DNA from: Cnuella takakiae | GTDB taxonomy: Bacteria; Bacteroidota; Bacteroidia; Chitinophagales; Chitinophagaceae | DNA length: 64,000 nt | Direction of reading: 5' to 3' | NCBI RefSeq assembly: GCF_001953305.1 | Contig: NZ_MTFE01000010.1 | Coordinates: 1,473,015-1,537,014, forward strand | Shown: positions 1 to 64,000 of the stretch, piece after piece | Layout: each line of letters starts with the position of its first letter | How positions within the stretch are numbered: the first letter of the stretch is position 1 | Program-made: the position numbers and the translations under genes | Notes under the pieces: generated by a model | What the model was told of the DNA's origin: nothing | Databases searched by the model: none | The model's input: the letters and a program-made list of their open reading frames with translations, nothing else

Positions 1-798
1 CGCATCGAGGAAGTGCTGCGTGCCCACAACGTGGTGGACGAAAACCCGCAGGGCAAAACACTGCCCCATTTCCAGCACAGCATCGAGCTGCGCAACGTGT
101 CGTTCGACTACGACGGGCACCCCATCCTCCATAATATCAACCTCACCATTCCTAAGGGGAAGACTATTGCGCTGGTGGGCTCGTCGGGAGCAGGCAAAAG
201 CACGCTGGCCGACCTCGTACCGCGTTTCCACGATGTGAGCAGCGGCGAGTTGCTGATCGATGGCGTGAACATCAGGGATTATTCGCTCCAGTCGGTACGC
301 GAACAGATTTCCATTGTAACGCAGGAGCCCATCCTCTTCAACGATACCATTGCCGCCAACCTGCAGATCGGCAAGCAAAACGCTACCCCCGAAGAACTGG
401 AGGCCGCTGCAAAAGTGGCCAATGCGCATAGTTTTATCACCAACAAGGAGCAGGGCTACCAGACCAATATCGGCGACCGGGGCTCCAAGCTCAGTGGCGG
501 CGAACGCCAGCGCCTTACCATTGCCCGTGCCCTGGTGAAAAACCCGCCCATCCTCATCCTCGACGAGGCCACCTCTTCACTGGATACCGAAAGCGAGCGC
601 CTGGTGCAGGACGCCATCAATAATATGATGCAGAACCGCACTTCCATCGTTATTGCCCACCGCCTCAGCACCATCCGTCACGCCGACGAGATCATTGTGC
701 TGCAAAAAGGAAAGATCGTGGAAAGGGGTACGCACCAGCAGTTGATGGAGTTGGGTGGGTATTACCGGAAACTGGTGGAAATGCAGGAGGTAAAATAA
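1..798 (+). CDS. MsbA-like ABC exporter, C-terminal part (cut by window edge)
   Basis: Reading frame is open from base 1, so this is the 3' part of a longer gene; 265 residues are visible. They form a complete ATPase domain: Walker A GSSGAGKST near residue 60, signature LSGGERQR, Walker B ILILDEATS and H-loop AHRLST. Order and spacing match exporters that carry a membrane domain and an ATPase in one chain (MsbA/LmrA-type), which flip lipids or drugs outward. The missing N-terminal part should hold six membrane helices. Substrate cannot be read from this half. The stop codon is followed one base later by a dispersed inverted repeat (800-1073). Family call is firm; MsbA itself is an inference. 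Confidence 0.92.
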   Translation, partial: RIEEVLRAHNVVDENPQGKTLPHFQHSIELRNVSFDYDGHPILHNINLTIPKGKTIALVGSSGAGKSTLADLVPRFHDVSSGELLIDGVNIRDYSLQSVREQISIVTQEPILFNDTIAANLQIGKQNATPEELEAAAKVANAHSFITNKEQGYQTNIGDRGSKLSGGERQRLTIARALVKNPPILILDEATSSLDTESERLVQDAINNMMQNRTSIVIAHRLSTIRHADEIIVLQKGKIVERGTHQQLMELGGYYRKLVEMQEVK

Positions 799-799
799 A

Positions 800-836
800 C
801 CTCCTGTCCCCTGCAGGGGGAACTTAGGCCGGAATG
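800..836 (+). repeat. Left arm of CCCCCT/AGGGGG repeat pair A
   Basis: Arm reads CCTCCTGTCCCCTGCAGGGG followed by GAACTTAGGCCGGAATG. It is an internal hairpin and is matched in inverted orientation by 1041-1073. The same arm occurs at 3576-3616 and 18335-18373, each with the extension ACTTAGGCCGGAA. It starts one base after the stop codon of the ABC gene. Confidence 0.85.
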
Positions 837-876
837 GCTGAGGGTATTAGATGGTGTCATTCAAAGTAAGTTTTGA

Positions 877-949
877 TGGGAACACAGATGAAACGGATGG
901 AACTGATGGGAACAGATATCCGTTTCATCCGTTCTATCCGTGTTCCCAT
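877..949. repeat. Imperfect inverted repeat inside pair A
   Basis: Words TGGGAACACAGATGAAACGG and GATGGGAACAG on the left are answered by CCGTTTCATCCGTTC and CCGTGTTCCCA on the right. The arms nearly fill the stretch. No gene is visible between 799 and 1074. Confidence 0.7.
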
Positions 950-985
950 TCCGAGATCAAAAAGATAAAACCTGCTGTTTTATAG

Positions 986-1028
986 TAAACAACAATGCCC
1001 CTCTGCAGCAGAGGGGCATTGTTGTTTA
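986..1028. terminator. 43-base palindrome between convergent genes
   Basis: Two perfect 21-base arms, TAAACAACAATGCCCCTCTG plus C and its complement, separated by a single base. The end of the stem is A/T-rich on both strands, so it could stop transcription from both the ABC gene and the acyl-CoA dehydrogenase gene. A related hairpin sits in the same place inside pair C (18411-18455). Confidence 0.75.
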
Positions 1029-1040
1029 AAGTTATGTGCG

Positions 1041-1073
1041 ACCTAAGTTCCCCCTCTAGGGGGACAGGGGGTG
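1041..1073 (-). repeat. Right arm of repeat pair A
   Basis: ACCTAAGTTCCCCCTCTAGG followed by GGGACAGGGGGTG, the inverse of the arm at 800-836. It ends one base before the stop codon of the acyl-CoA dehydrogenase gene at 1075. Right arms lack the GGCCGGAA extension seen on left arms. Confidence 0.85.
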
Positions 1074-1074
1074 T

Positions 1075-2208
1075 TTAAATTTCCCTGGCTATCACCACCT
1101 TCTGTATCTCGCTGGTGCCTTCCCCAATAGTACAGAGCTTGGCATCGCGATAATGTTTTTCTACCGGGAAATCCTTGGTATAACCATAGCCACCAAAAAC
1201 CTGTACGGCATCATTGGCCACTTTCACCGACACTTCGGAAGCATAGTATTTAGCCATAGCCGAAATCTTGGTTACCGACTCACCGCGGCTCTTCAGGTCG
1301 CAGGCCTGGAGGGTGAGCAGGTCGGCGGCCTCTATTTCGGTGGCCATATCGGCCAGCTTGAATGAAATGCCCTGGAAGGAAGCGATGGGTTTGCCAAACT
1401 GGTGGCGCTCCTGTGCATATTTCACAGCAGCTTCAAAGGCGCCTTTTGCAATACCCAGGGAAAGGGAGGCTATAGAAATACGGCCGCCATCCAGCACCTT
1501 GAGCGATTGCTTAAAGCCATCGCCCACCTCGCCCAAGCGGTTCGCATCAGGAATAATGCAGTTGTCAAATACCATTTCGGCGGTTTCGGAAGCCCGCATC
1601 CCCAGCTTGTTTTCCTTTTTGCCACCGCTAAAACCGGGTGTGCCGCGCTCCACGACAAATGCTGTTGCATTGTTTTTGGTGCGGGGTTCGCCGGTACGGC
1701 AGATCACCACCGCCACATCGCCGGTAAGGCCGTGGGTGATCCAGTTCTTGGTACCGTTAATCACCCAGTTGTCGCCATTGCGCACCGCGGTGCACTGCAT
1801 ATTGCCCGCATCGGAGCCGGTGTTGGCCTCGGTAAGTCCCCAGGCCCCGATCCATTCGGCCGTGGCCAGTTTGGGTAAATATTTTTGTTTTTGCGTCTCG
1901 TTGCCAAACAGGAGGATATGGCCGGTGCACAGCGAGTTGTGCGCCGCAACGCTCAGGCCGATGGAGCCGTCCACCTTGGCAATTTCCTCGATGATGGCCT
2001 TGTACTCAAAATAGGAAAGACCGGCGCCGCCGTACTGCTCGGGCACCAGTACACCCATCATACCCAGCTGGCCGAGGGCTTTGAAGATATGGGTGGGGAA
2101 TTCCTGGCTTTCGTCCCACTCCATTACGTGCGGACGGATCTGTTGTTGTGCAAACTCACGGGCGGCCTGTGCCACCTGCTGGGTGATTTCTGTGGTTTCG
2201 AAGTTCAT
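1075..2208 (-). CDS. Acyl-CoA dehydrogenase
   Basis: A 377-residue protein of typical length for short/medium-chain acyl-CoA dehydrogenases, which put a double bond between C2 and C3 of acyl-CoA using FAD and pass electrons to ETF. The motif LTEANTGSDAG near residue 130 is the FAD/substrate signature, and IGEGTSEIQ near the C terminus contains the Glu that serves as catalytic base in this family. The start ATG at 2208 agrees with the family N terminus. Chain-length preference cannot be read. It is a single gene facing the ABC gene. A small hairpin (CGCAGA/TCTGCG) lies about 45 bases upstream. Confidence 0.95.
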   Translation of the reverse strand: MNFETTEITQQVAQAAREFAQQQIRPHVMEWDESQEFPTHIFKALGQLGMMGVLVPEQYGGAGLSYFEYKAIIEEIAKVDGSIGLSVAAHNSLCTGHILLFGNETQKQKYLPKLATAEWIGAWGLTEANTGSDAGNMQCTAVRNGDNWVINGTKNWITHGLTGDVAVVICRTGEPRTKNNATAFVVERGTPGFSGGKKENKLGMRASETAEMVFDNCIIPDANRLGEVGDGFKQSLKVLDGGRISIASLSLGIAKGAFEAAVKYAQERHQFGKPIASFQGISFKLADMATEIEAADLLTLQACDLKSRGESVTKISAMAKYYASEVSVKVANDAVQVFGGYGYTKDFPVEKHYRDAKLCTIGEGTSEIQKVVIAREI

Positions 2209-2379
2209 GGGTGCAATCGTGATCGCAGATGGAAGGATGATGTAAGATTTCGCAGATAATTGTCTGCGACACTTGGGTTTCCACCTGCCTGGTTTATTGG
2301 GGTTAAATGTATGGTCCTTCGTAATACAAAACGCTTGCCTTGCCGTTAAGGTTGATGCAATAGTTGGCTGACAGCTAAA

Positions 2380-3171
2380 CTAATCGTTGCATCCGGCAAT
2401 ATGAATTACCTGCCGGTCGTATGCCAGTTCCATACCCTGCGGCAGGTCGGCATTTACATCGGCATGGCGGCCCAACTGGTGGGAGATATGGGTAAAATAG
2501 GCCTGTGGAATTTCCAGTTCCCGCACAACGGTCATGGCTTCCAGCAGGGTGAAGTGCGAAATATGCGGCTCGTGGCGGAGGGCGTTCAGTACCAGCACAT
2601 CGCTGCCCTGGATCTTGGCCCGCTCCTGTGGTTCGATGCGGTTGGCATCGGTGATATAGGTAAAGCGGCCGAAGCGAAAACCATAAACCGGCATTTTCAT
2701 ATGCCATACCATGATGGGCTGCACCGGGATGTCGCCGATCATAAAAGGCTCCTCGGTGATGCTGTTCAACTCCAGTTGCGGCACACCGGGGTAGCGCTTT
2801 TCGGCAAAGGCGTAGGCAAATTCCCGCATCAGCGCATCGATAGTCATCTCGTTGGCGTAGAGGTTCATCGCCCGCTTCAGGAGGAAGTTGTAAGCCCGCA
2901 CATCGTCGAGGCCGGCAATATGATCTTTGTGTGGGTGGGTAAACAAAACGGCATCCAGGTGCATCACCTTTTCGCGCAGCATCTGGTAACGGAAATCGGG
3001 GGTGGTGTCCACCACAAAACTGGTGGTGGCCGACTGTACCAGGATGGAGGAACGAAGCCTTTTGTCGTGGCGGTCGGGTGAGGTACACACTGCGCAGGTA
3101 CAGCCAATCATGGGTACGCCGCTGCTGGTGCCGGTGCCCAGGAAGGTGATGGTGAGTGGAGGACAGTTCAC
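2380..3171 (-). CDS. MBL-fold metallo-hydrolase, PhnP-like
   Basis: A 263-residue metallo-beta-lactamase-fold hydrolase. The zinc motif HPHKDH sits near residues 79-84, and later HisAsp-rich ligands include THISHQLGRH. The N terminus TFLGTGTSSGVPMIGCTC has the cysteine pattern typical of PhnP-type proteins, which cleave cyclic phosphodiesters such as 5-phosphoribosyl 1,2-cyclic phosphate. No phn genes are nearby, so the substrate here is unknown. The start is GTG at 3171; no in-frame ATG lies upstream before a stop, and the conserved beta strand begins only seven codons in, so this start is forced. No Shine-Dalgarno site is visible. Confidence 0.85.
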   Translation of the reverse strand: MNCPPLTITFLGTGTSSGVPMIGCTCAVCTSPDRHDKRLRSSILVQSATTSFVVDTTPDFRYQMLREKVMHLDAVLFTHPHKDHIAGLDDVRAYNFLLKRAMNLYANEMTIDALMREFAYAFAEKRYPGVPQLELNSITEEPFMIGDIPVQPIMVWHMKMPVYGFRFGRFTYITDANRIEPQERAKIQGSDVLVLNALRHEPHISHFTLLEAMTVVRELEIPQAYFTHISHQLGRHADVNADLPQGMELAYDRQVIHIAGCND

Positions 3172-3204
3172 GGATGGAAGATAGTGGTTTGAGGCATTTG
3201 TGCG

Positions 3205-3282
3205 TGAGGCAGATTATTGATTATTGAATTATTGATTATTGGGCACCTGCGATAAGGCAATAATTAATAATAAATAATTACT
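3205..3282. repeat. ATTATTGATTATTG / CAATAATTAATAAT array
   Basis: Direct copies of ATTATTGATTATTG on the left are answered by CAATAATTAATAATAAATAA on the right, forming a weak A/T hairpin just after the 94-residue gene's stop codon. It is a local array with no other copies in the window. Confidence 0.6.
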
Positions 3283-3562
3283 CATCCGATGCACCATCCT
3301 GTTTTACCCTTGCCATTACATCATCATACACCTTACGGCTTTCAGGCGTCAGCGCTTCGGGGTCGAGGCCCAGTTGTGGAATCAGGTCGATAACCGTATT
3401 GATGCGGCCTTCCAATTGGAGGAACTTGTTGAGCACAATTACTTTCTTCTGCTCCAGGATGCAGTAGCCGCTATTGAAGGTGCCCCGCTCGTAGCGAACG
3501 ATATAGCCCACTTCGGTGATGACCTTTTCTATTTTATTGAGTGTGTTTTGTGTGTATTTCAT
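3278..3562 (-). CDS. Conserved small protein of unknown function
   Basis: A 94-residue protein that I do not recognise functionally. It is predicted to be a soluble mixed alpha/beta protein, with a short strand-rich middle (GYIVRYERGTFNSGYCILEQ, then KKVIVLNKF) and a charged C terminus. Codon use resembles that of the neighbours, which supports a real gene. It is separated from the hydrolase gene by a 3200-3275 stretch of ATTATTGATTATTG repeats. Its start codon lies 13 bases from the left arm of repeat pair B. Confidence 0.75.
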   Translation of the reverse strand: MKYTQNTLNKIEKVITEVGYIVRYERGTFNSGYCILEQKKVIVLNKFLQLEGRINTVIDLIPQLGLDPEALTPESRKVYDDVMARVKQDGASDE

Positions 3563-3575
3563 ATCCGCTCCGCCG

Positions 3576-3616
3576 CACCCCCTGTCCCCCTGAAGGGGGA
3601 ACTTAGGCCGGAAATG
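3576..3616 (+). repeat. Left arm of repeat pair B
   Basis: CACCCCCTGTCCCCCTGAAG followed by GGGGAACTTAGGCCGGAAATG. Same family as 800-836 and 18335-18373. Its partner is 4136-4171; together they enclose one small gene. Confidence 0.85.
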
Positions 3617-3794
3617 TTTTTATTATTTCACTCAAGCCTTATTTCAGTATGGCCTGGATTGAATGCGACTGCAAGATACAAAGAAGCATTTTTTTAAAGC
3701 CCTTCCCAACCTTTGCAGGTTGTAAGCCTTATTTAAGCGCTAACTTCCATATTTGTATTTGAAGATTAGTAAAAAACAGCATAAATGTTCGGTT

Positions 3795-4064
3795 ATGAAT
3801 GCTTTACTCCGGTTTGCAACCCGGTCTCCATTACTAATAACCCTGCTTTTTATTGGCTTAATCTACAGCATTGTTTATTGGTTATCGCCGGGTATCAGAT
3901 TTCCTTTAATAACCATTTTCCCATTCATCATCATTCTTTATAAATATTATCAGTATCGTAAAGGAAACCGCCAACCACTAGAGAAGATGGCCTACTTAAG
4001 CATCATTATGGCCATTACCCTAGCAGTTCTGCTGATTGTTACCAGGCTTTTCGACTTAAGCTAA
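3795..4064 (+). CDS. Small membrane protein of unknown function, inside repeat pair B
   Basis: An 89-residue protein starting at ATG 3795 (an upstream in-frame TTG at 3753 is also possible but less likely). It has three hydrophobic segments: LLITLLFIGLIYSIVYWL, PLITIFPFIIILYKYY and LSIIMAITLAVLLIV, joined by a basic loop YRKGNRQPLEK. I do not recognise a family. The sequence is visibly richer in A/T than the genes around it and is bracketed by inverted copies of a dispersed repeat. Both points suggest a recent arrival or cargo, although it could also be a native gene that happens to sit between repeats. Confidence 0.5.
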   Translation: MNALLRFATRSPLLITLLFIGLIYSIVYWLSPGIRFPLITIFPFIIILYKYYQYRKGNRQPLEKMAYLSIIMAITLAVLLIVTRLFDLS

Positions 4065-4135
4065 TAAGCCGAATAAACCTTATCATCAAAGTTTATTGAA
4101 TGGATGGAAAGTTTATTTTACCTAAAGACACGCTT

Positions 4136-4171
4136 ACCTAAGTTCCCCTTTCAGGGGGACAGGGGGTGGGG
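4136..4171 (-). repeat. Right arm of repeat pair B
   Basis: ACCTAAGTTCCCCTTTCAGG followed by GGGACAGGGGGTGGGG, inverse of 3576-3616. It ends two bases before the stop codon of porX at 4174. Confidence 0.85.
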
Positions 4172-4173
4172 TA

Positions 4174-5730
4174 TTACTTCTTCACCATCGTCACCACCGG
4201 CACAATCATCTCCTCCAAACTAACTCCGCCATGTTGAAACGTGTTGCGGTAATAATTTACATAATGGTTATAGTTGTTGGGGTAACATAAAAAGGTATCC
4301 TCCCCCGCAAAGATGTAACTGGAGTTTACCGAAGGCGAAGGCAGCCCCGCCTCTTTGGGTTCGCGGAAAGCCAGTACATCTCTTTTCTCGTAGTTGAGGT
4401 TGCGGCCGTGTTTGTACCGCAGGTTGGTGGTGGTTTGCTTGTCGCCGACCACCTTGGCAGGGGTTTTTACCCGCACCGAACCGTGGTCGGTGGCCAGTAC
4501 GATCTTGATATTTTTATCCGCAATCTTCTTCAATGCCTGGTGCAGGGGCGAGTGCTCGAACCAGGATGTCGTGATGCTGCGGTAGCTCACCTCGTCGCCG
4601 GCCAGTTCCTTCAGCACTTCCATCTCGGTACGGGCATGACTCAGCATATCCACGAAGTTGTACACGATCACGTTCAGGTCGTTGTTAAGCAGGTTGTGGA
4701 TATTGGCCACCAGTTCGAGACCCGCCTGGTTGTTGAGTACCTTGGTATACGATACCCGCATGCTGCCCTCGCCGAGACTAGCCAGCTGGGCCCTAAAGAA
4801 AGCTTCCTCGTTCAGGTTCTTGCCACCTTCCTCATCGTCATTTTTCCAATGCTGCGGGAATTTCTTTTCAATATCGATGGGCAGCATGCCGGCGAAAATG
4901 GCGTTGCGGGCATAATGGGTAGCCGTGGGTAGGATGGCATAAAAGGTATCCTCTTCCACCACGCGGAAGCTTTCGGCAAAGATGGGCTGGATGGCCCGCC
5001 ACTGATCGAAGCGGAGGTTATCGATCAGGATAAAAAAGGTGGGTACGCCCTTTTCCACCTGGGGCAGCACCTTTTCCCGCACCAGCGTGTGCGACAGCAC
5101 CGGCTTATTGCCTGTTTTGCCACTTACCCAGCTGGCATAGTTGCGCGAAATGTATTTGAAGAACTCCGTGTTGGCCTCCGCCTTTTGGGTGTGAAATACC
5201 TCCTGCATCTCGGGCGAGTCGGAGCGCTGCAGGCTCAGCTCCCAGTACACCAGGTTTTTATAAATGCCCATCCACTCGTTGTAGTCGGGGTTGGCGTTGA
5301 GGGCCATAAACAGGTTGCGGAACTGCTGCTGGTAGGCCGTGGTGGTGCGTTCGGCCACCAGGCGGCGGTTGTCGATGATCTTTTTCAGCGACAGCCATAC
5401 CTGGTTGGGGTTTACCGGCTTAATCAGGTAATCCGATATCTGGCTGCCGATGGCTTCATCCATCAGGTTTTCGGTTTCGTTCTTGGTGATGAGCACCACC
5501 GGGATGCTGCTGTTCACTTCCTTGATCTTTGCGAGGGTTTCCAGCCCGGTGATGCCGGGCATGCTTTCGTCCATCAACACCACGTCCACGATGTTTTCCT
5601 TGATATAATCAATGGCGTCAAAGCCATTGGTCAGGGTATGCACATCATAGCCCTTATTTTCCAGGAACATTTTCTGCGACTGCAGGCTCTCGATCTCGTC
5701 GTCTACCCAAAGGATTTTTGCCAAAGACAT
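4174..5730 (-). CDS. porX: PorX: response regulator with PglZ (alkaline-phosphatase-like) domain
   Basis: A 518-residue protein, the usual PorX length. Residues 1-120 are a receiver domain with DDE at 10-12, phospho-acceptor D54 in VLMDESMPG and a later KP pair. The rest is a PglZ domain of the alkaline phosphatase superfamily. Visible metal-site elements are ILIDN, the nucleophile region PTATHYARNA, VDMLSHART, ATDHGS and FQHGG. PorX is known in Bacteroidota as a regulator of type IX secretion, paired with the kinase PorY and acting through a zinc-dependent nucleotide phosphodiesterase domain. PorY is not in this window. Its downstream end abuts a repeat arm; upstream is a divergent HD gene. 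Confidence 0.93.
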   Translation of the reverse strand: MSLAKILWVDDEIESLQSQKMFLENKGYDVHTLTNGFDAIDYIKENIVDVVLMDESMPGITGLETLAKIKEVNSSIPVVLITKNETENLMDEAIGSQISDYLIKPVNPNQVWLSLKKIIDNRRLVAERTTTAYQQQFRNLFMALNANPDYNEWMGIYKNLVYWELSLQRSDSPEMQEVFHTQKAEANTEFFKYISRNYASWVSGKTGNKPVLSHTLVREKVLPQVEKGVPTFFILIDNLRFDQWRAIQPIFAESFRVVEEDTFYAILPTATHYARNAIFAGMLPIDIEKKFPQHWKNDDEEGGKNLNEEAFFRAQLASLGEGSMRVSYTKVLNNQAGLELVANIHNLLNNDLNVIVYNFVDMLSHARTEMEVLKELAGDEVSYRSITTSWFEHSPLHQALKKIADKNIKIVLATDHGSVRVKTPAKVVGDKQTTTNLRYKHGRNLNYEKRDVLAFREPKEAGLPSPSVNSSYIFAGEDTFLCYPNNYNHYVNYYRNTFQHGGVSLEEMIVPVVTMVKK

Positions 5731-5856
5731 GGATGTGGTTTGGGGGTTTATTGTTTGGTGTTTAGGGTTGTTGTACTACAGCAAGGCTCCGGGAAAGTAC
5801 GAATGAAATCGGAACCGCCGGAGGCAGGGTCATATACAAACTACAAACCACAAACT
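5731..5856. repeat. GTTTGGGGGTTT / AAACCACAAAC array between divergent genes
   Basis: GGTTTGGGGGTTTATTGTTT with GGTGTTTAGGGTTGTTG begins right after the porX start codon. ACAAACTACAAACCACAAAC on the far side (5836-5855) is its rough inverse and ends just before the -7 element of the HD gene. As these genes diverge, this copy cannot be a terminator. Confidence 0.6.
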
Positions 5857-5862
5857 ATGGCC

Positions 5863-5870
5863 TACTTTTG
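5863..5870 (+). promoter_or_regulatory. TAnnTTTG -7 element for the HD gene
   Basis: TACTTTTG matches the Bacteroidota -7 consensus exactly. It overlaps a possible TTG start (5868), which argues that translation begins at the ATG at 5892 instead, with a short leader. Confidence 0.7.
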
Positions 5871-5891
5871 CCACCTCAACAAAGCAGGAGC

Positions 5892-7106
5892 ATGGCCCAG
5901 GTACGCAAGATCATCAATGACCCCGTTTACGGCTTTATCACCATCGACCACCCGCTGGTAATGGAGATCATCTCGCACCCCTACTACCAGCGGCTGCGGC
6001 GGATTCACCAGATGGCTTTTGCCTCCCTGGTGTACCCCGGCGCCGTGCACACCCGCCTGCACCATAGCCTGGGCGCTTACCACCTGATGGGCCTTGCCAT
6101 TTCAGAGCTGCGCAATAAGGGCACGGAGATCACGCCCGACGAGGAACTGGCAGCCAAGATTGCCATCCTGCTCCACGATATCGGGCATGGACCTTACTCG
6201 CATGCCCTGGAGCGCAAGCTGATCCGCGGGGTGCACCACGAGGAAATTTCCACCCTGATCCTGGAACTGCTCAATGATAAGTTTGGCGGCGAGCTGGACC
6301 TGGCCATTGAAATTTTCAAAGGCACCTACCACAAAAAGTTTCTCCACCAACTGGTGTCGGGACAGCTGGATGTGGACCGTATGGACTACCTCAGCCGCGA
6401 TTCTTTTTATACCGGCGTATCAGAAGGCGTGATCGGCTACGATCGCATTTTGAAAATGTTGGTGGTGCATGAGGGCGAGCTGATGGTGGAGGAAAAAGCC
6501 ATCTACTCCGTTGAAAAGTTCCTGGTGGCCCGCCGCCTGATGTACTGGCAGGTGTACCTTCACAAAACCGTGGTGGCCGCCGAAAAGATGCTGGTGCGCA
6601 CCATCGACCGGGCGCAGGAACTCACTGCCGCCGGCATCGACCTGCCCGTGGCCTCGCCGGCACTGGCCTTTTTCCTGAAAGAACACCAGCCCGACGGCAA
6701 TTTCCTCAGGCACCTGGAGAAGTTCTGCCAGATGGATGATACCGATATCATGTGCACCCTCAAGCAATGGGGCTATTATATCGACCCGGTGCTGGGTCGC
6801 CTAAGCCGGGGCCTTACCGACCGCAGGCTGCTCAAAATTCATTACCGAAACCAGCCCTTTACCGATGCCGAAGTGCAGGAGAAGCGCCAGGAAGTAATGG
6901 AAAGGCTGCGCCTCAACGAAGCGGAGGCAACCTATCTGGCCTTTGCCGGCGAAGCCAAAAACACCACCTACAACCCCGCCAACGAACATATTCGCATCTT
7001 ATTTAAGAACAACCGGGTGGCCGATATTTCAGAGGTGGACAATGCCCTGATTATGCAGCATATGGCCGCCCCTGTCAAAAAATACTACCTTTGCCACCTC
7101 AGATAG
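5892..7106 (+). CDS. HD-domain phosphohydrolase (SAMHD1/dGTPase-like fold)
   Basis: A 404-residue protein with the HD metal site: HTRLHHSLGAYHL, LLHDIGHGPYSHALE and the later Asp in DRMDYLSRDSFYTG. These match the COG1078-type HD phosphohydrolases, related to SAMHD1 and dGTPases, which remove triphosphate from dNTPs; the actual substrate is untested here. The ATG at 5892 follows AGCAGGAGC, one of the few Shine-Dalgarno-like sites in the window, and lies 22 bases after an exact -7 element. A TTG eight codons earlier falls inside that element. The last codons contain another TAnnTTTG (7086-7093). It is followed by lpxD on the same strand. Confidence 0.88.
   Translation: MAQVRKIINDPVYGFITIDHPLVMEIISHPYYQRLRRIHQMAFASLVYPGAVHTRLHHSLGAYHLMGLAISELRNKGTEITPDEELAAKIAILLHDIGHGPYSHALERKLIRGVHHEEISTLILELLNDKFGGELDLAIEIFKGTYHKKFLHQLVSGQLDVDRMDYLSRDSFYTGVSEGVIGYDRILKMLVVHEGELMVEEKAIYSVEKFLVARRLMYWQVYLHKTVVAAEKMLVRTIDRAQELTAAGIDLPVASPALAFFLKEHQPDGNFLRHLEKFCQMDDTDIMCTLKQWGYYIDPVLGRLSRGLTDRRLLKIHYRNQPFTDAEVQEKRQEVMERLRLNEAEATYLAFAGEAKNTTYNPANEHIRILFKNNRVADISEVDNALIMQHMAAPVKKYYLCHLR
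7086..7093 (+). promoter_or_regulatory. TAnnTTTG motif at the end of the HD gene
   Basis: TACCTTTG lies in the last codons of the HD gene, within the string CTACCTTTGCCACCTCAGA. This is almost the same as the HD gene's own promoter region, CTACTTTTGCCACCTCAAC at 5862-5880. It could start an lpxD transcript, though the leader would be about 130 bases. Confidence 0.4.
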
Positions 7107-7229
7107 GCAAGACCCAAAAGGTAAATTTCAGAAAGGCCCGCACTAGCCACGGCTTTTTTGCCGTTTGTACCAGAATGAACGAGGTTTTGATTTTGCCTTT
7201 TGACTTTTGACTTTTTACTTTATCAGAAT

Positions 7230-8276
7230 ATGCAGTTTACAGCCGCCCAGATATCTTTAATTATTCAGGGGAAAATTGAGGGAAATGCAGACGCTGCGGT
7301 TGATTCCTTTGGCAAGATCGAAGAGGCGAAGCCTAACCAACTGACCTTTTTGGCTAATCCCAAATACGAGGAATTTCTTTATTCCACCAACGCTTCTATC
7401 GTTATTTTAAACGAAGCTTACGAGCTGAAAGAGCCCATTGCGCCTACGCTGATCCGGGTGCCCGATGCCTATAGCGCCTTTGCACTGCTGCTGAGCAAGT
7501 ACCAGGAAATGGCTGCCCAGCAAATGAAAGGCATCCAGCAGCCTTCCTATATTCCCGATTCTGCAGAGATCGGTGAAAATGTATTTATTGGTGCTTTTGC
7601 CTATTTCGGGCAAAATGTAAAAGTGGGCGCCAATACCAAAATTTATCCCAACGCTTTTATTGGCGATAATGTACAGATCGGCGACAACTGCGTGATCCAT
7701 CCCGGCGTGAAGATCTATTATGGCTGTATTCTCCGCAACAATGTGGTGATCCATGCAGGCACCGTGATTGGTTCCGACGGCTTTGGCTTTGCGCCGCAAG
7801 CCGACGGCTCTTACAAAAAAGTACCCCAGATCGGTAATGTAGTGGTTGAAGATGGCGTTGAGATTGGCGCCAACACCACCATCGACCGGGCAACCATTGG
7901 TTCAACCATCATTAAAGCGGGCGCCAAACTCGACAACCTGATCCAGATCGCCCACAATGTGGAGGTGGGCAACAATACCGTGATCGCCGCCCAGGCAGGT
8001 GTTTCGGGTTCTACCAAGATCGGCGATAATGTAATGATCGGCGGACAGGCCGGGCTGGTAGGTCATATCCAGATTGCCGACGGCAGCCGCATCAATGCCC
8101 AGAGCGGTGTGAGCAAATCGCTTAAAACGCCCGGCACCACCGTTACCGGCTCTCCTGCCCACGACTACAGCTCGGTGCTTCGCAGCCAGGCCGTTTTCCG
8201 CAACCTGCCCAACCTCGAAAAGCGTATTTACGAGCTGGAAGAGTTGGTAAAGCAGTTGATGGCGGAGAAGGTTTAG
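7230..8276 (+). CDS. lpxD: UDP-3-O-acyl-glucosamine N-acyltransferase LpxD
   Basis: A 348-residue protein with the LpxD layout: an N-terminal uridine-binding domain up to about residue 100, then a left-handed beta helix of hexapeptide repeats ([33 protein letters not shown] and onward), and a C-terminal helix ending [14 protein letters not shown]. The catalytic histidine is in QIAHNVEVG. It adds the third acyl chain in lipid A synthesis at the inner membrane. ATG 7230 was chosen because it begins the conserved MQFTAAQI; the longer frame from TTG 7200 reads through the low-complexity stretch TTTTGACTTTTGACTTTTTA. Other lpx genes are not adjacent. Confidence 0.95.
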
Positions 8277-8325
8277 GTTGAGGAGCAGGTTTAGGTTTAG
8301 AACTGAAGGAAATTTTTAAGATAGG

Positions 8326-8356
8326 AAGGAGGCTGATGGCCTCCTTTATTTTTTTT
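8326..8356 (+). terminator. Intrinsic terminator after lpxD
   Basis: Stem AAGGAGGC/GCCTCCTT with a five-base loop, followed by TATTTTTTTT. Classical rho-independent shape. Confidence 0.85.
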
Positions 8357-8601
8357 ACCGCTATCCTTCCTGATAAACCACAAATTATTTCCAACCACTT
8401 ACGCCAACAAGAATGCTGGGTTGTAAATAGAAAACTGGGATTGCACCAAGTGAATACATTGTGGTTCTTCTATTTCATTGTTGGCCAGAAACGGCCCATC
8501 ACTAACTCCCCTGCACTCAGGAATGGCAACCAGGCATATCGTAGTCTGGCTTTTATGGTTGCGTGAAGCAGCGGCAGCCCGTAGGGCTTAAATCTGAATA
8601 G

Positions 8602-8620
8602 CCGCCGGTTGCACCGGCGG
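8602..8620. repeat. Hairpin CCGCCGGT-TGC-ACCGGCGG, copy 1
   Basis: Perfect 8-base arms around TGC. Identical to 8738-8756 and part of the larger symmetric block. Confidence 0.8.
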
Positions 8621-8651
8621 GAAACAAGGCGCCGGCTGAATGCCAAATGCC

Positions 8652-8707
8652 CAACCCCGTAGGGGTTGAATAATACAGGTGCTCAAGGTTCAACCCCCAA
8701 GGGGTTG
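8652..8707. repeat. Two CAACCCC/GGGGTTG hairpins
   Basis: CAACCCCGTAGGGGTTG at 8652-8668 and CAACCCCCAAGGGGTTG at 8691-8707. Palindromes built on AACCCC and GGGGTT are a known style of dispersed element in this phylum. Confidence 0.75.
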
Positions 8708-8737
8708 GCCGTTATAGGGTTGCGCTTTCTTTGCCAT

Positions 8738-8756
8738 CCGCCGGTTGCACCGGCGG
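8738..8756. repeat. Hairpin CCGCCGGT-TGC-ACCGGCGG, copy 2
   Basis: Exact second copy of 8602-8620, in the right half of the symmetric block. Confidence 0.8.
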
Positions 8757-8857
8757 CTATTTGAATTGAAGCCCTATGGGCTTTACAGAACCTTGACGGA
8801 TTACCGGGATATAATGCCAGGGGTATCTGTTTCTTTTACCTCCATTCCAAACTTAAT

Positions 8858-9580
8858 CTAAACCGCTCCCTCAACCTTTGATTGATGCTTCCTGCTGATC
8901 AATCTCCAACCTACTCCCAATAGCACCACTGAAAACCCCAGGAACCCAAAGTTCCAGGCTGCCACATTTCCGGTTATCTCCCGCACATTGTGCAGCTTTA
9001 GGATGTGGTGATCCATCAGTCCCTCCAGAATATTGAAAAGGCCCCAGCCTGCCAGCAGTCCGCCCCACAACAGGTTACCGCTGCGGTCGGCATCGGCACG
9101 CCGGCCTGTTTTCCAAAGCATTACTACCCCCACTAGCACTACCAGCAGGCAAAAAGCATGGAAAATGCCATCCCAAAACATATTCACGGTTTTAGCCACG
9201 AGGTCGGTAGGAGGGATCTTGTTGCTCAGCATTTCGTGCCATTGCAGTATTTGGTGCAGCATGATGCCATCTATAAAGCCGCCTAGGCCGATGCCCAGCA
9301 CCAGGGCTGCCGTTGCCAGTGGCATGAGGTTGTATACCGTTGCTGGTCCCTGCACACCAGAAGGTTGATGGTATCGTTTACCAAAGAGCCAGGCCAGGCC
9401 GCCCACAATTGCTGCCAGCAGGATAAAGGGCGACAGCATAGCCAACAGGTTGGGGTAAAACTGGCTGTCGAAGATGGCTTCCTGCACTTTTTTGTTGCAG
9501 GTGATACAGGCTTGCAGGGGTGGCCCCACCGTTAGGAACAGGGGCAATAACAAGAGGGCTTTATTGTGGTTTTGCATCAA
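8858..9580 (-). CDS. DUF2243-type membrane protein with N-terminal CxxC
   Basis: A 240-residue membrane protein. The stretch GFIDGIMLHQILQWHEMLS and the later GLMDHHILKLHNVRE are the signature of DUF2243 proteins, rich in conserved His, Asp and Trp within membrane helices; no function is established. About five to six hydrophobic segments follow a signal-like N terminus ending LQACITC. The first 75 residues, with the CxxC and one extra helix, look like an addition to the DUF2243 core. The His-rich membrane core plus Cys pair suggests metal or haem binding, but this is inference only. Start ATG is at 9580 or one codon later. It faces lpxD across a repeat block. Confidence 0.8.
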   Translation of the reverse strand: MMQNHNKALLLLPLFLTVGPPLQACITCNKKVQEAIFDSQFYPNLLAMLSPFILLAAIVGGLAWLFGKRYHQPSGVQGPATVYNLMPLATAALVLGIGLGGFIDGIMLHQILQWHEMLSNKIPPTDLVAKTVNMFWDGIFHAFCLLVVLVGVVMLWKTGRRADADRSGNLLWGGLLAGWGLFNILEGLMDHHILKLHNVREITGNVAAWNFGFLGFSVVLLGVGWRLISRKHQSKVEGAV

Positions 9581-9705
9581 CCGGTTTTACCCGTTCAGCA
9601 ACAAGAATAGGACCGCCTGCCAAAAGGGGCTGAAATGGGCGGTTTTTGGGGATAAAATGGCAGGTTTTTAACGGCTGTACACATGGCAGAGCGGCCCATT
9701 TTCGG

Positions 9706-9713
9706 TACATTTG
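9706..9713 (+). promoter_or_regulatory. TAnnTTTG -7 element for gyrB
   Basis: TACATTTG matches the consensus exactly and lies 47 bases upstream of the gyrB ATG. No clear TTTG -33 box is seen at the usual distance. Confidence 0.65.
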
Positions 9714-9742
9714 CCCACTTGTGGACTCCTCCACAGGAATAG

Positions 9743-11755
<2,013 letters not shown>

Positions 11756-11777
11756 GTTTTGTCCAACTTGTTCATAA

Positions 11778-11813
11778 TAAAAAAGTGGTTTCCATCCGGA
11801 ACCACTTTTTTTA
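11778..11813 (+). terminator. Intrinsic terminator after gyrB
   Basis: Stem AAAAAAGTGGTT/AACCACTTTTTT with loop TCCATCCGG. Because both ends are A/T runs, it may also serve the opposing asparagine-synthase-like gene. Confidence 0.88.
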
Positions 11814-11867
11814 TTGCTTTTATATAAAACTCTATTTAGGGGAAAGGGCACCTTTGCGCTCCCTGCT

Positions 11868-13310
11868 TCAGTTGGCAGCAAAAAACTTTTCCCTGAATTT
11901 TTGATACAATTGGGGTAAACTCATCGTAGTTGCTTTGCTGGCCTGTATCATCAGGCTTTTATAACCCGTAGGCCTGGTGTTGAAGGCGTATTGCAATAAG
12001 GCAGGAACCATCCGCTCAATCAAATCAATATGCGCTTGTGAGGTCCTGCGCTTTGCTTCGGGTATGCTGTAAAAAAGGGATATGATTTCATGGCTGTTGA
12101 TGATGTAAAAGCGCTCCGTTCCCCGCAGGTCTAATGACTGCTCAATTGCCGACAGCCATCCGCCAACCCGCTGCTCCAGGTAAAATCGATCCCGCCAGTC
12201 CAGGCCTTCGGTAGGTGTATGTTCCACCCATTTCATCCACTCCTTCAGAGCTTGTATATAAAAGTTATCCTCATCATGCGGAAGCCGGTACCTTTTGCGC
12301 AGGGAGGCAATTTCCATCGGCGGATCAAACCAGTTGTATCCAAAACATTTGGCAACGCCGAAAACGCCACCCCTTAGTATCAGGTCACCTTTTCCAAAAT
12401 GATCCCATTGGCCATGGGTAAACATCTCTTTGTCCGCATCGTCAATATTGCCTGCAGTATGTGCTGTATAAAGCCTTTCCTTTTCTGCCGAAAAAGGACC
12501 CTTTTTGATGTACTGATGTTTTACCTGCAGTGCGCGTGCAATTTTTGGTGGCAGGTCAAAATCGGTAAGCGTGAGGTGTTTGTGATCCTGGGTGTAGGTA
12601 GCAAAACTGATCTTGGCAGTGTGGCATGCCGCTGCAATCAACCTGGAGTCGTAGCCTGACGTAAGGGGTAGCAAAATCCTTTTCCTGGTTTGGTACAGGT
12701 TGGAAAGCGAAGTGATAAACCGGTCCTGTATCCGGTCCAGCACTTCGGGGTAAGACAGTTCCGGGATTGGCTTAGGTAAAGGCCGGTAAACAGGCTGGAA
12801 GGTTTGCAGGTTGAGAGTCTGGCTGGGCAGCAATTTATACACCCCTTCAAACCTGCTTAAGGGCAAAGGGTACCATTCCACGCCCCGGCGGTGTTTCAGC
12901 ACTTCGGGGCGGGGAACAAGACCTTCAATTTCCTGGAGGAGCGCCAGGCTGCCGGACACCCATTTGCGCCCATTCACCAGGGTATAAAAACAACCGATCA
13001 GGCCACTGCAATCAAGGTGAATTTCATCGTTGCCAATCAGCAGCCACCTGCCATTCCAGGTTTTATAATGTTCCTTTATTTCCGAGGTCCGTGCTTTTTT
13101 TATAACGGTAAGCGGGTCTTCGCTCAGGCGGTCCGAATGAACAGCTATACCCATCAGCCACCACGATATTCCGTCAGCGTCTACAGCTTGTTCAACCCTT
13201 AGTTCCGAACAATGCATCAGCAAAAAACCGGCATTGATCTTAACAGTCTGCCAGTCTGCATTCACTGGTGCTGCGCCTGTTCCAATTAAGTACTGCATTT
13301 TGTGCATCAT
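11868..13310 (-). CDS. Asparagine-synthase-like ATP pyrophosphatase lacking the glutaminase Cys
   Basis: A 480-residue protein. The loop LLPLTSGYDSRLIAAA near residues 213-228 is the PP-loop of asparagine-synthetase-type enzymes that adenylate a carboxylate. The N-terminal 150 residues have the outline of a class II amidotransferase (GRWLLIGNDEIHLDCSGLIG). However, the chain begins MMHKMQ without the catalytic Cys at position 2, so it should not use glutamine. Such proteins are common in glycan and natural-product loci, but here the neighbours are gyrB and a sugar reductase, so the substrate is unknown. ATG 13310 is the first Met; one codon later is another. Confidence 0.75.
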   Translation of the reverse strand: MMHKMQYLIGTGAAPVNADWQTVKINAGFLLMHCSELRVEQAVDADGISWWLMGIAVHSDRLSEDPLTVIKKARTSEIKEHYKTWNGRWLLIGNDEIHLDCSGLIGCFYTLVNGRKWVSGSLALLQEIEGLVPRPEVLKHRRGVEWYPLPLSRFEGVYKLLPSQTLNLQTFQPVYRPLPKPIPELSYPEVLDRIQDRFITSLSNLYQTRKRILLPLTSGYDSRLIAAACHTAKISFATYTQDHKHLTLTDFDLPPKIARALQVKHQYIKKGPFSAEKERLYTAHTAGNIDDADKEMFTHGQWDHFGKGDLILRGGVFGVAKCFGYNWFDPPMEIASLRKRYRLPHDEDNFYIQALKEWMKWVEHTPTEGLDWRDRFYLEQRVGGWLSAIEQSLDLRGTERFYIINSHEIISLFYSIPEAKRRTSQAHIDLIERMVPALLQYAFNTRPTGYKSLMIQASKATTMSLPQLYQKFREKFFAAN

Positions 13311-13695
13311 CTGGGAAAGAATTTCTGATCAGGAAATCGAATAGTTTACAAGACGCTACACAGATTAGCCTGAAGGTTTTTTTACAGCACAATCTGTAGC
13401 AGCCAGGCTGGTAGTGGTTTGTATACCGAAAAGCCAGCAAGGGCATTGGGGAATATTGTTTAAAAAGGGTAGGGAGCAAGCGAGTGGTTATTGGCAAAGC
13501 ACAGGCCAATGGATGCCTTTCGTTTGCTCTGTTGATAGCAAGGGATTGGGTTTACGCTACACTTGCGTAAGGGTGCAAGCAATTAGTAAACCAAGCGCAG
13601 GCTGGGTGCATATTTGCTATGCTTACCCTGCCGTTAAAAAAAGGAACATAACCTAATCCGGCCGGCCCTATTTTTACGCCACTTAATTTTTCCCG
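13311..13695. other. Gap of 385 bases with no supported gene
   Basis: This stretch separates two divergent genes and holds no feature other than a possible promoter near 13669. An open frame at 13414-13656 has no plausible protein character. Confidence 0.6.
13669..13676 (+). promoter_or_regulatory. Near-consensus -7 element for the YghZ-like gene
   Basis: TATTTTTA differs from TAnnTTTG in the last base and lies 19 bases before the ATG, a common distance in this window. Confidence 0.35.
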
Positions 13696-14694
13696 ATGAC
13701 CTATACCGCTAACGACCAACGCTATGCCGCCATGCAATACCGCCGCACGGGCCGCAGTGGCCTCAAGCTGCCCGCACTTTCGTTGGGCCTGTGGCACAAC
13801 TTCGGCGAGGTAGACACCCTGGCCAATTGCCGCGACATTATCTATACTGCATTCGACCATGGTATTACGCACATTGACCTGGCCAACAATTACGGCCCGC
13901 CTCCCGGAGCTGCAGAAGAAACCTTTGGAAGGATCTTCGCTTCCGGCCTCCAGCCTTACCGCGATGAGCTGATTATATCCACCAAGGCCGGCTGGCCCAT
14001 GTGGCCCGGGCCTTATGGCGACCTGGGTTCTAAAAAATACCTGGTGGCCTCCCTCGATCAAAGCCTGAAAAGAATGGGGTTGGATTATGTAGATATTTTT
14101 TACCACCACCGCCCCGATCCCGATACGCCGCTGTACGAAACCATGTCCGCACTCGACGGTATCGTGCGGCAGGGCAAGGCACTGTATGTAGGCATCAGCA
14201 GTTACGGACCGGCAGAAGCTGCCGAGGCTTTTAAAATTTTGCGCTCCCTGGGTACACCTTGTCTGATCCACCAACCCAAGTACTCGATGCTGGACCGCTG
14301 GATTGAAGACGGCCTGCTGGATGTGCTGGAGCAGGACGGTGTCGGCTGTATTACCTTTTCATCGCTGGCGCAGGGCCTGCTCACCAACAAATACCTCAAC
14401 GGCATCCCGGCCGACTCACGTGCCGCACGCCCCCTGGGCAACGGCGCCATTGAGGCCGATGCCATCACCGATGCCAATATTGAGAAGGTACGGCGCCTCA
14501 ACACCCTTGCGGAGCAAAGAGGCCAGTCGCTGGCGCAGATGTCGCTGGCCTGGGTGCTTAAAGACCCGCGCATCACATCGGTGGTGATTGGCGCTTCCAA
14601 AGCTTCCCAGGTTTTGGATTCGATCAAATGCCTCAACAACCCGAACTTTGCGGCCCAGGAGCTGGAAGCAATTGAAGCCATCCTGAAAGGATAA
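13696..14694 (+). CDS. yghZ: Aldo/keto reductase, YghZ (L-glyceraldehyde 3-phosphate reductase) type
   Basis: A 332-residue protein with the aldo-keto reductase catalytic set: D61 and Y66 in DLANNYGPPPG, K97 in STKAGW and H138 in FYHHRPD. Long stretches such as LPALSLGLWHNFG, DLANNYGPPPG, GPYG, SKKYL, SLDQSLKRMGL and LAQGLLTNKYLNG are characteristic of E. coli YghZ. That enzyme reduces L-glyceraldehyde 3-phosphate and other aldehydes with NADPH and is related to potassium-channel beta subunits. The gene is followed 134 bases later by galK on the same strand; the gap is filled by an inverted repeat that starts at the base after the stop codon. Confidence 0.9.
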   Translation: MTYTANDQRYAAMQYRRTGRSGLKLPALSLGLWHNFGEVDTLANCRDIIYTAFDHGITHIDLANNYGPPPGAAEETFGRIFASGLQPYRDELIISTKAGWPMWPGPYGDLGSKKYLVASLDQSLKRMGLDYVDIFYHHRPDPDTPLYETMSALDGIVRQGKALYVGISSYGPAEAAEAFKILRSLGTPCLIHQPKYSMLDRWIEDGLLDVLEQDGVGCITFSSLAQGLLTNKYLNGIPADSRAARPLGNGAIEADAITDANIEKVRRLNTLAEQRGQSLAQMSLAWVLKDPRITSVVIGASKASQVLDSIKCLNNPNFAAQELEAIEAILKG

Positions 14695-14796
14695 GGATTT
14701 TGGATGTGGGATATCGGATTTCGGAGCGCTTGAAACAGTAATACGCTTACTGGTGCTGAGAACTGCCGAAATCCGAAATCCCACATCCGGAAATCC
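14695..14796. repeat. Long inverted repeat between yghZ and galK
   Basis: Left arm 14695-14724 begins GGATTTTGGATGTGGGATAT and starts directly after the TAA stop. Right arm 14766-14796 begins CCGAAATCCGAAATCCCACA. About 30 bases pair with only a few mismatches. The arms are themselves built from repeats of GGATTT and GGGAT. Confidence 0.85.
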
Positions 14797-14828
14797 CTGT
14801 CGGTATATTTTTTACAGTAAACAACATC

Positions 14829-16001
14829 ATGGTACAATCAAACCCTTTCAACGTTGCGGCTGTGGCCGCTACTTTTCGTGAAGCCTACGGCACCGAACCC
14901 CTGGTGGTACGTTCGCCGGGACGGGTAAACATCATTGGCGAGCACACCGATTACAACGAGGGTTTTGTATTGCCTGCAGCCATTGACAAGGCCATTTATG
15001 TAGCCATCGGCAAAAGGGACGACGATACCATTAAGCTTTTCTCCCGTGAGTTTGGCCAGAGCCATACCACCACGCTTTCGGATGTACACCCCACCCGGGG
15101 CTGGGCCAACTATATCCTTGGCGTGGTAGATCAACTGCAGAAGCGCGGTTATAAACTGGGCGGCTTCAACCTGGTATTTGACGGCGATGTACCTATCGGC
15201 GCCGGGCTTTCCTCTTCAGCGGCTGTGGAGTGCGCTGCAACCATGGCCCTCAGCGAACTGTTTGGCCTGGGCGTAGCGCGCCGCGAGATCACCGATATTG
15301 CCCAGAAAGCCGAGCATACTTATGCTGGTGTTCGGGTAGGCATCATGGATATGTTTGCCTCTGTTTTTGGCAAGAAGAACCATGTGATCAAACTGGATTG
15401 CCGCAGCATGGAGTACGAATATGTGCCCCTGAATATGGAAGGTGTGCGCATCGTATTGCTTAATACCAATGTAAACCACTCCCTGGCTTCCTCCGAATAC
15501 AATACCCGCAGGCAGGAATGCGAGCAGGGTGTAGCCTGGATCAAAGAACAGCATCCTGAAGTGCATAGCCTGCGCGATGCTACACTTGAGATGCTGGACC
15601 AGCATGTAGCACCCAGGAGCAAGGTTGTGGACAAACGCTGCCGTTATGTGATCGAAGAAATCCAGCGCCTGCAGGCAGGTTGCGAAGACCTGCGCAACGG
15701 CCACCTGGAAGACCTGGGACAAAAGATGTTTGCAACCCATGATGGATTGAGCAAACAATATGAAGTAAGCTGCAAAGAGCTGGACTTCCTGGTCGATCAT
15801 GTGCGCAACAATCCCGCAGTGCTGGGTGCCCGTATGATGGGTGGCGGCTTTGGCGGCTGTACCATCAACCTGGTAAAAGAAGAAGCGATCGAAGACCTGA
15901 TTGCATCGGCTACCAAGGCCTATAAAGATGGTATGGGCATGGACCTTACAGCTTATGTAGCGCAGGTGGAAGATGGCACTTCGGTGATCAGCAGGCCGTA
16001 A
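14829..16001 (+). CDS. galK: Galactokinase
   Basis: A 390-residue GHMP-family kinase that phosphorylates galactose at C1, the entry step of the Leloir pathway. The galactose-binding signature GRVNIIGEHTDYNEG is near residue 33, the ATP-binding motif PIGAGLSSSAAVE near 125 and the third motif MGGGFGGCTINLV near 340, all intact. ATG 14829 gives the expected N terminus. galM (aldose 1-epimerase) follows on the opposite strand, so the two enzymes of galactose entry are adjacent but convergent. No galT, galE or galactose transporter is present in the window. Confidence 0.96.
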   Translation: MVQSNPFNVAAVAATFREAYGTEPLVVRSPGRVNIIGEHTDYNEGFVLPAAIDKAIYVAIGKRDDDTIKLFSREFGQSHTTTLSDVHPTRGWANYILGVVDQLQKRGYKLGGFNLVFDGDVPIGAGLSSSAAVECAATMALSELFGLGVARREITDIAQKAEHTYAGVRVGIMDMFASVFGKKNHVIKLDCRSMEYEYVPLNMEGVRIVLLNTNVNHSLASSEYNTRRQECEQGVAWIKEQHPEVHSLRDATLEMLDQHVAPRSKVVDKRCRYVIEEIQRLQAGCEDLRNGHLEDLGQKMFATHDGLSKQYEVSCKELDFLVDHVRNNPAVLGARMMGGGFGGCTINLVKEEAIEDLIASATKAYKDGMGMDLTAYVAQVEDGTSVISRP

Positions 16002-16058
16002 TGAGTGATGAATGATGAGTAATGAGTTTTTATAACAAAAGTTTTAATGTACATCAAT

Positions 16059-16090
16059 AGAAAAGCCGGCAATCATGTGCCGGCTTTTCT
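16059..16090 (+). terminator. Terminator between galK and galM
   Basis: Perfect 12-base arms AGAAAAGCCGGC/GCCGGCTTTTCT with an 8-base loop. The poly-T is short, but the stem base is A/T on both sides, so it may work in both directions. Confidence 0.8.
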
Positions 16091-16100
16091 ATTTGGAACC

Positions 16101-16186
16101 TGTCATGCCGAACTTGTTTCGGCATCCCCCCTGCTTTCGCAAACTCCGAGAAAAGAAGGAGATGCCGAAACAAGTTCGGCATGACA
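16101..16186. repeat. TGTCATGCCGAACTTG dispersed repeat, unit 1 (perfect arms)
   Basis: A 26-base left arm, TGTCATGCCGAACTTGTTTC plus GGCATC (16101-16126), and a perfect inverse at 16161-16186 around a 34-base loop. Related but decayed units lie at 30106, 30205, 60504 and 60602. This is the best preserved copy. Confidence 0.9.
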
Positions 16187-16244
16187 GACGCTATAACTTT
16201 CAAGTTCCCTTCATACCTTAATAAATTCACTCACCACTCACCAC

Positions 16245-17306
16245 TTACAAAAACCGGAACACCGTCACCGATTCAAACACCTCACCCGGGTTCAACCTTG
16301 TAGTAGGGAAGTGCGCATGATTAGGCGAGTCGGGGAAGTGCTGGGTTTCAAGGCAGAAGCCGCTGTTCTTTTCATCCATGGCGCCACTGCGCAGCCGAAC
16401 AGTGCCCTTCATGAAATTGGCGCCATACAACTGTACACCGGGCTCGGTGGTTTCCACTTCCAGCACTATACCGCTTTGTTCACCAATGACGCGGGCGGCA
16501 AAGGAGCGGGTATTTTCTTTTTCCTTCCGCAATACAAAGTTGTGGTCGTAGCCGTGCCCAAACTGGATCAGCGGATGCGGGTCGTTTACCCTTTCGCCAA
16601 TGGTATGCGGCTCCAGGAAGTTGAAGGGGGTGCCGGCAACAGGCAGCAGCACACCGGTAGGAATGGCAAAGGCATCCGTTTCAGTAATATAATCTGCATT
16701 TATCTGCAGGCGGTGGTTTAATATGGAACCGCTGCCCTGACCATTCAGGTTGAAATAAGCATGGTTGGTGAGGTTCACCACGGTAGGTTTATTGGTGGTA
16801 GCTTTGAAGCTTGCTTGCAGTTCGTTGTTACCGGTAAGCTGGTAGCTTACTTCAATATCCATATTTCCCGGGTAGCCTTCTTCGCCATCGGGCGAGTGGT
16901 AGCGGAACACAATGGTTGCAGCATCGGGCTGGGTAGCTTCCCATACTTTTTCCTGAAAATTTTCAATGCCGCCATGCAGGTGGTGTTCACCCAGGTTGGT
17001 TGCCAGCGCGTAGTCATGGCCATCAAGGGAAAACCTGCCTTTGGCAATGCGGTTGGCATAACGGCCAACCGTTGCGCCCAAAAAAGAAGAGCGTGCGGCT
17101 TCATAAGCCTGCAGGCTGTCGAGGCCCAATACCACATCGCGTAAAACGCCGTTTTTATCAGGTGCCAGCAGGCTTACCAGTCTTGCGCCATAGTTGGTAA
17201 AAGCGGCCTGCAGCCTGCCATTGTGCAGGTAGAAAAGGTCCACCTGTTTTCCATCCTTTTGTTGCTGAAAACCTTCTTTTGCGGGCAATGCTACTGCTGC
17301 GTCCAT
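16245..17306 (-). CDS. galM: Aldose 1-epimerase (mutarotase)
   Basis: A 353-residue GalM-family protein. It interconverts alpha and beta anomers of galactose and related sugars. Family marks are NYGARLVSLLAPDKNG near the start, GATVGRYANRIAKGRF, the general-acid His in LTNHAYFNLNG, GHGYDHNFVL, and the catalytic Glu region CLETQHFPDSPNH near the C terminus. No signal peptide is evident, so a cytoplasmic location is likely, although Bacteroidota also have exported forms. ATG 17306 was taken as the start. It faces galK and supplies its alpha-galactose substrate. Confidence 0.94.
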   Translation of the reverse strand: MDAAVALPAKEGFQQQKDGKQVDLFYLHNGRLQAAFTNYGARLVSLLAPDKNGVLRDVVLGLDSLQAYEAARSSFLGATVGRYANRIAKGRFSLDGHDYALATNLGEHHLHGGIENFQEKVWEATQPDAATIVFRYHSPDGEEGYPGNMDIEVSYQLTGNNELQASFKATTNKPTVVNLTNHAYFNLNGQGSGSILNHRLQINADYITETDAFAIPTGVLLPVAGTPFNFLEPHTIGERVNDPHPLIQFGHGYDHNFVLRKEKENTRSFAARVIGEQSGIVLEVETTEPGVQLYGANFMKGTVRLRSGAMDEKNSGFCLETQHFPDSPNHAHFPTTRLNPGEVFESVTVFRFL

Positions 17307-17473
17307 GTGTAAGCTGCTTTTATATGAACGGGGAAATTAGGGAAAAAGCCGCTACCAGTTTCTGATGCCAACAGCATTGCGCTACCGCATTTTATTTACC
17401 AGTCTTCAGTTATGTTTCCACCTTCCTTTCAACATAGTTGTTCGCTACATCAAGCGGGCATCGCTCAGGCCAT

Positions 17474-17481
17474 TATCTTTA
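17474..17481 (+). promoter_or_regulatory. Near-consensus -7 element for the SMP-30-like gene
   Basis: TATCTTTA differs from TAnnTTTG only in the last base and lies 26 bases before the ATG. Confidence 0.4.
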
Positions 17482-17507
17482 AGCCATAGCAAATAAAACA
17501 TGCCAAT

Positions 17508-18326
17508 ATGAAACAACTCCTCTTTGGCCTCGCCCTTAGCTTCACCCTGCAATCGCAGGCGCAGCACAGCATGGAAAAATTATGGGAAAGCGATACTACG
17601 CTGGCTATCCCCGAATCGGTATTGCCTGTTGCAGGACAGGACCTGCTGTATGTTTCACTGATAGACGGCTCGCCATGGGAAGCTGATGGCAGAGGCCATA
17701 TTGCCGTATTGAACCGGAAGGGAAAGATCATCAACAGCAACTGGGTAAGCGGGCTAAACGCACCCAAAGGCATGGCGCTCCACAATGGCAAACTCTATGT
17801 GGCCGACATGGGCGAGGTAGTGGTGATAGATGTCAAGCGCAGTGCCATCGAAAAGCGGATACCCATTGCAGGCGCCCAGGGATTGAACGATATTACCCTT
17901 GGTGCAAATGGCGCTGTATACGTGTCAGACTCAAGGCTGGGAAAAGTACACCGCATAACAAACGGTAATCCTGAGTTGGTAATTGAAGGACTCAAAGGTG
18001 TTAATGGCCTCTTATGGACCAACAACGAACTCTATATCTGCACGTCCAACGATGTGCTCAAGACCAAAGACGGCAAGCAAACCCAAGTGGTAGCTACCAT
18101 GCCTTCAGGTGGTGATGGCATCGAACCTGTAGGCAATGGCGACCTCATTACTTCCATCTGGGGCGGCGTGGTTTATTACATCACAAAGGATGGTACCGTT
18201 ACGCCCATGCTTGACACACGGGAGCAAAAAAAGAATACCGCCGATATCGGCTATGATGCCAAAGAGCGGATCATTTATGTACCCACCTTTATGGCCAAGA
18301 ATGTGGTGGCTTATAAGCTGAAGTAA
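17508..18326 (+). CDS. Exported SMP-30/gluconolactonase-like beta-propeller
   Basis: A 272-residue protein with a signal peptide (MKQLLFGLALSFTLQSQAQ, cleavage after AQ). The mature part has regularly spaced blades of the type GLNAPKGMALHNGKLYVADM, LNDITLGANGAVYVSDS and VNGLLWTNNELYICTSN, as in SMP-30, strictosidine-synthase-like and NHL propellers. Such proteins often bind calcium and hydrolyse lactones, but catalytic residues cannot be assigned with confidence, so lactonase activity is only a possibility. It is expected in the periplasm. The gene faces the GH144-like gene, and the gap is filled by repeat pair C. Confidence 0.78.
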   Translation: MKQLLFGLALSFTLQSQAQHSMEKLWESDTTLAIPESVLPVAGQDLLYVSLIDGSPWEADGRGHIAVLNRKGKIINSNWVSGLNAPKGMALHNGKLYVADMGEVVVIDVKRSAIEKRIPIAGAQGLNDITLGANGAVYVSDSRLGKVHRITNGNPELVIEGLKGVNGLLWTNNELYICTSNDVLKTKDGKQTQVVATMPSGGDGIEPVGNGDLITSIWGGVVYYITKDGTVTPMLDTREQKKNTADIGYDAKERIIYVPTFMAKNVVAYKLK

Positions 18327-18334
18327 AAACCATA

Positions 18335-18373
18335 CCCCCTGTCCCCCTAAAGGAGGGAACTTAGGCCGGAATG
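18335..18373 (+). repeat. Left arm of repeat pair C
   Basis: CCCCCTGTCCCCCTAAAGGA followed by GGGAACTTAGGCCGGAATG. Starts eight bases after the SMP-30-like gene's stop codon. Partner 18466-18499. Confidence 0.85.
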
Positions 18374-18410
18374 CCCGCCCATTCTGCGAATTGCTTTAGA
18401 ATTAAGTTGT

Positions 18411-18455
18411 TATAATAACAGCGCCCCTCTGCTTTGGAGCGGCGCTGTTATTATA
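18411..18455. terminator. Hairpin inside pair C
   Basis: Perfect 15-base arms TATAATAACAGCGCC/GGCGCTGTTATTATA with loop CCTCTGCTTTGGAGC. In position and style (GCCCCTCTGC core, AACA flanks) it corresponds to the palindrome 986-1028 of pair A. Probably a two-way terminator. Confidence 0.7.
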
Positions 18456-18465
18456 GGGTTGTATT

Positions 18466-18499
18466 ACCTAAGTTCCCCCTTTAGGGGGACAGGGGGTGG
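18466..18499 (-). repeat. Right arm of repeat pair C
   Basis: ACCTAAGTTCCCCCTTTAGG followed by GGGACAGGGGGTGG. Ends at the base before the stop codon of the GH144-like gene (18500). Confidence 0.85.
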
Positions 18500-19852
18500 T
18501 TACTGGGTGTGTGTACTGCTTTCCATGCCCAACTTCTTCAACCCGCGCTTCACTTCCGGGCAACTCATAAAGAGGTTCCACAACAGTCCGGTGCGGTAGT
18601 TTTCCATCATCACAACAATGGGCCCCTGGTCAATGGCCAGGTGCGAGTTGGCATACCAGTTAGCGGTTTCGTTGAATGCATCAACAAATCCGTATTCACT
18701 CCAGATCTTATCTCCCAGGTCGTCATAAAAATGACGGAGGGCCTGCATCGAATAGGCAGGGGTATAGGGGAAAGAGGAGAGTGCCGCGGTTGGCGTGATC
18801 ACGCCCAGGTCTTCGGAAGGCGAATGTGCGCCATAACCCTGGTGGTTATCAGATGCGGTAAGCCCCCAGCTTTGCGGGCCATAGCCTTTCCACTTCCTGG
18901 GGTTCTCTAAACAATAGGCCCGGTTGATCAGGGTATGGTTGCGGTTCTGTTCCCAGTAATCGGCATACTGGTCTTTGAGCCCCCTGGGATCAAGGCAAAC
19001 GAAGGAATAATGCGCAAAGAACAGTGGTCCGCCATAGTCAAACCCAAGTGGCAGTTTGTGGCCATAAAAGGTCTTGCCGTTTTTAAAAAAATTGCTTTGT
19101 GCCCAGCCGCGGTGGTACACACTGGCAGGTACAGGGTAGCGTTCCGCACCAGCCGCCAGCACATAGGTAATGAGGGTTTCGTTGTACCCGCGCAAAGGAA
19201 AGTTCATGGCCCACCCGTTGTTGGGGCTCCAGTGCCAGTACAGTACTTCCTGTCCCTCGCGGGTGTACCAGTCCCATTCCAGTTCGCCATACATCCAGTT
19301 GATCTTATTGCGGATATCCTGCTCTATGGGATTGTCCTGGTTGAAGTACTGGCGCACACAAAGCAGTCCCTGCATCAGGAAGGCCGTTTCCACCAGGTCG
19401 CCGCCATCATCCTTGCGGCTAAACGCAATGGTCTTGCCGGTAGCGCCGTTCAGCCAGTGCGGGTATACGCCGTGGTAGGCATCGGCTTTCCATAAAAAGT
19501 TCACCAGCTTGCGCAGGTGGCGGGCCGCCGTATCCCTGGTTACCCATCCTCTTTCCGCAGCCACAATGATGGCCATCACACCAAAGCCGGTACCGCCTGT
19601 TGTTACCACTTCATCGCCGTAGCCAAAGCTGGCATTGCTGCGCTCCCTGGCCATGCCCGACACCGGGTGGGCAAAGTCCCAGAAGTAGCGGAAGGTTTGT
19701 TTTTGCACCAACTCCACCAGTGCCGTATCAGACAGGTTGCGCGGCCGGTTGGCGGCATTGAAAACCGGCGTATTGTTCCGGCTTTTCTTTTGCGCGGTCA
19801 ATGGTTTATTGCAGGCAAACAGCAGGAGGAATAAGGGAAGGAATCGCAGCAT
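18500..19852 (-). CDS. Glycoamylase-fold lipoprotein, likely GH144 endo-beta-1,2-glucanase
   Basis: A 450-residue protein. The N terminus MLRFLPLFLLLFAC ends in a lipobox Cys, so it is probably a lipoprotein. The body matches the (alpha/alpha)6 glycoamylase domain: LVQKQTFRYFWDFAHPVSGMARERS, TGGTGFGVMAIIVAAERGW, DGGDLVETAFLMQGLL, WYTREG, YWHWSPNNGW and GAHSPSEDLGVITPTAALSSFPYTP. GH144, whose founding member comes from Chitinophaga, has this architecture and cleaves beta-1,2-glucans. Assignment to GH144 rather than another glycoamylase-domain family is inference; I cannot place its catalytic residues. No SusC/SusD pair is nearby, so this is not a classical utilisation locus. Confidence 0.82.
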   Translation of the reverse strand: MLRFLPLFLLLFACNKPLTAQKKSRNNTPVFNAANRPRNLSDTALVELVQKQTFRYFWDFAHPVSGMARERSNASFGYGDEVVTTGGTGFGVMAIIVAAERGWVTRDTAARHLRKLVNFLWKADAYHGVYPHWLNGATGKTIAFSRKDDGGDLVETAFLMQGLLCVRQYFNQDNPIEQDIRNKINWMYGELEWDWYTREGQEVLYWHWSPNNGWAMNFPLRGYNETLITYVLAAGAERYPVPASVYHRGWAQSNFFKNGKTFYGHKLPLGFDYGGPLFFAHYSFVCLDPRGLKDQYADYWEQNRNHTLINRAYCLENPRKWKGYGPQSWGLTASDNHQGYGAHSPSEDLGVITPTAALSSFPYTPAYSMQALRHFYDDLGDKIWSEYGFVDAFNETANWYANSHLAIDQGPIVVMMENYRTGLLWNLFMSCPEVKRGLKKLGMESSTHTQ

Positions 19853-19979
19853 CGTTAGCGTGTTTCGTTAGGAAATACAAACATCGGATGATATGGTAAG
19901 CAGTTGCAATTTTTTTTACCTGCAAAACTTTGTCCAGCTGGCCCTTGCTATTTGTTCGTGGTAAAAAGCGTTAAGCATT

Positions 19980-20861
19980 TCAAGTGCCCGCCTTCCGGTT
20001 GGCAACCCACACGCCACCCAGTATCAGGGCCAGGCAGGCTACCTGTAAAATGGTTACCGGTTCTTTTGCCACCACGCCCCAGCCGATGGCTATTACCGGT
20101 ATGCCATAGGTGACCAGGGAGGCAAACAACCCGCCGGCTCTTTTGATCAGGGCATAGTACAGCACCGTTGCAAAGGCGCTGCCGATGATGCCCAGCAGGG
20201 CGGTGGCCCCCACCGACCAACGCGTGGCTTCACTGCTGCTCCAGCCTGCAAGGCTGTTTTGCTGCCATGCTACTGCACCGGCAGCCAGTCCCACACCTGC
20301 CAGCGAAACACTGGCTAAGTGCAAGGGGTTGATGCCTTTCAGAAAACGGGTGACCAGGTGAATGTTGAGCGCATACATCAGGGTGGCGATAAAGATCAAA
20401 GCAGCATAACCCGCATTTTGAAGCGAAATGCCGCCTTTGGAAAAGGACAACAGCAGCAGCCCGGCAAATCCAATGGATACCCCCACCAGCTTATTGCGGG
20501 GTACAGGAGTGCGGAAAAATAAAATGCCCAGCAGGATCACCAGCAGGGGTGTAAGCGAATTGAGGATACCCGCCAGCGAGGAGTCTATCTGGTGGTCGAT
20601 GGCAATGGCAAACAAAAATGCCGGCAGCAGGTTGCCCAAAGTACCGGAAAGCAGGGCCAGCAAAAAGGTGCGCAGCGTAAAGTTTTTCAGGTGTACAAGG
20701 GCCATGGGCATAAACACCAACCCTGCGAAAAAGATGCGCAGGGCACCGATCTGCATGCCGTTCAGTCCTTCCTTGCTCACCTTCATCAGGATAAAGGAAC
20801 TACCCCATATCAGGGATAAGACCCCGAAAATTACCCAGTTTACGACCCTTTGCTTTTGCAT
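19980..20861 (-). CDS. EamA/DMT-family transporter
   Basis: A 293-residue membrane protein with about ten hydrophobic segments arranged as two EamA repeats. The first begins VIFGVLSLIWGSSFILMKV and ends near LLLLSF; the second begins GYAALIFIATLMYALNIHLV and ends GGVWVANR. SLIWGSSF and the duplicated fold are typical of drug/metabolite transporters that export amino acids or metabolites. Substrate is unknown. It follows the GH144-like gene divergently from ppk2 and stands alone on its strand. Confidence 0.9.
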   Translation of the reverse strand: MQKQRVVNWVIFGVLSLIWGSSFILMKVSKEGLNGMQIGALRIFFAGLVFMPMALVHLKNFTLRTFLLALLSGTLGNLLPAFLFAIAIDHQIDSSLAGILNSLTPLLVILLGILFFRTPVPRNKLVGVSIGFAGLLLLSFSKGGISLQNAGYAALIFIATLMYALNIHLVTRFLKGINPLHLASVSLAGVGLAAGAVAWQQNSLAGWSSSEATRWSVGATALLGIIGSAFATVLYYALIKRAGGLFASLVTYGIPVIAIGWGVVAKEPVTILQVACLALILGGVWVANRKAGT

Positions 20862-20946
20862 ACCTTATGTGCAAATGTGCGGCAATAGACTTGCATGACA
20901 TGACGGTGTTTTACACATCCGTTCAGCATTACCCAATTTTTTCTTT

Positions 20947-21690
20947 ATGTACCAGCTCAATGAAATAGATACCCTGCCGCCTGAAAGTGCCGACAAGGAA
21001 ACCAGCAAGGTTGCCATCAAAGCCCTCCTGCAGGAGTTAGACGAATTGCAAAACCTGCTGTACGCCAGCCGCAAACATGCATTGCTGGTAGTACTACAGG
21101 GTATGGATGCCAGTGGTAAGGATGGGCTTATCCGTGATGTATTTGGCAACCTCAATCCGCAAGGTGTGCGGGTGCAACCCTTCAAAGCACCCACTGAAGA
21201 GGAGCTGGCCCACGACTTCTTGTGGCGTATCCACCGCCATGTGCCGGAGCGGGGGATGATACAGGTGTTCAACCGCTCGCATTACGAAGATGTGCTGGTG
21301 ACCAGGGTACACGGAATGATCGATGATGCAACCGCCGGAAAACGGTTTGCCGCCATCAACGATTTCGAGCGCCTGCTGCAGGAACACAGTCAAACCGTTA
21401 TACTGAAGTTCTACCTCCATGTTTCTGCCGAAGAACAGTCGAAGCGGCTGAAAGAACGCATCCAGGACCCGCGCAAAATGTGGAAGTACAATGCCAACGA
21501 TGAAAAGGAGGCTTCCCTTCGCACCCAATATATGCGGATGTATGAGGAGGTTTTTGCCAACTGCGCCCAGCCCTCCTGGCATATTGTTCCGGCCGACAAA
21601 AACTGGTATAAGGAATACTATGTTGCCCGCGCGGTTGTGGAAGCATTGCGGGCCCTGGACATGAAATATCCTTTAATAAAACAATCCTGA
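20947..21690 (+). CDS. ppk2: Polyphosphate kinase 2 family protein
   Basis: A 247-residue single-domain PPK2 kinase, which moves phosphate between polyphosphate and nucleotides. Walker A GMDASGKDG is at residues 52-60, Walker B FNRSHYEDVL at 108-117, and the arginine-rich lid ERIQDPRKMWKYNANDEKEA follows near 180. The length fits single-domain PPK2 proteins; the subclass (AMP, ADP or both as acceptor) cannot be fixed by eye, though a class III-like enzyme is possible. mscL follows 51 bases later and scpA after that, all on the same strand. Confidence 0.9.
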   Translation: MYQLNEIDTLPPESADKETSKVAIKALLQELDELQNLLYASRKHALLVVLQGMDASGKDGLIRDVFGNLNPQGVRVQPFKAPTEEELAHDFLWRIHRHVPERGMIQVFNRSHYEDVLVTRVHGMIDDATAGKRFAAINDFERLLQEHSQTVILKFYLHVSAEEQSKRLKERIQDPRKMWKYNANDEKEASLRTQYMRMYEEVFANCAQPSWHIVPADKNWYKEYYVARAVVEALRALDMKYPLIKQS

Positions 21691-21691
21691 C

Positions 21692-21723
21692 TTTGCAAAA
21701 TGCACTGGCAGGACCTATCTTGA
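21692..21723 (+). promoter_or_regulatory. Possible -33/-7 promoter for mscL
   Basis: TTTG at 21692-21695 and TATCTTGA at 21716-21723 are 20 bases apart, the classical spacing for Bacteroidota promoters. The -7 box has two mismatches. Confidence 0.4.
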
Positions 21724-21741
21724 ATAGGTAAAATTTATACC

Positions 21742-22125
21742 ATGGGATTTGTCAAAGAGTTTAAAGAGTTTGCCGTTAAAGGCAATATCGTGGATCTCGC
21801 CGTTGCCGTAATCCTGGGTGCTGCATTCACGGCCATCGTTTCTTCGCTGGTAGATGATGTGGTGACCCCGCTATTGCTGAAGCCGGCACTTGAAGCAGCC
21901 AATGTAGAAGACCTGGAAAAACTTTCCTGGGGCGCTGTGAAATACGGCAAGTTCCTGGCAGCCGTAATCAAGTTTTTGATTGTAGCCCTGGTGCTGTTTT
22001 TCCTGATTCAGGCTATCAACCGGATGCAGCGGAAAAAAGCCGCCGAAGTGGCCGCACCGGCAATACCCGAACTCACCCTCAGTGAAAAACTGCTGACTGA
22101 AATCCGCGACAACCTGAAACAATAA
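21742..22125 (+). CDS. mscL: Large-conductance mechanosensitive channel
   Basis: A 127-residue protein of normal MscL length. The N-terminal amphipathic helix and first membrane helix read FVKEFKEFAVKGNIVDLAVAVILGAAF, the best known MscL signature. The second membrane helix is AVIKFLIVALVLFFLIQAINRM, and a cytoplasmic helix ends the chain. It opens on hypo-osmotic shock to release solutes. The periplasmic loop is short and contains the VEDLEKLSWGAVKYG segment. It sits between ppk2 and scpA. Confidence 0.96.
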   Translation: MGFVKEFKEFAVKGNIVDLAVAVILGAAFTAIVSSLVDDVVTPLLLKPALEAANVEDLEKLSWGAVKYGKFLAAVIKFLIVALVLFFLIQAINRMQRKKAAEVAAPAIPELTLSEKLLTEIRDNLKQ

Positions 22126-22139
22126 GGTTCGGACAACAT

Positions 22140-22262
22140 AGCGTATATAGGATGCCCGCACCGGGCAAAAGGGAAGGAAAAGACCCGCATTGGCATTGAC
22201 CGGACACATTCCGGTCTTTACCGTTTGTGCCGTCTTTCCTGTCTTTTCTGTCTTAACTTGCA
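22140..22262. repeat. GTCTTTCCTGTC-type tract before scpA
   Basis: The stretch contains GGTCTTTACCGTTTGTGCCG, GTCTTTCCTGTCTTTTCTGTC and, upstream, the opposed AAAGACCCGC and GACCGGACAC. It shares vocabulary with 37486-37606 and 57374-57495. No gene. Confidence 0.5.
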
Positions 22263-22265
22263 TCC

Positions 22266-23051
22266 GTGAGCAATACCACCTATCAGATTAACCTACCCCA
22301 GTTTGAAGGTCCTTTTGACCTTTTGTTGTTCTTCATCGAACGCGACGAACTGGATATCTATAATATTCCCATTACCCGCATCATCTCCGACTTTATGGAT
22401 TATATCCATAGCCAGGAGGAGTTGAATATTGAGCTCTCCAGCGAGTTCATTCTTTTTATTTCCACCCTGATGCGCATCAAGGCCAAGATGCTCCTGCCCC
22501 GCAAGGAGCTGGATGCGCAAGGCAACGAGATTGATCCCCGGCAGGAACTGGTGGATAAGATCCTGGAATACAAAAAGTACAAGGAGGCCGCTGCCGAGCT
22601 GGCCCTGCAGGAGGCCGAGCGCCTGCTGTTGGTAAAACGTGGGAATATCCAAAAAGAACTGAATCATATCGGCGCCGAAGCCGGCGAGGGAACCGAAATA
22701 CAGGCCATCACCATGTTCAAATTGATGAAGGCTTTTGAGCGGGTGATGAGCAAATACCAGGAGCGCTTCAACAAGCCGGTACATACTGTTGTGCAGTACA
22801 CCTACAGCATGGAAACCACTAAAGCTTCCATGATCTCTTATGTACAAAGCCACCGCACCGTTTCTTTTGAAAAAATCTTTGAGGAAGTAGAGAACCGGGT
22901 ACACGCCATCTTTACCTTTCTTTCGATGCTGGAGCTGGCGCAACAGCATTATTTCCGCATTCTGGTAGGCGATGGGCGCAACAACTTCATTGTAGAATAC
23001 AACGAAACCGAAGCAGGGCTCACCGATGAAGAGCACATGCGCTTGCTATAA
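22266..23051 (+). CDS. scpA: Segregation and condensation protein A
   Basis: A 261-residue ScpA kleisin. It bridges the SMC heads and works with ScpB in chromosome compaction and segregation. The conserved N terminus QINLPQFEGPFDLLLFFIERDELDIYNIPI and the following DFMDYIHSQEELNIELSSEF block are the family hallmark. The C-terminal winged-helix segment begins near VSFEKIFEEVENRVHAIFTFLSML. The start is GTG at 22266; no ATG precedes it in frame within a sensible distance. The encoded Met-Ser-Asn lead-in is short, as usual. scpB and smc are not in the window. Confidence 0.92.
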   Translation: MSNTTYQINLPQFEGPFDLLLFFIERDELDIYNIPITRIISDFMDYIHSQEELNIELSSEFILFISTLMRIKAKMLLPRKELDAQGNEIDPRQELVDKILEYKKYKEAAAELALQEAERLLLVKRGNIQKELNHIGAEAGEGTEIQAITMFKLMKAFERVMSKYQERFNKPVHTVVQYTYSMETTKASMISYVQSHRTVSFEKIFEEVENRVHAIFTFLSMLELAQQHYFRILVGDGRNNFIVEYNETEAGLTDEEHMRLL

Positions 23052-23110
23052 ATTGTAAAAGGGTAAACAGCATGCCGGTGAGTTATTTGCCGGCTGTATC
23101 TGCGCAATAG

Positions 23111-24223
23111 CTACATTAAGTTCTGCGGCTTTGGCTGGCTTAAGCCAGCTTTCTGATTTGTCTTCTGCGACAGATAGCTGGCGTGGTTTGATAGGAAGTG
23201 CTGCTCTATCAAAGCTGGAATGTCTTCCCTGAAATGGGCATGCAGGATCCTGGCTCCGGATAGCCGGGGAAATATGGTTTTGTACTCGCCCAATAAGGTC
23301 TCCCTGCCATAATTAGGATTGGAAAGAATGATATTGGTGCCTCCAAAATAGGACGCCAGTGCAGCTGTGCCCCCATGTACCGAAATAAAATGGTTGGTAT
23401 TGGCATAAACCATCAATTGCAGGTGATTGAAGCTGTTCACCTGTTCGCTGTGTTTATGATAAAGATCATCCAGCAGGATAACCCCGGGAAAAGACTGGCG
23501 GATCCACTCATGTTCCTGCAGGTCGAAAATTTCACTGTTGTCTTCTACAATATGTTTGGGCAAAGGCCGGTTGTAAATGATTTGAAACTTGTCCTGGCAT
23601 AACGTAATGATTTCCTTCAGGATAGCAGGGTCGAAATAATTAATGGGCGGAAGGCTCCATTCTTTATTGTATTTGTTGGCTATTACCAGTACCGGCTTTT
23701 CAAATACAAATATGTTGTTGGCGTACTGCTTTTTTAAAGGTACCTGGCGCCATTTGCGATAGCTATACCGGTTGCTATGCGTCATGTTGGGAATGTGAAA
23801 GGCGGAAGTAGTACCGCTCAGGGTTCTTTTATCAAACCGCTCCAGGTGTTCGGGGCTAAAAAAGTAAAGGTCTTTGGTTCCGTTGCAGGAAATGGTTTGG
23901 CGCAGCGTGCCATTCAAATGGTGCCAATAAGCAAAAGGGAGTGTAAATAAGAGTTCCTGCTGAAACTCGCCGTGGTACTTGATGATTTTATATGGTCTTT
24001 TCTGCAGGTAGTCCTGAACAATATATTTTCCCTGAAGCAACCGGGCAAATAGATTATCCCGGATCATAGAGCTAAGGTCTGCCCTAAGACCAGGATGTTT
24101 GAATTGTACCCAGCGGAGCAACACAGCCCGGGCAAAACTGCGTAGTTGCATGCGGAAGGTCATGGTTAAAGGAAGGGCTTTGGTTTCGATATTTATCACA
24201 GCCTTTAGTTTGGAAGTCGGCAT
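23111..24223 (-). CDS. Putative glycan-biosynthesis protein (glycosyltransferase-like)
   Basis: About 370 residues from ATG 24223 (other options: TTG 24244, ATG 24163). I recognise no family with certainty. The C-terminal half has the look of a GT-B-type sugar transferase: KPVLVIANKYNKEW, CQDKFQIIYNRPLP, HLQLMVYANTNHFISVHGGT followed by AALASYFGGTNIIL, with the VHGG loop typical of nucleotide-sugar binding in fucosyl- and GT61-type enzymes. The N terminus is basic and has no signal peptide. Base use is somewhat richer in A/T than dxs next door. A perfect hairpin covers the start region, and an exact -7 element lies at 24260. Confidence 0.5.
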   Translation of the reverse strand: MPTSKLKAVINIETKALPLTMTFRMQLRSFARAVLLRWVQFKHPGLRADLSSMIRDNLFARLLQGKYIVQDYLQKRPYKIIKYHGEFQQELLFTLPFAYWHHLNGTLRQTISCNGTKDLYFFSPEHLERFDKRTLSGTTSAFHIPNMTHSNRYSYRKWRQVPLKKQYANNIFVFEKPVLVIANKYNKEWSLPPINYFDPAILKEIITLCQDKFQIIYNRPLPKHIVEDNSEIFDLQEHEWIRQSFPGVILLDDLYHKHSEQVNSFNHLQLMVYANTNHFISVHGGTAALASYFGGTNIILSNPNYGRETLLGEYKTIFPRLSGARILHAHFREDIPALIEQHFLSNHASYLSQKTNQKAGLSQPKPQNLM

Positions 24224-24245
24224 TGCAAAAATGCCGACTTCCAAA
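24209..24245 (-). promoter_or_regulatory. Perfect hairpin over the start codon of the 23.1-kb gene
   Basis: On the minus strand, arms TTTGGAAGTCGGCAT and ATGCCGACTTCCAAA (15 bases, perfect) flank a 7-base loop. The second arm begins with the ATG at 24223. In the mRNA this start codon would be paired inside the stem, only a few bases after the expected 5' end. Confidence 0.7.
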
Positions 24246-24259
24246 TTAATTTAAAAAAT

Positions 24260-24267
24260 CAAACCTA
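24260..24267 (-). promoter_or_regulatory. TAnnTTTG -7 element (minus strand)
   Basis: TAGGTTTG on the minus strand matches the consensus exactly. It places the transcript start near 24256, just upstream of the hairpin 24209-24245. Confidence 0.6.
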
Positions 24268-24305
24268 GGGTTCAGGATAAGCAATTAATATGGGTAAAAA
24301 ATATA

Positions 24306-26231
24306 TTATATAGCCTCGGCCATATTGGAGGTGGTAAGCGAACGCACTTCGGCTGCTATGGCTGCTGCGTCGTAGCCGCACTCGTGGTGCAGCTCTTTAA
24401 GGGTGCCATGTTCTACCAGGCGGTCGGGGATACCCAGTATGCGCACCTCATTTTTATAGCCATGCTGTTGCATGAACTCGAGGATGGCCGAACCAAATCC
24501 GCCTACAACAGTACCGTCTTCAACAGTAACAATGCGTTCGTAGTTGGTGAGCGCTTCGTGCAGCAGCTCTTCATCGAGCGGCTTTGCAAAACGCATATCG
24601 AAGTGCGCCGGTGTAATGCCCTCGCCCCGCAGCTCGCGGATGGCGGCGGCGGCAAAATTGCCGGGATGGCCAAAGGAAAGGATGGCTACATCTTTACCAT
24701 CGCGCAGCTTGCGGCCTTTGCCAATGGTAATCTCCTCAAAAGGTTTGCGCCAGTCCGATAGCATGCCTTCGCCGCGGGGATAGCGGATCACGAAAGGCAG
24801 TTCGGTGCTTTCCAACTGGGCGGTGTACATCAGGTTGCGCAGTTCCTGCTCGTTCATCGGGGCAGAAATGACCATATTCGGGATGCAACGGAAATAAGGA
24901 ATATCGTAGGCGCCATGGTGCGTAGGTCCGTCTTCGCCCACCAGGCCGGCCCGGTCAAGGCAGAGCACTACGGGCAGCTTTTGGATGGCTACATCGTGCA
25001 CCACCTGGTCGAAGGCGCGCTGCATGAACGAAGAATAGATATTACAGAACACCCGCATCCCCTGCGTGGCCATACCGGCACTAACCGTAACGGCATGCTG
25101 CTCGCAAATGCCCACGTCGAAAGCGCGGTCGGGCATCTTTTCCATCATAAACTTCAGCGAGGAGCCACTGGGCATGGCCGGCGTGATGCCAAAAATCTTC
25201 TTGTTATGCTCAGCCAGTTCAATGATGGTGTGGCCAAATACATCCTGGTATTTGGGCGGCTGGGGTGTGTCAAATTTCTTTTTGTAGATCTCACCGGTGA
25301 TCTTGTCGAAAAGGCCGGGTGCATGCCACTTGGTCTGGTCTTTTTCCGCCAGGGCATAGCCCTTACCTTTTACGGTAACGATGTGCAGGAGCTTGGGACC
25401 GGGAATGTCGCGCAGGTCTTTCAGGGTATCCACCAGCTTAGTGATGTTGTGCCCGTCAATGGGACCGAAGTAGCGCAGGTTGAGCGCCTCAAAAAGGTTG
25501 CTGCTTTTGTTGACCATGCCCTTGATGCCGGCTTCCAGCTTGGAGGCCATCTCGCGGGTAAAGCGCTTGCCGATGGGCAGCTTGCCCAAGATTTTCCAAA
25601 CATCATCGCGCAGCTTGTTGTAGGTGTGCGAAGTGGAAATATCGGTGAGGTATGCCTTGAGCGCACCCACGTTGGGGTCGATGCTCATGCAGTTGTCGTT
25701 GAGGATGATCAGTACGTCGCTGTCGGCAACACCTGCGTGGTTCATGGCTTCGAAGGCCATACCGGCAGTCATAGAGCCATCGCCGATCACGGCTACCGCT
25801 TTGCGATCGGTCTCGCCCTTGTACTTGGCGGCCATGGCCATACCCAACGCAGCCGAGATGGAAGTAGAAGAGTGGCCCACGCCGAAGGTGTCATATTCAC
25901 TTTCGCTACGTTTGGGAAAACCGCTCAGGCCTTTGTATTTGCGGTTGGAGGGAAATGCATCCCTGCGGCCGGTAAGTATTTTATGGCCATAAGCCTGGTG
26001 GCCTACGTCCCATACCAGCTGGTCGTAAGGCGTGTTGTAAGCATAATGAAGCGCAACGGACAGCTCCACCACGCCCAAAGAGGCCGCAAAATGACCGCCG
26101 TGCACGCTTACCACATCAATAATATATTGACGCAGTTCATCACACACCTGGTGCAGTTGCTCCCGCGGTACCTTTTTAAGGTCCTCGGGGCTGTTGATGG
26201 TTTTGAGCAGGCTTCCGGGTTCGATGTGCAT
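24306..26231 (-). CDS. dxs: 1-deoxy-D-xylulose-5-phosphate synthase
   Basis: A 641-residue thiamine-diphosphate enzyme that condenses pyruvate and glyceraldehyde 3-phosphate, the first step of the MEP isoprenoid pathway. Visible motifs include DVGHQAYGHKILTGR, GVGHSSTSISAALGMA, the cofactor motif GDGSMTAGMAFEAMNHAG, ILNDNCMSIDPNVGA, DRAGLVGEDGPTHHGAYD and the C-terminal VTVEDGTVVGGFGS. Length is normal. ATG 26231 fits the family N terminus. Its product feeds quinones and, potentially, the prenyl-glycerol lipid enzyme at 30.7 kb. Confidence 0.96.
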   Translation of the reverse strand: MHIEPGSLLKTINSPEDLKKVPREQLHQVCDELRQYIIDVVSVHGGHFAASLGVVELSVALHYAYNTPYDQLVWDVGHQAYGHKILTGRRDAFPSNRKYKGLSGFPKRSESEYDTFGVGHSSTSISAALGMAMAAKYKGETDRKAVAVIGDGSMTAGMAFEAMNHAGVADSDVLIILNDNCMSIDPNVGALKAYLTDISTSHTYNKLRDDVWKILGKLPIGKRFTREMASKLEAGIKGMVNKSSNLFEALNLRYFGPIDGHNITKLVDTLKDLRDIPGPKLLHIVTVKGKGYALAEKDQTKWHAPGLFDKITGEIYKKKFDTPQPPKYQDVFGHTIIELAEHNKKIFGITPAMPSGSSLKFMMEKMPDRAFDVGICEQHAVTVSAGMATQGMRVFCNIYSSFMQRAFDQVVHDVAIQKLPVVLCLDRAGLVGEDGPTHHGAYDIPYFRCIPNMVISAPMNEQELRNLMYTAQLESTELPFVIRYPRGEGMLSDWRKPFEEITIGKGRKLRDGKDVAILSFGHPGNFAAAAIRELRGEGITPAHFDMRFAKPLDEELLHEALTNYERIVTVEDGTVVGGFGSAILEFMQQHGYKNEVRILGIPDRLVEHGTLKELHHECGYDAAAIAAEVRSLTTSNMAEAI

Positions 26232-26250
26232 GGAGTACGATTTGAAGGCG

Positions 26251-26258
26251 TAAAAGTA
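26251..26258 (-). promoter_or_regulatory. Near-consensus -7 element for dxs
   Basis: TACTTTTA on the minus strand, one mismatch from TAnnTTTG, 19 bases before the dxs ATG. Confidence 0.4.
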
Positions 26259-26505
26259 ACTGTTTTAGCGGGGATGACCGCAAAGTGCATCCCGGTTCAA
26301 CGTTTAACAAACCGTGTAGCTTTTAGTTGTTTCCATGGACAACAGATCGCCGGTTGACAAAGCCCTGCTCCCTCGAATACTGGCATGCTTTACTGCTGTT
26401 GGCTGGGAATCTACCGCAACTGTCTTATTTTTCCATTTGGATAAGCCAGCACCCGCTGATAAATTAGGCTTCCATTGTGCCTGGCCACCCATTTAGCTTT
26501 ACAGT

Positions 26506-27549
26506 ATGAAACCATCCTTGTCGCGTTATTGGACCTTTCAGTTGTTGGGATGGGGTGTGTTTGCCCTGATCAATATTTTCTTTTCCCTGGTATTTAATAT
26601 GTTCAGCACCCGCATGCTGTTCCGCCTGGTTTTTTTCGTGGAAATCGGCATTCTTTTTACCCACCTGATGCGGGAGGTGATCCACAAAGTGGGCCTGCTG
26701 ATGCGCAAGCTCCAGCACCAGATCGTGATCTTTATCATGCTCACCATCATCTTTGGTTTGCTGTGGGCCCTGGTGCAAACACCTTTTGAGATCATCTGCG
26801 ACCTGCGCTCCGGTGCCAATAAGGACAAGCCCTTTCACATGCTGTTTATCATTAATTTCAGCATGGTGTTGCCGCTGTTCCTGATCTGGAACCTCATTTA
26901 CTTTATGTACCATTATGTGCAGAAGAGCCGCAAGCAGCAGATGGATACCATCAAGCTGGAGGCACTGGTAAAAGAGCTGGAACTCAAAACCATCAAGGCG
27001 CATATCAACCCGCATTTTATTTTCAATGCCCTCAATGGCATCCGTTCGCTGATCGACCTCGACCCGCCGCGTGCCCGCCGGGCCGTAACGGAGCTTAGTA
27101 ATATTTTGCGCAGCAGCCTCAGCGCCGAGAAAGGTGAAACCATTGCGTTTAAGGACGAACTAAGAATTGTAAAGGACTACCTGGCCCTGGAGCATATGCG
27201 TTTTGAAGACCGCCTGCGGATCGACTACAAAGTTGACGATGCTACCCTCAACCAGCCCGTGCCGCCCATGATGCTGCAAACCCTGGTGGAGAATGCCATC
27301 AAGCATGGGATTTCCAAACAGGTGGCTGGTGGTATTGTGGAGGTGACTTCCGATTACAAGGATAATTTCCACGAACTGATCGTACGCAATTCGGGGGTGT
27401 TCAATGGCGGTACTTCAAAAAGCGGCGGTTTTGGATTGAGCAGTACCCGCGACCGCCTGCAACTATTGTATGGCGAGAAGGCCCGCTTCGAAATCAGGCA
27501 GGCCGAACCCGAAGTGGTGGAGGCCAGGGTGTTGATTCCGCTTAATTAA
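26506..27549 (+). CDS. LytS-type sensor histidine kinase
   Basis: A 347-residue kinase. Four membrane helices fill residues 10-140 (WGVFALINIFFSLVF, MLFRLVFFVEIGIL, VIFIMLTIIFGLLWALV, FIINFSMVLPLFLIWNLIYF), with no large sensor domain outside. A short coiled coil leads to the His_kinase domain: KTIKAHINPHFIFNALN with phospho-acceptor H170, then LVENAIKHG and GFGLSSTRDRL of the ATPase. It should phosphorylate the LytTR regulator encoded 185 bases downstream. A TAGCTTTA box lies only four bases before the ATG. Signal and target genes are unknown. Confidence 0.92.
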   Translation: MKPSLSRYWTFQLLGWGVFALINIFFSLVFNMFSTRMLFRLVFFVEIGILFTHLMREVIHKVGLLMRKLQHQIVIFIMLTIIFGLLWALVQTPFEIICDLRSGANKDKPFHMLFIINFSMVLPLFLIWNLIYFMYHYVQKSRKQQMDTIKLEALVKELELKTIKAHINPHFIFNALNGIRSLIDLDPPRARRAVTELSNILRSSLSAEKGETIAFKDELRIVKDYLALEHMRFEDRLRIDYKVDDATLNQPVPPMMLQTLVENAIKHGISKQVAGGIVEVTSDYKDNFHELIVRNSGVFNGGTSKSGGFGLSSTRDRLQLLYGEKARFEIRQAEPEVVEARVLIPLN

Positions 27550-27562
27550 GTAAAGCGTCAAT

Positions 27563-27709
27563 GGGCAATGGTGAATAGTGAATAGTGAATTTGAGAGCTC
27601 ATTATATTCAATCAGGCTTTTATTTATCTGGTATAAACATCTTTTACGATAGTAACTTAAATCCTCCTCCAATCGTCTAACTACTCACTATTCACCATTG
27701 CCTATTCAC
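27563..27709. repeat. GGCAATGGTGAATAGTGAAT inverted repeat between kinase and regulator genes
   Basis: GGCAATGGTGAATAGTGAAT (27564-27583) and ACTCACTATTCACCATTGCC (27683-27702) pair with one mismatch around a 99-base loop. The same vocabulary recurs at 35325-35380 and 44938-44990. Confidence 0.85.
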
Positions 27710-27734
27710 CAATAACACTGCATAAACCAACTAT

Positions 27735-28478
27735 ATGAGCCTCAAAGCAATCATCATCGACGACGAACGCCTTGCCCGCCTCGAACTGCGCCGTATGCTC
27801 CAGGATTTCCCCGAAATAGAAGTGGTGGACGAAGCCGCCAATGCCGACGAGGGGCTGGCCCGCATCGAAAGCCATAACCCCGATATCATTTTCCTGGACA
27901 TTCAAATGCCGGGCAAAACAGGTTTTGACCTGCTTTCCGAACTGGACCGCTCGCCCCAGGTAATCTTTACCACGGCCTATGATGAATATGCGCTGAAGGC
28001 CTTCGAGGTAAATGCCCTCGACTACCTGCTGAAGCCCATCGAGCCCAAGCGCCTCGCCGATGCCGTACACAAGCTGCACAATGGCGAAGGAAACGGCAAC
28101 GGACATACGCATTTGTCGGTACCGGGCGAAAACCGCAGCCTGCTGGGCGAGAACGACCAGGTATTTGTAAAAGACGGTGAGCGCTGCTGGTTTGTAAAGC
28201 TGTCCGATATCCGCCTGTTTGAAAGTGTGGGCAACTATGCCAAGGTGTTCTTTGGCAACAACAAACCCCTTATTCTTAAATCGCTCAATGCCCTGGAAGA
28301 GCGGCTGGATGAAAAGGTGTTTTTCCGGGCCAACCGCAAACACATCGTGAACCTGCGCCTGATCGAAAAGATCGAACCTTACTTTAATGGCGGCCTGCTG
28401 CTGGAACTGAAAGGCGGCGAGAAGGTGGAAGTGAGCCGCAGGCAAACGGTGAAATTCAAGGAGATGATGTCGCTGTAA
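27735..28478 (+). CDS. LytTR-family response regulator
   Basis: A 247-residue regulator. Receiver domain with DDE at 9-11, phospho-acceptor D55 in IIFLDIQMPG, T in TTAYDEYALKAF and K in YLLKPIEP. A flexible Gly/Asn/His-rich linker (NGEGNGNGHTH) leads to a LytTR DNA-binding domain (DGERCWFVKLSDIRLFESVGNYAKV to VSRRQTVKFKEMM). LytTR proteins bind DNA through a beta-rich domain and regulate many envelope and signalling genes. Its partner kinase is the preceding gene. Targets cannot be named from the sequence. Confidence 0.93.
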   Translation: MSLKAIIIDDERLARLELRRMLQDFPEIEVVDEAANADEGLARIESHNPDIIFLDIQMPGKTGFDLLSELDRSPQVIFTTAYDEYALKAFEVNALDYLLKPIEPKRLADAVHKLHNGEGNGNGHTHLSVPGENRSLLGENDQVFVKDGERCWFVKLSDIRLFESVGNYAKVFFGNNKPLILKSLNALEERLDEKVFFRANRKHIVNLRLIEKIEPYFNGGLLLELKGGEKVEVSRRQTVKFKEMMSL

Positions 28479-28526
28479 TTGGCTAAAAGCGGCCCGGCCA
28501 GCTGGCAGCGGCTCCGAACTGCCTGT

Positions 28527-28648
28527 TTCTTGCCGGTGGCCCGGCCAGTTATTCATCCCATTGCACCCGGTTTCCCTACCAACAATCAATCGTTTATAGT
28601 AATCAAGTAATCTTGAAGGCCGCTCATTGGCCGGGCCACTGGCAAGAA
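28527..28648. repeat. Inverted repeat before the M28 peptidase gene
   Basis: TTCTTGCCGGTGGCCCGGCC plus A (28527-28547) and its inverse TGGCCGGGCCACTGGCAAGA plus A (28628-28648) pair over 21 bases with one G-T mismatch. Further GGCCCGGCCAG and GGCCTGGCCAGTG words lie on both sides. Confidence 0.85.
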
Positions 28649-28706
28649 CCCTTAATTTAGGAGCTTCTAAAAAGTGGCCTGGCCAGTGCGGCCCCTATAT
28701 TTACTT

Positions 28707-29987
28707 ATGAAAAGAATATTTCTGGGCCTCCTCCTGGCCTCCGGTACCCTTGCCTGTGCGCAAACGAATAGCAAGTTGATCAACGTGGCAGAGGTGCGCC
28801 GCATCGAGTCGGTGCTGGCAAGCGACAGCATGCAGGGCCGCCGTGCAGGCACTCCCGGCAGCGACAAGGCCGCTGCTTTCATTGCTGCTGAATTCAAGAA
28901 GGCTGGTTTGCAGCCCGTAGCTAATGGCAGCTACCTGCAGTCTTTTTCGGTATTTAAGCCCAAGTTCCTTGGGCTGGAAGCTACCGTAAATGGCGCCGCC
29001 TTCGATAGCCGCAACGTAATTGTAGTAACCACCCAGCCCGAGGTAGCACTCACCCAGGCTTCCGGTTATGAAACGGTAACAGTAAGTGCCGGCGACGACC
29101 TTTCGGGTAAGGTGATGGGTGCCCTACAGGGCGGAAAAAATGCAGTGGTATTAATTGATACTTCTTTTGCCAAAACCTTCCCCCGCCTCCAGTCGCTGAA
29201 GCGCCAACTGTTCCAGGGTACACCCAACGTGGTATTTATGCTCACTGCCGACAAGCCTTCCGCTTATTCGGTAAAGGCTACGCATAGCTTTGAAGAAACC
29301 CGTATGGCCAACGTGGTGGGCATCCTTCCCGGCAAGGCCAAAAAAGCGGAGCAGGTGATCTTCTCCGGTCATTACGACCACCTGGGGTTGGGTAAGGCTG
29401 TAAACGGCGACTCTATCTACAATGGCGCCAACGATGATGCCGCCGGTACTACCGCAGTGATCATGCTGGCCAACCATTTTAAAAAGCAGAACAACAATGA
29501 GCGCACCCTGGTGTTTGCGGCCTTTACCGCCGAAGAAGTGGGTGGTTTTGGCGCTACTTATTTCTCCCGCCAGTTCGACCCAGCTAAAGTTGCGGCCATG
29601 TTCAACATTGAAATGATTGGTACCGAAAGCAAGTGGGGCAAAAACTCGGCTTATATCACCGGTTTTGAAAAAACCGATATGGGTGCCATCCTCCAGCGCA
29701 ACCTGGAGGGCACGGGCTTTACCTTCCATCCCGATCCTTACCCCGACCAGCAATTGTTTTACCGCTCCGACAATGCCACCCTCGCCCGCCTGGGTGTGCC
29801 CGCGCATACCATTTCCACTTCCAAAATGGACAGTGAGAAGTTTTACCACACTGTGGATGATGAAGTAGAAACGCTTGATATGGATAATATGGCTGCCATC
29901 ATTGAAGCCATTGCCAAGAGCAGCGCATCCATTATTTCCGGAAAAGATAGCCCTTCGAGGGTGAAGCAGGAAGACCTGAAGCGGTAA
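28707..29987 (+). CDS. Exported M28-family zinc peptidase
   Basis: A 426-residue protein with signal peptide MKRIFLGLLLASGTLACAQ. After a protease-associated-like insert, the M28 catalytic domain begins near residue 210: SGHYDHLG (first zinc His), NGANDDAAGT (bridging Asp), FAAFTAEEVGGFGA (catalytic Glu and ligand), NIEMIG and VPAHTIS (last His). The fourth ligand position is Glu rather than the more usual Asp. Such enzymes are aminopeptidases, and location should be periplasm or outer surface. ATG 28707 was preferred to GTG 28674 because it starts the signal peptide; a TATATTTA box ends three bases before it. Confidence 0.9.
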   Translation: MKRIFLGLLLASGTLACAQTNSKLINVAEVRRIESVLASDSMQGRRAGTPGSDKAAAFIAAEFKKAGLQPVANGSYLQSFSVFKPKFLGLEATVNGAAFDSRNVIVVTTQPEVALTQASGYETVTVSAGDDLSGKVMGALQGGKNAVVLIDTSFAKTFPRLQSLKRQLFQGTPNVVFMLTADKPSAYSVKATHSFEETRMANVVGILPGKAKKAEQVIFSGHYDHLGLGKAVNGDSIYNGANDDAAGTTAVIMLANHFKKQNNNERTLVFAAFTAEEVGGFGATYFSRQFDPAKVAAMFNIEMIGTESKWGKNSAYITGFEKTDMGAILQRNLEGTGFTFHPDPYPDQQLFYRSDNATLARLGVPAHTISTSKMDSEKFYHTVDDEVETLDMDNMAAIIEAIAKSSASIISGKDSPSRVKQEDLKR

Positions 29988-30105
29988 TTCCATTGTTGGG
30001 AAAGCTGCAAGCTTTTAGCTGCAAGGCTAGCTTAATCCAAAAAGGTTTATTGCTGGTACATACCCGAACCTTGTCAGGTATTAGGTTCTTGTTAACCGCA
30101 ACAGC

Positions 30106-30190
30106 TGTCATGCCGAACTTGTTTCGGCATCCCCTTTTGTAAACAAATACCCGAAGGTGTAAGGAGATGCTGCCATACGTCAGCATGACA
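30106..30190. repeat. TGTCATGCCGAACTTG repeat, unit 2
   Basis: Left arm identical to unit 1 (30106-30131). The right arm GATGCTGCCATACGTCAGCA plus TGACA (30166-30190) has diverged. Confidence 0.8.
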
Positions 30191-30204
30191 AACCCCGTGA
30201 ACAC

Positions 30205-30287
30205 TGTCGTGCCGAACCTGTTAAGGCATCCTCCCAACCACCGAAGTGTCCGATAGCAGAAGGAGATGGCGCGACGTCGGCATGCCA
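30205..30287. repeat. TGTCATGCCGAACTTG repeat, unit 3 (decayed)
   Basis: TGTCGTGCCGAACCTGTTAA and GGCATC, with right arm GATGGCGCGACGTCGGCATG. Directly follows unit 2, making a tandem pair as at 60504-60686. Confidence 0.7.
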
Positions 30288-30600
30288 AGTTTTTAAAGGA
30301 TGCCAATTGTTTTTGAACCACGCCAAAACATTCTTATCACCTGGAAGTGTACGGTTGTATGAAACTTAATTGATCCGGTAGCGAAATATGCTTAATAAGA
30401 GAAGGGGTATCCGCAACGGTACCCTTTCTTGTTATATGCTTTGGCTCTTCCCACTTTTACGGTAAACTGGGAACAAGGTGGGGACATACTAGGGATATAG
30501 TAGGGAGAAGGTAGGGACAAGTATAGGTTTAGGGTTTGGGGTTAAGGGTTTGGCGTTGAAGGTTCCTTTTTTGGTGTTCGTTGTCCTTTATGGTACAAGG

Positions 30601-30689
30601 TTTTTAGCCCACGGTTTCGTTTTTAGCCCACGGTTTCAACCGTGGGACAGAAACAATCCGAGTGGCAGAAAACCGTTTCAACGGTTTTT
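30601..30689. repeat. TTTTTAGCCCACGGTTTC direct repeat and two hairpins
   Basis: TTTTTAGCCCACGGTTTC occurs at 30601 and, shifted by 19 bases, at 30620. The second copy forms the hairpin CCCACGGTT-TC-AACCGTGGG (30627-30646). A second hairpin AAAACCGT-TTCA-ACGGTTTT (30669-30688) follows, with T runs that could end transcription toward the GGGP synthase gene or from it. Confidence 0.75.
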
Positions 30690-30711
30690 GGGCCCCCTTG
30701 AAGATTTGCTA

Positions 30712-31473
30712 TTATCCAGCACCAACTAAATGCCCGCTGGCTTGGTTAACCGCCGCTGCCAACTCCGGTAATAGTTCTGGAACCTCTTCCAACACATTTC
30801 CTACTACCACAATATCGGCTCCGGCCTTTGCCGCGTCGTATGCCTGCTGAGGCGTTCGGATCCCTCCGCCAACTACCAAGGGAATGCCTATTTGTGCCGC
30901 AACGGCATGGATCATCCCGGTAGGCACAGGCCGGGGGGCGCCGCTGCCGGCGTCTATAAAAATCAATTTCATACCCAGCAGCTCACCGGCAAGGGCGGTG
31001 CTTACGGCAATATCAGACTTGTTATGGGGCAGGGGCGTGGTATTGCTGATATAAGACACGGTAGTAGGTGCACCGCCATCCACCAGCATATAACCGGTGG
31101 AGAGCACTTCCAACCCGCTCCGTTTTACCCCCGGTGCCGACAGTACCTGCTGGCCGATCAGCAACTCCGGATTGCGGCCCGAAATGAGGGAAAGGTAGAG
31201 CAGGGCATCGGCAGCAGGGGTGAGGTGGGTAGCCGCCCCGGGAAAGAGCACTACGGGAATGGTGCATTGCACCTTGATTGCCTGAACGGTTGCTTCAAGC
31301 CTGCCCGAAAGCAGGAGGCTGCCCCCCACAAAGAAATAATCTACACCTGCTGTAACAGCCAGTTCAACCAACCGGGAGAGGTGCGTCTCATCCGCCTTGT
31401 CCGGGTCGACTAGCACGGCCAGGGCTTTGCGCCGCTGCGCTTTTAAATGCATCAGAGCAGGGTAGAGGGGCAT
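30712..31473 (-). CDS. Geranylgeranylglyceryl phosphate synthase family protein
   Basis: A 253-residue TIM-barrel protein of the PcrB/GGGPS family, which joins a polyprenyl diphosphate to sn-glycerol 1-phosphate, the first ether-lipid step best known from archaea. Motifs are AVLVDPDKAD near the N terminus, DYFFVGGSLLL, PVVLFPGAATHLTPAADALLYLSLISGRNPELLIG, FIDAGSGAPRPVP and the phosphate loop VVGGGIRTPQQA. The length and FPG/GRNPE features fit the group seen in archaea and Bacteroidota rather than heptaprenyl PcrB. ATG 31473 is preferred over TTG 31497, which overlaps a near -7 box. No partner enzyme such as a G1P dehydrogenase is in the window. Confidence 0.9.
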   Translation of the reverse strand: MPLYPALMHLKAQRRKALAVLVDPDKADETHLSRLVELAVTAGVDYFFVGGSLLLSGRLEATVQAIKVQCTIPVVLFPGAATHLTPAADALLYLSLISGRNPELLIGQQVLSAPGVKRSGLEVLSTGYMLVDGGAPTTVSYISNTTPLPHNKSDIAVSTALAGELLGMKLIFIDAGSGAPRPVPTGMIHAVAAQIGIPLVVGGGIRTPQQAYDAAKAGADIVVVGNVLEEVPELLPELAAAVNQASGHLVGAG

Positions 31474-31952
31474 GGGGAACGGATTATAAGCCAGCAAAAG
31501 TGCGAAACTTTGCTCATTGTGGTTAGGTGCCGGAAGTTTACCTGCTTTGGAGGTGATAACAAGCGCCAGTTAGCTTGGTTTTCCGGTAGCCGGCAGGGCC
31601 TCAATTTGCGGCGTTTGATAAGCAAAAATGGCTTGGAAAATGCAGGATGCTGGTATAGGCTGGGCCAGTTTTGGGGAAAACCCCTACAGTTTTCCCGATT
31701 TGGCTGAAATGCAAGCTGGACAATAGTTTCAGGCTTGTGGGGGCCATATCCTCACCCCTGTGAAAATGGGCGTTTCGCCTAAAAAAAGTTTGCCACATGC
31801 TGTGCATTTCCCGTGCATAACTCACCAAACGCAGCAAGGGCTTGCATTACAAAAAATGTCCACGAAGGTTGTGCACAGGTGTGCATATCTCTGGCTCCTT
31901 TTTTTCGACAGGTACGGATAATTTCGATGTCCCACAAGACTTCGGAGGAGAC
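31474..31952. other. Leader region between GGGP synthase and nrdJ
   Basis: About 480 bases between divergent genes. I found no cobalamin-riboswitch box and no NrdR box. The only structure is a cluster of TGTGCA words (CTGTGCATTTCCCGTGCATA at 31799-31818, and GTTGTGCACAGGTGTGCATA at 31869-31888, with the palindrome TGTGCACA), which could be an operator. Confidence 0.5.
31919..31926 (+). promoter_or_regulatory. Near-consensus -7 element for nrdJ
   Basis: TAATTTCG has one mismatch to TAnnTTTG and lies 26 bases before the chosen ATG. A frame extending to 31842 would include it, which argues against that longer start. Confidence 0.4.
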
Positions 31953-34900
31953 ATGGACCTGTTCAACATAAACGAATTTGATATGCCTACTGCTAAAAAA
32001 ACCGCTGCTAAAGGCCTGACCTTTACCCGCAAATACACCAGCGATGCCAAGCCGGTGTTCGACCTCTTCGAGTACGACTACCGTACTTCCGTGATCCGCA
32101 ACCCTAGTGGGGAAGTGGTGTTCGAACTGAACAACGTGGAAGTGCCCAAAGGCTGGAGCCAGATCGCTACCGATATCCTGGCCCAGAAGTACTTCCGTAA
32201 GGCCGGTGTGCCCCAGCCCGACGGGTCGCTGGGTCGCGAAACCTCGGTAAAACAGGTAGCCCACCGCATGGCCAACTGCTGGAAAGTATGGGGAGAGCGC
32301 TATGGCTATTTTGCTACTGAGAAGGACGCTACCGTATTTTACGAAGAGCTGGTTTATAGCATCCTGGCGCAAATGTGCGTGCCCAACTCACCGCAGTGGT
32401 TCAATACCGGCCTGCACGAGAGCTACGGCATCACCGGTGCTCCTCAAGGACACTATTATGTTGACCCTATCGACGGCCAACTGAAGAACTCTACCTCTGC
32501 ATACGAACGTCCCCAGCCCCACGCCTGCTTTATCCTGAGCGTGAACGACGACCTGGTGAACGATGGCGGTATCATGGACCTGTGGGTGCGTGAGGCCCGC
32601 ATCTTCAAATACGGTTCGGGTGTAGGTACCAACTACTCCAACATCCGTGGTGAAGGCGAAAAGCTTTCCGGTGGCGGTTCTTCTTCGGGCCTGATGTCCT
32701 TCCTGAAGATCGGCGACCGTGCTGCAGGTGCCATCAAGAGCGGTGGTACCACCCGCCGGGCTGCCAAGATGGTGTGCCTCGACCTCGATCACCCCGAGAT
32801 CGTTGAGTTTGTAAACTGGAAAGTGGAGGAGGAGAAGAAAGTGGGCGCCCTCATTGCTGCCGGTTATGCCAGCGACTACGAAGGCGAAGCTTACCGCACC
32901 GTATCGGGTCAGAACTCGAACAACTCGGTACGTATCCCCAACTCTTTCTTCGAGAAACTCGAAAAAGGCGAAGACTGGGAACTCAAAGCCCGCACCGATG
33001 GCCGCACCATGAAAAAAGTGCCCGCCCGTGAGCTGTGGAACCAGATCGCTTATGCCGCATGGCGTTGCGCCGACCCCGGCACCCAGTACAATACCACCAT
33101 CAACGAGTGGCATACCTGCCCCGAAGGTGGCGAAATCAGGGCTTCCAACCCCTGCTCGGAGTACATGTTCCTGGATAACACCGCATGTAACCTGGCATCG
33201 GCCAACCTGATGAAGTTTTACGACAACGATACCAACCACTTCGATGTGGAAGGTTTTGAATATGTTTGCCGCCTGTGGACCACCGTACTGGAAGTTTCCG
33301 TACTGATGGCACAGTTCCCCTCCAAAGAAGTAGCCCAGCTGAGCTACGACTACCGCACCCTCGGTTTAGGTTATGCCAACCTGGGTTCGCTCCTGATGGT
33401 CAGCGGTATTCCGTATGATAGCGAGAAGGCCCGTGCCATTTCCGGCGCCCTTACCGCCATCATGACCGGTACGGCCTACAAAACTTCGGCTGAGATGGCC
33501 TCCTTCCTGGGCGCCTTCCCCCGCTACGAAGAAAACAAGCAGCACATGATGCGCGTAATGCGCAACCACCGCCTGGCCGCTTACGATGCCGACGCCTACG
33601 AAGGCCTGAGCATCAAGCCCCAGGGTCTGAAAGCGCAGTTCTGCCCCGACTATATGCTGAAAGCCGCCTGCAAGGCGTGGGATGATGCAGTAGAGCTGGG
33701 TGAGCAGTTCGGCTATCGCAACGCACAAACCACTGTTATCGCCCCTACCGGTACCATTGGCCTGGTAATGGACTGCGATACCACCGGTGTGGAACCCGAT
33801 TTTGCCCTGGTTAAATTCAAGAAGCTTTCCGGTGGCGGTTACTTCAAGATCATCAACCAGTCGGTGCCTGTTGCCCTGAAGAACCTGGGTTATGGTGCCA
33901 AAGAAGTGGATGCCATTGTAAAATACGCAGTAGGTGCAGGCTCTTTTGCCGGTGCGCCCCACATCAACCACCAGACCCTGAGCGAGAAAGGTTTTATCGC
34001 CGAGGAAATCAAGAAACTGGATAAGGCCGTTGGTGCCGCCTTTGAAATCGGTTTTGTATTCAACGTATACAACCTGGGCGAAGAGTGCCTGCAGCGTCTG
34101 GGCTTCAAACCCGAAGATTACTACAACTTCGAATGGAGCCTGCTGGAAGCCCTCGGCTTCACCGGCGAGCAGATCGATGCTGCCAATGACTATGTATGCG
34201 GTACCATGACCGTGGAAGGTGCGCCTTTCCTGAAAGACGAACACCTGCCCGTTTTCGACTGTGCCAACAAGTGCGGCAACAAAGGCGAGCGGTATATCCA
34301 TGCACACGGCCACATCAAGATGATGGCTGCTGCACAACCCTTCCTGTCGGGTGCCATCTCCAAAACCATCAACCTGCCCCACGAAGCAGAAGTTGAAGAA
34401 ATTGCCGACTCTTACCTGCTTAGCTGGCAGATGGGCCTCAAAGCCTGCGCCCTCTACCGCGATGGTTCCAAACTGAGCCAGCCCCTGAGCAACAAGAGTG
34501 ACAAGAAGAAAAAAGAAGACGAACCCGCCGAGGCAGAAGCCGAAACAACTGCTGATATCACCGGTAGCGGTATCGTAGATATGGGCAAGCTCACCATCGA
34601 AGAGCTGCTCGACGAAGTACAGAAAAGGGTACAGGCATCGCCCGACACCCAACTGAAGCGCGACCTGGCCCGTATCGTTGAACGCCGCACCCTGCCTGCC
34701 AAACGCCGTGGGTTTACCCAAAAGGCCAAGATCAACGGTCAGGCCGTGTTTGTACGCACCGGTGAGTATGCCGATGGTACTGTAGGGGAGATCTTCATCG
34801 ACATGGCCAAGGAAGGCGCTACCATGCGCTCGATGCTCAACTGCTTTGCCATTGCCGTTTCGCTTGGCCTGCAGTATGGTGTGCCCCTGGAAGAATTTGT

Positions 34901-35321
34901 AGAGAAATTTGTATTCACCAAGTTCGACCCCGCCGGTTTTGTAGAGCACCCGAACATCAAGTCTACCACTTCAATCGTTGACTTTATCTTCCGGATGCTG
35001 GGTTACGAGTACCTCAACCGTACCGACCTGGTGCATGTGCTGGACAAACCCGAAGTACAGAACACCGGTACCGACAGCTGGGACGATCAGCCTGCCAAGG
35101 CGCCCGAACTGTCGAATGTACGGGTAGTAGCTTCGGTGGCTCCTGCAAAGCCTGTCCAAAAGACGGCTGTAAAAGCTGAAGTGGGTATGGATGCGGTAAA
35201 CGCTGCTGCCAAGAGCATGCAAAGCGATGCCCCGGCCTGTAACACCTGTGGCCACATCACCGTACGCAGCGGCACCTGCTACAAGTGCCTCAACTGCGGC
35301 AACAGCATGGGTTGCAGCTAA
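31953..35321 (+). CDS. nrdJ: Adenosylcobalamin-dependent (class II) ribonucleotide reductase
   Basis: About 1122 residues. The enzyme reduces ribonucleotides using a radical made from coenzyme B12, so it needs no oxygen and no NrdB partner. Visible marks are CVPNSPQWFNTGL, GSGVGTNYSNIRG, the active-site Cys in NPCSEYMFLDNTACNLASANL, APTGTIG and a cysteine-rich C terminus (ACNTCGHITVRSGTCYKCLN, then CGNSMGCS) used for re-reduction. ATG 31953 is preceded by TCGGAGGAG, a strong Shine-Dalgarno site, and is chosen over 31842, which reads through the promoter region. A charged Lys/Glu stretch near residue 850 (SDKKKKEDEPAEAEAE) is a linker. Confidence 0.95.
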   Translation: MDLFNINEFDMPTAKKTAAKGLTFTRKYTSDAKPVFDLFEYDYRTSVIRNPSGEVVFELNNVEVPKGWSQIATDILAQKYFRKAGVPQPDGSLGRETSVKQVAHRMANCWKVWGERYGYFATEKDATVFYEELVYSILAQMCVPNSPQWFNTGLHESYGITGAPQGHYYVDPIDGQLKNSTSAYERPQPHACFILSVNDDLVNDGGIMDLWVREARIFKYGSGVGTNYSNIRGEGEKLSGGGSSSGLMSFLKIGDRAAGAIKSGGTTRRAAKMVCLDLDHPEIVEFVNWKVEEEKKVGALIAAGYASDYEGEAYRTVSGQNSNNSVRIPNSFFEKLEKGEDWELKARTDGRTMKKVPARELWNQIAYAAWRCADPGTQYNTTINEWHTCPEGGEIRASNPCSEYMFLDNTACNLASANLMKFYDNDTNHFDVEGFEYVCRLWTTVLEVSVLMAQFPSKEVAQLSYDYRTLGLGYANLGSLLMVSGIPYDSEKARAISGALTAIMTGTAYKTSAEMASFLGAFPRYEENKQHMMRVMRNHRLAAYDADAYEGLSIKPQGLKAQFCPDYMLKAACKAWDDAVELGEQFGYRNAQTTVIAPTGTIGLVMDCDTTGVEPDFALVKFKKLSGGGYFKIINQSVPVALKNLGYGAKEVDAIVKYAVGAGSFAGAPHINHQTLSEKGFIAEEIKKLDKAVGAAFEIGFVFNVYNLGEECLQRLGFKPEDYYNFEWSLLEALGFTGEQIDAANDYVCGTMTVEGAPFLKDEHLPVFDCANKCGNKGERYIHAHGHIKMMAAAQPFLSGAISKTINLPHEAEVEEIADSYLLSWQMGLKACALYRDGSKLSQPLSNKSDKKKKEDEPAEAEAETTADITGSGIVDMGKLTIEELLDEVQKRVQASPDTQLKRDLARIVERRTLPAKRRGFTQKAKINGQAVFVRTGEYADGTVGEIFIDMAKEGATMRSMLNCFAIAVSLGLQYGVPLEEFVEKFVFTKFDPAGFVEHPNIKSTTSIVDFIFRMLGYEYLNRTDLVHVLDKPEVQNTGTDSWDDQPAKAPELSNVRVVASVAPAKPVQKTAVKAEVGMDAVNAAAKSMQSDAPACNTCGHITVRSGTCYKCLNCGNSMGCS

Positions 35322-35324
35322 GGC

Positions 35325-35380
35325 GTGAATGGTGAATAGTGAGTGGTCAATCAATCATTATTCACCATTGCCCATTCACC
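35325..35380. repeat. GGTGAATAGTGAG inverted repeat after nrdJ
   Basis: GTGAATGGTGAATAGTGAGT and ATTATTCACCATTGCCCATT (ending CACC) form a short stem starting four bases after the stop codon. Same vocabulary as 27563-27709 and 44938-44990. Confidence 0.75.
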
Positions 35381-35411
35381 TGATAGTAGTTATGATAAGC
35401 CTCTTATAAAC

Positions 35412-35440
35412 AAAGATCCCGCTGCGAGGCGGGATCTTTT
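35412..35440 (+). terminator. Intrinsic terminator after nrdJ
   Basis: AAAGATCCCGC/GCGGGATCTTTT-type stem (AAAGATCCCGCTGCGAGGCG then GGATCTTTT) with a small loop and T run. Confidence 0.85.
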
Positions 35441-35472
35441 CAGTTTCATTGTGATGAGTGCAGGTAGGCTTT

Positions 35473-35637
35473 TCAGCTTACATGGCTGGCATCCTGCTGC
35501 TCCAGTATCATATCAATGGTGCCGGTGAGTAGGGGATACTTCTCTTTAACGTAATCGGCCACCGACTGTATTACTACCTCTACCTGATCTTGGGGTAAGC
35601 CTGTGTCGGTAATAACTTTTTTAACCAAAGGGTTCAT
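35473..35637 (-). CDS. 54-residue protein, paralogue of the 66-residue protein next door
   Basis: Below the usual ORF length cut-off. It begins MNPLVKKVITDTGLPQDQVE and ends QDASHVS. The middle DYVKEKYPLLTGTI aligns with DFVVEKYPMLQGAV of the 66-residue protein 211 bases downstream on the same strand, and L..DQ..VV also matches. That similarity is the main reason to believe the gene is real. Both are predicted to be two- or three-helix bundles without signal or membrane segments. Function is unknown to me. Confidence 0.65.
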   Translation of the reverse strand: MNPLVKKVITDTGLPQDQVEVVIQSVADYVKEKYPLLTGTIDMILEQQDASHVS

Positions 35638-35848
35638 AGGGTTTCATTTGCTTTTAATGCAGCTGCAAACTAAATCCTTTTGTTTTATATGATGAAAAAA
35701 ATAGATGGATTTTGATTAGTTGTCTATGAACCTCGGTATTTCAACGGCCGGCACGATGGATACACCATAATGACCTTGTTGTTATTTGCAATGCTGCAAA
35801 AGAAAAAGCACCTCCTCATGGAAGTGCTTCGCAAAATGGTTCTACCTA

Positions 35849-36049
35849 TTATTTTATGTCGCCGCCAAAAATGCTGCTCACCGCCCCCTGGAGCATGGGG
35901 TACTTTTCTACCACGAAATCTTTGAGGGTAACAAGTACCTGTTGTGCCTGTTCGTCGCTCAGGTTGGCATTGGTCTTCAGGCGTTCAACGAGTTCATTCA
36001 CTTGTCCTTGTGCATTGTCTTTGTTCATTCCGAACATGTTTCCAAACAT
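35849..36049 (-). CDS. 66-residue helical protein of unknown function
   Basis: Small soluble protein (MFGNMFGMNKDNAQGQVNEL...). A Met/Phe/Gly-rich start is followed by two amphipathic helices around ANLSDEQAQQVLVTLKDFVV and EKYPMLQGAVSSIFGG. The SDEQ-Q-VL-LKDFV-EKYP core is shared with the 54-residue protein upstream. I do not recognise a named family. It lies between nrdJ and clpX; no promoter match is obvious. Confidence 0.7.
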   Translation of the reverse strand: MFGNMFGMNKDNAQGQVNELVERLKTNANLSDEQAQQVLVTLKDFVVEKYPMLQGAVSSIFGGDIK

Positions 36050-36079
36050 AGGTCCTTAGTTATGTAGATTAAAATTAAT

Positions 36080-36132
36080 GGCTATTAGCCTTTAGCTGTT
36101 AGCTAAAAGCCAATGGCTAACAGCTAACAGCT
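36080..36132. repeat. GCTGTTAGC hairpin after clpX
   Basis: GGCTATTAGCCTTTAGCTGT (36080-36099) and its inverse ACAGCTAACAGC region (36120-36132), with TAGCTAAAAGCCAATGGCTA between. It abuts the clpX stop codon (36136). The same words flank the four-helix-bundle gene at 54205 and 54669. Confidence 0.8.
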
Positions 36133-36135
36133 TTC

Positions 36136-37377
36136 CTACGCTACTTTCAGCAAACTCAATTTGCTCTTGTCAAACTTGCGGCGGGCAGTTTCCATGTCCA
36201 GCACGAAATACTTTTCCTTGGAAGAAGGAAGTTCATACATCGCATCGGTAAGGATGCCTTCGCAGATGCTGCGCAAACCACGTGCCCCAAGCTTGTATTC
36301 CATGGCCTTTTCAACAATGAAATCCAGCACTTCGTCTTCGATGTGGAGGTTGATGCCTTCCAGCTCGAAGAGGCGGTGGTACTGTTTGGCCAAAGCGTTT
36401 TTGGGCTCAGTAAGAATGGCGCGCAGGGTGGAAGCATCCAGGGGGTCGAGGTGCGTTACCACGGGCAGGCGGCCCAGCAACTCGGGGATAAGGCCAAAGC
36501 CTTTCAGGTCCTGGGCGTTTACATAGCGCAGCAGGTTTTTCTTCATGCTTTCCTGAAGGCCTTTGTCCACGTTGAACCCGATGGTATTGGTTTGCACCCT
36601 GCGGGCAATGATGCGGTCGATGCCATCGAAGGCACCGCCACAGATAAAGAGAATATTCTGGGTGTTGATCTTAATGAGTTTCTGCTCGGGGTGCTTGCGG
36701 CCTCCTTGTGGCGGCACCAGCACATCGGTACCCTCCAGCAGTTTGAGCATGCCCTGTTGTACCCCTTCGCCGCTCACATCGCGGGTAATGGAGGGGTTGT
36801 CGCCTTTTCGGGCGATCTTATCAATTTCATCGATGTACACAATACCGCGTTCGGCAGCTGTTACATCATAGTTGCAAACCTGAAGCAGGCGGGTGAGGAT
36901 GCTTTCCACGTCTTCGCCTACATATCCGGCTTCGGTAAAAACAGTGGCGTCTACAATAGCAAAGGGCACGTTGAGCAACTTGGCAATGGTTTTGGCCAGC
37001 AGGGTTTTGCCCGTACCGGTTTCGCCCACCATGATGATATTGCTTTTTTCAATTTCGATCTCGGAGCCGTTCTGCTCGTTGGCCTTATACTGGAGGCGTT
37101 TGTAGTGGTTATATACCGCTACGGCCATCACCTTTTTGGCTTCGTCCTGCCCAATCACGTACTCGTCAAGAAACTTCTTGACTTCCATGGGTTTTTTAAC
37201 CGTAAGCTTGAAGGAGGAAGGCGTTTTTTCATCGCGCACCATCAACTCCTGGTCGATGATTTCGCGGGCATGCTCCACGCAGTTTTCGCAGATATGGCCT
37301 TCCTGCCCTGCGATGAGGATCTTTACTTCATCGCGGCTGCGGCCGCAAAACGAACAATGGAGCAGATTTTTAGCCAT
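36136..37377 (-). CDS. clpX: ATP-dependent Clp protease ATP-binding subunit ClpX
   Basis: A 413-residue AAA+ unfoldase that feeds substrates to ClpP. The N-terminal zinc-binding domain has [11 protein letters not shown]...[10 protein letters not shown]. The ATPase shows Walker [17 protein letters not shown], Walker [11 protein letters not shown] and the pore loop [20 protein letters not shown]-type and arginine-finger regions follow. It is the last gene of a run clpP, clpP, clpX on the minus strand but has an exact -7 element of its own at 37435-37442. Length and order are normal. Confidence 0.96.
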
Positions 37378-37434
37378 GTGTGCAGTTGATAATTGTTAGA
37401 GGCGGGAATGCAGGCCTTTGCTGCATCCATTGGG

Positions 37435-37442
37435 CAAAAGTA
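37435..37442 (-). promoter_or_regulatory. TAnnTTTG -7 element for clpX
   Basis: TACTTTTG on the minus strand, 57 bases before the clpX ATG; exact consensus match. Confidence 0.65.
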
Positions 37443-37485
37443 GAAAAAACCGCCGGGGCGGGGCGGTTCTTGAGGGAATATTAAC

Positions 37486-37606
37486 GAAGTCAGAAAAGTC
37501 GATAGTCTGTAAAGTCGGAAGACCAAAGTCCGGAAAGCCAGAAGACGGTTCAGATTTTTATAAACGTCTTTCCCGTCTTTACTGACTTTCCCGACTTCCG
37601 ACTATC
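37486..37606. repeat. GACTTTCCGACTTCCG array between clpP and clpX
   Basis: GAAGTCAGAAAAGTCGATAG, AAAGTCGGAAG and AAAGTCCGGAAAG on the left answer GACTTTCCCGACTTCCGACT on the right; the right end overlaps the stop codon of the clpP paralogue (37605-37607). A matching array lies at 57374-57495. Confidence 0.75.
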
Positions 37607-38279
37607 AATACAGCTTCGTAATGATCTCATCCACAATACCGTACTTAATGGAAGTTTTCGCATCCATCCAGTAGTCGCGGTTGAAATCCTTCATTACTTT
37701 TTCAAAAGTCTGGCCGGTATTCTCCGCCAGCAGGCGGGCACCCATTTCTTTGGTGCGGCGGATTTGCTCGGCATGGATTTCCATGTCGGCGCTTACGCCC
37801 TGGATATGGCCACCCAGCGAAGGCTGGTGGATCATCACCTCGCCATGCGGGTAGATAAACCGGCGGCCCTTGGTGCCACCACTCAGGAGGATGGATCCCA
37901 TGGAGGCTGCCAGGCCCATACAGATGGTGCTCACGGGGCTTTTGATCAGCTGCATGGTATCGTAGATCACCATACCCGAGGTAACAGAACCACCGGGGCT
38001 GCTGATGTACATTTTGATTTCTTCACCGGGGTTGTCGGCTTCCAGCAAGAGGAGCTTGGTTACAATATCTTTTGCGGAGCGGTCATCCACCACCCCCCAG
38101 AAGTAGATGCTGCGGGTTTTAAAGAAATACTTCTCCAGTTTACGGTACAGCATTTCGGTATCGGTCTTTGCACGCAGTTCTTTCTCCTGGTCGTCTTCTT
38201 CGGGCTCGTCTTCTTCGAAACGTTTATCCAGATAAAATTTATTCAGGTCCATTGCTATAGTTTTTTGATCGTGAAACAT
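37605..38279 (-). CDS. clpP: ClpP paralogue with acidic N-terminal extension
   Basis: A 224-residue ClpP serine protease. Catalytic S126 is in GLAASMGS, H151 in VMIHQP and the Asp in the DFNRDYWM segment. Unlike the second ClpP encoded just upstream, its N terminus holds an acidic stretch FEEDEPEEDDQEKELRAK in place of the usual axial-loop sequence. This is where ClpP normally contacts its ATPase, so this copy may pair differently. ATG 38279 is used; ATG 38252 (MDLNKF) is an alternative. It lies between the other clpP and clpX, with 50 and 227 base gaps. Confidence 0.93.
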   Translation of the reverse strand: MFHDQKTIAMDLNKFYLDKRFEEDEPEEDDQEKELRAKTDTEMLYRKLEKYFFKTRSIYFWGVVDDRSAKDIVTKLLLLEADNPGEEIKMYISSPGGSVTSGMVIYDTMQLIKSPVSTICMGLAASMGSILLSGGTKGRRFIYPHGEVMIHQPSLGGHIQGVSADMEIHAEQIRRTKEMGARLLAENTGQTFEKVMKDFNRDYWMDAKTSIKYGIVDEIITKLY

Positions 38280-38284
38280 GTGCT

Positions 38285-38325
38285 TTCAATGGCCATGGTC
38301 GATGGTCCATAGACCATGGTCTGTT
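38285..38325. repeat. CCATGGTCTATGG-type palindrome between the clpP genes
   Basis: CAATGGCCATGGTCGATGGT and CCATAGACCATGGTCTG combine into overlapping palindromes in the 50-base gap. Confidence 0.6.
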
Positions 38326-38329
38326 TGAG

Positions 38330-39019
38330 CTATTTCTTTTCCTTGCGGGGGTTCACCAGCAACACTTCATCCACCAGGCCATAATCTTTGGCTTCGCCGG
38401 CACGCATCCAGAAGTCGCGGTTCAGGTCTTCTTCTATGCGGCCTGTTTCCTGGCCGGTGTGGTGGCTGTAAATATCATAGAGCTCTCTTTTGAGCTTCTT
38501 GATTTCACCCACGGTGATCTCGATATCGGAAGCCTGTCCGCCGATGGCGCCCGAAGGCTGGTGCATCATCACGCGGGCATGCTTGAGGGCTGCACGCTTA
38601 CCGCTGGTGCCGGCGCATAGCAGCAGCGAACCCATGGAGGCTGCCAAGCCAATACAGATGGTGCTTACATCGGGCGATACAAACTGCATGGTATCATAGA
38701 TGCCGAGGCCCGCATATACGGAGCCGCCGGGAGAATTGATATACATGTTGATGTCGCGGGTGCGGTCGGTAGAATCCAGGAACAAGAGTTGCGCGGTGAT
38801 GATATTGGCCACTTCATCGTTGATGGGATATCCCAGGAAGATGATGCGGTCCATCATCAGTCGGCTGTACACGTCCATGACGGCTACGTTCATCGGACGC
38901 TCTTCGATGATGTTGGGGGTGAGGGCCGTTACCAGGTATTTATTATAACTGTCTAAGGTATTGCTCGACATGCCCCGGTGTTTGACGGCGTATTTTTCAA
39001 ATTCCGATTTGTTACTCAT
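38330..39019 (-). CDS. clpP: ATP-dependent Clp protease proteolytic subunit
   Basis: A 229-residue ClpP with catalytic S128 (GLAASMGS), H153 (VMMHQPSG) and the Asp in LNRDFWM. The axial-loop region PNIIEERPMNVAVMDVYSRLMMDRIIFLG follows the standard sequence for ClpP that docks ClpX, which suggests it is the housekeeping copy. A 35-residue N-terminal pro-segment precedes it. The two ClpP chains are clearly diverged and could form mixed rings; this is inference. It is the first gene of the clpP-clpP-clpX run. tig, the usual neighbour, is 4.3 kb away. Confidence 0.95.
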   Translation of the reverse strand: MSNKSEFEKYAVKHRGMSSNTLDSYNKYLVTALTPNIIEERPMNVAVMDVYSRLMMDRIIFLGYPINDEVANIITAQLLFLDSTDRTRDINMYINSPGGSVYAGLGIYDTMQFVSPDVSTICIGLAASMGSLLLCAGTSGKRAALKHARVMMHQPSGAIGGQASDIEITVGEIKKLKRELYDIYSHHTGQETGRIEEDLNRDFWMRAGEAKDYGLVDEVLLVNPRKEKK

Positions 39020-39382
39020 GATCGTCTTAAATTATAGGTAAGGCAATATAGTGGTTTAGGTGCTATCAAATAATGAGCCCGGGTACAAAATGCGACAAAA
39101 GGGCAGAGTCTTTTTCACGCAACGACGCAACGGAGCCACGATTATTTCACGCAGAGACGCAAAGGAGCAAAGATGCAAAAGGGAAAGGTGTATGGCTCGC
39201 AAAGCCGAAGAGACGCAAAGTATAGTTTTGTAAGTGGGTAGAATTTCAAAAACAAACAAATCGTTGCGCCATGGCCCCGTTGCGTCGTGGCGTGAAAAAT
39301 TCTTTGCGGCTTTGCTCCTTCGCATCTTTACGTGACAGAAACTGTTGCGGCTTTCTTTATCTTCAGCCCCCAACCCGTTTAC
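39020..39382. other. Divergent gap of 363 bases holding a long repeat array
   Basis: Between clpP and the M14 gene. No gene. Mostly filled by the ACGCAACGACGCAACGG / GCAAAGACGCAAAG array 39111-39334. No exact -7 motif was found on either side. Confidence 0.7.
39111..39334. repeat. CACGCAACGACGCAACGG / GCAAAGGAGCAAAGATGC array
   Basis: TTTTTCACGCAACGACGCAA (39111 on) pairs with CCGTTGCGTCGTGGCGTGAA (39277 on), and CACGCAGAGACGCAAAGGAG (39148 on) pairs with CTTTGCGGCTTTGCTCCTTC (39302 on). The order of the arms is parallel rather than nested. Same family at 48799-48874 and 51787-51946. Confidence 0.85.
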
Positions 39383-41965
39383 ATGAGAAAATTGTTACGC
39401 ACAGCCGCGTTGCTGCTGGCCACCACCCAGGTGCAGGCGCAAGATTTAAGTTATTACCTCCCCGACAGTGTACCGTACAATGCCGCCATTCCCAAACCGC
39501 AGGAAGTGATTTACCACCAGGTAGGGGAGTACCATATTACCCACGACCGGCTGGTGAACTATATGCAGGCATTGGCAAAGGCGGCACCCGACCGCATCAA
39601 GCTGGAGCCCATTGGTTTTACTTACGAGGGCCGGCCACAGGTGCTGCTGATCATTACCTCGCCCAGAAACCACCAGAACCTGGAGCAGATCCGCCAGCAG
39701 CATGTACAGTTGACAGACCCTTCAAAATCGGCTGCCTTAAATACTGCCGATATGCCTGCGGTGGTATATATCGGCCACTCCATCCACGGCAATGAACCCA
39801 GTGGTGCCAATGCATCCCTGCTGAGCGCCTATTACCTGGCGGCCGCCAAAGGCCCCCAGATCGACGACCTGCTGGAGCATACCGTTATTCTGTTTGACCC
39901 TTCATTTAACCCCGACGGCCTCCAGCGTTTTTCTACCTGGGTAAACCAGCACCGCGGCAAAAACCTGGTTACTGATCCTGCTTCCCGCGAGTTCAACGAG
40001 GTTTGGCCCGGCGGCCGATTTAACCATTACTGGTTCGATCTCAACCGCGACTGGCTGCCTGCGCAGCACGTGGAAAGCCAGAACCGACTGGCATGGTACC
40101 ACAAGTGGAAACCCAATATCCTTACCGACCACCACGAGCAAGGTAGCAATGCTACTTTCTTCTTCCAGCCTGGTGTGCCCAGCCGCGTCAACCCCATCAC
40201 GCCTGCCAAAAACCAGGAGTTGACGGGCAAAATTGCCCAGTACCATGCGCAGTTCCTCGACCGCATCGGGTCGCTTTATTTTACAAAAGAGAACTACGAT
40301 GATTTCTACTACGGCAAAGGCTCTACCTACCCAGATGTGAACGGCGCCGTAGGTATCCTCTTCGAGCAGGCTTCTTCGCGTGGCCATGCCCAGCAAACTG
40401 CCAATGGCGTACTGCGTTTTCCGTTTACCATCAGAAACCAGTTTACCACTACGCTGTCCACACTGGAAGCCGCCCGCAACCTGCGCCGCGAGCTGCTCGA
40501 CTGGCAGCGTGAGTTTTACCGCTCGGCCCTGACCGATGCTGCTGCCAATGCAGTAAAGGGTTATGTGTTTGGCGATAGCAATGACGAAGGCCGCACCGCC
40601 ATTTTTGTAAACATGCTGCGCCGCCACCAGATAGAAGTGCGCAGGCTGGCGAATGATACCAAAGTGGAAGGCATCGTATTTGGTAAAAACAACAGCTACG
40701 TGGTGCCTGCCGCACAGCCGCAACACCGCCTCATCAAAGCCATCTTTGACAAGACCCTTGAATACAAAGACAGTATTTTTTACGACATCACTTCCTGGAC
40801 CATGCCCCTGGCTTTTGGCCTGCCCTATGCCCAGCTGAATGCGGCCCAATTCACGCCTTCGCTGATGGGTGAAGTGGTAAGTGGTACCGTTACGACAAAG
40901 GGCGGCGTAGTAGGTGGCAAAAGCGAAATAGGCTACCTGCTCGACTGGAAGGCCTTTGGCGCACCGGCAGCTTTATATGCTTTGCAAAATGCTGGCATCA
41001 TCACCAAGGTGGCTACCCGGCCGATGGAGATGACCATTGGTGGTACGGCCCGCAAGTTTGACTTCGGTACCATCCTGCTGCCGGTATCGATGCAATCCGT
41101 TTCGGGTGATCAGTTGCTGACAAGAGTGCAGGCCATTGCCCAGCAATACAGCGTGCCTGTTTATGCCATTGGCAATGGCAGCGTACTCAGCGGCAGCGAT
41201 CTGGGCAGCAGCAAGTTTGTTTCCTTAAGCAAACCCAGCGTGGCCATGGTAGTGGGTACCGGGGTAAGCGCTCTGGATGCCGGCGAGATCTGGCACCTTT
41301 TTGATCAGCGCTTCGACATTCCGATGACCCACCTCGACCTGCCCTCTTTCAACCAGCGCGATCTCTCCAGGTATAATACCCTCATCATGGTGAGTGGCTC
41401 CGGCTACAGCGATATCAACAAGGACAAGTTGAAAGCGTGGGTACAGAACGGCGGTACCCTGGTGCTTACCGAAGACGCCATTACCTGGGCGGCACAGGCA
41501 GGTATCTGCACTGTGGGTTTGAAGCGTGGGCAGTCGGGTATTGATAGTGCACAGGCACTTGCGTACGCCAGCCGCGAACAATTGGTGGGTGCACAGGAAG
41601 TGGCGGGCGCCATCTTCCGTGCCGATGTGGACCTGAGCCACCCACTGGCTTATGGCTACAGCACGCCTTCGGTGCACCTGTTCAAGGCCAACCGCGTGTT
41701 CATGGAGCGGAGCAAGAGTCCTTTTGCCAACCCGTTCACCTATGGCAAACAGCCTTTGGAAAGCGGCTGGGTAAGCCGGGAAAACAAAGCTGCCATTGCC
41801 AACAGCGCAGCAGTAGTGGTGAGCACGGTAGGCAGCGGCCGCGTCATTGCCATTGCCGATAACCCCAACCTGCGGGCCTTCTGGCTGGGCGGTACCAAGC
41901 TGATGATGAATGCCGTGTTCTTTGGTAAAGTGATTGAGGCCGGATCGGCAAGAGGGGAAGAATGA
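39383..41965 (+). CDS. Exported M14-family zinc carboxypeptidase
   Basis: About 860 residues. Signal peptide MRKLLRTAALLLATTQVQAQ. The M14 domain is at residues 40-400: zinc motif H135-x-x-E138 in GHSIHGNEPSG, NPDG in DPSFNPDGLQ, the arginine-bearing WFDLNRDWLP, and the third zinc His in ILTDHHEQGSN. The catalytic Glu is likely in GILFEQASSRG. The remaining 450 residues contain a glutamine-amidotransferase-like fold region (MVVGTGVSALDAGEIWHLFD, LKAWVQNGGTLVLTEDA). No type IX sorting domain was seen. ATG 39383 starts the signal peptide. It probably trims peptides outside the cytoplasm. Confidence 0.9.
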   Translation: MRKLLRTAALLLATTQVQAQDLSYYLPDSVPYNAAIPKPQEVIYHQVGEYHITHDRLVNYMQALAKAAPDRIKLEPIGFTYEGRPQVLLIITSPRNHQNLEQIRQQHVQLTDPSKSAALNTADMPAVVYIGHSIHGNEPSGANASLLSAYYLAAAKGPQIDDLLEHTVILFDPSFNPDGLQRFSTWVNQHRGKNLVTDPASREFNEVWPGGRFNHYWFDLNRDWLPAQHVESQNRLAWYHKWKPNILTDHHEQGSNATFFFQPGVPSRVNPITPAKNQELTGKIAQYHAQFLDRIGSLYFTKENYDDFYYGKGSTYPDVNGAVGILFEQASSRGHAQQTANGVLRFPFTIRNQFTTTLSTLEAARNLRRELLDWQREFYRSALTDAAANAVKGYVFGDSNDEGRTAIFVNMLRRHQIEVRRLANDTKVEGIVFGKNNSYVVPAAQPQHRLIKAIFDKTLEYKDSIFYDITSWTMPLAFGLPYAQLNAAQFTPSLMGEVVSGTVTTKGGVVGGKSEIGYLLDWKAFGAPAALYALQNAGIITKVATRPMEMTIGGTARKFDFGTILLPVSMQSVSGDQLLTRVQAIAQQYSVPVYAIGNGSVLSGSDLGSSKFVSLSKPSVAMVVGTGVSALDAGEIWHLFDQRFDIPMTHLDLPSFNQRDLSRYNTLIMVSGSGYSDINKDKLKAWVQNGGTLVLTEDAITWAAQAGICTVGLKRGQSGIDSAQALAYASREQLVGAQEVAGAIFRADVDLSHPLAYGYSTPSVHLFKANRVFMERSKSPFANPFTYGKQPLESGWVSRENKAAIANSAAVVVSTVGSGRVIAIADNPNLRAFWLGGTKLMMNAVFFGKVIEAGSARGEE

Positions 41966-41985
41966 TAAACTAGCTGATTTGTTGT

Positions 41986-42017
41986 AAGAGCGTGCCTTAA
42001 GGGGTGCGCTCTTTTTT
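41986..42017 (+). terminator. Intrinsic terminator after the M14 gene
   Basis: Stem AAGAGCG/CGCTCTT followed by TTTT, with a 14-base loop that can partly pair. Confidence 0.75.
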
Positions 42018-42139
42018 ATGCCCCCGTTTTCTTGACTGCGCTTTAGTTAATTGGGAAAAAACGAGGCGGCACAGAATTTTCAGCAATCATTTCCTTCGGG
42101 TACATAACCTTCAGAGCCGATTATTGTAAAACACACCCA

Positions 42140-42877
42140 ATGCCGAACACTACCCAGTTTTTCGATATACTGTTCAATAATGCCCGTACCAATGCCATGA
42201 TGATCATGAGCATGGACGGAATTGTTGAATCAGTAAACGAAGCTTTTACGCTTTCCTTTGGCTATACTACCGATGACCTCAGGGACAAGCATTTCCGGGT
42301 GTTGTACATTGAAAAAGACCAGGCTACCCGCAGGCCTGAAATTGAGCTGAACCAAACACACCGTACAGGTTCCAGCAGTGATGAGAATTACCTGGTGCAT
42401 AAGGATACCACACCTATTTGGGTAACCGGTGAATCGATACTGGTAAAAACCGACGATACTTCCTGTATCGTGAAGTTGATCCACAACATACATGCGCAAA
42501 AGCAACTGGAGCGTTACCTCCTGTCTTCCTCCGAGTTGCTGGGTAGCTTGTTTGAATCGGTGCAGCAAAGCGGCTTGCTGCTGCTCAATTCGCAGATGAA
42601 ACTGGTGCGCACCAACGGGGCTTTTCGCAAAATGTTTGGTGTACGCAGTGATGTTGCAGAAGGAAGTAAACTACAGGACATTGGCAACAGCTTCTGGACA
42701 AAGGAAGAACTGCGACAGGAAATACGCAACGTGATTGTAACAGGTGTGCCGATGAAAAAAGAATTTGTTTACGATAAGGGCGATAATGATTGTGTGCGGT
42801 ATGAAATCATTTCAAAGCAGATTACCGGCGATGGCGATGCGGAACATCAGTTATTGCTGATGATCAAAGAAGTGTAA
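42140..42877 (+). CDS. PAS-domain protein without a visible output domain
   Basis: A 245-residue soluble protein with two PAS domains. The first runs over residues 5-120 (FDILFNNARTNAMMIMSMDGIVESVNEAFTLSFGYT...IWVTGESILVKTDD...HNIHAQKQLE). The second covers 125-245 (LGSLFESVQQSGLLLLNSQMKLVRTNGAFRKMFGV...). Neither a kinase, a cyclase nor a DNA-binding domain follows, so it may act by binding a partner. The chain ends naturally at a stop codon, so truncation is not evident. Ligand unknown. Confidence 0.82.
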   Translation: MPNTTQFFDILFNNARTNAMMIMSMDGIVESVNEAFTLSFGYTTDDLRDKHFRVLYIEKDQATRRPEIELNQTHRTGSSSDENYLVHKDTTPIWVTGESILVKTDDTSCIVKLIHNIHAQKQLERYLLSSSELLGSLFESVQQSGLLLLNSQMKLVRTNGAFRKMFGVRSDVAEGSKLQDIGNSFWTKEELRQEIRNVIVTGVPMKKEFVYDKGDNDCVRYEIISKQITGDGDAEHQLLLMIKEV

Positions 42878-43078
42878 TACCAGTTTCAGGTTGCAAGTTA
42901 TTGGTTGCCGGATACAAGATGCCGGTAGCCAGTTGCCTGTTGCCGGTTATTTACACCTGAGCAGAACCAAGACGATCATTGATAATGCAATAAGTAAAAT
43001 GGCGCTCCTGTTTGGGGCGCCGTTTTCGTTTGTATATAGCCGCTATTCTATCAAGTGCTATAATTCAATCGGGGGCCG

Positions 43079-43240
43079 CATTGCGAAGCGCCAGCAGGGT
43101 TATGATAGCCTCGACAGTTCGCGGCGCTGAAGCGATCTTCTGCCGCTGTAGGTCACCAACTTGGTCACTGTTGGTGCAGGGGATTGCTTCAGCGCCGCCA
43201 GCCGCTACGTAACGCCAAACCCCACCGGCGCTTCGCAATG
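43079..43240. repeat. Three-tier nested hairpin element
   Basis: Outer arms CATTGCGAAGCGCC (43079-43092) and GGCGCTTCGCAATG (43227-43240) are perfect. Middle arms CGGCGCTGAAGCGATC (43122-43137) and GATTGCTTCAGCGCCG (43182-43197) have one mismatch. Inner arms CACCAAC (43154-43160) and GTTGGTG (43170-43176) are perfect. No open frame crosses it convincingly. Confidence 0.85.
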
Positions 43241-43281
43241 ACGTCGTTCCCAAGTGTAAGCCATTGCCGCATTGCAGCAAC

Positions 43282-43315
43282 AAAAAAGAGCACCCGTTTC
43301 CAGGTGCTCCTCTTT
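43282..43315 (-). terminator. Intrinsic terminator after tig
   Basis: On the minus strand AAAGAGGAGCACCTGGAAAC then GGGTGCTCTTTTTT: stem of about ten pairs and a T run. Confidence 0.85.
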
Positions 43316-43356
43316 ATGTGGTCCATACTTCCTACTTCCCACTTCTAACTTCTTAC

Positions 43357-44730
43357 TTATGCATGATGCGCGTGGTTGTGCTCCTCGTTCATCTTGATAA
43401 ACTCTTCTTTCGATACCACCTGCTCCGTAGCGTTCAGTTTGGTTTCGGCAAACTCGAACAGCTTCTGGGTTTGCAGGCGGTTGTACGCATCTTCTACGTA
43501 CTTGCGGTCCTTCATCATGCGGTCGATGTAATCGTTCATCCACTCCGCTTCTTCGGCACCGGCACCCATACCCATGTAGCCCAGCAGTTGCTCTTTGGCA
43601 AACTGGCGGAGGTCTTCCTGTTCAACCTTGATGTCGTTGTCCTGGATCATCTTCTCGGTGATCACGCTCCACTTCAGCTGGTTCAGGAAAGCGGGGAACT
43701 CGGCCTCAACCTGCTCGTCGGTCTTGGTGGTGTTGTTCTCGCCCTGGGTCTTCAGCCAACGCTTCAGGAACTCGGTAGGGAAAGAAACATTGGTATTTTC
43801 CAGCAATACGTGGTAAAGGCTGTGGTGCAGCTGGTTACGGGTTTCGCTTTCCCACTGCTTCTGCAGCTCTTCACGCAGTTTGTTGCGGAACTCTTCTTCG
43901 GTCTTTACTTCGGCGTTGGGGAACAGCTGGGCGAAGAACTCTTCGTTCAGTTCGCGGGGCTCTACCAGGCCTACCTTGGTGATGTCAAGGCGGAAATGAC
44001 GGCCGGTAGCGCTGTCCAGGCCCAGGTCTTCCAGTATGGCAGCACGCTCGGTACCGCTGAAGGCTTCTTCCAGGGAAACCTGGATGTTGTCGCCAACTTT
44101 TTTGCCCATCAGCGAAGGACGGATGCTCTCGGCGAAGTATTTCACCAGTACGCTGTTGTCTTTGCGGATGCCACCTTCAATCTCGTTGCCTTGTGCGTCG
44201 GTTTCAACAAAGGTTGCGTTCAGCACGTTGTCGTCGCCGGCAACTGCTTCAGGCTCGGTCATATTGCCAAAACGGGTGCGGAGGCGTTCTACTTCCTCGT
44301 TCAGCATTTCGTCGGTGATGTCCACCTTGTAGCGGGTGATGTTCTGGCTGGCCAGGTCGGGCAACTGCACCTCGGGCTTCAGGCCTACTTCGAATGTAAA
44401 GTTGTAGTTATCGGGTTTGTTTACATCCAGCTGGCCCAGGTTGAGGTCAACGGGGAGGGGCTGGGCGAAAATGTCCAGCTTCTCGGTTTGGAGGTAACCA
44501 AAAACTTCTTTGTCAACGGTGCGCAGCACTTCGTCGATAAACAGCGAAGAGCCGTGCATTTTGCGGATCAGGCCGGCAGGAACCATGCCTTTGCGGAAGC
44601 CGGGGATATTGGCTTTCTTGCTATAATCTTTCAGCGATTTCTCAAAAGAAGGCAGGTAATCTTCCTTTGCGATGGTGATATTCAGATGCTTGTGCAGGGG
44701 AGCTACCTCCTGCTGGGTAATCGTAGCCAT
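43357..44730 (-). CDS. tig: Trigger factor
   Basis: A 457-residue ribosome-associated chaperone. The N-terminal ribosome-docking motif is ANIPGFRKGMVP near residue 39 (family GFRxGxxP). A degenerate PPIase-like domain covers about 150-240, and a long helical C-terminal domain follows, ending with EEHNHAHHA, a small His-rich tail. The arrangement fits Bacteroidota trigger factors, where the PPIase site is weak. The tRNA-Leu gene lies 118 bases upstream on the same strand. clpP and clpX are not adjacent, unlike in proteobacteria. Confidence 0.93.
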   Translation of the reverse strand: MATITQQEVAPLHKHLNITIAKEDYLPSFEKSLKDYSKKANIPGFRKGMVPAGLIRKMHGSSLFIDEVLRTVDKEVFGYLQTEKLDIFAQPLPVDLNLGQLDVNKPDNYNFTFEVGLKPEVQLPDLASQNITRYKVDITDEMLNEEVERLRTRFGNMTEPEAVAGDDNVLNATFVETDAQGNEIEGGIRKDNSVLVKYFAESIRPSLMGKKVGDNIQVSLEEAFSGTERAAILEDLGLDSATGRHFRLDITKVGLVEPRELNEEFFAQLFPNAEVKTEEEFRNKLREELQKQWESETRNQLHHSLYHVLLENTNVSFPTEFLKRWLKTQGENNTTKTDEQVEAEFPAFLNQLKWSVITEKMIQDNDIKVEQEDLRQFAKEQLLGYMGMGAGAEEAEWMNDYIDRMMKDRKYVEDAYNRLQTQKLFEFAETKLNATEQVVSKEEFIKMNEEHNHAHHA

Positions 44731-44848
44731 GACTGTTTGTTATAGGTTTTAATAACGAACAAGGAACAAGTAGTGAAGAATGATGAAGTAAAGATTGATC
44801 TGTTCCTTCCGCATTCATCAGTTCTTGTTCCTTGCGCTCTTGTGCTGT

Positions 44849-44929
44849 GCGGGTGGAGGGACTCGAACCCCCATGCCTCGCGGCGCCAGATCCTAAGTCT
44901 GGTACGTCTACCAATTTCGCCACACCCGC
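44849..44929 (-). tRNA. tRNA-Leu (anticodon UAG)
   Basis: Minus-strand sequence begins GCGGGTGTGGCGAAATTGGT. Acceptor arms GCGGGTG/CACCCGC are perfect. The anticodon stem CCAGA/TCTGG holds loop CTTAGGA, giving TAG. A short class II variable arm follows, then the T arm GGGGGTTCGAGTCCC (TTCGAGT loop). CCA is not encoded. It is upstream of tig on the same strand; an exact -7 element at 45005-45012 could serve both. Confidence 0.95.
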
Positions 44930-44937
44930 TTTTTTCC

Positions 44938-44990
44938 GTGAATGGTGAATGGGCAATCGTGAATAAGTTGACTATTCACCATTCACCATT
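44938..44990. repeat. GTGAATGGTGAAT inverted repeat before the tRNA
   Basis: GTGAATGGTGAAT (44938-44950) and ATTCACCATTCAC (44974-44986) pair perfectly, with GGGCAAT/ATTGCC words adding to it. It lies between the -7 element and the tRNA, so it would be in the precursor leader. Confidence 0.85.
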
Positions 44991-45004
44991 GCCGATCAGG
45001 GCGG

Positions 45005-45012
45005 CAAAAGTA
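45005..45012 (-). promoter_or_regulatory. TAnnTTTG -7 element for tRNA-Leu/tig
   Basis: TACTTTTG on the minus strand, exact match, 76 bases before the tRNA 5' end. Confidence 0.55.
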
Positions 45013-45087
45013 AGGCATTTTGCTAAAGTTGGCATTCCTTTTTCCCGTTAAAATAATTGCCCCCGCTTTGGCGTAAATTCGTGCCTG

Positions 45088-47322
45088 ATGGAAACCGTAG
45101 CGCAGAAACCGAAGTATAACCTCAACGAAGAACAGGAAAAGAAACTCATTCTCCGCGAATACCGCGCCCTGCTCCGTTGCCTTAAATCCCGCATCAAACC
45201 CGGCGACCGCAAGTTGCTCCGACATGCTTTTGAGATGGCCGCCGACGCTCATAAAAGCATGCGCCGCAAAAGCGGTGAGCCCTACATCCTGCACCCGCTG
45301 GCCGTTGCCCGCATTTGCGTGGAAGAAATAGGGCTGGGTATCCGCTCCACCATTTGCTCCCTGCTGCACGATACGGTTGAAGACACCGACATCTCGCTTG
45401 AAGACCTGCAGCGTGAGTTTGGCTCCGAGATCGCCAAGATCGTGGATGGCCTCACCAAGATTTCCAACGTCATTGATGTGAACGCCTCGCAGCAGGCCGA
45501 GAACTTTAAAAAAATCCTGCTCACCCTCACCGACGACCCGCGGGTGATCCTCATTAAGCTCGCCGACCGCCTGCACAACATGCGCACCCTCGACAGCATG
45601 AAGCAGGAAAAGCAGTTGAAGATCGCCTCCGAAACGGTATACGTGTATGCCCCGCTGGCCCATCGCATGGGCCTGTACAACATGAAGACGGAGATGGAAG
45701 ACCTCTCCATGAAGTACCTGGAGCCGGACACCTATAAGGAAATTGCCCGCAAGCTGTCGGAAACACGCCGCGAACGGAGCCGTTTTATCAATGAATTCAT
45801 CAAGCCGTTACGCGATAAGCTGGAAGGGACCGGGCTTGACTTCGATATTTATGGCCGTCCCAAAAGCATCCATTCCATCTGGAATAAGATGAAGAAAAAG
45901 GGCGTGGCCTTTGAAGAGGTGTACGACCTTTTTGCCATCCGGGTTATCCTCAACTCCCCTCCGGAGCGGGAAAAGGAAGACTGCTGGAAAGTGTACTCCA
46001 TGATCACCGACGAGTACAACCCATCGCCGGAGCGCCTGCGCGACTGGCTGTCCAACCCCAAAAGCAACGGCTACGAGGCCCTGCACACCACGGTGATGGG
46101 CCCCAACGGGAAATGGGTGGAAGTGCAGATCCGTACCAAGCGGATGAACGAGATTGCCGAAAAAGGCCTTGCTGCCCACTGGAAATACAAGGAAGGTACC
46201 AATGAGGAAAACCGATTTGATAAGTGGTTCAGCCAGATCCGCGAGGTGATCACCAACCAGGACATCGACTCGGTGGATTTCCTGCAGGATTTCAAAACCT
46301 CCTTCCTTGCTGAAGAAATTTATGTGTACACACCCAAGGGCGATGTGAAGATGCTGCCCATTGGCGCATCGGCACTCGACTTTGCCTTTTCGGTACACAG
46401 CCAGGTGGGCTCTAAATGTATCGGTGCCAAGGTGAACCATAAACTGGTGCCCATTTCGCACAAGCTGCGCAGCGGCGACCAGGTGGAGATCATCACCTCC
46501 AACAAGCAAAAACCTACCGAGGACTGGTTAAACTTCGTGGTAACGGCCAAGGCCCGTGCCCGCATCAAGGATGCGTTGAAGGAGCAAAAGAAAACCATTG
46601 CCGAAGAAGGGAAGTATACCCTGCAACGCAAGCTGGAAGCCCTGGGTGCCGCCCTCAATCCGCACAATATCGACGAGCTGATTGTACACTATAAAGTGAA
46701 CTCGGCGCTCGACCTGTATTATGGTATCGCCATCAAAAGCATCGACCTTAAAGAACTCAAGGAGTACAAGGTTGTTGGCGATAAACTGGAAATTCCCAAG
46801 GTAGAAAAACCGCTGCCCGAGCAGAAGCCTGCCGAACTCCACATCCCGCGTAAGGATACCGAACTGATCATCTTTGGCGAGAGCAGCGATAAGATCATGT
46901 ACAACCTGGCCAACTGTTGCAAGCCCATTCCCGGCGACGATGTGTTTGGCTTTGTAACTACCGGCAAAGGGCTTACCATTCACCGTACCTCTTGCCCCAA
47001 CGCCCCCAAGCTGATGGCCAACTATGGCCACCGGATCGTAAAGACCAAGTGGGCCAAGAACAAGGAGATTTCCTTCCTCACGGGTCTCAAGATCATCGGT
47101 ATGGATGATGTGGGTATCATCAACAAGATCACCAATATTATTTCCGGCGACATGCGGATCAATATTGCCGCACTCACCATTGAGTCGGGTGAAGGGCTGT
47201 TTGAAGGCACCATCCGGGTGTTTGTACACGATAAGGAGGAACTGGAGGAACTGGTGGAGCGCCTGCTGGCACTCGATGGCATACAGCGGGTAGAGCGGTT
47301 TGAAACGGAAACGGCGGGATAG
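45088..47322 (+). CDS. rsh: Bifunctional (p)ppGpp synthase/hydrolase (RelA/SpoT)
   Basis: A 744-residue Rsh protein controlling the alarmone (p)ppGpp. The HD hydrolase domain is intact (YILHPLAVARI, LLHDTVEDTD). The synthase domain has GRPKSIHSIWNKM, DLFAIRVIL and YEALHTTVMGPNGKWVEVQIRT. The TGS domain starts at IYVYTPKGDVKMLPIGASALDFAFSVH; the cysteine-containing region has NCCKPIPGDDV; a C-terminal ACT domain ends the protein. Both activities are expected. A TAAATTCG box ends six bases before the ATG. An inverted repeat separates it from purA. Confidence 0.95.
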   Translation: METVAQKPKYNLNEEQEKKLILREYRALLRCLKSRIKPGDRKLLRHAFEMAADAHKSMRRKSGEPYILHPLAVARICVEEIGLGIRSTICSLLHDTVEDTDISLEDLQREFGSEIAKIVDGLTKISNVIDVNASQQAENFKKILLTLTDDPRVILIKLADRLHNMRTLDSMKQEKQLKIASETVYVYAPLAHRMGLYNMKTEMEDLSMKYLEPDTYKEIARKLSETRRERSRFINEFIKPLRDKLEGTGLDFDIYGRPKSIHSIWNKMKKKGVAFEEVYDLFAIRVILNSPPEREKEDCWKVYSMITDEYNPSPERLRDWLSNPKSNGYEALHTTVMGPNGKWVEVQIRTKRMNEIAEKGLAAHWKYKEGTNEENRFDKWFSQIREVITNQDIDSVDFLQDFKTSFLAEEIYVYTPKGDVKMLPIGASALDFAFSVHSQVGSKCIGAKVNHKLVPISHKLRSGDQVEIITSNKQKPTEDWLNFVVTAKARARIKDALKEQKKTIAEEGKYTLQRKLEALGAALNPHNIDELIVHYKVNSALDLYYGIAIKSIDLKELKEYKVVGDKLEIPKVEKPLPEQKPAELHIPRKDTELIIFGESSDKIMYNLANCCKPIPGDDVFGFVTTGKGLTIHRTSCPNAPKLMANYGHRIVKTKWAKNKEISFLTGLKIIGMDDVGIINKITNIISGDMRINIAALTIESGEGLFEGTIRVFVHDKEELEELVERLLALDGIQRVERFETETAG

Positions 47323-47331
47323 GAGTTAAGG

Positions 47332-47452
47332 GTTTGGGGTTATGTGTTTGGGGTTTGGAGTTGGTAGATAGGAAACCGGTTTTGAGATGTAAATCATTCA
47401 AACTCCAAATGTTTAACCTCCAACTCTAAACCCCAAACACATAACCCCAAAC
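47332..47452. repeat. GTTTGGGGTTATGTGTTTGG inverted repeat between rsh and purA
   Basis: 33-base arms, 47332-47364 and 47420-47452, pair with one mismatch around a 55-base loop. The arm consists of GGTTTGGGGTT-type words, and further AACCCC words extend it to 47472. Starts about ten bases after the rsh stop codon. Confidence 0.9.
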
Positions 47453-47491
47453 TCCAAACCCCTAACCCCAAACTTCTAACCTGTTTTCGCC

Positions 47492-47499
47492 TACTTTTG
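47492..47499 (+). promoter_or_regulatory. TAnnTTTG -7 element for purA
   Basis: TACTTTTG, exact match, 22 bases before the purA ATG; it follows directly after the GGTTTGGGG repeat. The surrounding CTACTTTTGCCAC equals that at the HD gene (5862-5874). Confidence 0.7.
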
Positions 47500-47521
47500 C
47501 CACTCAATTAACAAACTCATT

Positions 47522-48790
47522 ATGGTTGACGTTATTCTGGGCCTTCAGTGGGGTGATGAAGGCAAGGGCAAAATCGTGGATTTCTTTGCAAAGGATTACG
47601 ATGTGATTGCCCGTTTCCAGGGAGGCCCCAACGCGGGTCACACACTCTATGTTGGCGACAAGAAGATCGTACTGCACCAGATTCCTTCCGGTGTATTTCA
47701 CCAGCAGGCTACCAACCTCATTGGTAATGGCGTGGTGCTCGATCCCGTAACCCTGCGCCGCGAAGCTGCTTCCGTAGAAGCGTTTGGCGTTGATCTCAAA
47801 AAGAACCTCTTTATCTCGGAGCGTACCAATATCATCCTGCCTACGCACCGTGCGCTGGACAAGGCCGCCGAACTGGCCAAGGGTAACGACAAGATCGGTT
47901 CTACCCTCAAAGGCATTGGCCCCGCTTATATGGACAAAACCGGCCGCAACGCCATCCGCGTTGGCGACCTGCTCCACAAGAGCTTTACCACCAACTACAT
48001 CAAGCTGCGCCTGAAACACCAGCGCCTGCTCGACAACTATAATTTCCAGGAAGATATCACCGCATGGGAAGAAGACTTCTTTGAAGCCATCGAGTTCCTG
48101 CGTAGCCTCAACATCGTTAATGGTGAGTACTTCATCAACGACAAGATCAGCCAGGGCAAACGCGTACTGGCCGAAGGCGCACAAGGTTCCATGCTCGATA
48201 TCGACTTTGGTACCTTCCCCTTTGTTACTTCCTCCAACACCATTTCGGCCGGCGTATGCAATGGTCTGGGTGTGGCTCCGCAAAAGATCCGCGAGGTGCT
48301 GGGTGTGAGCAAGGCTTACTGTACCCGCGTAGGTGGCGGTCCTTTCCCCACCGAACTGGAAAATGAAACCGGCGAGGAACTGCGCCGCATTGGTAACGAG
48401 TTTGGTGCTACCACCGGCCGTCCCCGCCGCTGCGGCTGGATGGATATGGTAGCCCTGCGTTTTGCCTGCATGATCAACGGCGTAACACAGCTGGTGATCA
48501 CCAAAGCCGACGTGCTGGACGCTTTTGATACCCTTGAAGTGTGCACCAAGTACAAAATCAATGGCGAAGAAAGCGAGCAGGTGCCTTTCCAGATGACCTG
48601 GAGCAAGATCGACCCTGTATACGAGCAATTCAAAGGCTGGAAAGTGGATTCGTCGGTATTGAAATCAGAAAGCGAACTGCCCCAGGAAATGAAGACCTAT
48701 ATGGACTTCCTGACCCAGCAGGCAGGAGCCCCCATCCGCTACATTTCCAATGGTCCCGGCCGCGACCAGATCATCAAGATTGAAGGATAA
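47522..48790 (+). CDS. purA: Adenylosuccinate synthetase
   Basis: A 422-residue enzyme that joins IMP and aspartate using GTP, the first committed step toward AMP. The P-loop-like GLQWGDEGKGKIVDFF and the substrate motif GGPNAGHTLY near the N terminus, GPAYMDKTGRNAIRVGDL, EGAQGSMLDIDFGTFPFVTSSN, GRPRRCGWMDMVALRFA and YISNGPGRDQIIKI at the end are all family signatures. Length is typical. ATG 47522 is well supported by the -7 element just upstream. Confidence 0.97.
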   Translation: MVDVILGLQWGDEGKGKIVDFFAKDYDVIARFQGGPNAGHTLYVGDKKIVLHQIPSGVFHQQATNLIGNGVVLDPVTLRREAASVEAFGVDLKKNLFISERTNIILPTHRALDKAAELAKGNDKIGSTLKGIGPAYMDKTGRNAIRVGDLLHKSFTTNYIKLRLKHQRLLDNYNFQEDITAWEEDFFEAIEFLRSLNIVNGEYFINDKISQGKRVLAEGAQGSMLDIDFGTFPFVTSSNTISAGVCNGLGVAPQKIREVLGVSKAYCTRVGGGPFPTELENETGEELRRIGNEFGATTGRPRRCGWMDMVALRFACMINGVTQLVITKADVLDAFDTLEVCTKYKINGEESEQVPFQMTWSKIDPVYEQFKGWKVDSSVLKSESELPQEMKTYMDFLTQQAGAPIRYISNGPGRDQIIKIEG

Positions 48791-48798
48791 TTTTTATT

Positions 48799-48874
48799 GC
48801 CACTAAGTCACCAAGGCTCGAAGAAGCACAAAGAAACCCTTAGTGAACCCTTTGCGTCTTTGTGTCTTGGTGGC
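48799..48874. repeat. GCCACTAAGTCACCAAGG / CTTTGTGTCTTGGTGGC array
   Basis: GCCACTAAGTCACCAAGGCT (48799 on) with GAAGCACAAAG is answered by TTTGCGTCTTTGTGTCTTGG then TGGC (48851-48874). Belongs to the GCAAAGACGCAAAG family at 39111 and 51787. It lies between purA and the acidic-protein gene. Confidence 0.8.
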
Positions 48875-48977
48875 TCTATTTTTCCGGTTTTAGCCGCTTA
48901 GAAAATGGGTGCATAAAAATTTGGCGGAATGAAAATCCCGCACAAATTTTACACCCCCGATACAACGACAAGAAACT

Positions 48978-49310
48978 ATGATACACACACTGGAACCCCA
49001 ATTGGAAGAGGCTCTGCTGCCGGATGTATTTACGGCGCTGGCCAAAGGCCGTTCGGCAAAAAAGGCAGAAGAAGTAGAAGAAGACGAGGACGACGAAGAC
49101 ATCGATGAAGATGGGGATGATCTGGAGGGTGAGGAAGATGATTCGTGGGATCCCGACTTCGAAGAGTTTGACCTGCCCAAGTCGAAAAAAGGCGGTGGTA
49201 AAAAAGACGCCGACGAAGAAGAAGATTTCAAGATCGAAGAAGATCCTGAGTTCAAGGATTTGTTTAGCGGTGGTGGTAATGGTTTTGACGACGAGGACGA
49301 CGATTTTTAG
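48978..49310 (+). CDS. Highly acidic small protein, unknown function
   Basis: A 110-residue protein. The first 30 residues (MIHTLEPQLEEALLPDVFTA, then LAKGRSAKK) look helical and ordered. The rest is mostly Asp and Glu with a Lys/Gly patch (KSKKGGGKKDADEEED), predicted disordered, and it ends FDDEDDDF. Codon use fits the neighbours. Its TAG stop is directly followed by the pabB ATG with no base between, which implies shared translation. No family recognised. A DNA-mimic, a chaperone-like tail or a protein-interaction tail are all possible; none is shown. Confidence 0.75.
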   Translation: MIHTLEPQLEEALLPDVFTALAKGRSAKKAEEVEEDEDDEDIDEDGDDLEGEEDDSWDPDFEEFDLPKSKKGGGKKDADEEEDFKIEEDPEFKDLFSGGGNGFDDEDDDF

Positions 49311-50591
49311 ATGAATACCCATACAGCATCCGGCACGATCGCACATTACGCCATCGCTGATTTGGAAGTGCTGAAACAGAAAATGTTGAACTGGGCATCC
49401 CGGTTCAACATTTTTCTTTTTCTGGACAGCCATCAGTACGGTTTCCAGCCGCAGCACTTCGAGTGCCTGCTGGGTGTGGGGGTACGTTCGTGGGTAGATG
49501 ACCTTTCTTCGCTGGACGCTTTTGTACAGCAGCCCCGCTGGTGTTTCGGTCATTTGGCCTACGACCTGAAAGAAGAACTGCATGGGTTGGAAACAGGGAA
49601 AAAAGATCCCATTGGTTTTCCGCACCTCCACTTCTTTGAGCCGGAAGTGGTGTTGTATGTAAAAGACAATACCCTCACCATTGAAGCCACGGATCCTGGC
49701 GCGGTATGGCAGGCATTGCAGGAAACTATTGTTGCGGAGCCAAAAATGGATCATCCGGTGGTGCTCACGCCAAGGCTTACCCGGAGGGCTTACCTTGATG
49801 CCATCGGGCATTTGCAGCAACATATCCGCCGCGGCGATTGCTACGAGATCAATTTCTGCCAGGAGCTGTACGCCGAAAACGTGCAGCTGAATCCGGTACC
49901 TATTTACCGGCAGCTGTCGGCAGTTTCACCCGCGCCTTTTGCTGCGCTTTACCGGTACCACAACCGCTACCTGATTTCGGCAAGCCCTGAGCGTTTTCTA
50001 AACAAAAAAGGTGGTCAGCTGATTGCCCAACCTATGAAGGGCACTGCCCGCCGCAACCTACAGGATGCTGAAAAAGATGCGGTACTGAAAAGAGAATTGT
50101 ACCTCAGCACCAAGGAGCGCTCCGAAAACGTGATGGTGGTGGACCTGGTGCGCAATGACCTGTCGCAGGTATGCGCAGATGCTTCCGTGAAAGTGGATGA
50201 ATTGTACGGTATTTATTCCTTTCCGCAGGTGCACCAGATGGTCAGTACCATCAGCGGTACCATCAGGCCTGCAATAAGCTTTTCCCAATTGCTGCAGGCC
50301 AATTTTCCCATGGGCTCCATGACCGGTGCGCCCAAGCTCCGCGTGATGCAGCTGGTTGATCAATACGAACCATCAGCGCGGGGCATATTTTCCGGATCGG
50401 TAGGGTATTTTACTCCTGCCGGCGATTTCGATTTCAACGTGGTGATCCGCAGCATTATGTACAATGCCGATAATGGCTATGTTTCCTGCCAGGTAGGCTC
50501 CGGAATTACCTTCTATAGCAATGCGGAACGGGAATGGGAAGAATGCCTGCTCAAGGCAGCAGCGATCCGGAAGGTGCTGGAGGATCGCTGA
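49311..50591 (+). CDS. pabB: Aminodeoxychorismate synthase component I
   Basis: A 426-residue chorismate-utilising enzyme. The lysine in PMKGTARR (K243) is the residue that marks PabB rather than anthranilate or isochorismate synthases. Other motifs are YEINFCQELYAEN, SASPERFLNKKG, LRNDL-type VDLVRNDLSQVC, GSMTGAPKLRVMQLVD and GYFTPAGDFDFNVVIRS. It makes 4-amino-4-deoxychorismate for folate, normally with the glutaminase PabA; neither pabA nor pabC is in view. Its ATG touches the stop codon of the acidic gene. The last codons EDR-stop coincide with the word GATCGCTGAT that recurs in the next gap. Confidence 0.92.
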   Translation: MNTHTASGTIAHYAIADLEVLKQKMLNWASRFNIFLFLDSHQYGFQPQHFECLLGVGVRSWVDDLSSLDAFVQQPRWCFGHLAYDLKEELHGLETGKKDPIGFPHLHFFEPEVVLYVKDNTLTIEATDPGAVWQALQETIVAEPKMDHPVVLTPRLTRRAYLDAIGHLQQHIRRGDCYEINFCQELYAENVQLNPVPIYRQLSAVSPAPFAALYRYHNRYLISASPERFLNKKGGQLIAQPMKGTARRNLQDAEKDAVLKRELYLSTKERSENVMVVDLVRNDLSQVCADASVKVDELYGIYSFPQVHQMVSTISGTIRPAISFSQLLQANFPMGSMTGAPKLRVMQLVDQYEPSARGIFSGSVGYFTPAGDFDFNVVIRSIMYNADNGYVSCQVGSGITFYSNAEREWEECLLKAAAIRKVLEDR

Positions 50592-50780
50592 TCTATGATG
50601 TTTTAATCGCTGATTTGAAGGCGGAAATTACTGGTTTGAAGATCGCTGATCAGGAAATCTGGACTGGTGCCTTTTCGCGTCTCCTGGATTTGTCATAGTA
50701 GTTATTGTCCGCTCCTTATTAATGCTGCCCCAAACCATAACTCATAAATCCGCGATCCCCACATCAGCGATCCGCGATGC
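50583..50780. repeat. GATCGCTGAT array between pabB and the transglycosylase gene
   Basis: GATCGCTGAT occurs at 50584 (spanning the pabB stop) and 50641, with AATCGCTGATTT at 50606. Inverse words ATCAGCGATCCGCGATG and ATCCGCGATCCCC lie at 50757-50780. The middle has no feature. Confidence 0.75.
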
Positions 50781-51769
50781 TAATCCATGCCCAACATCAA
50801 TTGGATGCTTTGTTCCAGTATCTCCTGCTTTTTTTCTTGGAATAGAAGTGCCTTCTCTTTGGGTAAACGCAGGTCGTAGTTGCCGTTATGCGCCAGGGCT
50901 TTATCGAAGTTGGGATTCAGCTTGTCAAAGCGTACTTTATCCAGCGCTACATGCTGCCTGATGGCCGCTGAATGGTATTTGCCGGTAATGGGAATCACTT
51001 CTGTATCGGCATCCGCTTCAGCCGCCTGCTGCATACCACGGTTAGCCACTTCAGTACTGGTAAGGGTGGTTTCGCCACCATCGCCTTCCATAATGTAGTG
51101 GGTGGCAATGAATTTCTTTACATGCAGCCTCGACTCTTCAGGTAAATGGTATTGCAGGTTCCAGAAATTGCGGCTGCCGCTGCGGCGGATAGCGCTATGT
51201 ACGCCACCGGGGCCACAGTTGTAGGCGGCAATCACCAGCAGCCAGTCGCCGTATTGTCGGTACAACTGGTTGAGGTAACGGGCGGCGGCATGGGTGCTTT
51301 TGAAAAAGTCGGTGCGTTCGTCGATGGTAGGCCCGATGCGGAGGCCCATCATCCTGCCGGTGCCTTCCATAAACTGCCAGGGACCAACGGCCCCTGCCCA
51401 TGATACGGCAAAAGGCTGCAGGCGGGATTCAATAACCGCCAGGTATTTGAGTTCAACAGGCAGGCCATGCTGTTTGAGCACGCCATCCATCATGTCGAAC
51501 TGGGGCTTGGCCCAGCTTTTCATCCGCTGCAGTCCAGGACCCAAGCGCTGCATATAATCGGCTACATAAGAGATCGCCTGCGCATTCAGTTTGCGGGCAT
51601 CGATGCCGTTGACCTTTGTTTTTTCAAACAGGTCCTTGAACCCGCTCTTGGGGTCGATATGCGCTGATTTTTTTACGAGGGTATCACCGGGCATAGGCTG
51701 GTATGCACCGGATGCGTAGGTGGCAACGGTTCCAAAAAGGCATAGCGACAAGAGGAGAGGTTTGTGCAT
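50780..51769 (-). CDS. Exported lytic transglycosylase (SLT/MltD-like)
   Basis: A 329-residue protein with a signal peptide (MHKPLLLSLCLFGTVATYASG). The SLT domain spans about residues 85-230: catalytic Glu in LAVIESRLQPFAVSWAGAVGPWQFM, then AARYLNQLYRQYGDWLLVIAAYNCGPGGV. It cleaves the glycan strand of peptidoglycan. MltD proteins usually have LysM repeats at the C terminus; here the last 100 residues show none, only a basic stretch KYHSAAIRQHVALDKVRFDKLNPNFDKALA that might be a remnant. ATG 51769 fits the signal peptide. Confidence 0.9.
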   Translation of the reverse strand: MHKPLLLSLCLFGTVATYASGAYQPMPGDTLVKKSAHIDPKSGFKDLFEKTKVNGIDARKLNAQAISYVADYMQRLGPGLQRMKSWAKPQFDMMDGVLKQHGLPVELKYLAVIESRLQPFAVSWAGAVGPWQFMEGTGRMMGLRIGPTIDERTDFFKSTHAAARYLNQLYRQYGDWLLVIAAYNCGPGGVHSAIRRSGSRNFWNLQYHLPEESRLHVKKFIATHYIMEGDGGETTLTSTEVANRGMQQAAEADADTEVIPITGKYHSAAIRQHVALDKVRFDKLNPNFDKALAHNGNYDLRLPKEKALLFQEKKQEILEQSIQLMLGMD

Positions 51770-51786
51770 GGGTGCTTTTTGGGGTT

Positions 51787-51946
51787 TTCACGCAAAGGCG
51801 CGGCGGAGCAAAGACGCAAAGTTTTTCTCGCAACGACGCGGCGGAGCAACGGAACTATTGTACAAATCCAAGACGCTACTGCAAAAACTTGTTGCTTCTT
51901 TTTCCTTATACCAACTCCTTTGCTCCTTTGCGGCTTTGCGAGAAAT
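51787..51946. repeat. CACGCAAAGGCGCGGCGGAG array, running into gatA
   Basis: TTCACGCAAAGGCGCGGCGG (51787 on) with AGCAAAGACGCAAAG is answered by CTCCTTTGCTCCTTTGCGGC then TTTGCGAGAAA (51916-51946). A second left word CTCGCAACGACGCGGCGGAG lies at 51827. The right arm is inside the gatA coding frame. Confidence 0.85.
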
Positions 51947-53369
51947 CTCTTTCCAGCGCTGCGGAAAAGCCCAGCAAAGTTAACTCATTAAACCTTTTTG
52001 CCATAACCTGTACGCTGAACGGAAGGTTAGCAGAATGTTTAAATAAAGGCAAAGCTGCTGCGGGCACACCCACCAGGTTGGCAAAAACAGTGAAGATGTC
52101 GCCCATATACATCGCCACTGGGTCCTGGGTCTTTTCGCCGGCTTTATAGGCCGGGGTAGGAGAGGTGGGTGCCAGTATCAGGTCGTAGTTGTTGAAGATG
52201 GCATCGGCCTGTTGTTGCAAAAGGCGGCGTACCTGTTGGGCACGGGTAAAGTAAGCGTCGAAATAACCGGTGCTCAACACAAAAGTGCCCAGCATAATGC
52301 GGCGCTTTACTTCGGGGCCAAAACCTTCGGAGCGGTTTTGCTTGTAAAACTCGCGCAGGTCTTCCACGGGATTTGCCGACTGGTGACCAAAACGCACCCC
52401 GTCGAACCGGGAGAGGTTGGAGGACGCTTCGGCCGTGGTGAGCACGTAATAAGTGGGTACAATGTATTCGGTAAGCGAGAAGGACACGGGTTCTACAGTA
52501 TGGCCTTCAGCTTTCAATTGTTCCAGCAGTTGGCCCAGTGCAGCACGTATTTCCGGGTCAATAGAGGAATGCTCCAGCCATTCGGGGAAATAAGCAATGC
52601 GGTAAGATTTTCCATTTTCCTTTGCCGAAGCTGCAATAGCAGGTACCGGCTGTGTGGAAGCAGTACTGTCCATGCCATCGGGGCCGGCCATTACTTCCAA
52701 CACCAGGGCAGCATCGGCCACATTTTGCGCCAGCACACCTACCTGGTCGAAAGAAGAAGCATAGGCAATCAGTCCATAACGCGATACACGGCCATAGGTG
52801 GGTTTTACTCCCACAATGCCACAGAAGTCGGCTGGTAAACGAACCGAACCACCGGTATCGGTTCCCAGCGATACCATGCACAACCCGGCAGCCACTGCGG
52901 CAGCACTGCCACCCGAAGAGCCACCCGGCACATAATCGGGATTAACAGGGTTAAGCGCCGGGCCATAAGCCGAGTTCTCGTTGGTGGAACCCATGCCAAA
53001 CTCGTCGCAGTTCTGGCGGCCGATGATGATGGCACCTTCATCCACTAAACGTTGTACGGCGGTGCCGGTGTAGAGCGATTCAAAACCGTTCAGGATTTTG
53101 GAGGCGGATGAAACGGGGTGACCGGCGTAGCACAACACGTCCTTAATGCCCACCACTACACCGTGCAGGCGGCCTTTGGGAGTAGTTTGATTATCCAACT
53201 CCTGGGCTCTTGCTATGGCTTCTTCGGCAAATACCGAAACAAAAGCATTCAGTTCGGGGCGGGCTTCGATGGCTTGCAGGTAGTGCCTAACAGCCTGCAG
53301 GCAGGTGATATCACCTGCCTGCAACTGTTGATGGTATTGTTCGATGGAATGGAACTGGAACAAAGTCAA
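51906..53369 (-). CDS. gatA: Glutamyl-tRNA(Gln) amidotransferase subunit A
   Basis: A 487-residue amidase of the GatCAB complex that converts Glu-tRNA(Gln) to Gln-tRNA(Gln). The Lys-Ser-Ser triad is visible: VVVGIKDVLCYAGHPVSSASK, PGGSSGGSAAAVAAG and DTGGSVRLPADFCGIVGVKPTYG. The N terminus AGDITCLQAVRHYLQAIEARPELNAF is conserved. The start is TTG 53369; no ATG is available. The last 13 codons (SRKGAKELV and the few before) are encoded by a dispersed repeat arm and look like a run-through tail. It follows tatA by 26 bases on the same strand. Confidence 0.93.
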   Translation of the reverse strand: MTLFQFHSIEQYHQQLQAGDITCLQAVRHYLQAIEARPELNAFVSVFAEEAIARAQELDNQTTPKGRLHGVVVGIKDVLCYAGHPVSSASKILNGFESLYTGTAVQRLVDEGAIIIGRQNCDEFGMGSTNENSAYGPALNPVNPDYVPGGSSGGSAAAVAAGLCMVSLGTDTGGSVRLPADFCGIVGVKPTYGRVSRYGLIAYASSFDQVGVLAQNVADAALVLEVMAGPDGMDSTASTQPVPAIAASAKENGKSYRIAYFPEWLEHSSIDPEIRAALGQLLEQLKAEGHTVEPVSFSLTEYIVPTYYVLTTAEASSNLSRFDGVRFGHQSANPVEDLREFYKQNRSEGFGPEVKRRIMLGTFVLSTGYFDAYFTRAQQVRRLLQQQADAIFNNYDLILAPTSPTPAYKAGEKTQDPVAMYMGDIFTVFANLVGVPAAALPLFKHSANLPFSVQVMAKRFNELTLLGFSAALERDFSQSRKGAKELV

Positions 53370-53395
53370 CTGATTAGATCCGTGGCGGAAAAATA

Positions 53396-53638
53396 TTAAG
53401 GCTGTGTGGTTGTAGAAGAGGTAGTAGTTGTTACACGCTCTGCACTCTGCTCGCTTACACGCTCTTTAGGCTGCTCGTTGATGCCTTCTTCAATTTCTTT
53501 ACGCACGTTGTTTTTTGCATCGTTGAATTCGCGGATGCCCTTACCCAGGCCACGCATCAGTTCAGGAATTTTGCGGCCGCCGAACAGGAGCAGTACCACC
53601 AGGAGGATGAGCAGAATTTCGTTCCAACCAAGGCTCAT
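53396..53638 (-). CDS. tatA: Sec-independent translocase protein TatA/E
   Basis: An 80-residue protein: short N terminus, one membrane helix ([15 protein letters not shown]), the FGxxKxP hinge as [20 protein letters not shown], an amphipathic helix, and a polar Thr/Ser-rich tail ([12 protein letters not shown]). TatA forms the pore-like part of the twin-arginine export system. TatC and TatB are not in the window. An exact -7 element lies upstream at 53665. gatA follows, probably on the same transcript. Confidence 0.95.
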
Positions 53639-53664
53639 AACTAAAGTTTTTAATGATGAATAAG

Positions 53665-53672
53665 CAAAGGTA
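53665..53672 (-). promoter_or_regulatory. TAnnTTTG -7 element for tatA-gatA
   Basis: TACCTTTG on the minus strand, exact match, 26 bases before the tatA ATG. Confidence 0.65.
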
Positions 53673-53711
53673 TCCCAAATTGGTTACCCGGATTGCTAAA
53701 ATAAGGGAAAT

Positions 53712-53742
53712 AAAAAAGCGCCCCATGAATATGGGACGCTTA
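53712..53742 (-). terminator. Intrinsic terminator after rplS
   Basis: On the minus strand AAGCGTCCCATATTCATGGG then GCGCTTTTTT: stem of about nine pairs with one mismatch and a T run. Confidence 0.85.
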
Positions 53743-53760
53743 TATAAACGAAAGTTGTGC

Positions 53761-54132
53761 TTATTTGGATTTAGTTTCCACCGCCTGACGCTTTTCCTTG
53801 ATACGGGCGCTTTTACCGCTACGCTCACGCTGGTAGTACAGCTTAGCGCGACGAACACGACCTACCTTATGCAGCAGGATGGACTCGATGTTGGGCGAGA
53901 AGAAGGGGAACAGACGCTCCACACCTACGCCATCGGAAATTTTACGTACGGTGAAGGTGGCAGTAGCACCATCGCCCTGTACTTTAATTACATCGCCTTT
54001 GAAGGACTGGATACGCTCCTTGTTACCTTCAATGATTTTATAGTTAACGGTGATATTGTCACCGGCTTTGAATTTGGGGTATTCCTTTTTACCAGTGAGC
54101 TGCTCGTGCACAAATTGGACAGCGGATTGCAT
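53761..54132 (-). CDS. rplS: 50S ribosomal protein L19
   Basis: A 123-residue L19. Family blocks: KAGDNITVNYKIIEGNKERIQSFKGDVIKVQG, TFTVRKISDGVGVERLFPFFSPNIESI and RRAKLYYQRERSGKSARIKEKR. It sits at the 30S-50S interface. ATG 54132 gives MQSAVQFVHEQLTG, the usual start for the phylum. It has its own promoter (54153-54186) and terminator, so it is a single-gene unit. trmD and rimM, common partners elsewhere, are absent here. Confidence 0.97.
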   Translation of the reverse strand: MQSAVQFVHEQLTGKKEYPKFKAGDNITVNYKIIEGNKERIQSFKGDVIKVQGDGATATFTVRKISDGVGVERLFPFFSPNIESILLHKVGRVRRAKLYYQRERSGKSARIKEKRQAVETKSK

Positions 54133-54152
54133 AACTTCAATTTTAAGGACGG

Positions 54153-54186
54153 CAAAGATAAGGAGGGAGGAGGAACTTTCGGCAAA
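54153..54186 (-). promoter_or_regulatory. -33/-7 promoter for rplS
   Basis: On the minus strand TTTG (54183-54186), 22 bases, then TATCTTTG (54153-54160), an exact -7 match 20 bases from the ATG. Among the promoters in the window this is the best pair of boxes. Confidence 0.75.
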
Positions 54187-54204
54187 CTTAGTAAAGAAAA
54201 TTTA

Positions 54205-54224
54205 GCTGTTAGCCTTTGGCTGTT
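54205..54224. repeat. Left flank of the four-helix-bundle gene
   Basis: GCTGTTAGCCTTTGGCTGTT pairs with 54669-54688 (one mismatch). Extra GGCTGTTAGC copy follows to 54234. Confidence 0.85.
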
Positions 54225-54272
54225 GGCTGTTAGCTTGAGAAACAGCGGTTTAGCTTTTATCTTTTCCTAAAA

Positions 54273-54626
54273 ATGAAAGACTTCCGGCAATTACGGGTAT
54301 GGCAGAAAGGTTTGGATTTGGCAATTCAGACTTATCGGTTCTCTGCAACCCTACCTAAAATTGAGCAGTTTGGACTTTGTTCCCAGATAACAAGGGCAGC
54401 GGTTTCCATTCCTTCAAATATTGCAGAGGGGAGTAGCAGGAGCAGTGATAAAGACAATAACCGTTTTGTTGAAATAGCGCTTGGTTCCAGTTTCGAGTTG
54501 GAAACCCAATTGCTGATTGCAAAAGCTGTTGGGTTGGGAAACTTAGAGTTATGTGATGCTTTACTTAGCAATTTAGGTGACGGACAACGTATGCTTAACG
54601 CATATCAAAAAAGCCTGAACCACTAA
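54273..54626 (+). CDS. Four-helix-bundle (S23/IVP-like) protein
   Basis: A 117-residue protein with the family pattern DFRQLRVWQKGLDLAIQTY, FGLCSQITRAAVSIPSNIAEG, SSRSSDKDNNRFVEIALGSS and ELETQL. Members were first seen in intervening sequences of 23S rRNA genes and also occur alone in many genomes, where their function is unsettled; they form ring-like oligomers of four-helix bundles. Here no rRNA is near. The gene is bracketed by inverted copies of a 20-base word and ends in a terminator that overlaps its stop codon. It lies against the strand of rplS and rny. Confidence 0.9.
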   Translation: MKDFRQLRVWQKGLDLAIQTYRFSATLPKIEQFGLCSQITRAAVSIPSNIAEGSSRSSDKDNNRFVEIALGSSFELETQLLIAKAVGLGNLELCDALLSNLGDGQRMLNAYQKSLNH

Positions 54627-54641
54627 TGGTTCAGGCTTTTT
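54608..54641 (+). terminator. Terminator overlapping the end of the four-helix-bundle gene
   Basis: AAAAAGCCTGAACC/GGTTCAGGCTTTTT, 14 perfect pairs; the stop codon TAA lies in the 6-base loop. Confidence 0.88.
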
Positions 54642-54668
54642 GCACGTTTGCTATGTTGAGGAAAAGCT

Positions 54669-54688
54669 AATAGCCAAAGGCTAACAGC
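54669..54688. repeat. Right flank of the four-helix-bundle gene
   Basis: AATAGCCAAAGGCTAACAGC, inverse of 54205-54224. Ends 15 bases before the rny stop codon. Confidence 0.85.
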
Positions 54689-54702
54689 GAACCGCTTCTC
54701 TC

Positions 54703-56268
54703 TTATCGCGCTACATTCACCGCCCTTTTCTCCCTGATCACCGTCACCTTGATCTGACCGGGATAGGTCATTTCGGTTTGGATCTTCTGGGCGATCTCAA
54801 AGCTCAGTTTGTCGCTGTCGCCGTCCGATACTTTATCAGCTTCCACAATCACCCGCAGCTCGCGACCAGCTTGAATGGCATAAGCTTTCTCCACGCCATT
54901 GTAGGCGCAGGCCAGGCGTTCCAGTTCCTTAATGCGCTGCAGGTATTGCTGCATGATCTCGCGGCGGGCACCGGGACGGGCACCGCTGATGGCATCACAA
55001 GCCTGGATGATGGGGGAGATCACATACTGCATTTCCATTTCATCGTGGTGGGCGCCGATGGCGTTTACGATGGCAGGAGCTTCACCGTACTTCTCGGCCA
55101 GCTTGGCACCCAGCAGGGCGTGGCTCAGTTCGGTTTCTTCATCAGGTACTTTACCAATATCGTGGAGCAGGCCGGCACGCTTGGCCAGTTTGGGGTTGAG
55201 GCCCAGTTCGGCAGCCATGATACCGCAAAGGTTGGCCACCTCGCGGCTGTGCATCAGCAGGTTCTGGCCGTAAGAAGAGCGGAAGCGCATCTTACCCACC
55301 AGGCGCACCAGTTCCTTGTGCAGGCCGTGGATACCCAGTTCGATTACGGTACGCTCACCAATTTCCATTACCTGGTCTTCCAGCTGGCGCTTGGTTTTTT
55401 CCACCACTTCCTCAATGCGGGCGGGGTGGATACGGCCGTCGGTTACCAGGCGCTGGAGGGCCAGGCGGGCGATCTCACGACGCAGGGGGTCGAAGCAAGA
55501 GAGGATGATGGCCTCGGGAGTATCATCCACGATCAGGTCAACACCGGTAGCGGCTTCAATGGCGCGGATGTTGCGACCTTCACGGCCGATGATCTGGCCT
55601 TTGATCTCGTCGCTTTCGAGGTTAAATACGGTAATAGCGTTCTCAATGGCCTGCTCGGCAGCGGTACGCTGGATGGTTTGAATAATGATCTTGCGGGCTT
55701 CCTTGTTAGCCTTTTGCTTGGCCTCGTCTACAATTTCCTGTTGCAGGCCAAGGGCTTGCGACTGTGCTTCCTGCTTCAGGCCTTCAATCAGCTGGTTCCT
55801 GGCTTCCTCTGCGGTGAGGTTGGCGATCTTTTCCAGGCGGCGCATGTGCTCTTCCTGGTGGCGGTCCAGCTCAGTTTGCTTCTGGGCCACTACTTCCAGT
55901 TGCTTGTTGAGGTTTTGTTTGATCACCTCGTTTTCTTTCACCTGTTTGTCCAGCTGCGCCGACTTGGCGTCCAGGGTTGTTTCTTTTTGCTTGATACGGT
56001 TTTCGGCATCACCCAGCTCGCGGTTGCGGCGGTTTACTTCTTTGTCGTGTTCCGATTTCAGCTGTACGAAGCGTTCCTTGGCGGAAAGTTCTTTTTCCTT
56101 GCGGGTGGTTTCGGCACGGAGTTCAGCTTCCTTGATAATGTTCTGTGCCTGCTGTTCGGCATCGTCAATACGTTTCTGGTTGTCTTTGGCAAATATGAAT
56201 TTACCGGCCACGATGCCGGCTACCAGCGCCACTATTCCGACTAATATGGAAAGGATCATTGGGTCCAT
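54703..56268 (-). CDS. rny: Ribonuclease Y
   Basis: A 521-residue endoribonuclease that starts mRNA decay. One N-terminal membrane helix ([22 protein letters not shown]), a coiled coil of about 150 residues, a KH domain ([29 protein letters not shown]), and an HD domain ([28 protein letters not shown]). ATG 56268 begins MDPMILSIL; the longer frame from GTG 56313 would add a polar stretch ahead of the membrane helix and is not preferred. Order pheT, coiled-coil gene, zapA, rny matches other Bacteroidota, except that an acetyltransferase gene on the other strand interrupts it. Confidence 0.95.
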
Positions 56269-56449
56269 TGAAAATGTTTGAAAAAATGTTTGGTCAAGAT
56301 ATACGATTCTCACAACCCTTATTCAGGGGCAGGGTGGCGAAGATACTAAAAGGCGGTATTTGTTGCGGAGCCAAGGAAAGGTATTGCTGACCCTGTTAGG
56401 ACTGCGGAACAGAAAATACATTCTGGCTGTCAGCGGCTAACTTTAAAAC

Positions 56450-57004
56450 ATGCAAACGGAGAAAGAAAAAATGATCGCCGGCGACCTATACCGCCCCGAT
56501 GACGTAGAGCTGGCTGCCGACCGTACCCGCACCCGTCTCTTGCTGAAGGCGCTGAACGATGCAAGAGATGACCAGCCGGATGTGATCGCAGGAATATTAA
56601 AGGAGCTGATTCCCGGTGCAGGTGCCGCTTTGACCATTCAGCCGCCCTTTTTTTGCGATTATGGCTATAATATATGGATGGGCGAAAAGGTGTTCTTCAA
56701 CTTCAACTGCGTGGTGCTGGACGTGGCGCCGGTGCGCATCGGCAGCCGAACGATGTTTGGTCCCAATGTGCAGATATATACCGCCACGCATCCCATTGAT
56801 CCTGTGGAGCGGGCTTCAGGTGTGGAGTTTGCCAAACCCATCACCATCGGCGAAGATGTGTGGGTGGGTGGAAGCGCGGTGATTTGTCCGGGTGTAAATA
56901 TTGGCGACCGCTCTATTATTGGTGCGGGTAGTGTTGTAACAAAAGATATTCCCGCAGGTGTGATAGCGGCAGGCAATCCTTGTAAGGTGATCCGGGAGAT
57001 TTAG
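56450..57004 (+). CDS. Maltose/galactoside O-acetyltransferase family protein
   Basis: A 184-residue hexapeptide-repeat transferase. The N-terminal mac domain (EKEKMIAGDLYRPDDVELAADRTRTRLLLKALND) and the beta helix (NIWMGEKVFFNFNCVVLDVAPVRIGSRTMFGPNVQIYTATHPID, with the catalytic His in TATHP) match Maa/LacA enzymes that acetylate sugars with acetyl-CoA. Substrate unknown. A TAACTTTA box ends four bases before the ATG. It is inserted between zapA and rny in opposite orientation. Two perfect hairpins fill the space to zapA. Confidence 0.93.
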   Translation: MQTEKEKMIAGDLYRPDDVELAADRTRTRLLLKALNDARDDQPDVIAGILKELIPGAGAALTIQPPFFCDYGYNIWMGEKVFFNFNCVVLDVAPVRIGSRTMFGPNVQIYTATHPIDPVERASGVEFAKPITIGEDVWVGGSAVICPGVNIGDRSIIGAGSVVTKDIPAGVIAAGNPCKVIREI

Positions 57005-57033
57005 ATCTTCCATCTCTTGAAGAGATGGAAGAT
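57005..57033. repeat. Hairpin 1 between acetyltransferase and zapA
   Basis: ATCTTCCATCTCT/AGAGATGGAAGAT, 13 perfect pairs, beginning at the base after the stop codon. Confidence 0.88.
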
Positions 57034-57040
57034 ATGGCCC

Positions 57041-57073
57041 ATACCTAACAGGTCTCCAAGACCTGTTAGGTAT
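57041..57073. repeat. Hairpin 2 between acetyltransferase and zapA
   Basis: ATACCTAACAGGTCT/AGACCTGTTAGGTAT, 15 perfect pairs around CCA. Ends four bases before the zapA stop codon. Similar in style to 63676-63716 (ACCTG core). Confidence 0.88.
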
Positions 57074-57077
57074 GGCA

Positions 57078-57371
57078 TTATTCCTTATCCAGTGAACCCT
57101 CAATCATTTGTTCCAAGGCCTGCAGCCTTGCGGAAAGCTGCTCGGTCTGCACATTGGCTGCCGCCTCAGGCGTGCCCTGCTCCGTGGCCAGCCAAATCAG
57201 CACCATGGCGATATAGTCCTGCATGTCCTTACCGGCAAAGCTGGTTTTGAATTCAATAAGTTTATCGTTCACTCTTTTAATGGTGCGGCGCACCACTTCT
57301 TCATCCTGGGGTTGGATGCGTACGCGGTAGGTGCGGTCGCCGATAACGAGGTTGGTAGGGATGAGTTCCAT
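57078..57371 (-). CDS. zapA: Cell division protein ZapA
   Basis: A 97-residue protein starting at ATG 57371. The N-terminal domain (IPTNLVIGDRTYRVRIQPQDEEVVRRTIKRVNDKLIEFK) and the following helix (DMQDYIAMVLIWLATEQ) are the ZapA pattern. ZapA cross-links FtsZ filaments at the septum. A frame extending up to 57497 runs through the GACTTTCCGGACTTCC array and is rejected. The C-terminal coiled coil is short. The coiled-coil gene upstream (57498) is in the same direction. Confidence 0.93.
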   Translation of the reverse strand: MELIPTNLVIGDRTYRVRIQPQDEEVVRRTIKRVNDKLIEFKTSFAGKDMQDYIAMVLIWLATEQGTPEAAANVQTEQLSARLQALEQMIEGSLDKE

Positions 57372-57373
57372 GG

Positions 57374-57495
57374 TAAGTCCGAAAAGTTGATGGTCCGGAA
57401 AGTCCGGAAAGACGTTTAAAAATAGTACTGCAGTAAAAATGGTTTGTACCGGGCCGGTCTTCTGTCTTTTCCGACTTCCGACTTTCCGGACTTCC
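57374..57495. repeat. GACTTTCCGGACTTCC array between coiled-coil gene and zapA
   Basis: AAGTCCGAAAAGTTGATGGT and CCGGAAAGTCCGGAAAGACG on the left, GTCTTTTCCGACTTCCGACT then TTCCGGACTT on the right. Same vocabulary as 37486-37606. It fills the whole gap between zapA start and the next stop codon. Confidence 0.8.
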
Positions 57496-57497
57496 AC

Positions 57498-57785
57498 TTA
57501 CTGACTCAAAAAAGCAATCACCTTGTCTATATCCCGGATATAGCTGTTGATCACCTTGTCAAATTCTTTTTTGTCCGCTTCGGGCAGGTCGCCGGCGGCA
57601 AATTTGAGGATGGCAACCCTTTGCTCCAGTTGGGTGATCATGTCCACCTGTGTTTTTTCGCTGTTGCGGCAGGCTTCCAGTTCTTCCTGCAGGCGTTCGT
57701 TTTCCTTTTTCAGCTTAGCCTGCTGCCGCAGCAGTTGTTGCACCTTGTCGGTGATGGCGGCTATTTGTTGGTCAAGTGGTGTCAC
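57498..57785 (-). CDS. Small coiled-coil protein next to zapA
   Basis: A 95-residue protein. Residues 5-50 form a heptad-rich coiled coil (QIAAITDKVQQLLRQQAKLK, KENERLQEELEACRN), and the remainder is helical. Start is GTG 57785. It lies between pheT and zapA on the same strand, a conserved place for such proteins in this phylum. By position and shape it may act with ZapA in division, similar in spirit to ZapB, but there is no sequence proof. Confidence 0.75.
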   Translation of the reverse strand: MTPLDQQIAAITDKVQQLLRQQAKLKKENERLQEELEACRNSEKTQVDMITQLEQRVAILKFAAGDLPEADKKEFDKVINSYIRDIDKVIAFLSQ

Positions 57786-57836
57786 TGTTGTAAATATTTT
57801 GTGTCATTAAGGTTGGGGGAGGACGACGGACTACGG

Positions 57837-57886
57837 ACGACAGACCACAGACGACCATTCGTTGTCCATCGTCTGTGGTCTGTCGT
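57837..57886. repeat. ACGACAGACCACAGACGA inverted repeat after pheT
   Basis: 18-base perfect arms 57837-57854 and 57869-57886 around 14 bases. Ends eight bases before the pheT stop codon; flanked by GGACGACGGACTACGG. Confidence 0.88.
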
Positions 57887-57893
57887 CTATTCC

Positions 57894-60314
57894 TTACTTC
57901 CTCACTTCCGCACCCAGTTCCTGCTCCAGCGTGGTCATGATCTTGTTCATCCAGCCGTCAATTTCCTTGTCGGTGAGGGTTTTCTCTTCGTCCAGGAAAG
58001 TAAAGTTTACGGCCATCGACTTTTTGCCGGCACCCAGCTTCTCGCTTTCAAACACGTCGAAGAGGCGTACATCCTGGAGCTTGCCCAGGCGCAGCTTGCC
58101 CAAAGCGCCGGTGATGGCTTCGTATTTCAAATCCTTGGCTACTACAAGGGCCAGGTCGCGCTCCACAGACGGGAACTTGGGAATTTCACGGAAGCCGGTT
58201 TTTACCTTACCATAAGCTTTGAGGATGCCGTTCCAGTCGAGGTTGGCAAAGAAAACCGCTCCTTTTACATCGAAAGACTTAGCGGTTTTCGCCGACACCC
58301 TGCCCAGCTTAATCAGTTGCTTGCTCCCTACTGTGCCGGTGATGGCGCCATCGAAATGGGGGCTGTCATATTTTTCCCATACCACTTTGAGGCCCGATGC
58401 CTGGAGGAGGGCTTCCACCACCCCTTTCAGGAAATAAATATCGGTTGCCACAGCCTTGCCCTTCCAGCCTGCCTGCTGGCGGTTGCCGGTAAGGTAAAGG
58501 CAGAAATGATCTTTTTCAGTGTAGTTGCCAACGCCTTCGGTTTTGTAGGTTTTGCCCCATTCAAAGAACTGCAGGTCGCTGTTCTTGCGGTTGATGTTGT
58601 GGGCAATCACTTCCAGGGCCGTGGGCAGCATGGCGGGGCGCAGCACGTCCAGCTCAGAGCTCAGGTTGTTGAGCAGCTTCACGGTATTTTCCAGCTGGCC
58701 TTCGCCAAAGTATTTGGAGTTGGTTATGGAGTTGGTCAGTATTTCATTGAAACCCAAACCCACCAGCATCGAAGCCCATTTTTCCTTCAGGGCATCGCTT
58801 TTCTGGTCGCGCTCAACGGCGGGGGAAAGGCGGATGGCCTGTGGGATTTCGATATTGTCCAACCCATCGATGCGCAGGATTTCCTCCACGATATCAGCAG
58901 GAATGCTCACATCGTGTTTGTGGTAAGGCACTTCCAGGAACAGGCCGTCCATGTCTTCGCGCATGATGGTAAAGCCCAGGCTTTGCAGGATGGTTTTTAC
59001 TGCGTCGGGGTGGTAGTTTTTGCCACTCAGTTTTTTGAGGTACTGGTATTTGAAAATGAGCTGTTGCCTGGGTTTGGGATCGGGGTAAATGTCGATCACT
59101 TCCGAGGCAATGGCACCACCAGCCACTTCTTTGATCAGGGCTGCGGCACGCTTCAACACGTTCACGGTACCCGAAATGTCCACGCCTTTTTCAAAACGGG
59201 TGGCCGCATCGGTACGCAGCCCATGGCGGAACGAGGTTTTGCGAATGCCGATGCCTTCGAAACAGGCGCTTTCCAGGAAAATATGGGTAGTGTTGTCTGT
59301 TACACCCGATTTCAAACCGCCAAAAACACCTGCGATACACATGCCTTCGGTGGCGTTGCAGATCATCAGGTCTTCGGCGCTCAGCCTGCGTTCTTTTTCA
59401 TCCAGTGTAACAAAGGGCGTACCCTCGGGCAGGGTTTTTACCACCACCTGTCCGCCTTCAATCTGGTCGAAATCAAAAGCATGAAGCGGCTGGCCGGTTT
59501 CGTGCTGGATATAGTTGGTGATGTCTACAATATTATTGATAGGACGCAGGCCGATGGCTTTGAGGCGGTCCTGCAGCCACTTGGGCGAAGGTGCCACCTG
59601 GATGCCGCTGATGCACACCCCTGAATAACGGGGGCAGGCTTCAGTAGCTTCTACCTTTACCGCAACCTGCAAGGCCTTGCTGTCCACTTTAAAGTTGACA
59701 GCAGGTGTTTTTGGTTTAAAATCCTTGCGGTCGTGGTGGCTGAGGTAGGCACATACATCGCGAGCCACACCCTGGTGGCTCATAGCGTCCATTCGGTTGG
59801 GCGTGAGGCCTATTTCAAATATGATATCGGAATAAGGCTTGAAATATTCGGCAGCGGAAATGCCCACAGGCGTGTCGGCGGGCAGCACCAGGATGCCGGC
59901 ATGCGAATCGCCGAGGCCAATTTCGTCTTCGGCGCAAATCATACCCTGGCTTTCCTCACCGCGTATTTTAGCCAGCTTCATCGTCATGGGCTCGCCGTTG
60001 GCGGGGTAGATGGTGGTACCCACGGTGGCTACTACCACTTTCTGGCCAGCGGCAACGTTGGGCGCGCCGCACACAATGCGGAGGGGTTCGGAACCGCCTA
60101 CAGCCACCTTTGTAAGGCGCAACTTATCGGCATTGGGGTGCTGCACGGCTTCCAGCACTTCGCCAATCACCAGTCCCTGCAGGCCGCCCTTTACTGCTTC
60201 AAAAGGCTCCATGCTTTCCACTTCCAAACCAATGGAAGTAAGGATGCGGGAAAGCCTTTCGGGTTCAATGCTTACCGGTAAATAGTCGCTCAGCCAGTTG
60301 TAGGAAATGGTCAT
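57894..60314 (-). CDS. pheT: Phenylalanyl-tRNA synthetase beta subunit
   Basis: An 806-residue protein. Order of domains: N-terminal B1 and tRNA-binding EMAP fold (GLVIGEVLEAVQHPNADKLRLTKVAVG), B3/B4 editing domain, B5 (YLKKLSGKNYHPDAVKTILQSLGF), the synthetase-like fold, and the C-terminal FDX-ACB domain (FPSVERDLALVVAKDLKYEAITGAL). It works with PheS, which is elsewhere. The start is ATG 60314 (MTISYNWLSDYLP). A longer open frame to 60509 includes an exact -7 element at 60340 and has no protein character, so it is rejected. Confidence 0.96.
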   Translation of the reverse strand: MTISYNWLSDYLPVSIEPERLSRILTSIGLEVESMEPFEAVKGGLQGLVIGEVLEAVQHPNADKLRLTKVAVGGSEPLRIVCGAPNVAAGQKVVVATVGTTIYPANGEPMTMKLAKIRGEESQGMICAEDEIGLGDSHAGILVLPADTPVGISAAEYFKPYSDIIFEIGLTPNRMDAMSHQGVARDVCAYLSHHDRKDFKPKTPAVNFKVDSKALQVAVKVEATEACPRYSGVCISGIQVAPSPKWLQDRLKAIGLRPINNIVDITNYIQHETGQPLHAFDFDQIEGGQVVVKTLPEGTPFVTLDEKERRLSAEDLMICNATEGMCIAGVFGGLKSGVTDNTTHIFLESACFEGIGIRKTSFRHGLRTDAATRFEKGVDISGTVNVLKRAAALIKEVAGGAIASEVIDIYPDPKPRQQLIFKYQYLKKLSGKNYHPDAVKTILQSLGFTIMREDMDGLFLEVPYHKHDVSIPADIVEEILRIDGLDNIEIPQAIRLSPAVERDQKSDALKEKWASMLVGLGFNEILTNSITNSKYFGEGQLENTVKLLNNLSSELDVLRPAMLPTALEVIAHNINRKNSDLQFFEWGKTYKTEGVGNYTEKDHFCLYLTGNRQQAGWKGKAVATDIYFLKGVVEALLQASGLKVVWEKYDSPHFDGAITGTVGSKQLIKLGRVSAKTAKSFDVKGAVFFANLDWNGILKAYGKVKTGFREIPKFPSVERDLALVVAKDLKYEAITGALGKLRLGKLQDVRLFDVFESEKLGAGKKSMAVNFTFLDEEKTLTDKEIDGWMNKIMTTLEQELGAEVRK

Positions 60315-60339
60315 TGGTCCAAAAAATTTCTGTGGGTGG

Positions 60340-60347
60340 CAAAGATA
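60340..60347 (-). promoter_or_regulatory. TAnnTTTG -7 element for pheT
   Basis: TATCTTTG on the minus strand, exact match, 25 bases before the pheT ATG. Confidence 0.7.
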
Positions 60348-60503
60348 GGGCGGCAGCGGGAGCAATGGTGCGGACCGAACCGCGGGAAACGCGAAAGAGT
60401 AGGCTGTGGTGGATTCTTTTATACAAACTTCAAGGCGGCTAATTGCCTGAGTGGTAGAACTGTACTGGCAATTTGAGATAACAGGTACCGTATTGCCAAG
60501 GTC

Positions 60504-60587
60504 TGTCATGCCAAACTTGTTGCAGCATCCCCTTCATTACACAGGTACTTCTAAGATTGCAGGAGAGGCCCCGACGACGGCATGATG
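60504..60587. repeat. TGTCATGCCGAACTTG repeat, unit 4 (decayed)
   Basis: TGTCATGCCAAACTTGTTGC and AGCATC on the left; GGCCCCGACGACGGCATGAT on the right. Confidence 0.7.
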
Positions 60588-60601
60588 GTGAACCCGGATA
60601 C

Positions 60602-60686
60602 TGTCATGCTGAACTTGTTTCAGCATCTCCTTCGGTATACAGGTACTCCGAAGAACTGAGGGAGATGCCGTCATTCGTGGGCATAA
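60602..60686. repeat. TGTCATGCCGAACTTG repeat, unit 5 (decayed)
   Basis: TGTCATGCTGAACTTGTTTC and AGCATC on the left; GATGCCGTCATTCGTGGGCA on the right. Loop shares TACAGGTACT with unit 4, so units 4 and 5 may be a tandem copy. Confidence 0.75.
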
Positions 60687-61194
60687 TAGATTGCAATTAT
60701 TCCTGCTTGATTTAGCGTCCAGGGTATTTGCTTTTTATAAAAGAACAAATAGTTCCTGCCAGCTGGTCCTGGTTGGGTGCGAAAGTTTCCTTGTTGGGGC
60801 AATTTCTTTTTTTCAACACCCCTTTTTCTTTCCTCCCAAATCCACTTGCGCCTTTAACCGGTGGCAACCATGCGCCAGGTTCTGCTATTTAAAACGGCGG
60901 AGTTAATGTGCCAGAATCCGGCCTTTTATTTGTCCACAAAGAAGGAGGCTTGCTAAAATCTTTGGAATTTTGCAGTTGGCTGCAGCGTGTATAAGTATTG
61001 GTTTAAATGTGTATATCCTGTGCGGTAAATGTGCGGATTAAGACCAGGGACGATACCGGATACCGAAAAAGGGCGGCGTACCTTAGCAGACCGGCCGGAC
61101 GGGTAAATGCCCTTTCACCGCGGCTGGAAACAGGCCTTTCCTTTAGCACCGATAAACATCTACTGCCCACGGGCAGCAATAATATAGTAAGCAC

Positions 61195-62766
61195 ATGTTA
61201 GATCTTTCTAAACTCAATCAGGACCGGAAGCAAGGCAAACGCAACAAGCCTGCGGTTGACCTGAGCACCATGGTTTACGGCAAAGTGCCGCCCCAGAGCA
61301 AAGAACTGGAGGAGGCCGTGCTGGGTGCCATCATGCTTGAAAAAGGCGCCTTCGACGTGGTGATCGAAATTCTGAAAGCCGAATGTTTTTACGTGGACGC
61401 CCACCAGCGGATCTTTCGCGCCATCCAGGGACTGGCCAATAAAAGCCAGCCCATTGATATCCTGACGGTGGTGGAAGAACTTCGTTTCCGCGAGGAGCTG
61501 GAAATGATTGGCGGTCCTTATTATGTTACCAAGCTTACCAACAGCGTGGTGTCGTCGGCCAACATCGAGGCACACGCCCGCATCATCCTCCAAAAGTTCA
61601 TTCAGCGCGAACTGATCCGCATTTCGGGCGAAATCATCCAGGAAGCTTACGAAGACAGCACCGATGTATTCGAGTTGCTGAACTCGGCGGAAAGCAAGAT
61701 GTATGATGTAACCAACAAACACCTCAAGAACAACTACGAATCGATTGACTCCGTACTGGTAAAAACCATCCAGCGTATCGAAGACCTCCGCCACCGTAAT
61801 GAAGACATTACGGGTGTGCCGAGCGGTTTTCCTGCCCTGGACAAGGTTACTTACGGCTGGCAAAATACCGACTTGATCATCCTCGCTGCCCGTCCCGCGG
61901 TAGGTAAAACGGCCTTCGCCCTCAACCTTGCACGCAACGCGGCCCTGCACCCCACAAGGCCCACGCCGGTGGCGGTATTCTCGCTTGAAATGGGTGCGGC
62001 ACAGCTGGTGTCGCGAATTCTTTCGGCAGAAAGTGAGATCTGGCTGGAAAAGATATCCCGCGGTAAGATGGAAGAGCACGAAATGAAGCAGCTGTATGCC
62101 AAGGGTATTCAGAAGCTGGCGCAGGCGCCCATCTTCCTCGACGACTCGGCCGGTTTGAACGTATTTGAACTGCGTGCCAAGTGCCGCCGTTTGAAAACGC
62201 AGAACAACATTGGTATGATCATCATCGACTACCTGCAGCTGATGAGTGGTACCGGTGATAAGGGCTCCAACCGCGAACAGGAAATTTCAACCATCTCCCG
62301 CTCGCTGAAGGGCCTGGCTAAAGAACTGCAGGTACCGGTAATCGCCCTGTCGCAGTTAAGCCGGGAAGTGGAAAAACGTAAAGACGGCAACAAGATGCCC
62401 CAGCTCTCCGACCTTCGTGAATCGGGTGCCATCGAACAGGATGCCGACATGGTATGCTTTATTTACCGCCCCGACTACTACGATGTGGCGCAAAACGAAA
62501 TGGGTGAAAGCGTAAAAGGAGAAACCCACCTCCGTATTGCCAAGCACCGTAACGGTTCGCTCGAAACCATCGTGCTGCGGGCCCGCCTCGAGATCCAACG
62601 CTTCTATGATGATTCGGCGGGCGACAGCTTTGGTGGCAACAACCTGCCCTCCAACTGGAAACCCGTTCAGGACGGTGGTGGCGGCGCCAACGGCGGCGGT
62701 GCCCGGATGTTTATCCAGACGAGCAGCAAGATGAATGACCTGGGGGATGATGATGATCCCTTTTAA
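61195..62766 (+). CDS. dnaB: Replicative DNA helicase DnaB with SSB-like acidic tip
   Basis: A 523-residue helicase. The N-terminal domain (PPQSKELEEAVLGAIMLEKGAFD) leads to the RecA-like core with Walker A AARPAVGKTAFALNLARNA, Walker B MIIIDYLQLM, SREVEKR and the arginine-finger area LRIAKHRNG. It unwinds DNA at the fork. Past the usual core end the chain adds a Gly/Asn-rich linker (DGGGGANGGGARMFIQTSS) and closes with MNDLGDDDDPF, closely resembling the C-terminal tip of SSB (consensus DDDIPF). The stop codon overlaps the left arm of a 34-base inverted repeat. Confidence 0.95.
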   Translation: MLDLSKLNQDRKQGKRNKPAVDLSTMVYGKVPPQSKELEEAVLGAIMLEKGAFDVVIEILKAECFYVDAHQRIFRAIQGLANKSQPIDILTVVEELRFREELEMIGGPYYVTKLTNSVVSSANIEAHARIILQKFIQRELIRISGEIIQEAYEDSTDVFELLNSAESKMYDVTNKHLKNNYESIDSVLVKTIQRIEDLRHRNEDITGVPSGFPALDKVTYGWQNTDLIILAARPAVGKTAFALNLARNAALHPTRPTPVAVFSLEMGAAQLVSRILSAESEIWLEKISRGKMEEHEMKQLYAKGIQKLAQAPIFLDDSAGLNVFELRAKCRRLKTQNNIGMIIIDYLQLMSGTGDKGSNREQEISTISRSLKGLAKELQVPVIALSQLSREVEKRKDGNKMPQLSDLRESGAIEQDADMVCFIYRPDYYDVAQNEMGESVKGETHLRIAKHRNGSLETIVLRARLEIQRFYDDSAGDSFGGNNLPSNWKPVQDGGGGANGGGARMFIQTSSKMNDLGDDDDPF

Positions 62767-62827
62767 CCGGTGATTTGCAGGATTTTTAAAGGATTAATAG
62801 GAAAAAGGCAGTCCGTATTTGATTTGG

Positions 62828-62856
62828 CACCCACGCTTAACCACGTGGGTGTTTTA
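62828..62856 (+). terminator. Intrinsic terminator after dnaB
   Basis: CACCCACG/CGTGGGTG, eight perfect pairs with loop CTTAACCA, followed by TTTT. Confidence 0.75.
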
Positions 62857-62918
62857 TTTAAACCATAAATGGAGCTGTGTTCAATGTCTGGCAATCCAAT
62901 CTTGTAACTCCCTGTTAG

Positions 62919-62926
62919 TACCTTCG
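62919..62926 (+). promoter_or_regulatory. Near-consensus -7 element for rsmE
   Basis: TACCTTCG, one mismatch from TAnnTTTG, 47 bases before the ATG, inside the loop of the inverted repeat. Confidence 0.4.
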
Positions 62927-62973
62927 CACCACGTTCTTATTAATCCTTTAAAAATCCTGTAAATCACCGGTTC

Positions 62974-63669
62974 ATGCGGTACTTCTTTGTTGCAGACATT
63001 TCCCCTTCCCTCATCGTTCTGGATGAAGATACCTCCAAGCACATCACGGGTGTGCTGCGGATGAAAGTGGGCGAGGAGTTGGTACTGACCGATGGACGTG
63101 GTACCAAGGCAACCGCAGTTATTGAAGACGATCACCGAAAGCGTTGCGCAGTGCGGGTGCTGAACCGCAGTTTTGAAGCGGAGGTGGAGCCACGCATTAC
63201 CATTGCCATTTCCCTGACAAAGAACAATGCCCGCATCGAATGGTTTTTGGAAAAAGCCGCGGAGATCGGCGTGTCGGAAATCATTCCCCTGCTGTGCGAC
63301 CGTACGGAAAAGGACAAGTTCCGGCTGGACCGTTTACAAAACATACTGGTAAGTGCCCTGCTGCAATCGCAGCAAAGCTGGATGCCGGTACTGCAGGAGC
63401 CCGTAGCTTTTGACAAGGTGGTAAGATTAAGCAATGCCGCAGACAAATTTATTGCGCACTGCCTGGAATGGGATAAACAGCAACTGGTGCAGGTAGCAGG
63501 CAACCGTTCCTCCATTATCCTGATTGGCCCGGAAGGCGATTTTACGCCCGCCGAAATTGAAGCTGCCATGGAGCAGGGCTTCCGGCCGGTGGCTCTGGGC
63601 AATACCCGCCTGCGTACTGAAACGGCAGGGATGGTAGCTGCTACCATCCTGCGGATGGGTAGTTTATAA
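62974..63669 (+). CDS. rsmE: 16S rRNA (uracil-1498-N3)-methyltransferase
   Basis: A 231-residue SPOUT-family enzyme that methylates U1498 of 16S rRNA in the decoding region. N-terminal PUA-like domain (MRYFFVAD, HITGVLRMKVGEELVLTDGRG) and C-terminal knot with ISLTKNNARIEWFLEKAAEIGV, LLCDRTEK, IGPEGDFTPAEIEAA and LGNTRLRTETAGMVAATIL, the S-adenosylmethionine-binding region. ATG 62974 comes directly after the arm of an inverted repeat. Faces the TerC-family gene. Confidence 0.95.
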   Translation: MRYFFVADISPSLIVLDEDTSKHITGVLRMKVGEELVLTDGRGTKATAVIEDDHRKRCAVRVLNRSFEAEVEPRITIAISLTKNNARIEWFLEKAAEIGVSEIIPLLCDRTEKDKFRLDRLQNILVSALLQSQQSWMPVLQEPVAFDKVVRLSNAADKFIAHCLEWDKQQLVQVAGNRSSIILIGPEGDFTPAEIEAAMEQGFRPVALGNTRLRTETAGMVAATILRMGSL

Positions 63670-63675
63670 AAAGCT

Positions 63676-63716
63676 AAATACACCTGACAGGGTTTCAAAA
63701 CCTGTCAGGTGTATTT
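63676..63716. repeat. ACACCTGACAGGG hairpin after rsmE
   Basis: AAATACACCTGACAGGGTTT and AAAACCTGTCAGGTGTATTT, 20-base arms with one G-T mismatch around a single C. Fills the gap between convergent genes; T/A ends make it a likely two-way terminator. Confidence 0.88.
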
Positions 63717-63742
63717 ATAATATCTATCCTGATTATTGCGCC

Positions 63743-64000
63743 TCAATGCGCCACATCATCCATATTGGCTTGCTGCATCCTGGGCTGGCGCAGTTCCACG
63801 GGTAAGGTTTCCCTTTTCCGCATTTTCATATTCAACAGTTCCACGCCAAAAGAGAAAGCCATAGCGAAATACACATAATTCTTCAGGTGCAGCTGGTGCG
63901 CCTGATCGGCGTTCCAGCCTTCCATCAACAGCACTACCGATACCAGCACCAGGAAGGAAAGTGCCAGCATTTTGAAAGTTGGGTGTTTGTTGATAAAGGC
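63743..64000 (-). CDS. TerC-family membrane protein, C-terminal part (cut by window edge)
   Basis: The frame stays open to base 64000, so only about 85 C-terminal residues are visible. The stretch [20 protein letters not shown], then VVLLMEGWN and [22 protein letters not shown], is the end of TerC proteins: a membrane helix with Glu, then the last helix [13 protein letters not shown]. TerC proteins are membrane proteins linked to tellurium resistance and to metal (manganese) loading of exported proteins. The ATG at 63970 is internal to the family sequence and is not the start. Confidence 0.88.

What the first reader, a model, noticed from the sequence alone, without database searches (positions are those of the whole stretch)
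800..1073. Paired dispersed repeat that fills the space between two stop codons
Arms 800-836 and 1041-1073 are inverted copies of one GC-rich hairpin word. The left starts one base after the ABC stop codon and the right ends one base before the dehydrogenase stop codon. A 43-base palindrome (986-1028) sits inside. Pair C (18335-18499) repeats the plan: same arms, a related inner hairpin with GCCCCTCTGC, and an end exactly at a stop codon. Seen directly. Inference: a REPIN-like or MITE-like unit that targets gene 3' ends, or that serves as a two-way terminator. Left arms carry ACTTAGGCCGGAA and right arms do not, so the element is polar.
Basis: partly seen in the sequence, partly recalled or inferred. 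Interest (0 to 1): 0.65.

Follow-up and report, generated by a model that had tools for sequence, protein, structure and literature searches.

The report
Nuclease-linked mobile palindrome pairs at gene ends
The repeat is one of about fifty copies of a short, two-ended mobile DNA unit that carries its own two-way transcription stop signal and sits at gene ends; the same end-sequences also bracket genes for a little-studied DNA-cutting enzyme (DUF559), which suggests a so far undescribed way for bacterial genomes to spread small DNA cassettes, even into the middle of essential genes.

Summary
In the host genome I found 52 inverted arm pairs and 10 single arms. The pairs are polar (A-end CTTAGGCCGGAGTG, B-end CTTAGGTCAAACA), most about 165 bp long, and usually carry a terminator-like hairpin near the B-end. 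35 of 52 lie between convergent genes and 1 between divergent genes; 79 of 86 gene ends facing them stop within 40 nt of the edge. Empty or differently filled orthologous gaps, and a 91% interior match between copies with unrelated flanks, support mobility. No target duplication was found.

The partner is not a RAYT: both RAYT-like genes of this genome have other palindromes. The same arms bracket DUF559 (Vsr-like, EDxHD/PD-(D/E)XK) nuclease genes in this genome and relatives. About half of 133 testable DUF559 loci have matching inverted palindromes on both sides (0-0.3% of control windows). Nuclease and arm sequences covary. About a third of DUF559 genes sit in frame inside conserved genes (leuS, ileS, metH, metG). 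I read the finding as a gene-less, terminator-carrying derivative of such elements. That the nuclease moves them is inferred, not shown.

The parts
1..798 (+).
   Evidence: ORF list; sequence
799..836 (+). Site A, left palindromic arm with A-end (CTTAGGCCGGAATG)
875..949 (+). Second module inside the element: GATGGGAACACAGAT...ATCCGTGTTCCCAT inverted repeat, present in about a dozen of the longer copies
986..1028 (+). Inner 20-bp hairpin with A-rich and T-rich flanks, bidirectional-terminator-like
1041..1073 (-). Site A, right palindromic arm with B-end (CTTAGGTC on the - strand)
1075..2208 (-).
   Evidence: orthologues in all 17 other genus members
3577..3607 (+). Pair B, left arm
   Evidence: I9, D6
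3795..4064 (+). Passenger ORF (89 aa, hydrophobic) between the arms of pair B
4137..4170 (-). Pair B, right arm
   Evidence: I9
18334..18373 (+). Pair C, left arm with A-end
18411..18455 (+). Pair C, inner terminator-like hairpin
18467..18498 (-). Pair C, right arm (B-end)

Best explanation
The element is a non-autonomous mobile cassette: two inverted palindromic arms (A-end and B-end) around a core with a bidirectional intrinsic-terminator hairpin. It belongs to a larger class in which the same kind of arm pair brackets a DUF559 nuclease gene (Vsr-like, EDxHD/PD-(D/E)XK). Shown by comparison: the arms, pairing, polarity, dispersal, presence/absence at orthologous sites, arms around DUF559 genes, nuclease-arm covariation, and in-frame insertion of full elements in conserved genes. 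Inferred: the DUF559 nuclease acts on the arms or on target DNA, and repair copies the arm-bounded cassette into the break without a target duplication; gene-less copies were moved in trans. Copies that carry a terminator survive only where stopping transcription does no harm or helps, that is just behind stop codons and above all between convergent genes; nuclease copies, which can keep an open frame, can also survive inside genes.
For: Same arm as the finding around DUF559 in G000 (4234133-4234598, frameshifted remnant), G003, G001 and G007. Matching inverted repeats (score >=16) at DUF559: 32/59 near relatives against 1.25% partner-swapped and 0.3% random windows; 33/74 in other taxa (Bacteroidota, Chloroflexota, a Desulfobacterales) against 0/133 windows elsewhere on the same contigs. 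Nuclease and arm similarity covary (Mantel r 0.40, P 0.001). Genomes with DUF559 have arms (17/24 against 2/34, P 2e-7). Independent parallel in G010: one DUF559 with similar arms plus about 18 gene-less pairs, most 190-225 bp, with a different central terminator hairpin. Mobility: site A gap has no element in G004, G005, G015, G017, and in G006 an element of opposite polarity; hemL gap lacks the arms in G005, G010, G011, G013; interior 91% identical between copies 3.5 Mb apart with unrelated flanks. leuS loop empty, arms-only or nuclease-filled among relatives. RAYT genes have other palindromes. Catalytic-type residues invariant; profile matches 3HRL (4e-33) and 3R3P 'mobile intron protein' (1e-6), which I know as homing endonuclease I-Bth0305I.
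Against: No movement was observed, and the only G000 DUF559 with these arms is frameshifted. About half of DUF559 genes show no clear flanking repeat by my ungapped test. A DUF559 of about 130 aa has no known transposase chemistry; it could be a passenger of another system. Copies in G000 are old (median interior identity 58%), so activity may be long past. The G005 hemL gap has a hairpin with the same stem (GCCGCTC) as the G000 core there, so the core may be a captured native terminator or the G005 gap a relic.
Confidence: 0.55

Rival explanations
1. A classical REPIN moved by a RAYT (Y1 HUH) transposase; DUF559 genes are passengers of the same palindromes.
For: Pairs of inverted palindromes with no target duplication look like REPINs. 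RAYT-like genes exist in the genome, and Bacteroidetes RAYTs are known to be flanked by atypical palindromes (PMC6006769).
Against: Both RAYT-like genes of G000 are flanked by other palindromes (CCCACGGTTGAAACCGTGGG; GCCGCCGGTTGCACCGGCGG with AGCCCTACGGGCT) and have no arm of this family in their loci. DUF559 and arm sequences covary.
Confidence: 0.12
2. DUF559 is a homing endonuclease that only converts allelic empty sites; the gene-less pairs are dead remnants spread by other means and owe their position to selection as terminators.
For: Homology to a homing endonuclease; the same leuS loop is occupied in 16 loci, and site labels cluster on the nuclease tree.
Against: Gene-less copies are numerous (52 in G000, about 18 in G010), mostly of near-constant size, and share a core that DUF559 copies lack, so they amplified as their own unit. 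leuS-site nucleases are not one clade (at least 7 changes).
Confidence: 0.2
3. A MITE of a conventional DDE insertion sequence with palindromic ends.
For: Terminal inverted repeats of about 31 bp, short size, many copies.
Against: No target duplication of 2-5 bp at offsets 0-4 beyond chance; no transposase of this kind was seen between such arms, whereas DUF559 was.
Confidence: 0.06
4. Not mobile: a bidirectional terminator cassette maintained by selection and shared through gene conversion among loci.
For: Terminator-like core in about 39/50 copies, strong convergent bias.
Against: Orthologous gaps lack it or hold other repeats; opposite polarity in G006; the same arms bracket nuclease genes.
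Confidence: 0.07

Closest known systems
REPIN / RAYT (TnpA-REP) systems
   Same: Short inverted pairs of palindromes, extragenic, many copies, a nuclease gene bracketed by the same palindromes, no target duplication.
   Different: The bracketed gene is a DUF559 Vsr-like nuclease, not a Y1 HUH protein; the arms are asymmetric (A/B) and the cassette carries its own terminator.
EDxHD homing endonucleases (I-Bth0305I; fractured genes)
   Same: Relatives of DUF559 by sequence profile; insertion in conserved genes.
   Different: No intein was found around it by Pfam; the insert stays in frame and its arms are translated; palindromic arms and gene-less derivatives are, to my knowledge, not part of the described family.
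MITEs such as Correia and ERIC elements and MITEs of insertion sequences
   Same: Short, non-coding, terminal inverted repeats, intergenic, can carry regulatory signals.
   Different: No target duplication and no insertion-sequence parent found; the parent-like element encodes DUF559.
Rickettsia palindromic elements (RPE)
   Same: Palindromic DNA inserted in frame in protein genes.
   Different: RPEs have, to my knowledge, no nuclease gene inside; here the in-frame insert encodes one.

Membership tests
REPIN (RAYT-dependent) | Two inverted REP palindromes forming a unit, many copies | tested here: met
   52 pairs in G000
REPIN (RAYT-dependent) | A RAYT gene flanked by the same palindrome | tested here: not met
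   Two RAYT-like genes in this genome, both with other palindromes; relatives were not searched for RAYTs
REPIN (RAYT-dependent) | GTAG/CGTC-type tag at one end of the palindrome | tested here: not met
   Arm consensus TMAYACCCCCTGTCCCCCTNNAGGGGGAACTTAGG has neither tag; tag classes as in PMC3733652
DDE MITE | Terminal inverted repeats | tested here: met
DDE MITE | Target-site duplication | tested here: not met
   No excess of flanking direct repeats in 44 elements
EDxHD/Vsr-like homing endonuclease (the DUF559 partner) | Sequence relation to I-Bth0305I or Vsr | tested here: met
   3R3P 1.1e-6, 3HRL 4e-33; Vsr model 3e-6 for one member, below its cut-off
EDxHD/Vsr-like homing endonuclease (the DUF559 partner) | Invariant catalytic-type residues | tested here: met
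   E14, D42, E53, D55, G56, H59 invariant in 18 sequences
EDxHD/Vsr-like homing endonuclease (the DUF559 partner) | Cuts an empty site and homes into it | not testable with these tools
   needs biochemistry
Intein | Self-splicing domain around the nuclease | tested here: not met
   Pfam scans of 18 in-frame host proteins found host domains and DUF559/REase only
Bidirectional intrinsic terminator | GC stem with A-tract before and T-tract after, on both strands | tested here: met
Bidirectional intrinsic terminator | Transcripts end there | not testable with these tools
   no RNA data

The most novel reading that the evidence does not exclude
DUF559 nucleases are the engines of a phylum-spanning class of mobile elements with palindromic ends: full elements insert in frame, without splicing, into loops of essential enzymes, and mobilise in trans gene-less cassettes that act as portable bidirectional terminators at gene ends. 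It would be a REP-like system built on a Vsr/EDxHD nuclease instead of a HUH transposase.
Probability: 0.4. Interest if true: 0.88.

Novelty: new variant of a known kind. Interest (0 to 1): 0.74.

Why it matters
DUF559 is a common 'unknown function' family whose partners, and whose in-frame presence in essential proteins, have lacked an explanation. A link between DUF559, palindromic repeats and terminator-carrying cassettes would give the family a role, explain a large class of Bacteroidota repeats, and offer a system for testing how palindromes spread without a HUH transposase. It also warns annotators: leuS, ileS, metH and metG proteins with an extra 150 or so residues can carry a mobile nuclease.

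Tried and rejected
Rfam gave no family for the element. RAYT as partner: rejected for this genome. Site C and the polA site as further orthologous gaps: synteny not kept in the relatives, no test possible. Target duplication: none found. Loops identical within an element more than chance: weak (20/52 against 14.3 expected, P 0.03), not used. A first, broader DUF559 alignment could not seed the genome scan. Literature: no paper in the open-access library, by these searches, describes DUF559 with palindromic arms or gene-less derivatives; one paper files DUF559 under EDxHD homing endonucleases (PMC9403480) and one studies a DUF559 protein, VsrA, in Caulobacter (PMC12907096). Subscription journals were not searched.

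Full report
1. Observation. The coordinates are right. The left arm begins one base behind the ABC stop (796-798), the right arm ends one base before the dehydrogenase stop (1075-1077), and the inner 43-nt palindrome is perfect. Pair C repeats the plan and a third pair B lies at 3577-4170. Seven arm matches in the window compare with 0.37 expected.

2. Genome-wide anatomy. The genome (5.7 Mb) has 118 arm matches with up to 3 mismatches and no match of the reversed pattern. In the stretches read I resolve 52 inverted pairs and 10 single arms. Interior length is 100-105 nt in the main class and larger in about 20 copies. The ends differ: A-end CTTAGGCCGGAGTG, B-end CTTAGGTCAAACA. In about 39 of 50 copies with interiors under 300 nt the core holds a long hairpin, mostly 10-20 nt from the B-arm, with stem GCCCCTC/GAGGGGC, GCCACTC/GAGTGGC, GCCGCTC/GAGCGGC or GCCACCC/GGGTGGC, flanked by AACAACAA and TTGTTGTT. 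The stem variants change on both sides, so pairing is kept. In 348 kb of read sequence such hairpins are nearly confined to elements (26 inside, 2 by single arms, 5 elsewhere and mostly of other sequence). About a dozen long copies hold a second inverted-repeat module (GGGAACACGGAT...ATCCGTGTTCCC).

3. Position. By an ORF-based call, 35 of 52 pairs lie between convergent genes, 16 in tandem and 1 between divergent genes; the window as a whole has 13 convergent and 13 divergent of 43 junctions (P 0.0004 and 0.0002). The two sets of junctions were called with different ORF cut-offs, so the comparison is rough. 79 of 86 facing stop codons are within 40 nt of the edge. Some stops are supplied by the arm itself (TAA or TGA of the loop, offset -17; TAG of CTTAGG, offset -30).

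4. Mobility. At the orthologue of site A (ABC/dehydrogenase convergent gap) the sequence shows 6 nt between the stop codons in G005, 8 in G015, 11 in G004 and about 40 in G017, with no element; G013 has a short hairpin only. G006 has an arm pair of opposite polarity with another interior. G011 has a DUF559-type palindrome, and G014 and G001 have other inverted repeats (the gap lengths printed there for G004 and G017 are wrong because these loci are cut at a contig end). At hemL the gap lacks the arms in G005, G010, G011 and G013. The site A copy and the copy at 4952459 are 91% identical inside, with unrelated flanks. No target duplication is seen. Site C and polA could not be tested.

5. The partner. 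One pair (4234133-4234598) encloses a DUF559 gene, which is frameshifted. DUF559 genes of relatives are bracketed by arms: the finding's own arm in G003 (L134), G001 (L145) and G007 (L146), and related C-rich palindromes elsewhere (CTCACCCCNNRCCCCTCTCC...GGAGAGGGG). Against controls: 32 of 59 near loci reach score 16, partner-swapped 1.25%, random windows 0.3%. In 74 loci from named genomes 33 reach it; 0 of 133 windows elsewhere on the same contigs do. Similar nucleases have similar arms. Across 58 genomes DUF559 and arms occur together (partly because the bracketing arms are counted themselves). The 3' side of the DUF559 gene carries the B-type TC(A/G) end in four of the five copies with the finding's arm, which agrees with the polarity of the gene-less copies. 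The RAYT-like genes have their own, different palindromes; one of those families is the window repeat at 8576-8782.

6. A parallel case. G010, which has one DUF559 gene, has about 18 gene-less pairs with CTCACCCCCGGCCCCTCTCC arms, mostly 190-225 bp, with a different central hairpin (AAAGAGCGGATGCC...GGCATCCGCTCTTT), again at gene 3' ends and never between divergent genes. The DUF559 arms there are similar, not identical (2 mismatches in 20). Arms, terminator and position thus recur with other sequences.

7. In-frame insertions. 45 of 144 DUF559 loci lie in an open frame with at least 110 residues before and 80 behind. Hosts include leuS (two sites), ileS, metG, metH, tryptophan dioxygenase, ispG, an M23 peptidase, a B12 mutase fusion, RecQ-, Lhr- and UvrD-type helicases and a protein of the OMP decarboxylase family. 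One leuS loop (GAEI.F / VYTTRPDT) is empty in most relatives, holds arm remnants in G001 and G010, and a whole element in G004, G007, G011, G017, G028 and G029. The nucleases at this site are not one clade (at least 7 changes on well-supported branches), so the site was invaded repeatedly or nucleases were exchanged. G000 itself has an in-frame element in a metH-like gene at 794292, beside a masked stretch.

8. Mechanism. DUF559 is Vsr-like and related to the homing endonuclease of entry 3R3P, with invariant acidic residues. My best model is cut-and-repair copying of arm-bounded cassettes, in cis for nuclease copies and in trans for gene-less ones. The terminator core restricts survivors to gene ends. 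Shown by comparison: arms and nuclease form one unit, gene-less derivatives exist, elements come and go. Inferred: the enzymology, action in trans, and termination of transcription.

9. Known or new. REPIN/RAYT, DDE MITE and intein membership each fail a tested feature. It works like a REPIN system with another nuclease. The open-access literature searched gave no such description; that does not exclude one elsewhere.

Noticed in passing
window 8576-8782: Inverted pair AGCCCGTAGGGC...GCCGCCGGTTGCACCGGCGG equals the palindromes around the RAYT-like gene at G000:C1:2176478 (L040): probably a conventional REPIN of this genome.
   Followed up: partly
window 16100-16187, 30105-30233, 60503-60630: Another family of inverted pairs, CTGTCATGCCGAACTTGTTTCGGCATC, copies 58-99 nt apart.
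   Followed up: no
window 39096-39314, 51785-51946, 47316-47468, 62765-62972, 27557-27709: Further inverted pairs of unrelated phrase-like sequences (TTTTCACGCAACGACGCAACGG; GGGTTTGGGGTT; TTCACCATTCACTATTC); gene gaps of this genus are filled by many such families.
   Followed up: no
window 3795-4064: Hydrophobic 89-aa ORF carried between the arms of pair B as a possible passenger.
   Followed up: no
L183 and L182, leuS loop: In G015 and G003 the variable leuS loop contains phrase-like sequences resembling other dispersed repeats (AACTCACCATTCACCATTGAC; AGGAGTCAGGAGCCAGGAATCAG), so the loop seems a general landing place.
   Followed up: partly
L265 (Flavobacterium): A metH reading frame holds two DUF559 copies in frame (1153 aa as read).
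   Followed up: no
L123 (G029:C90): leuS with two DUF559 elements in one reading frame of more than 1200 aa.
   Followed up: no
L333 (G005, hemL gap): The 31-nt gap is just a hairpin AACAATGCCGCTC..GAGCGGCATTGTT whose stem matches the rare stem in the G000 element there: relic or captured native terminator.
   Followed up: partly
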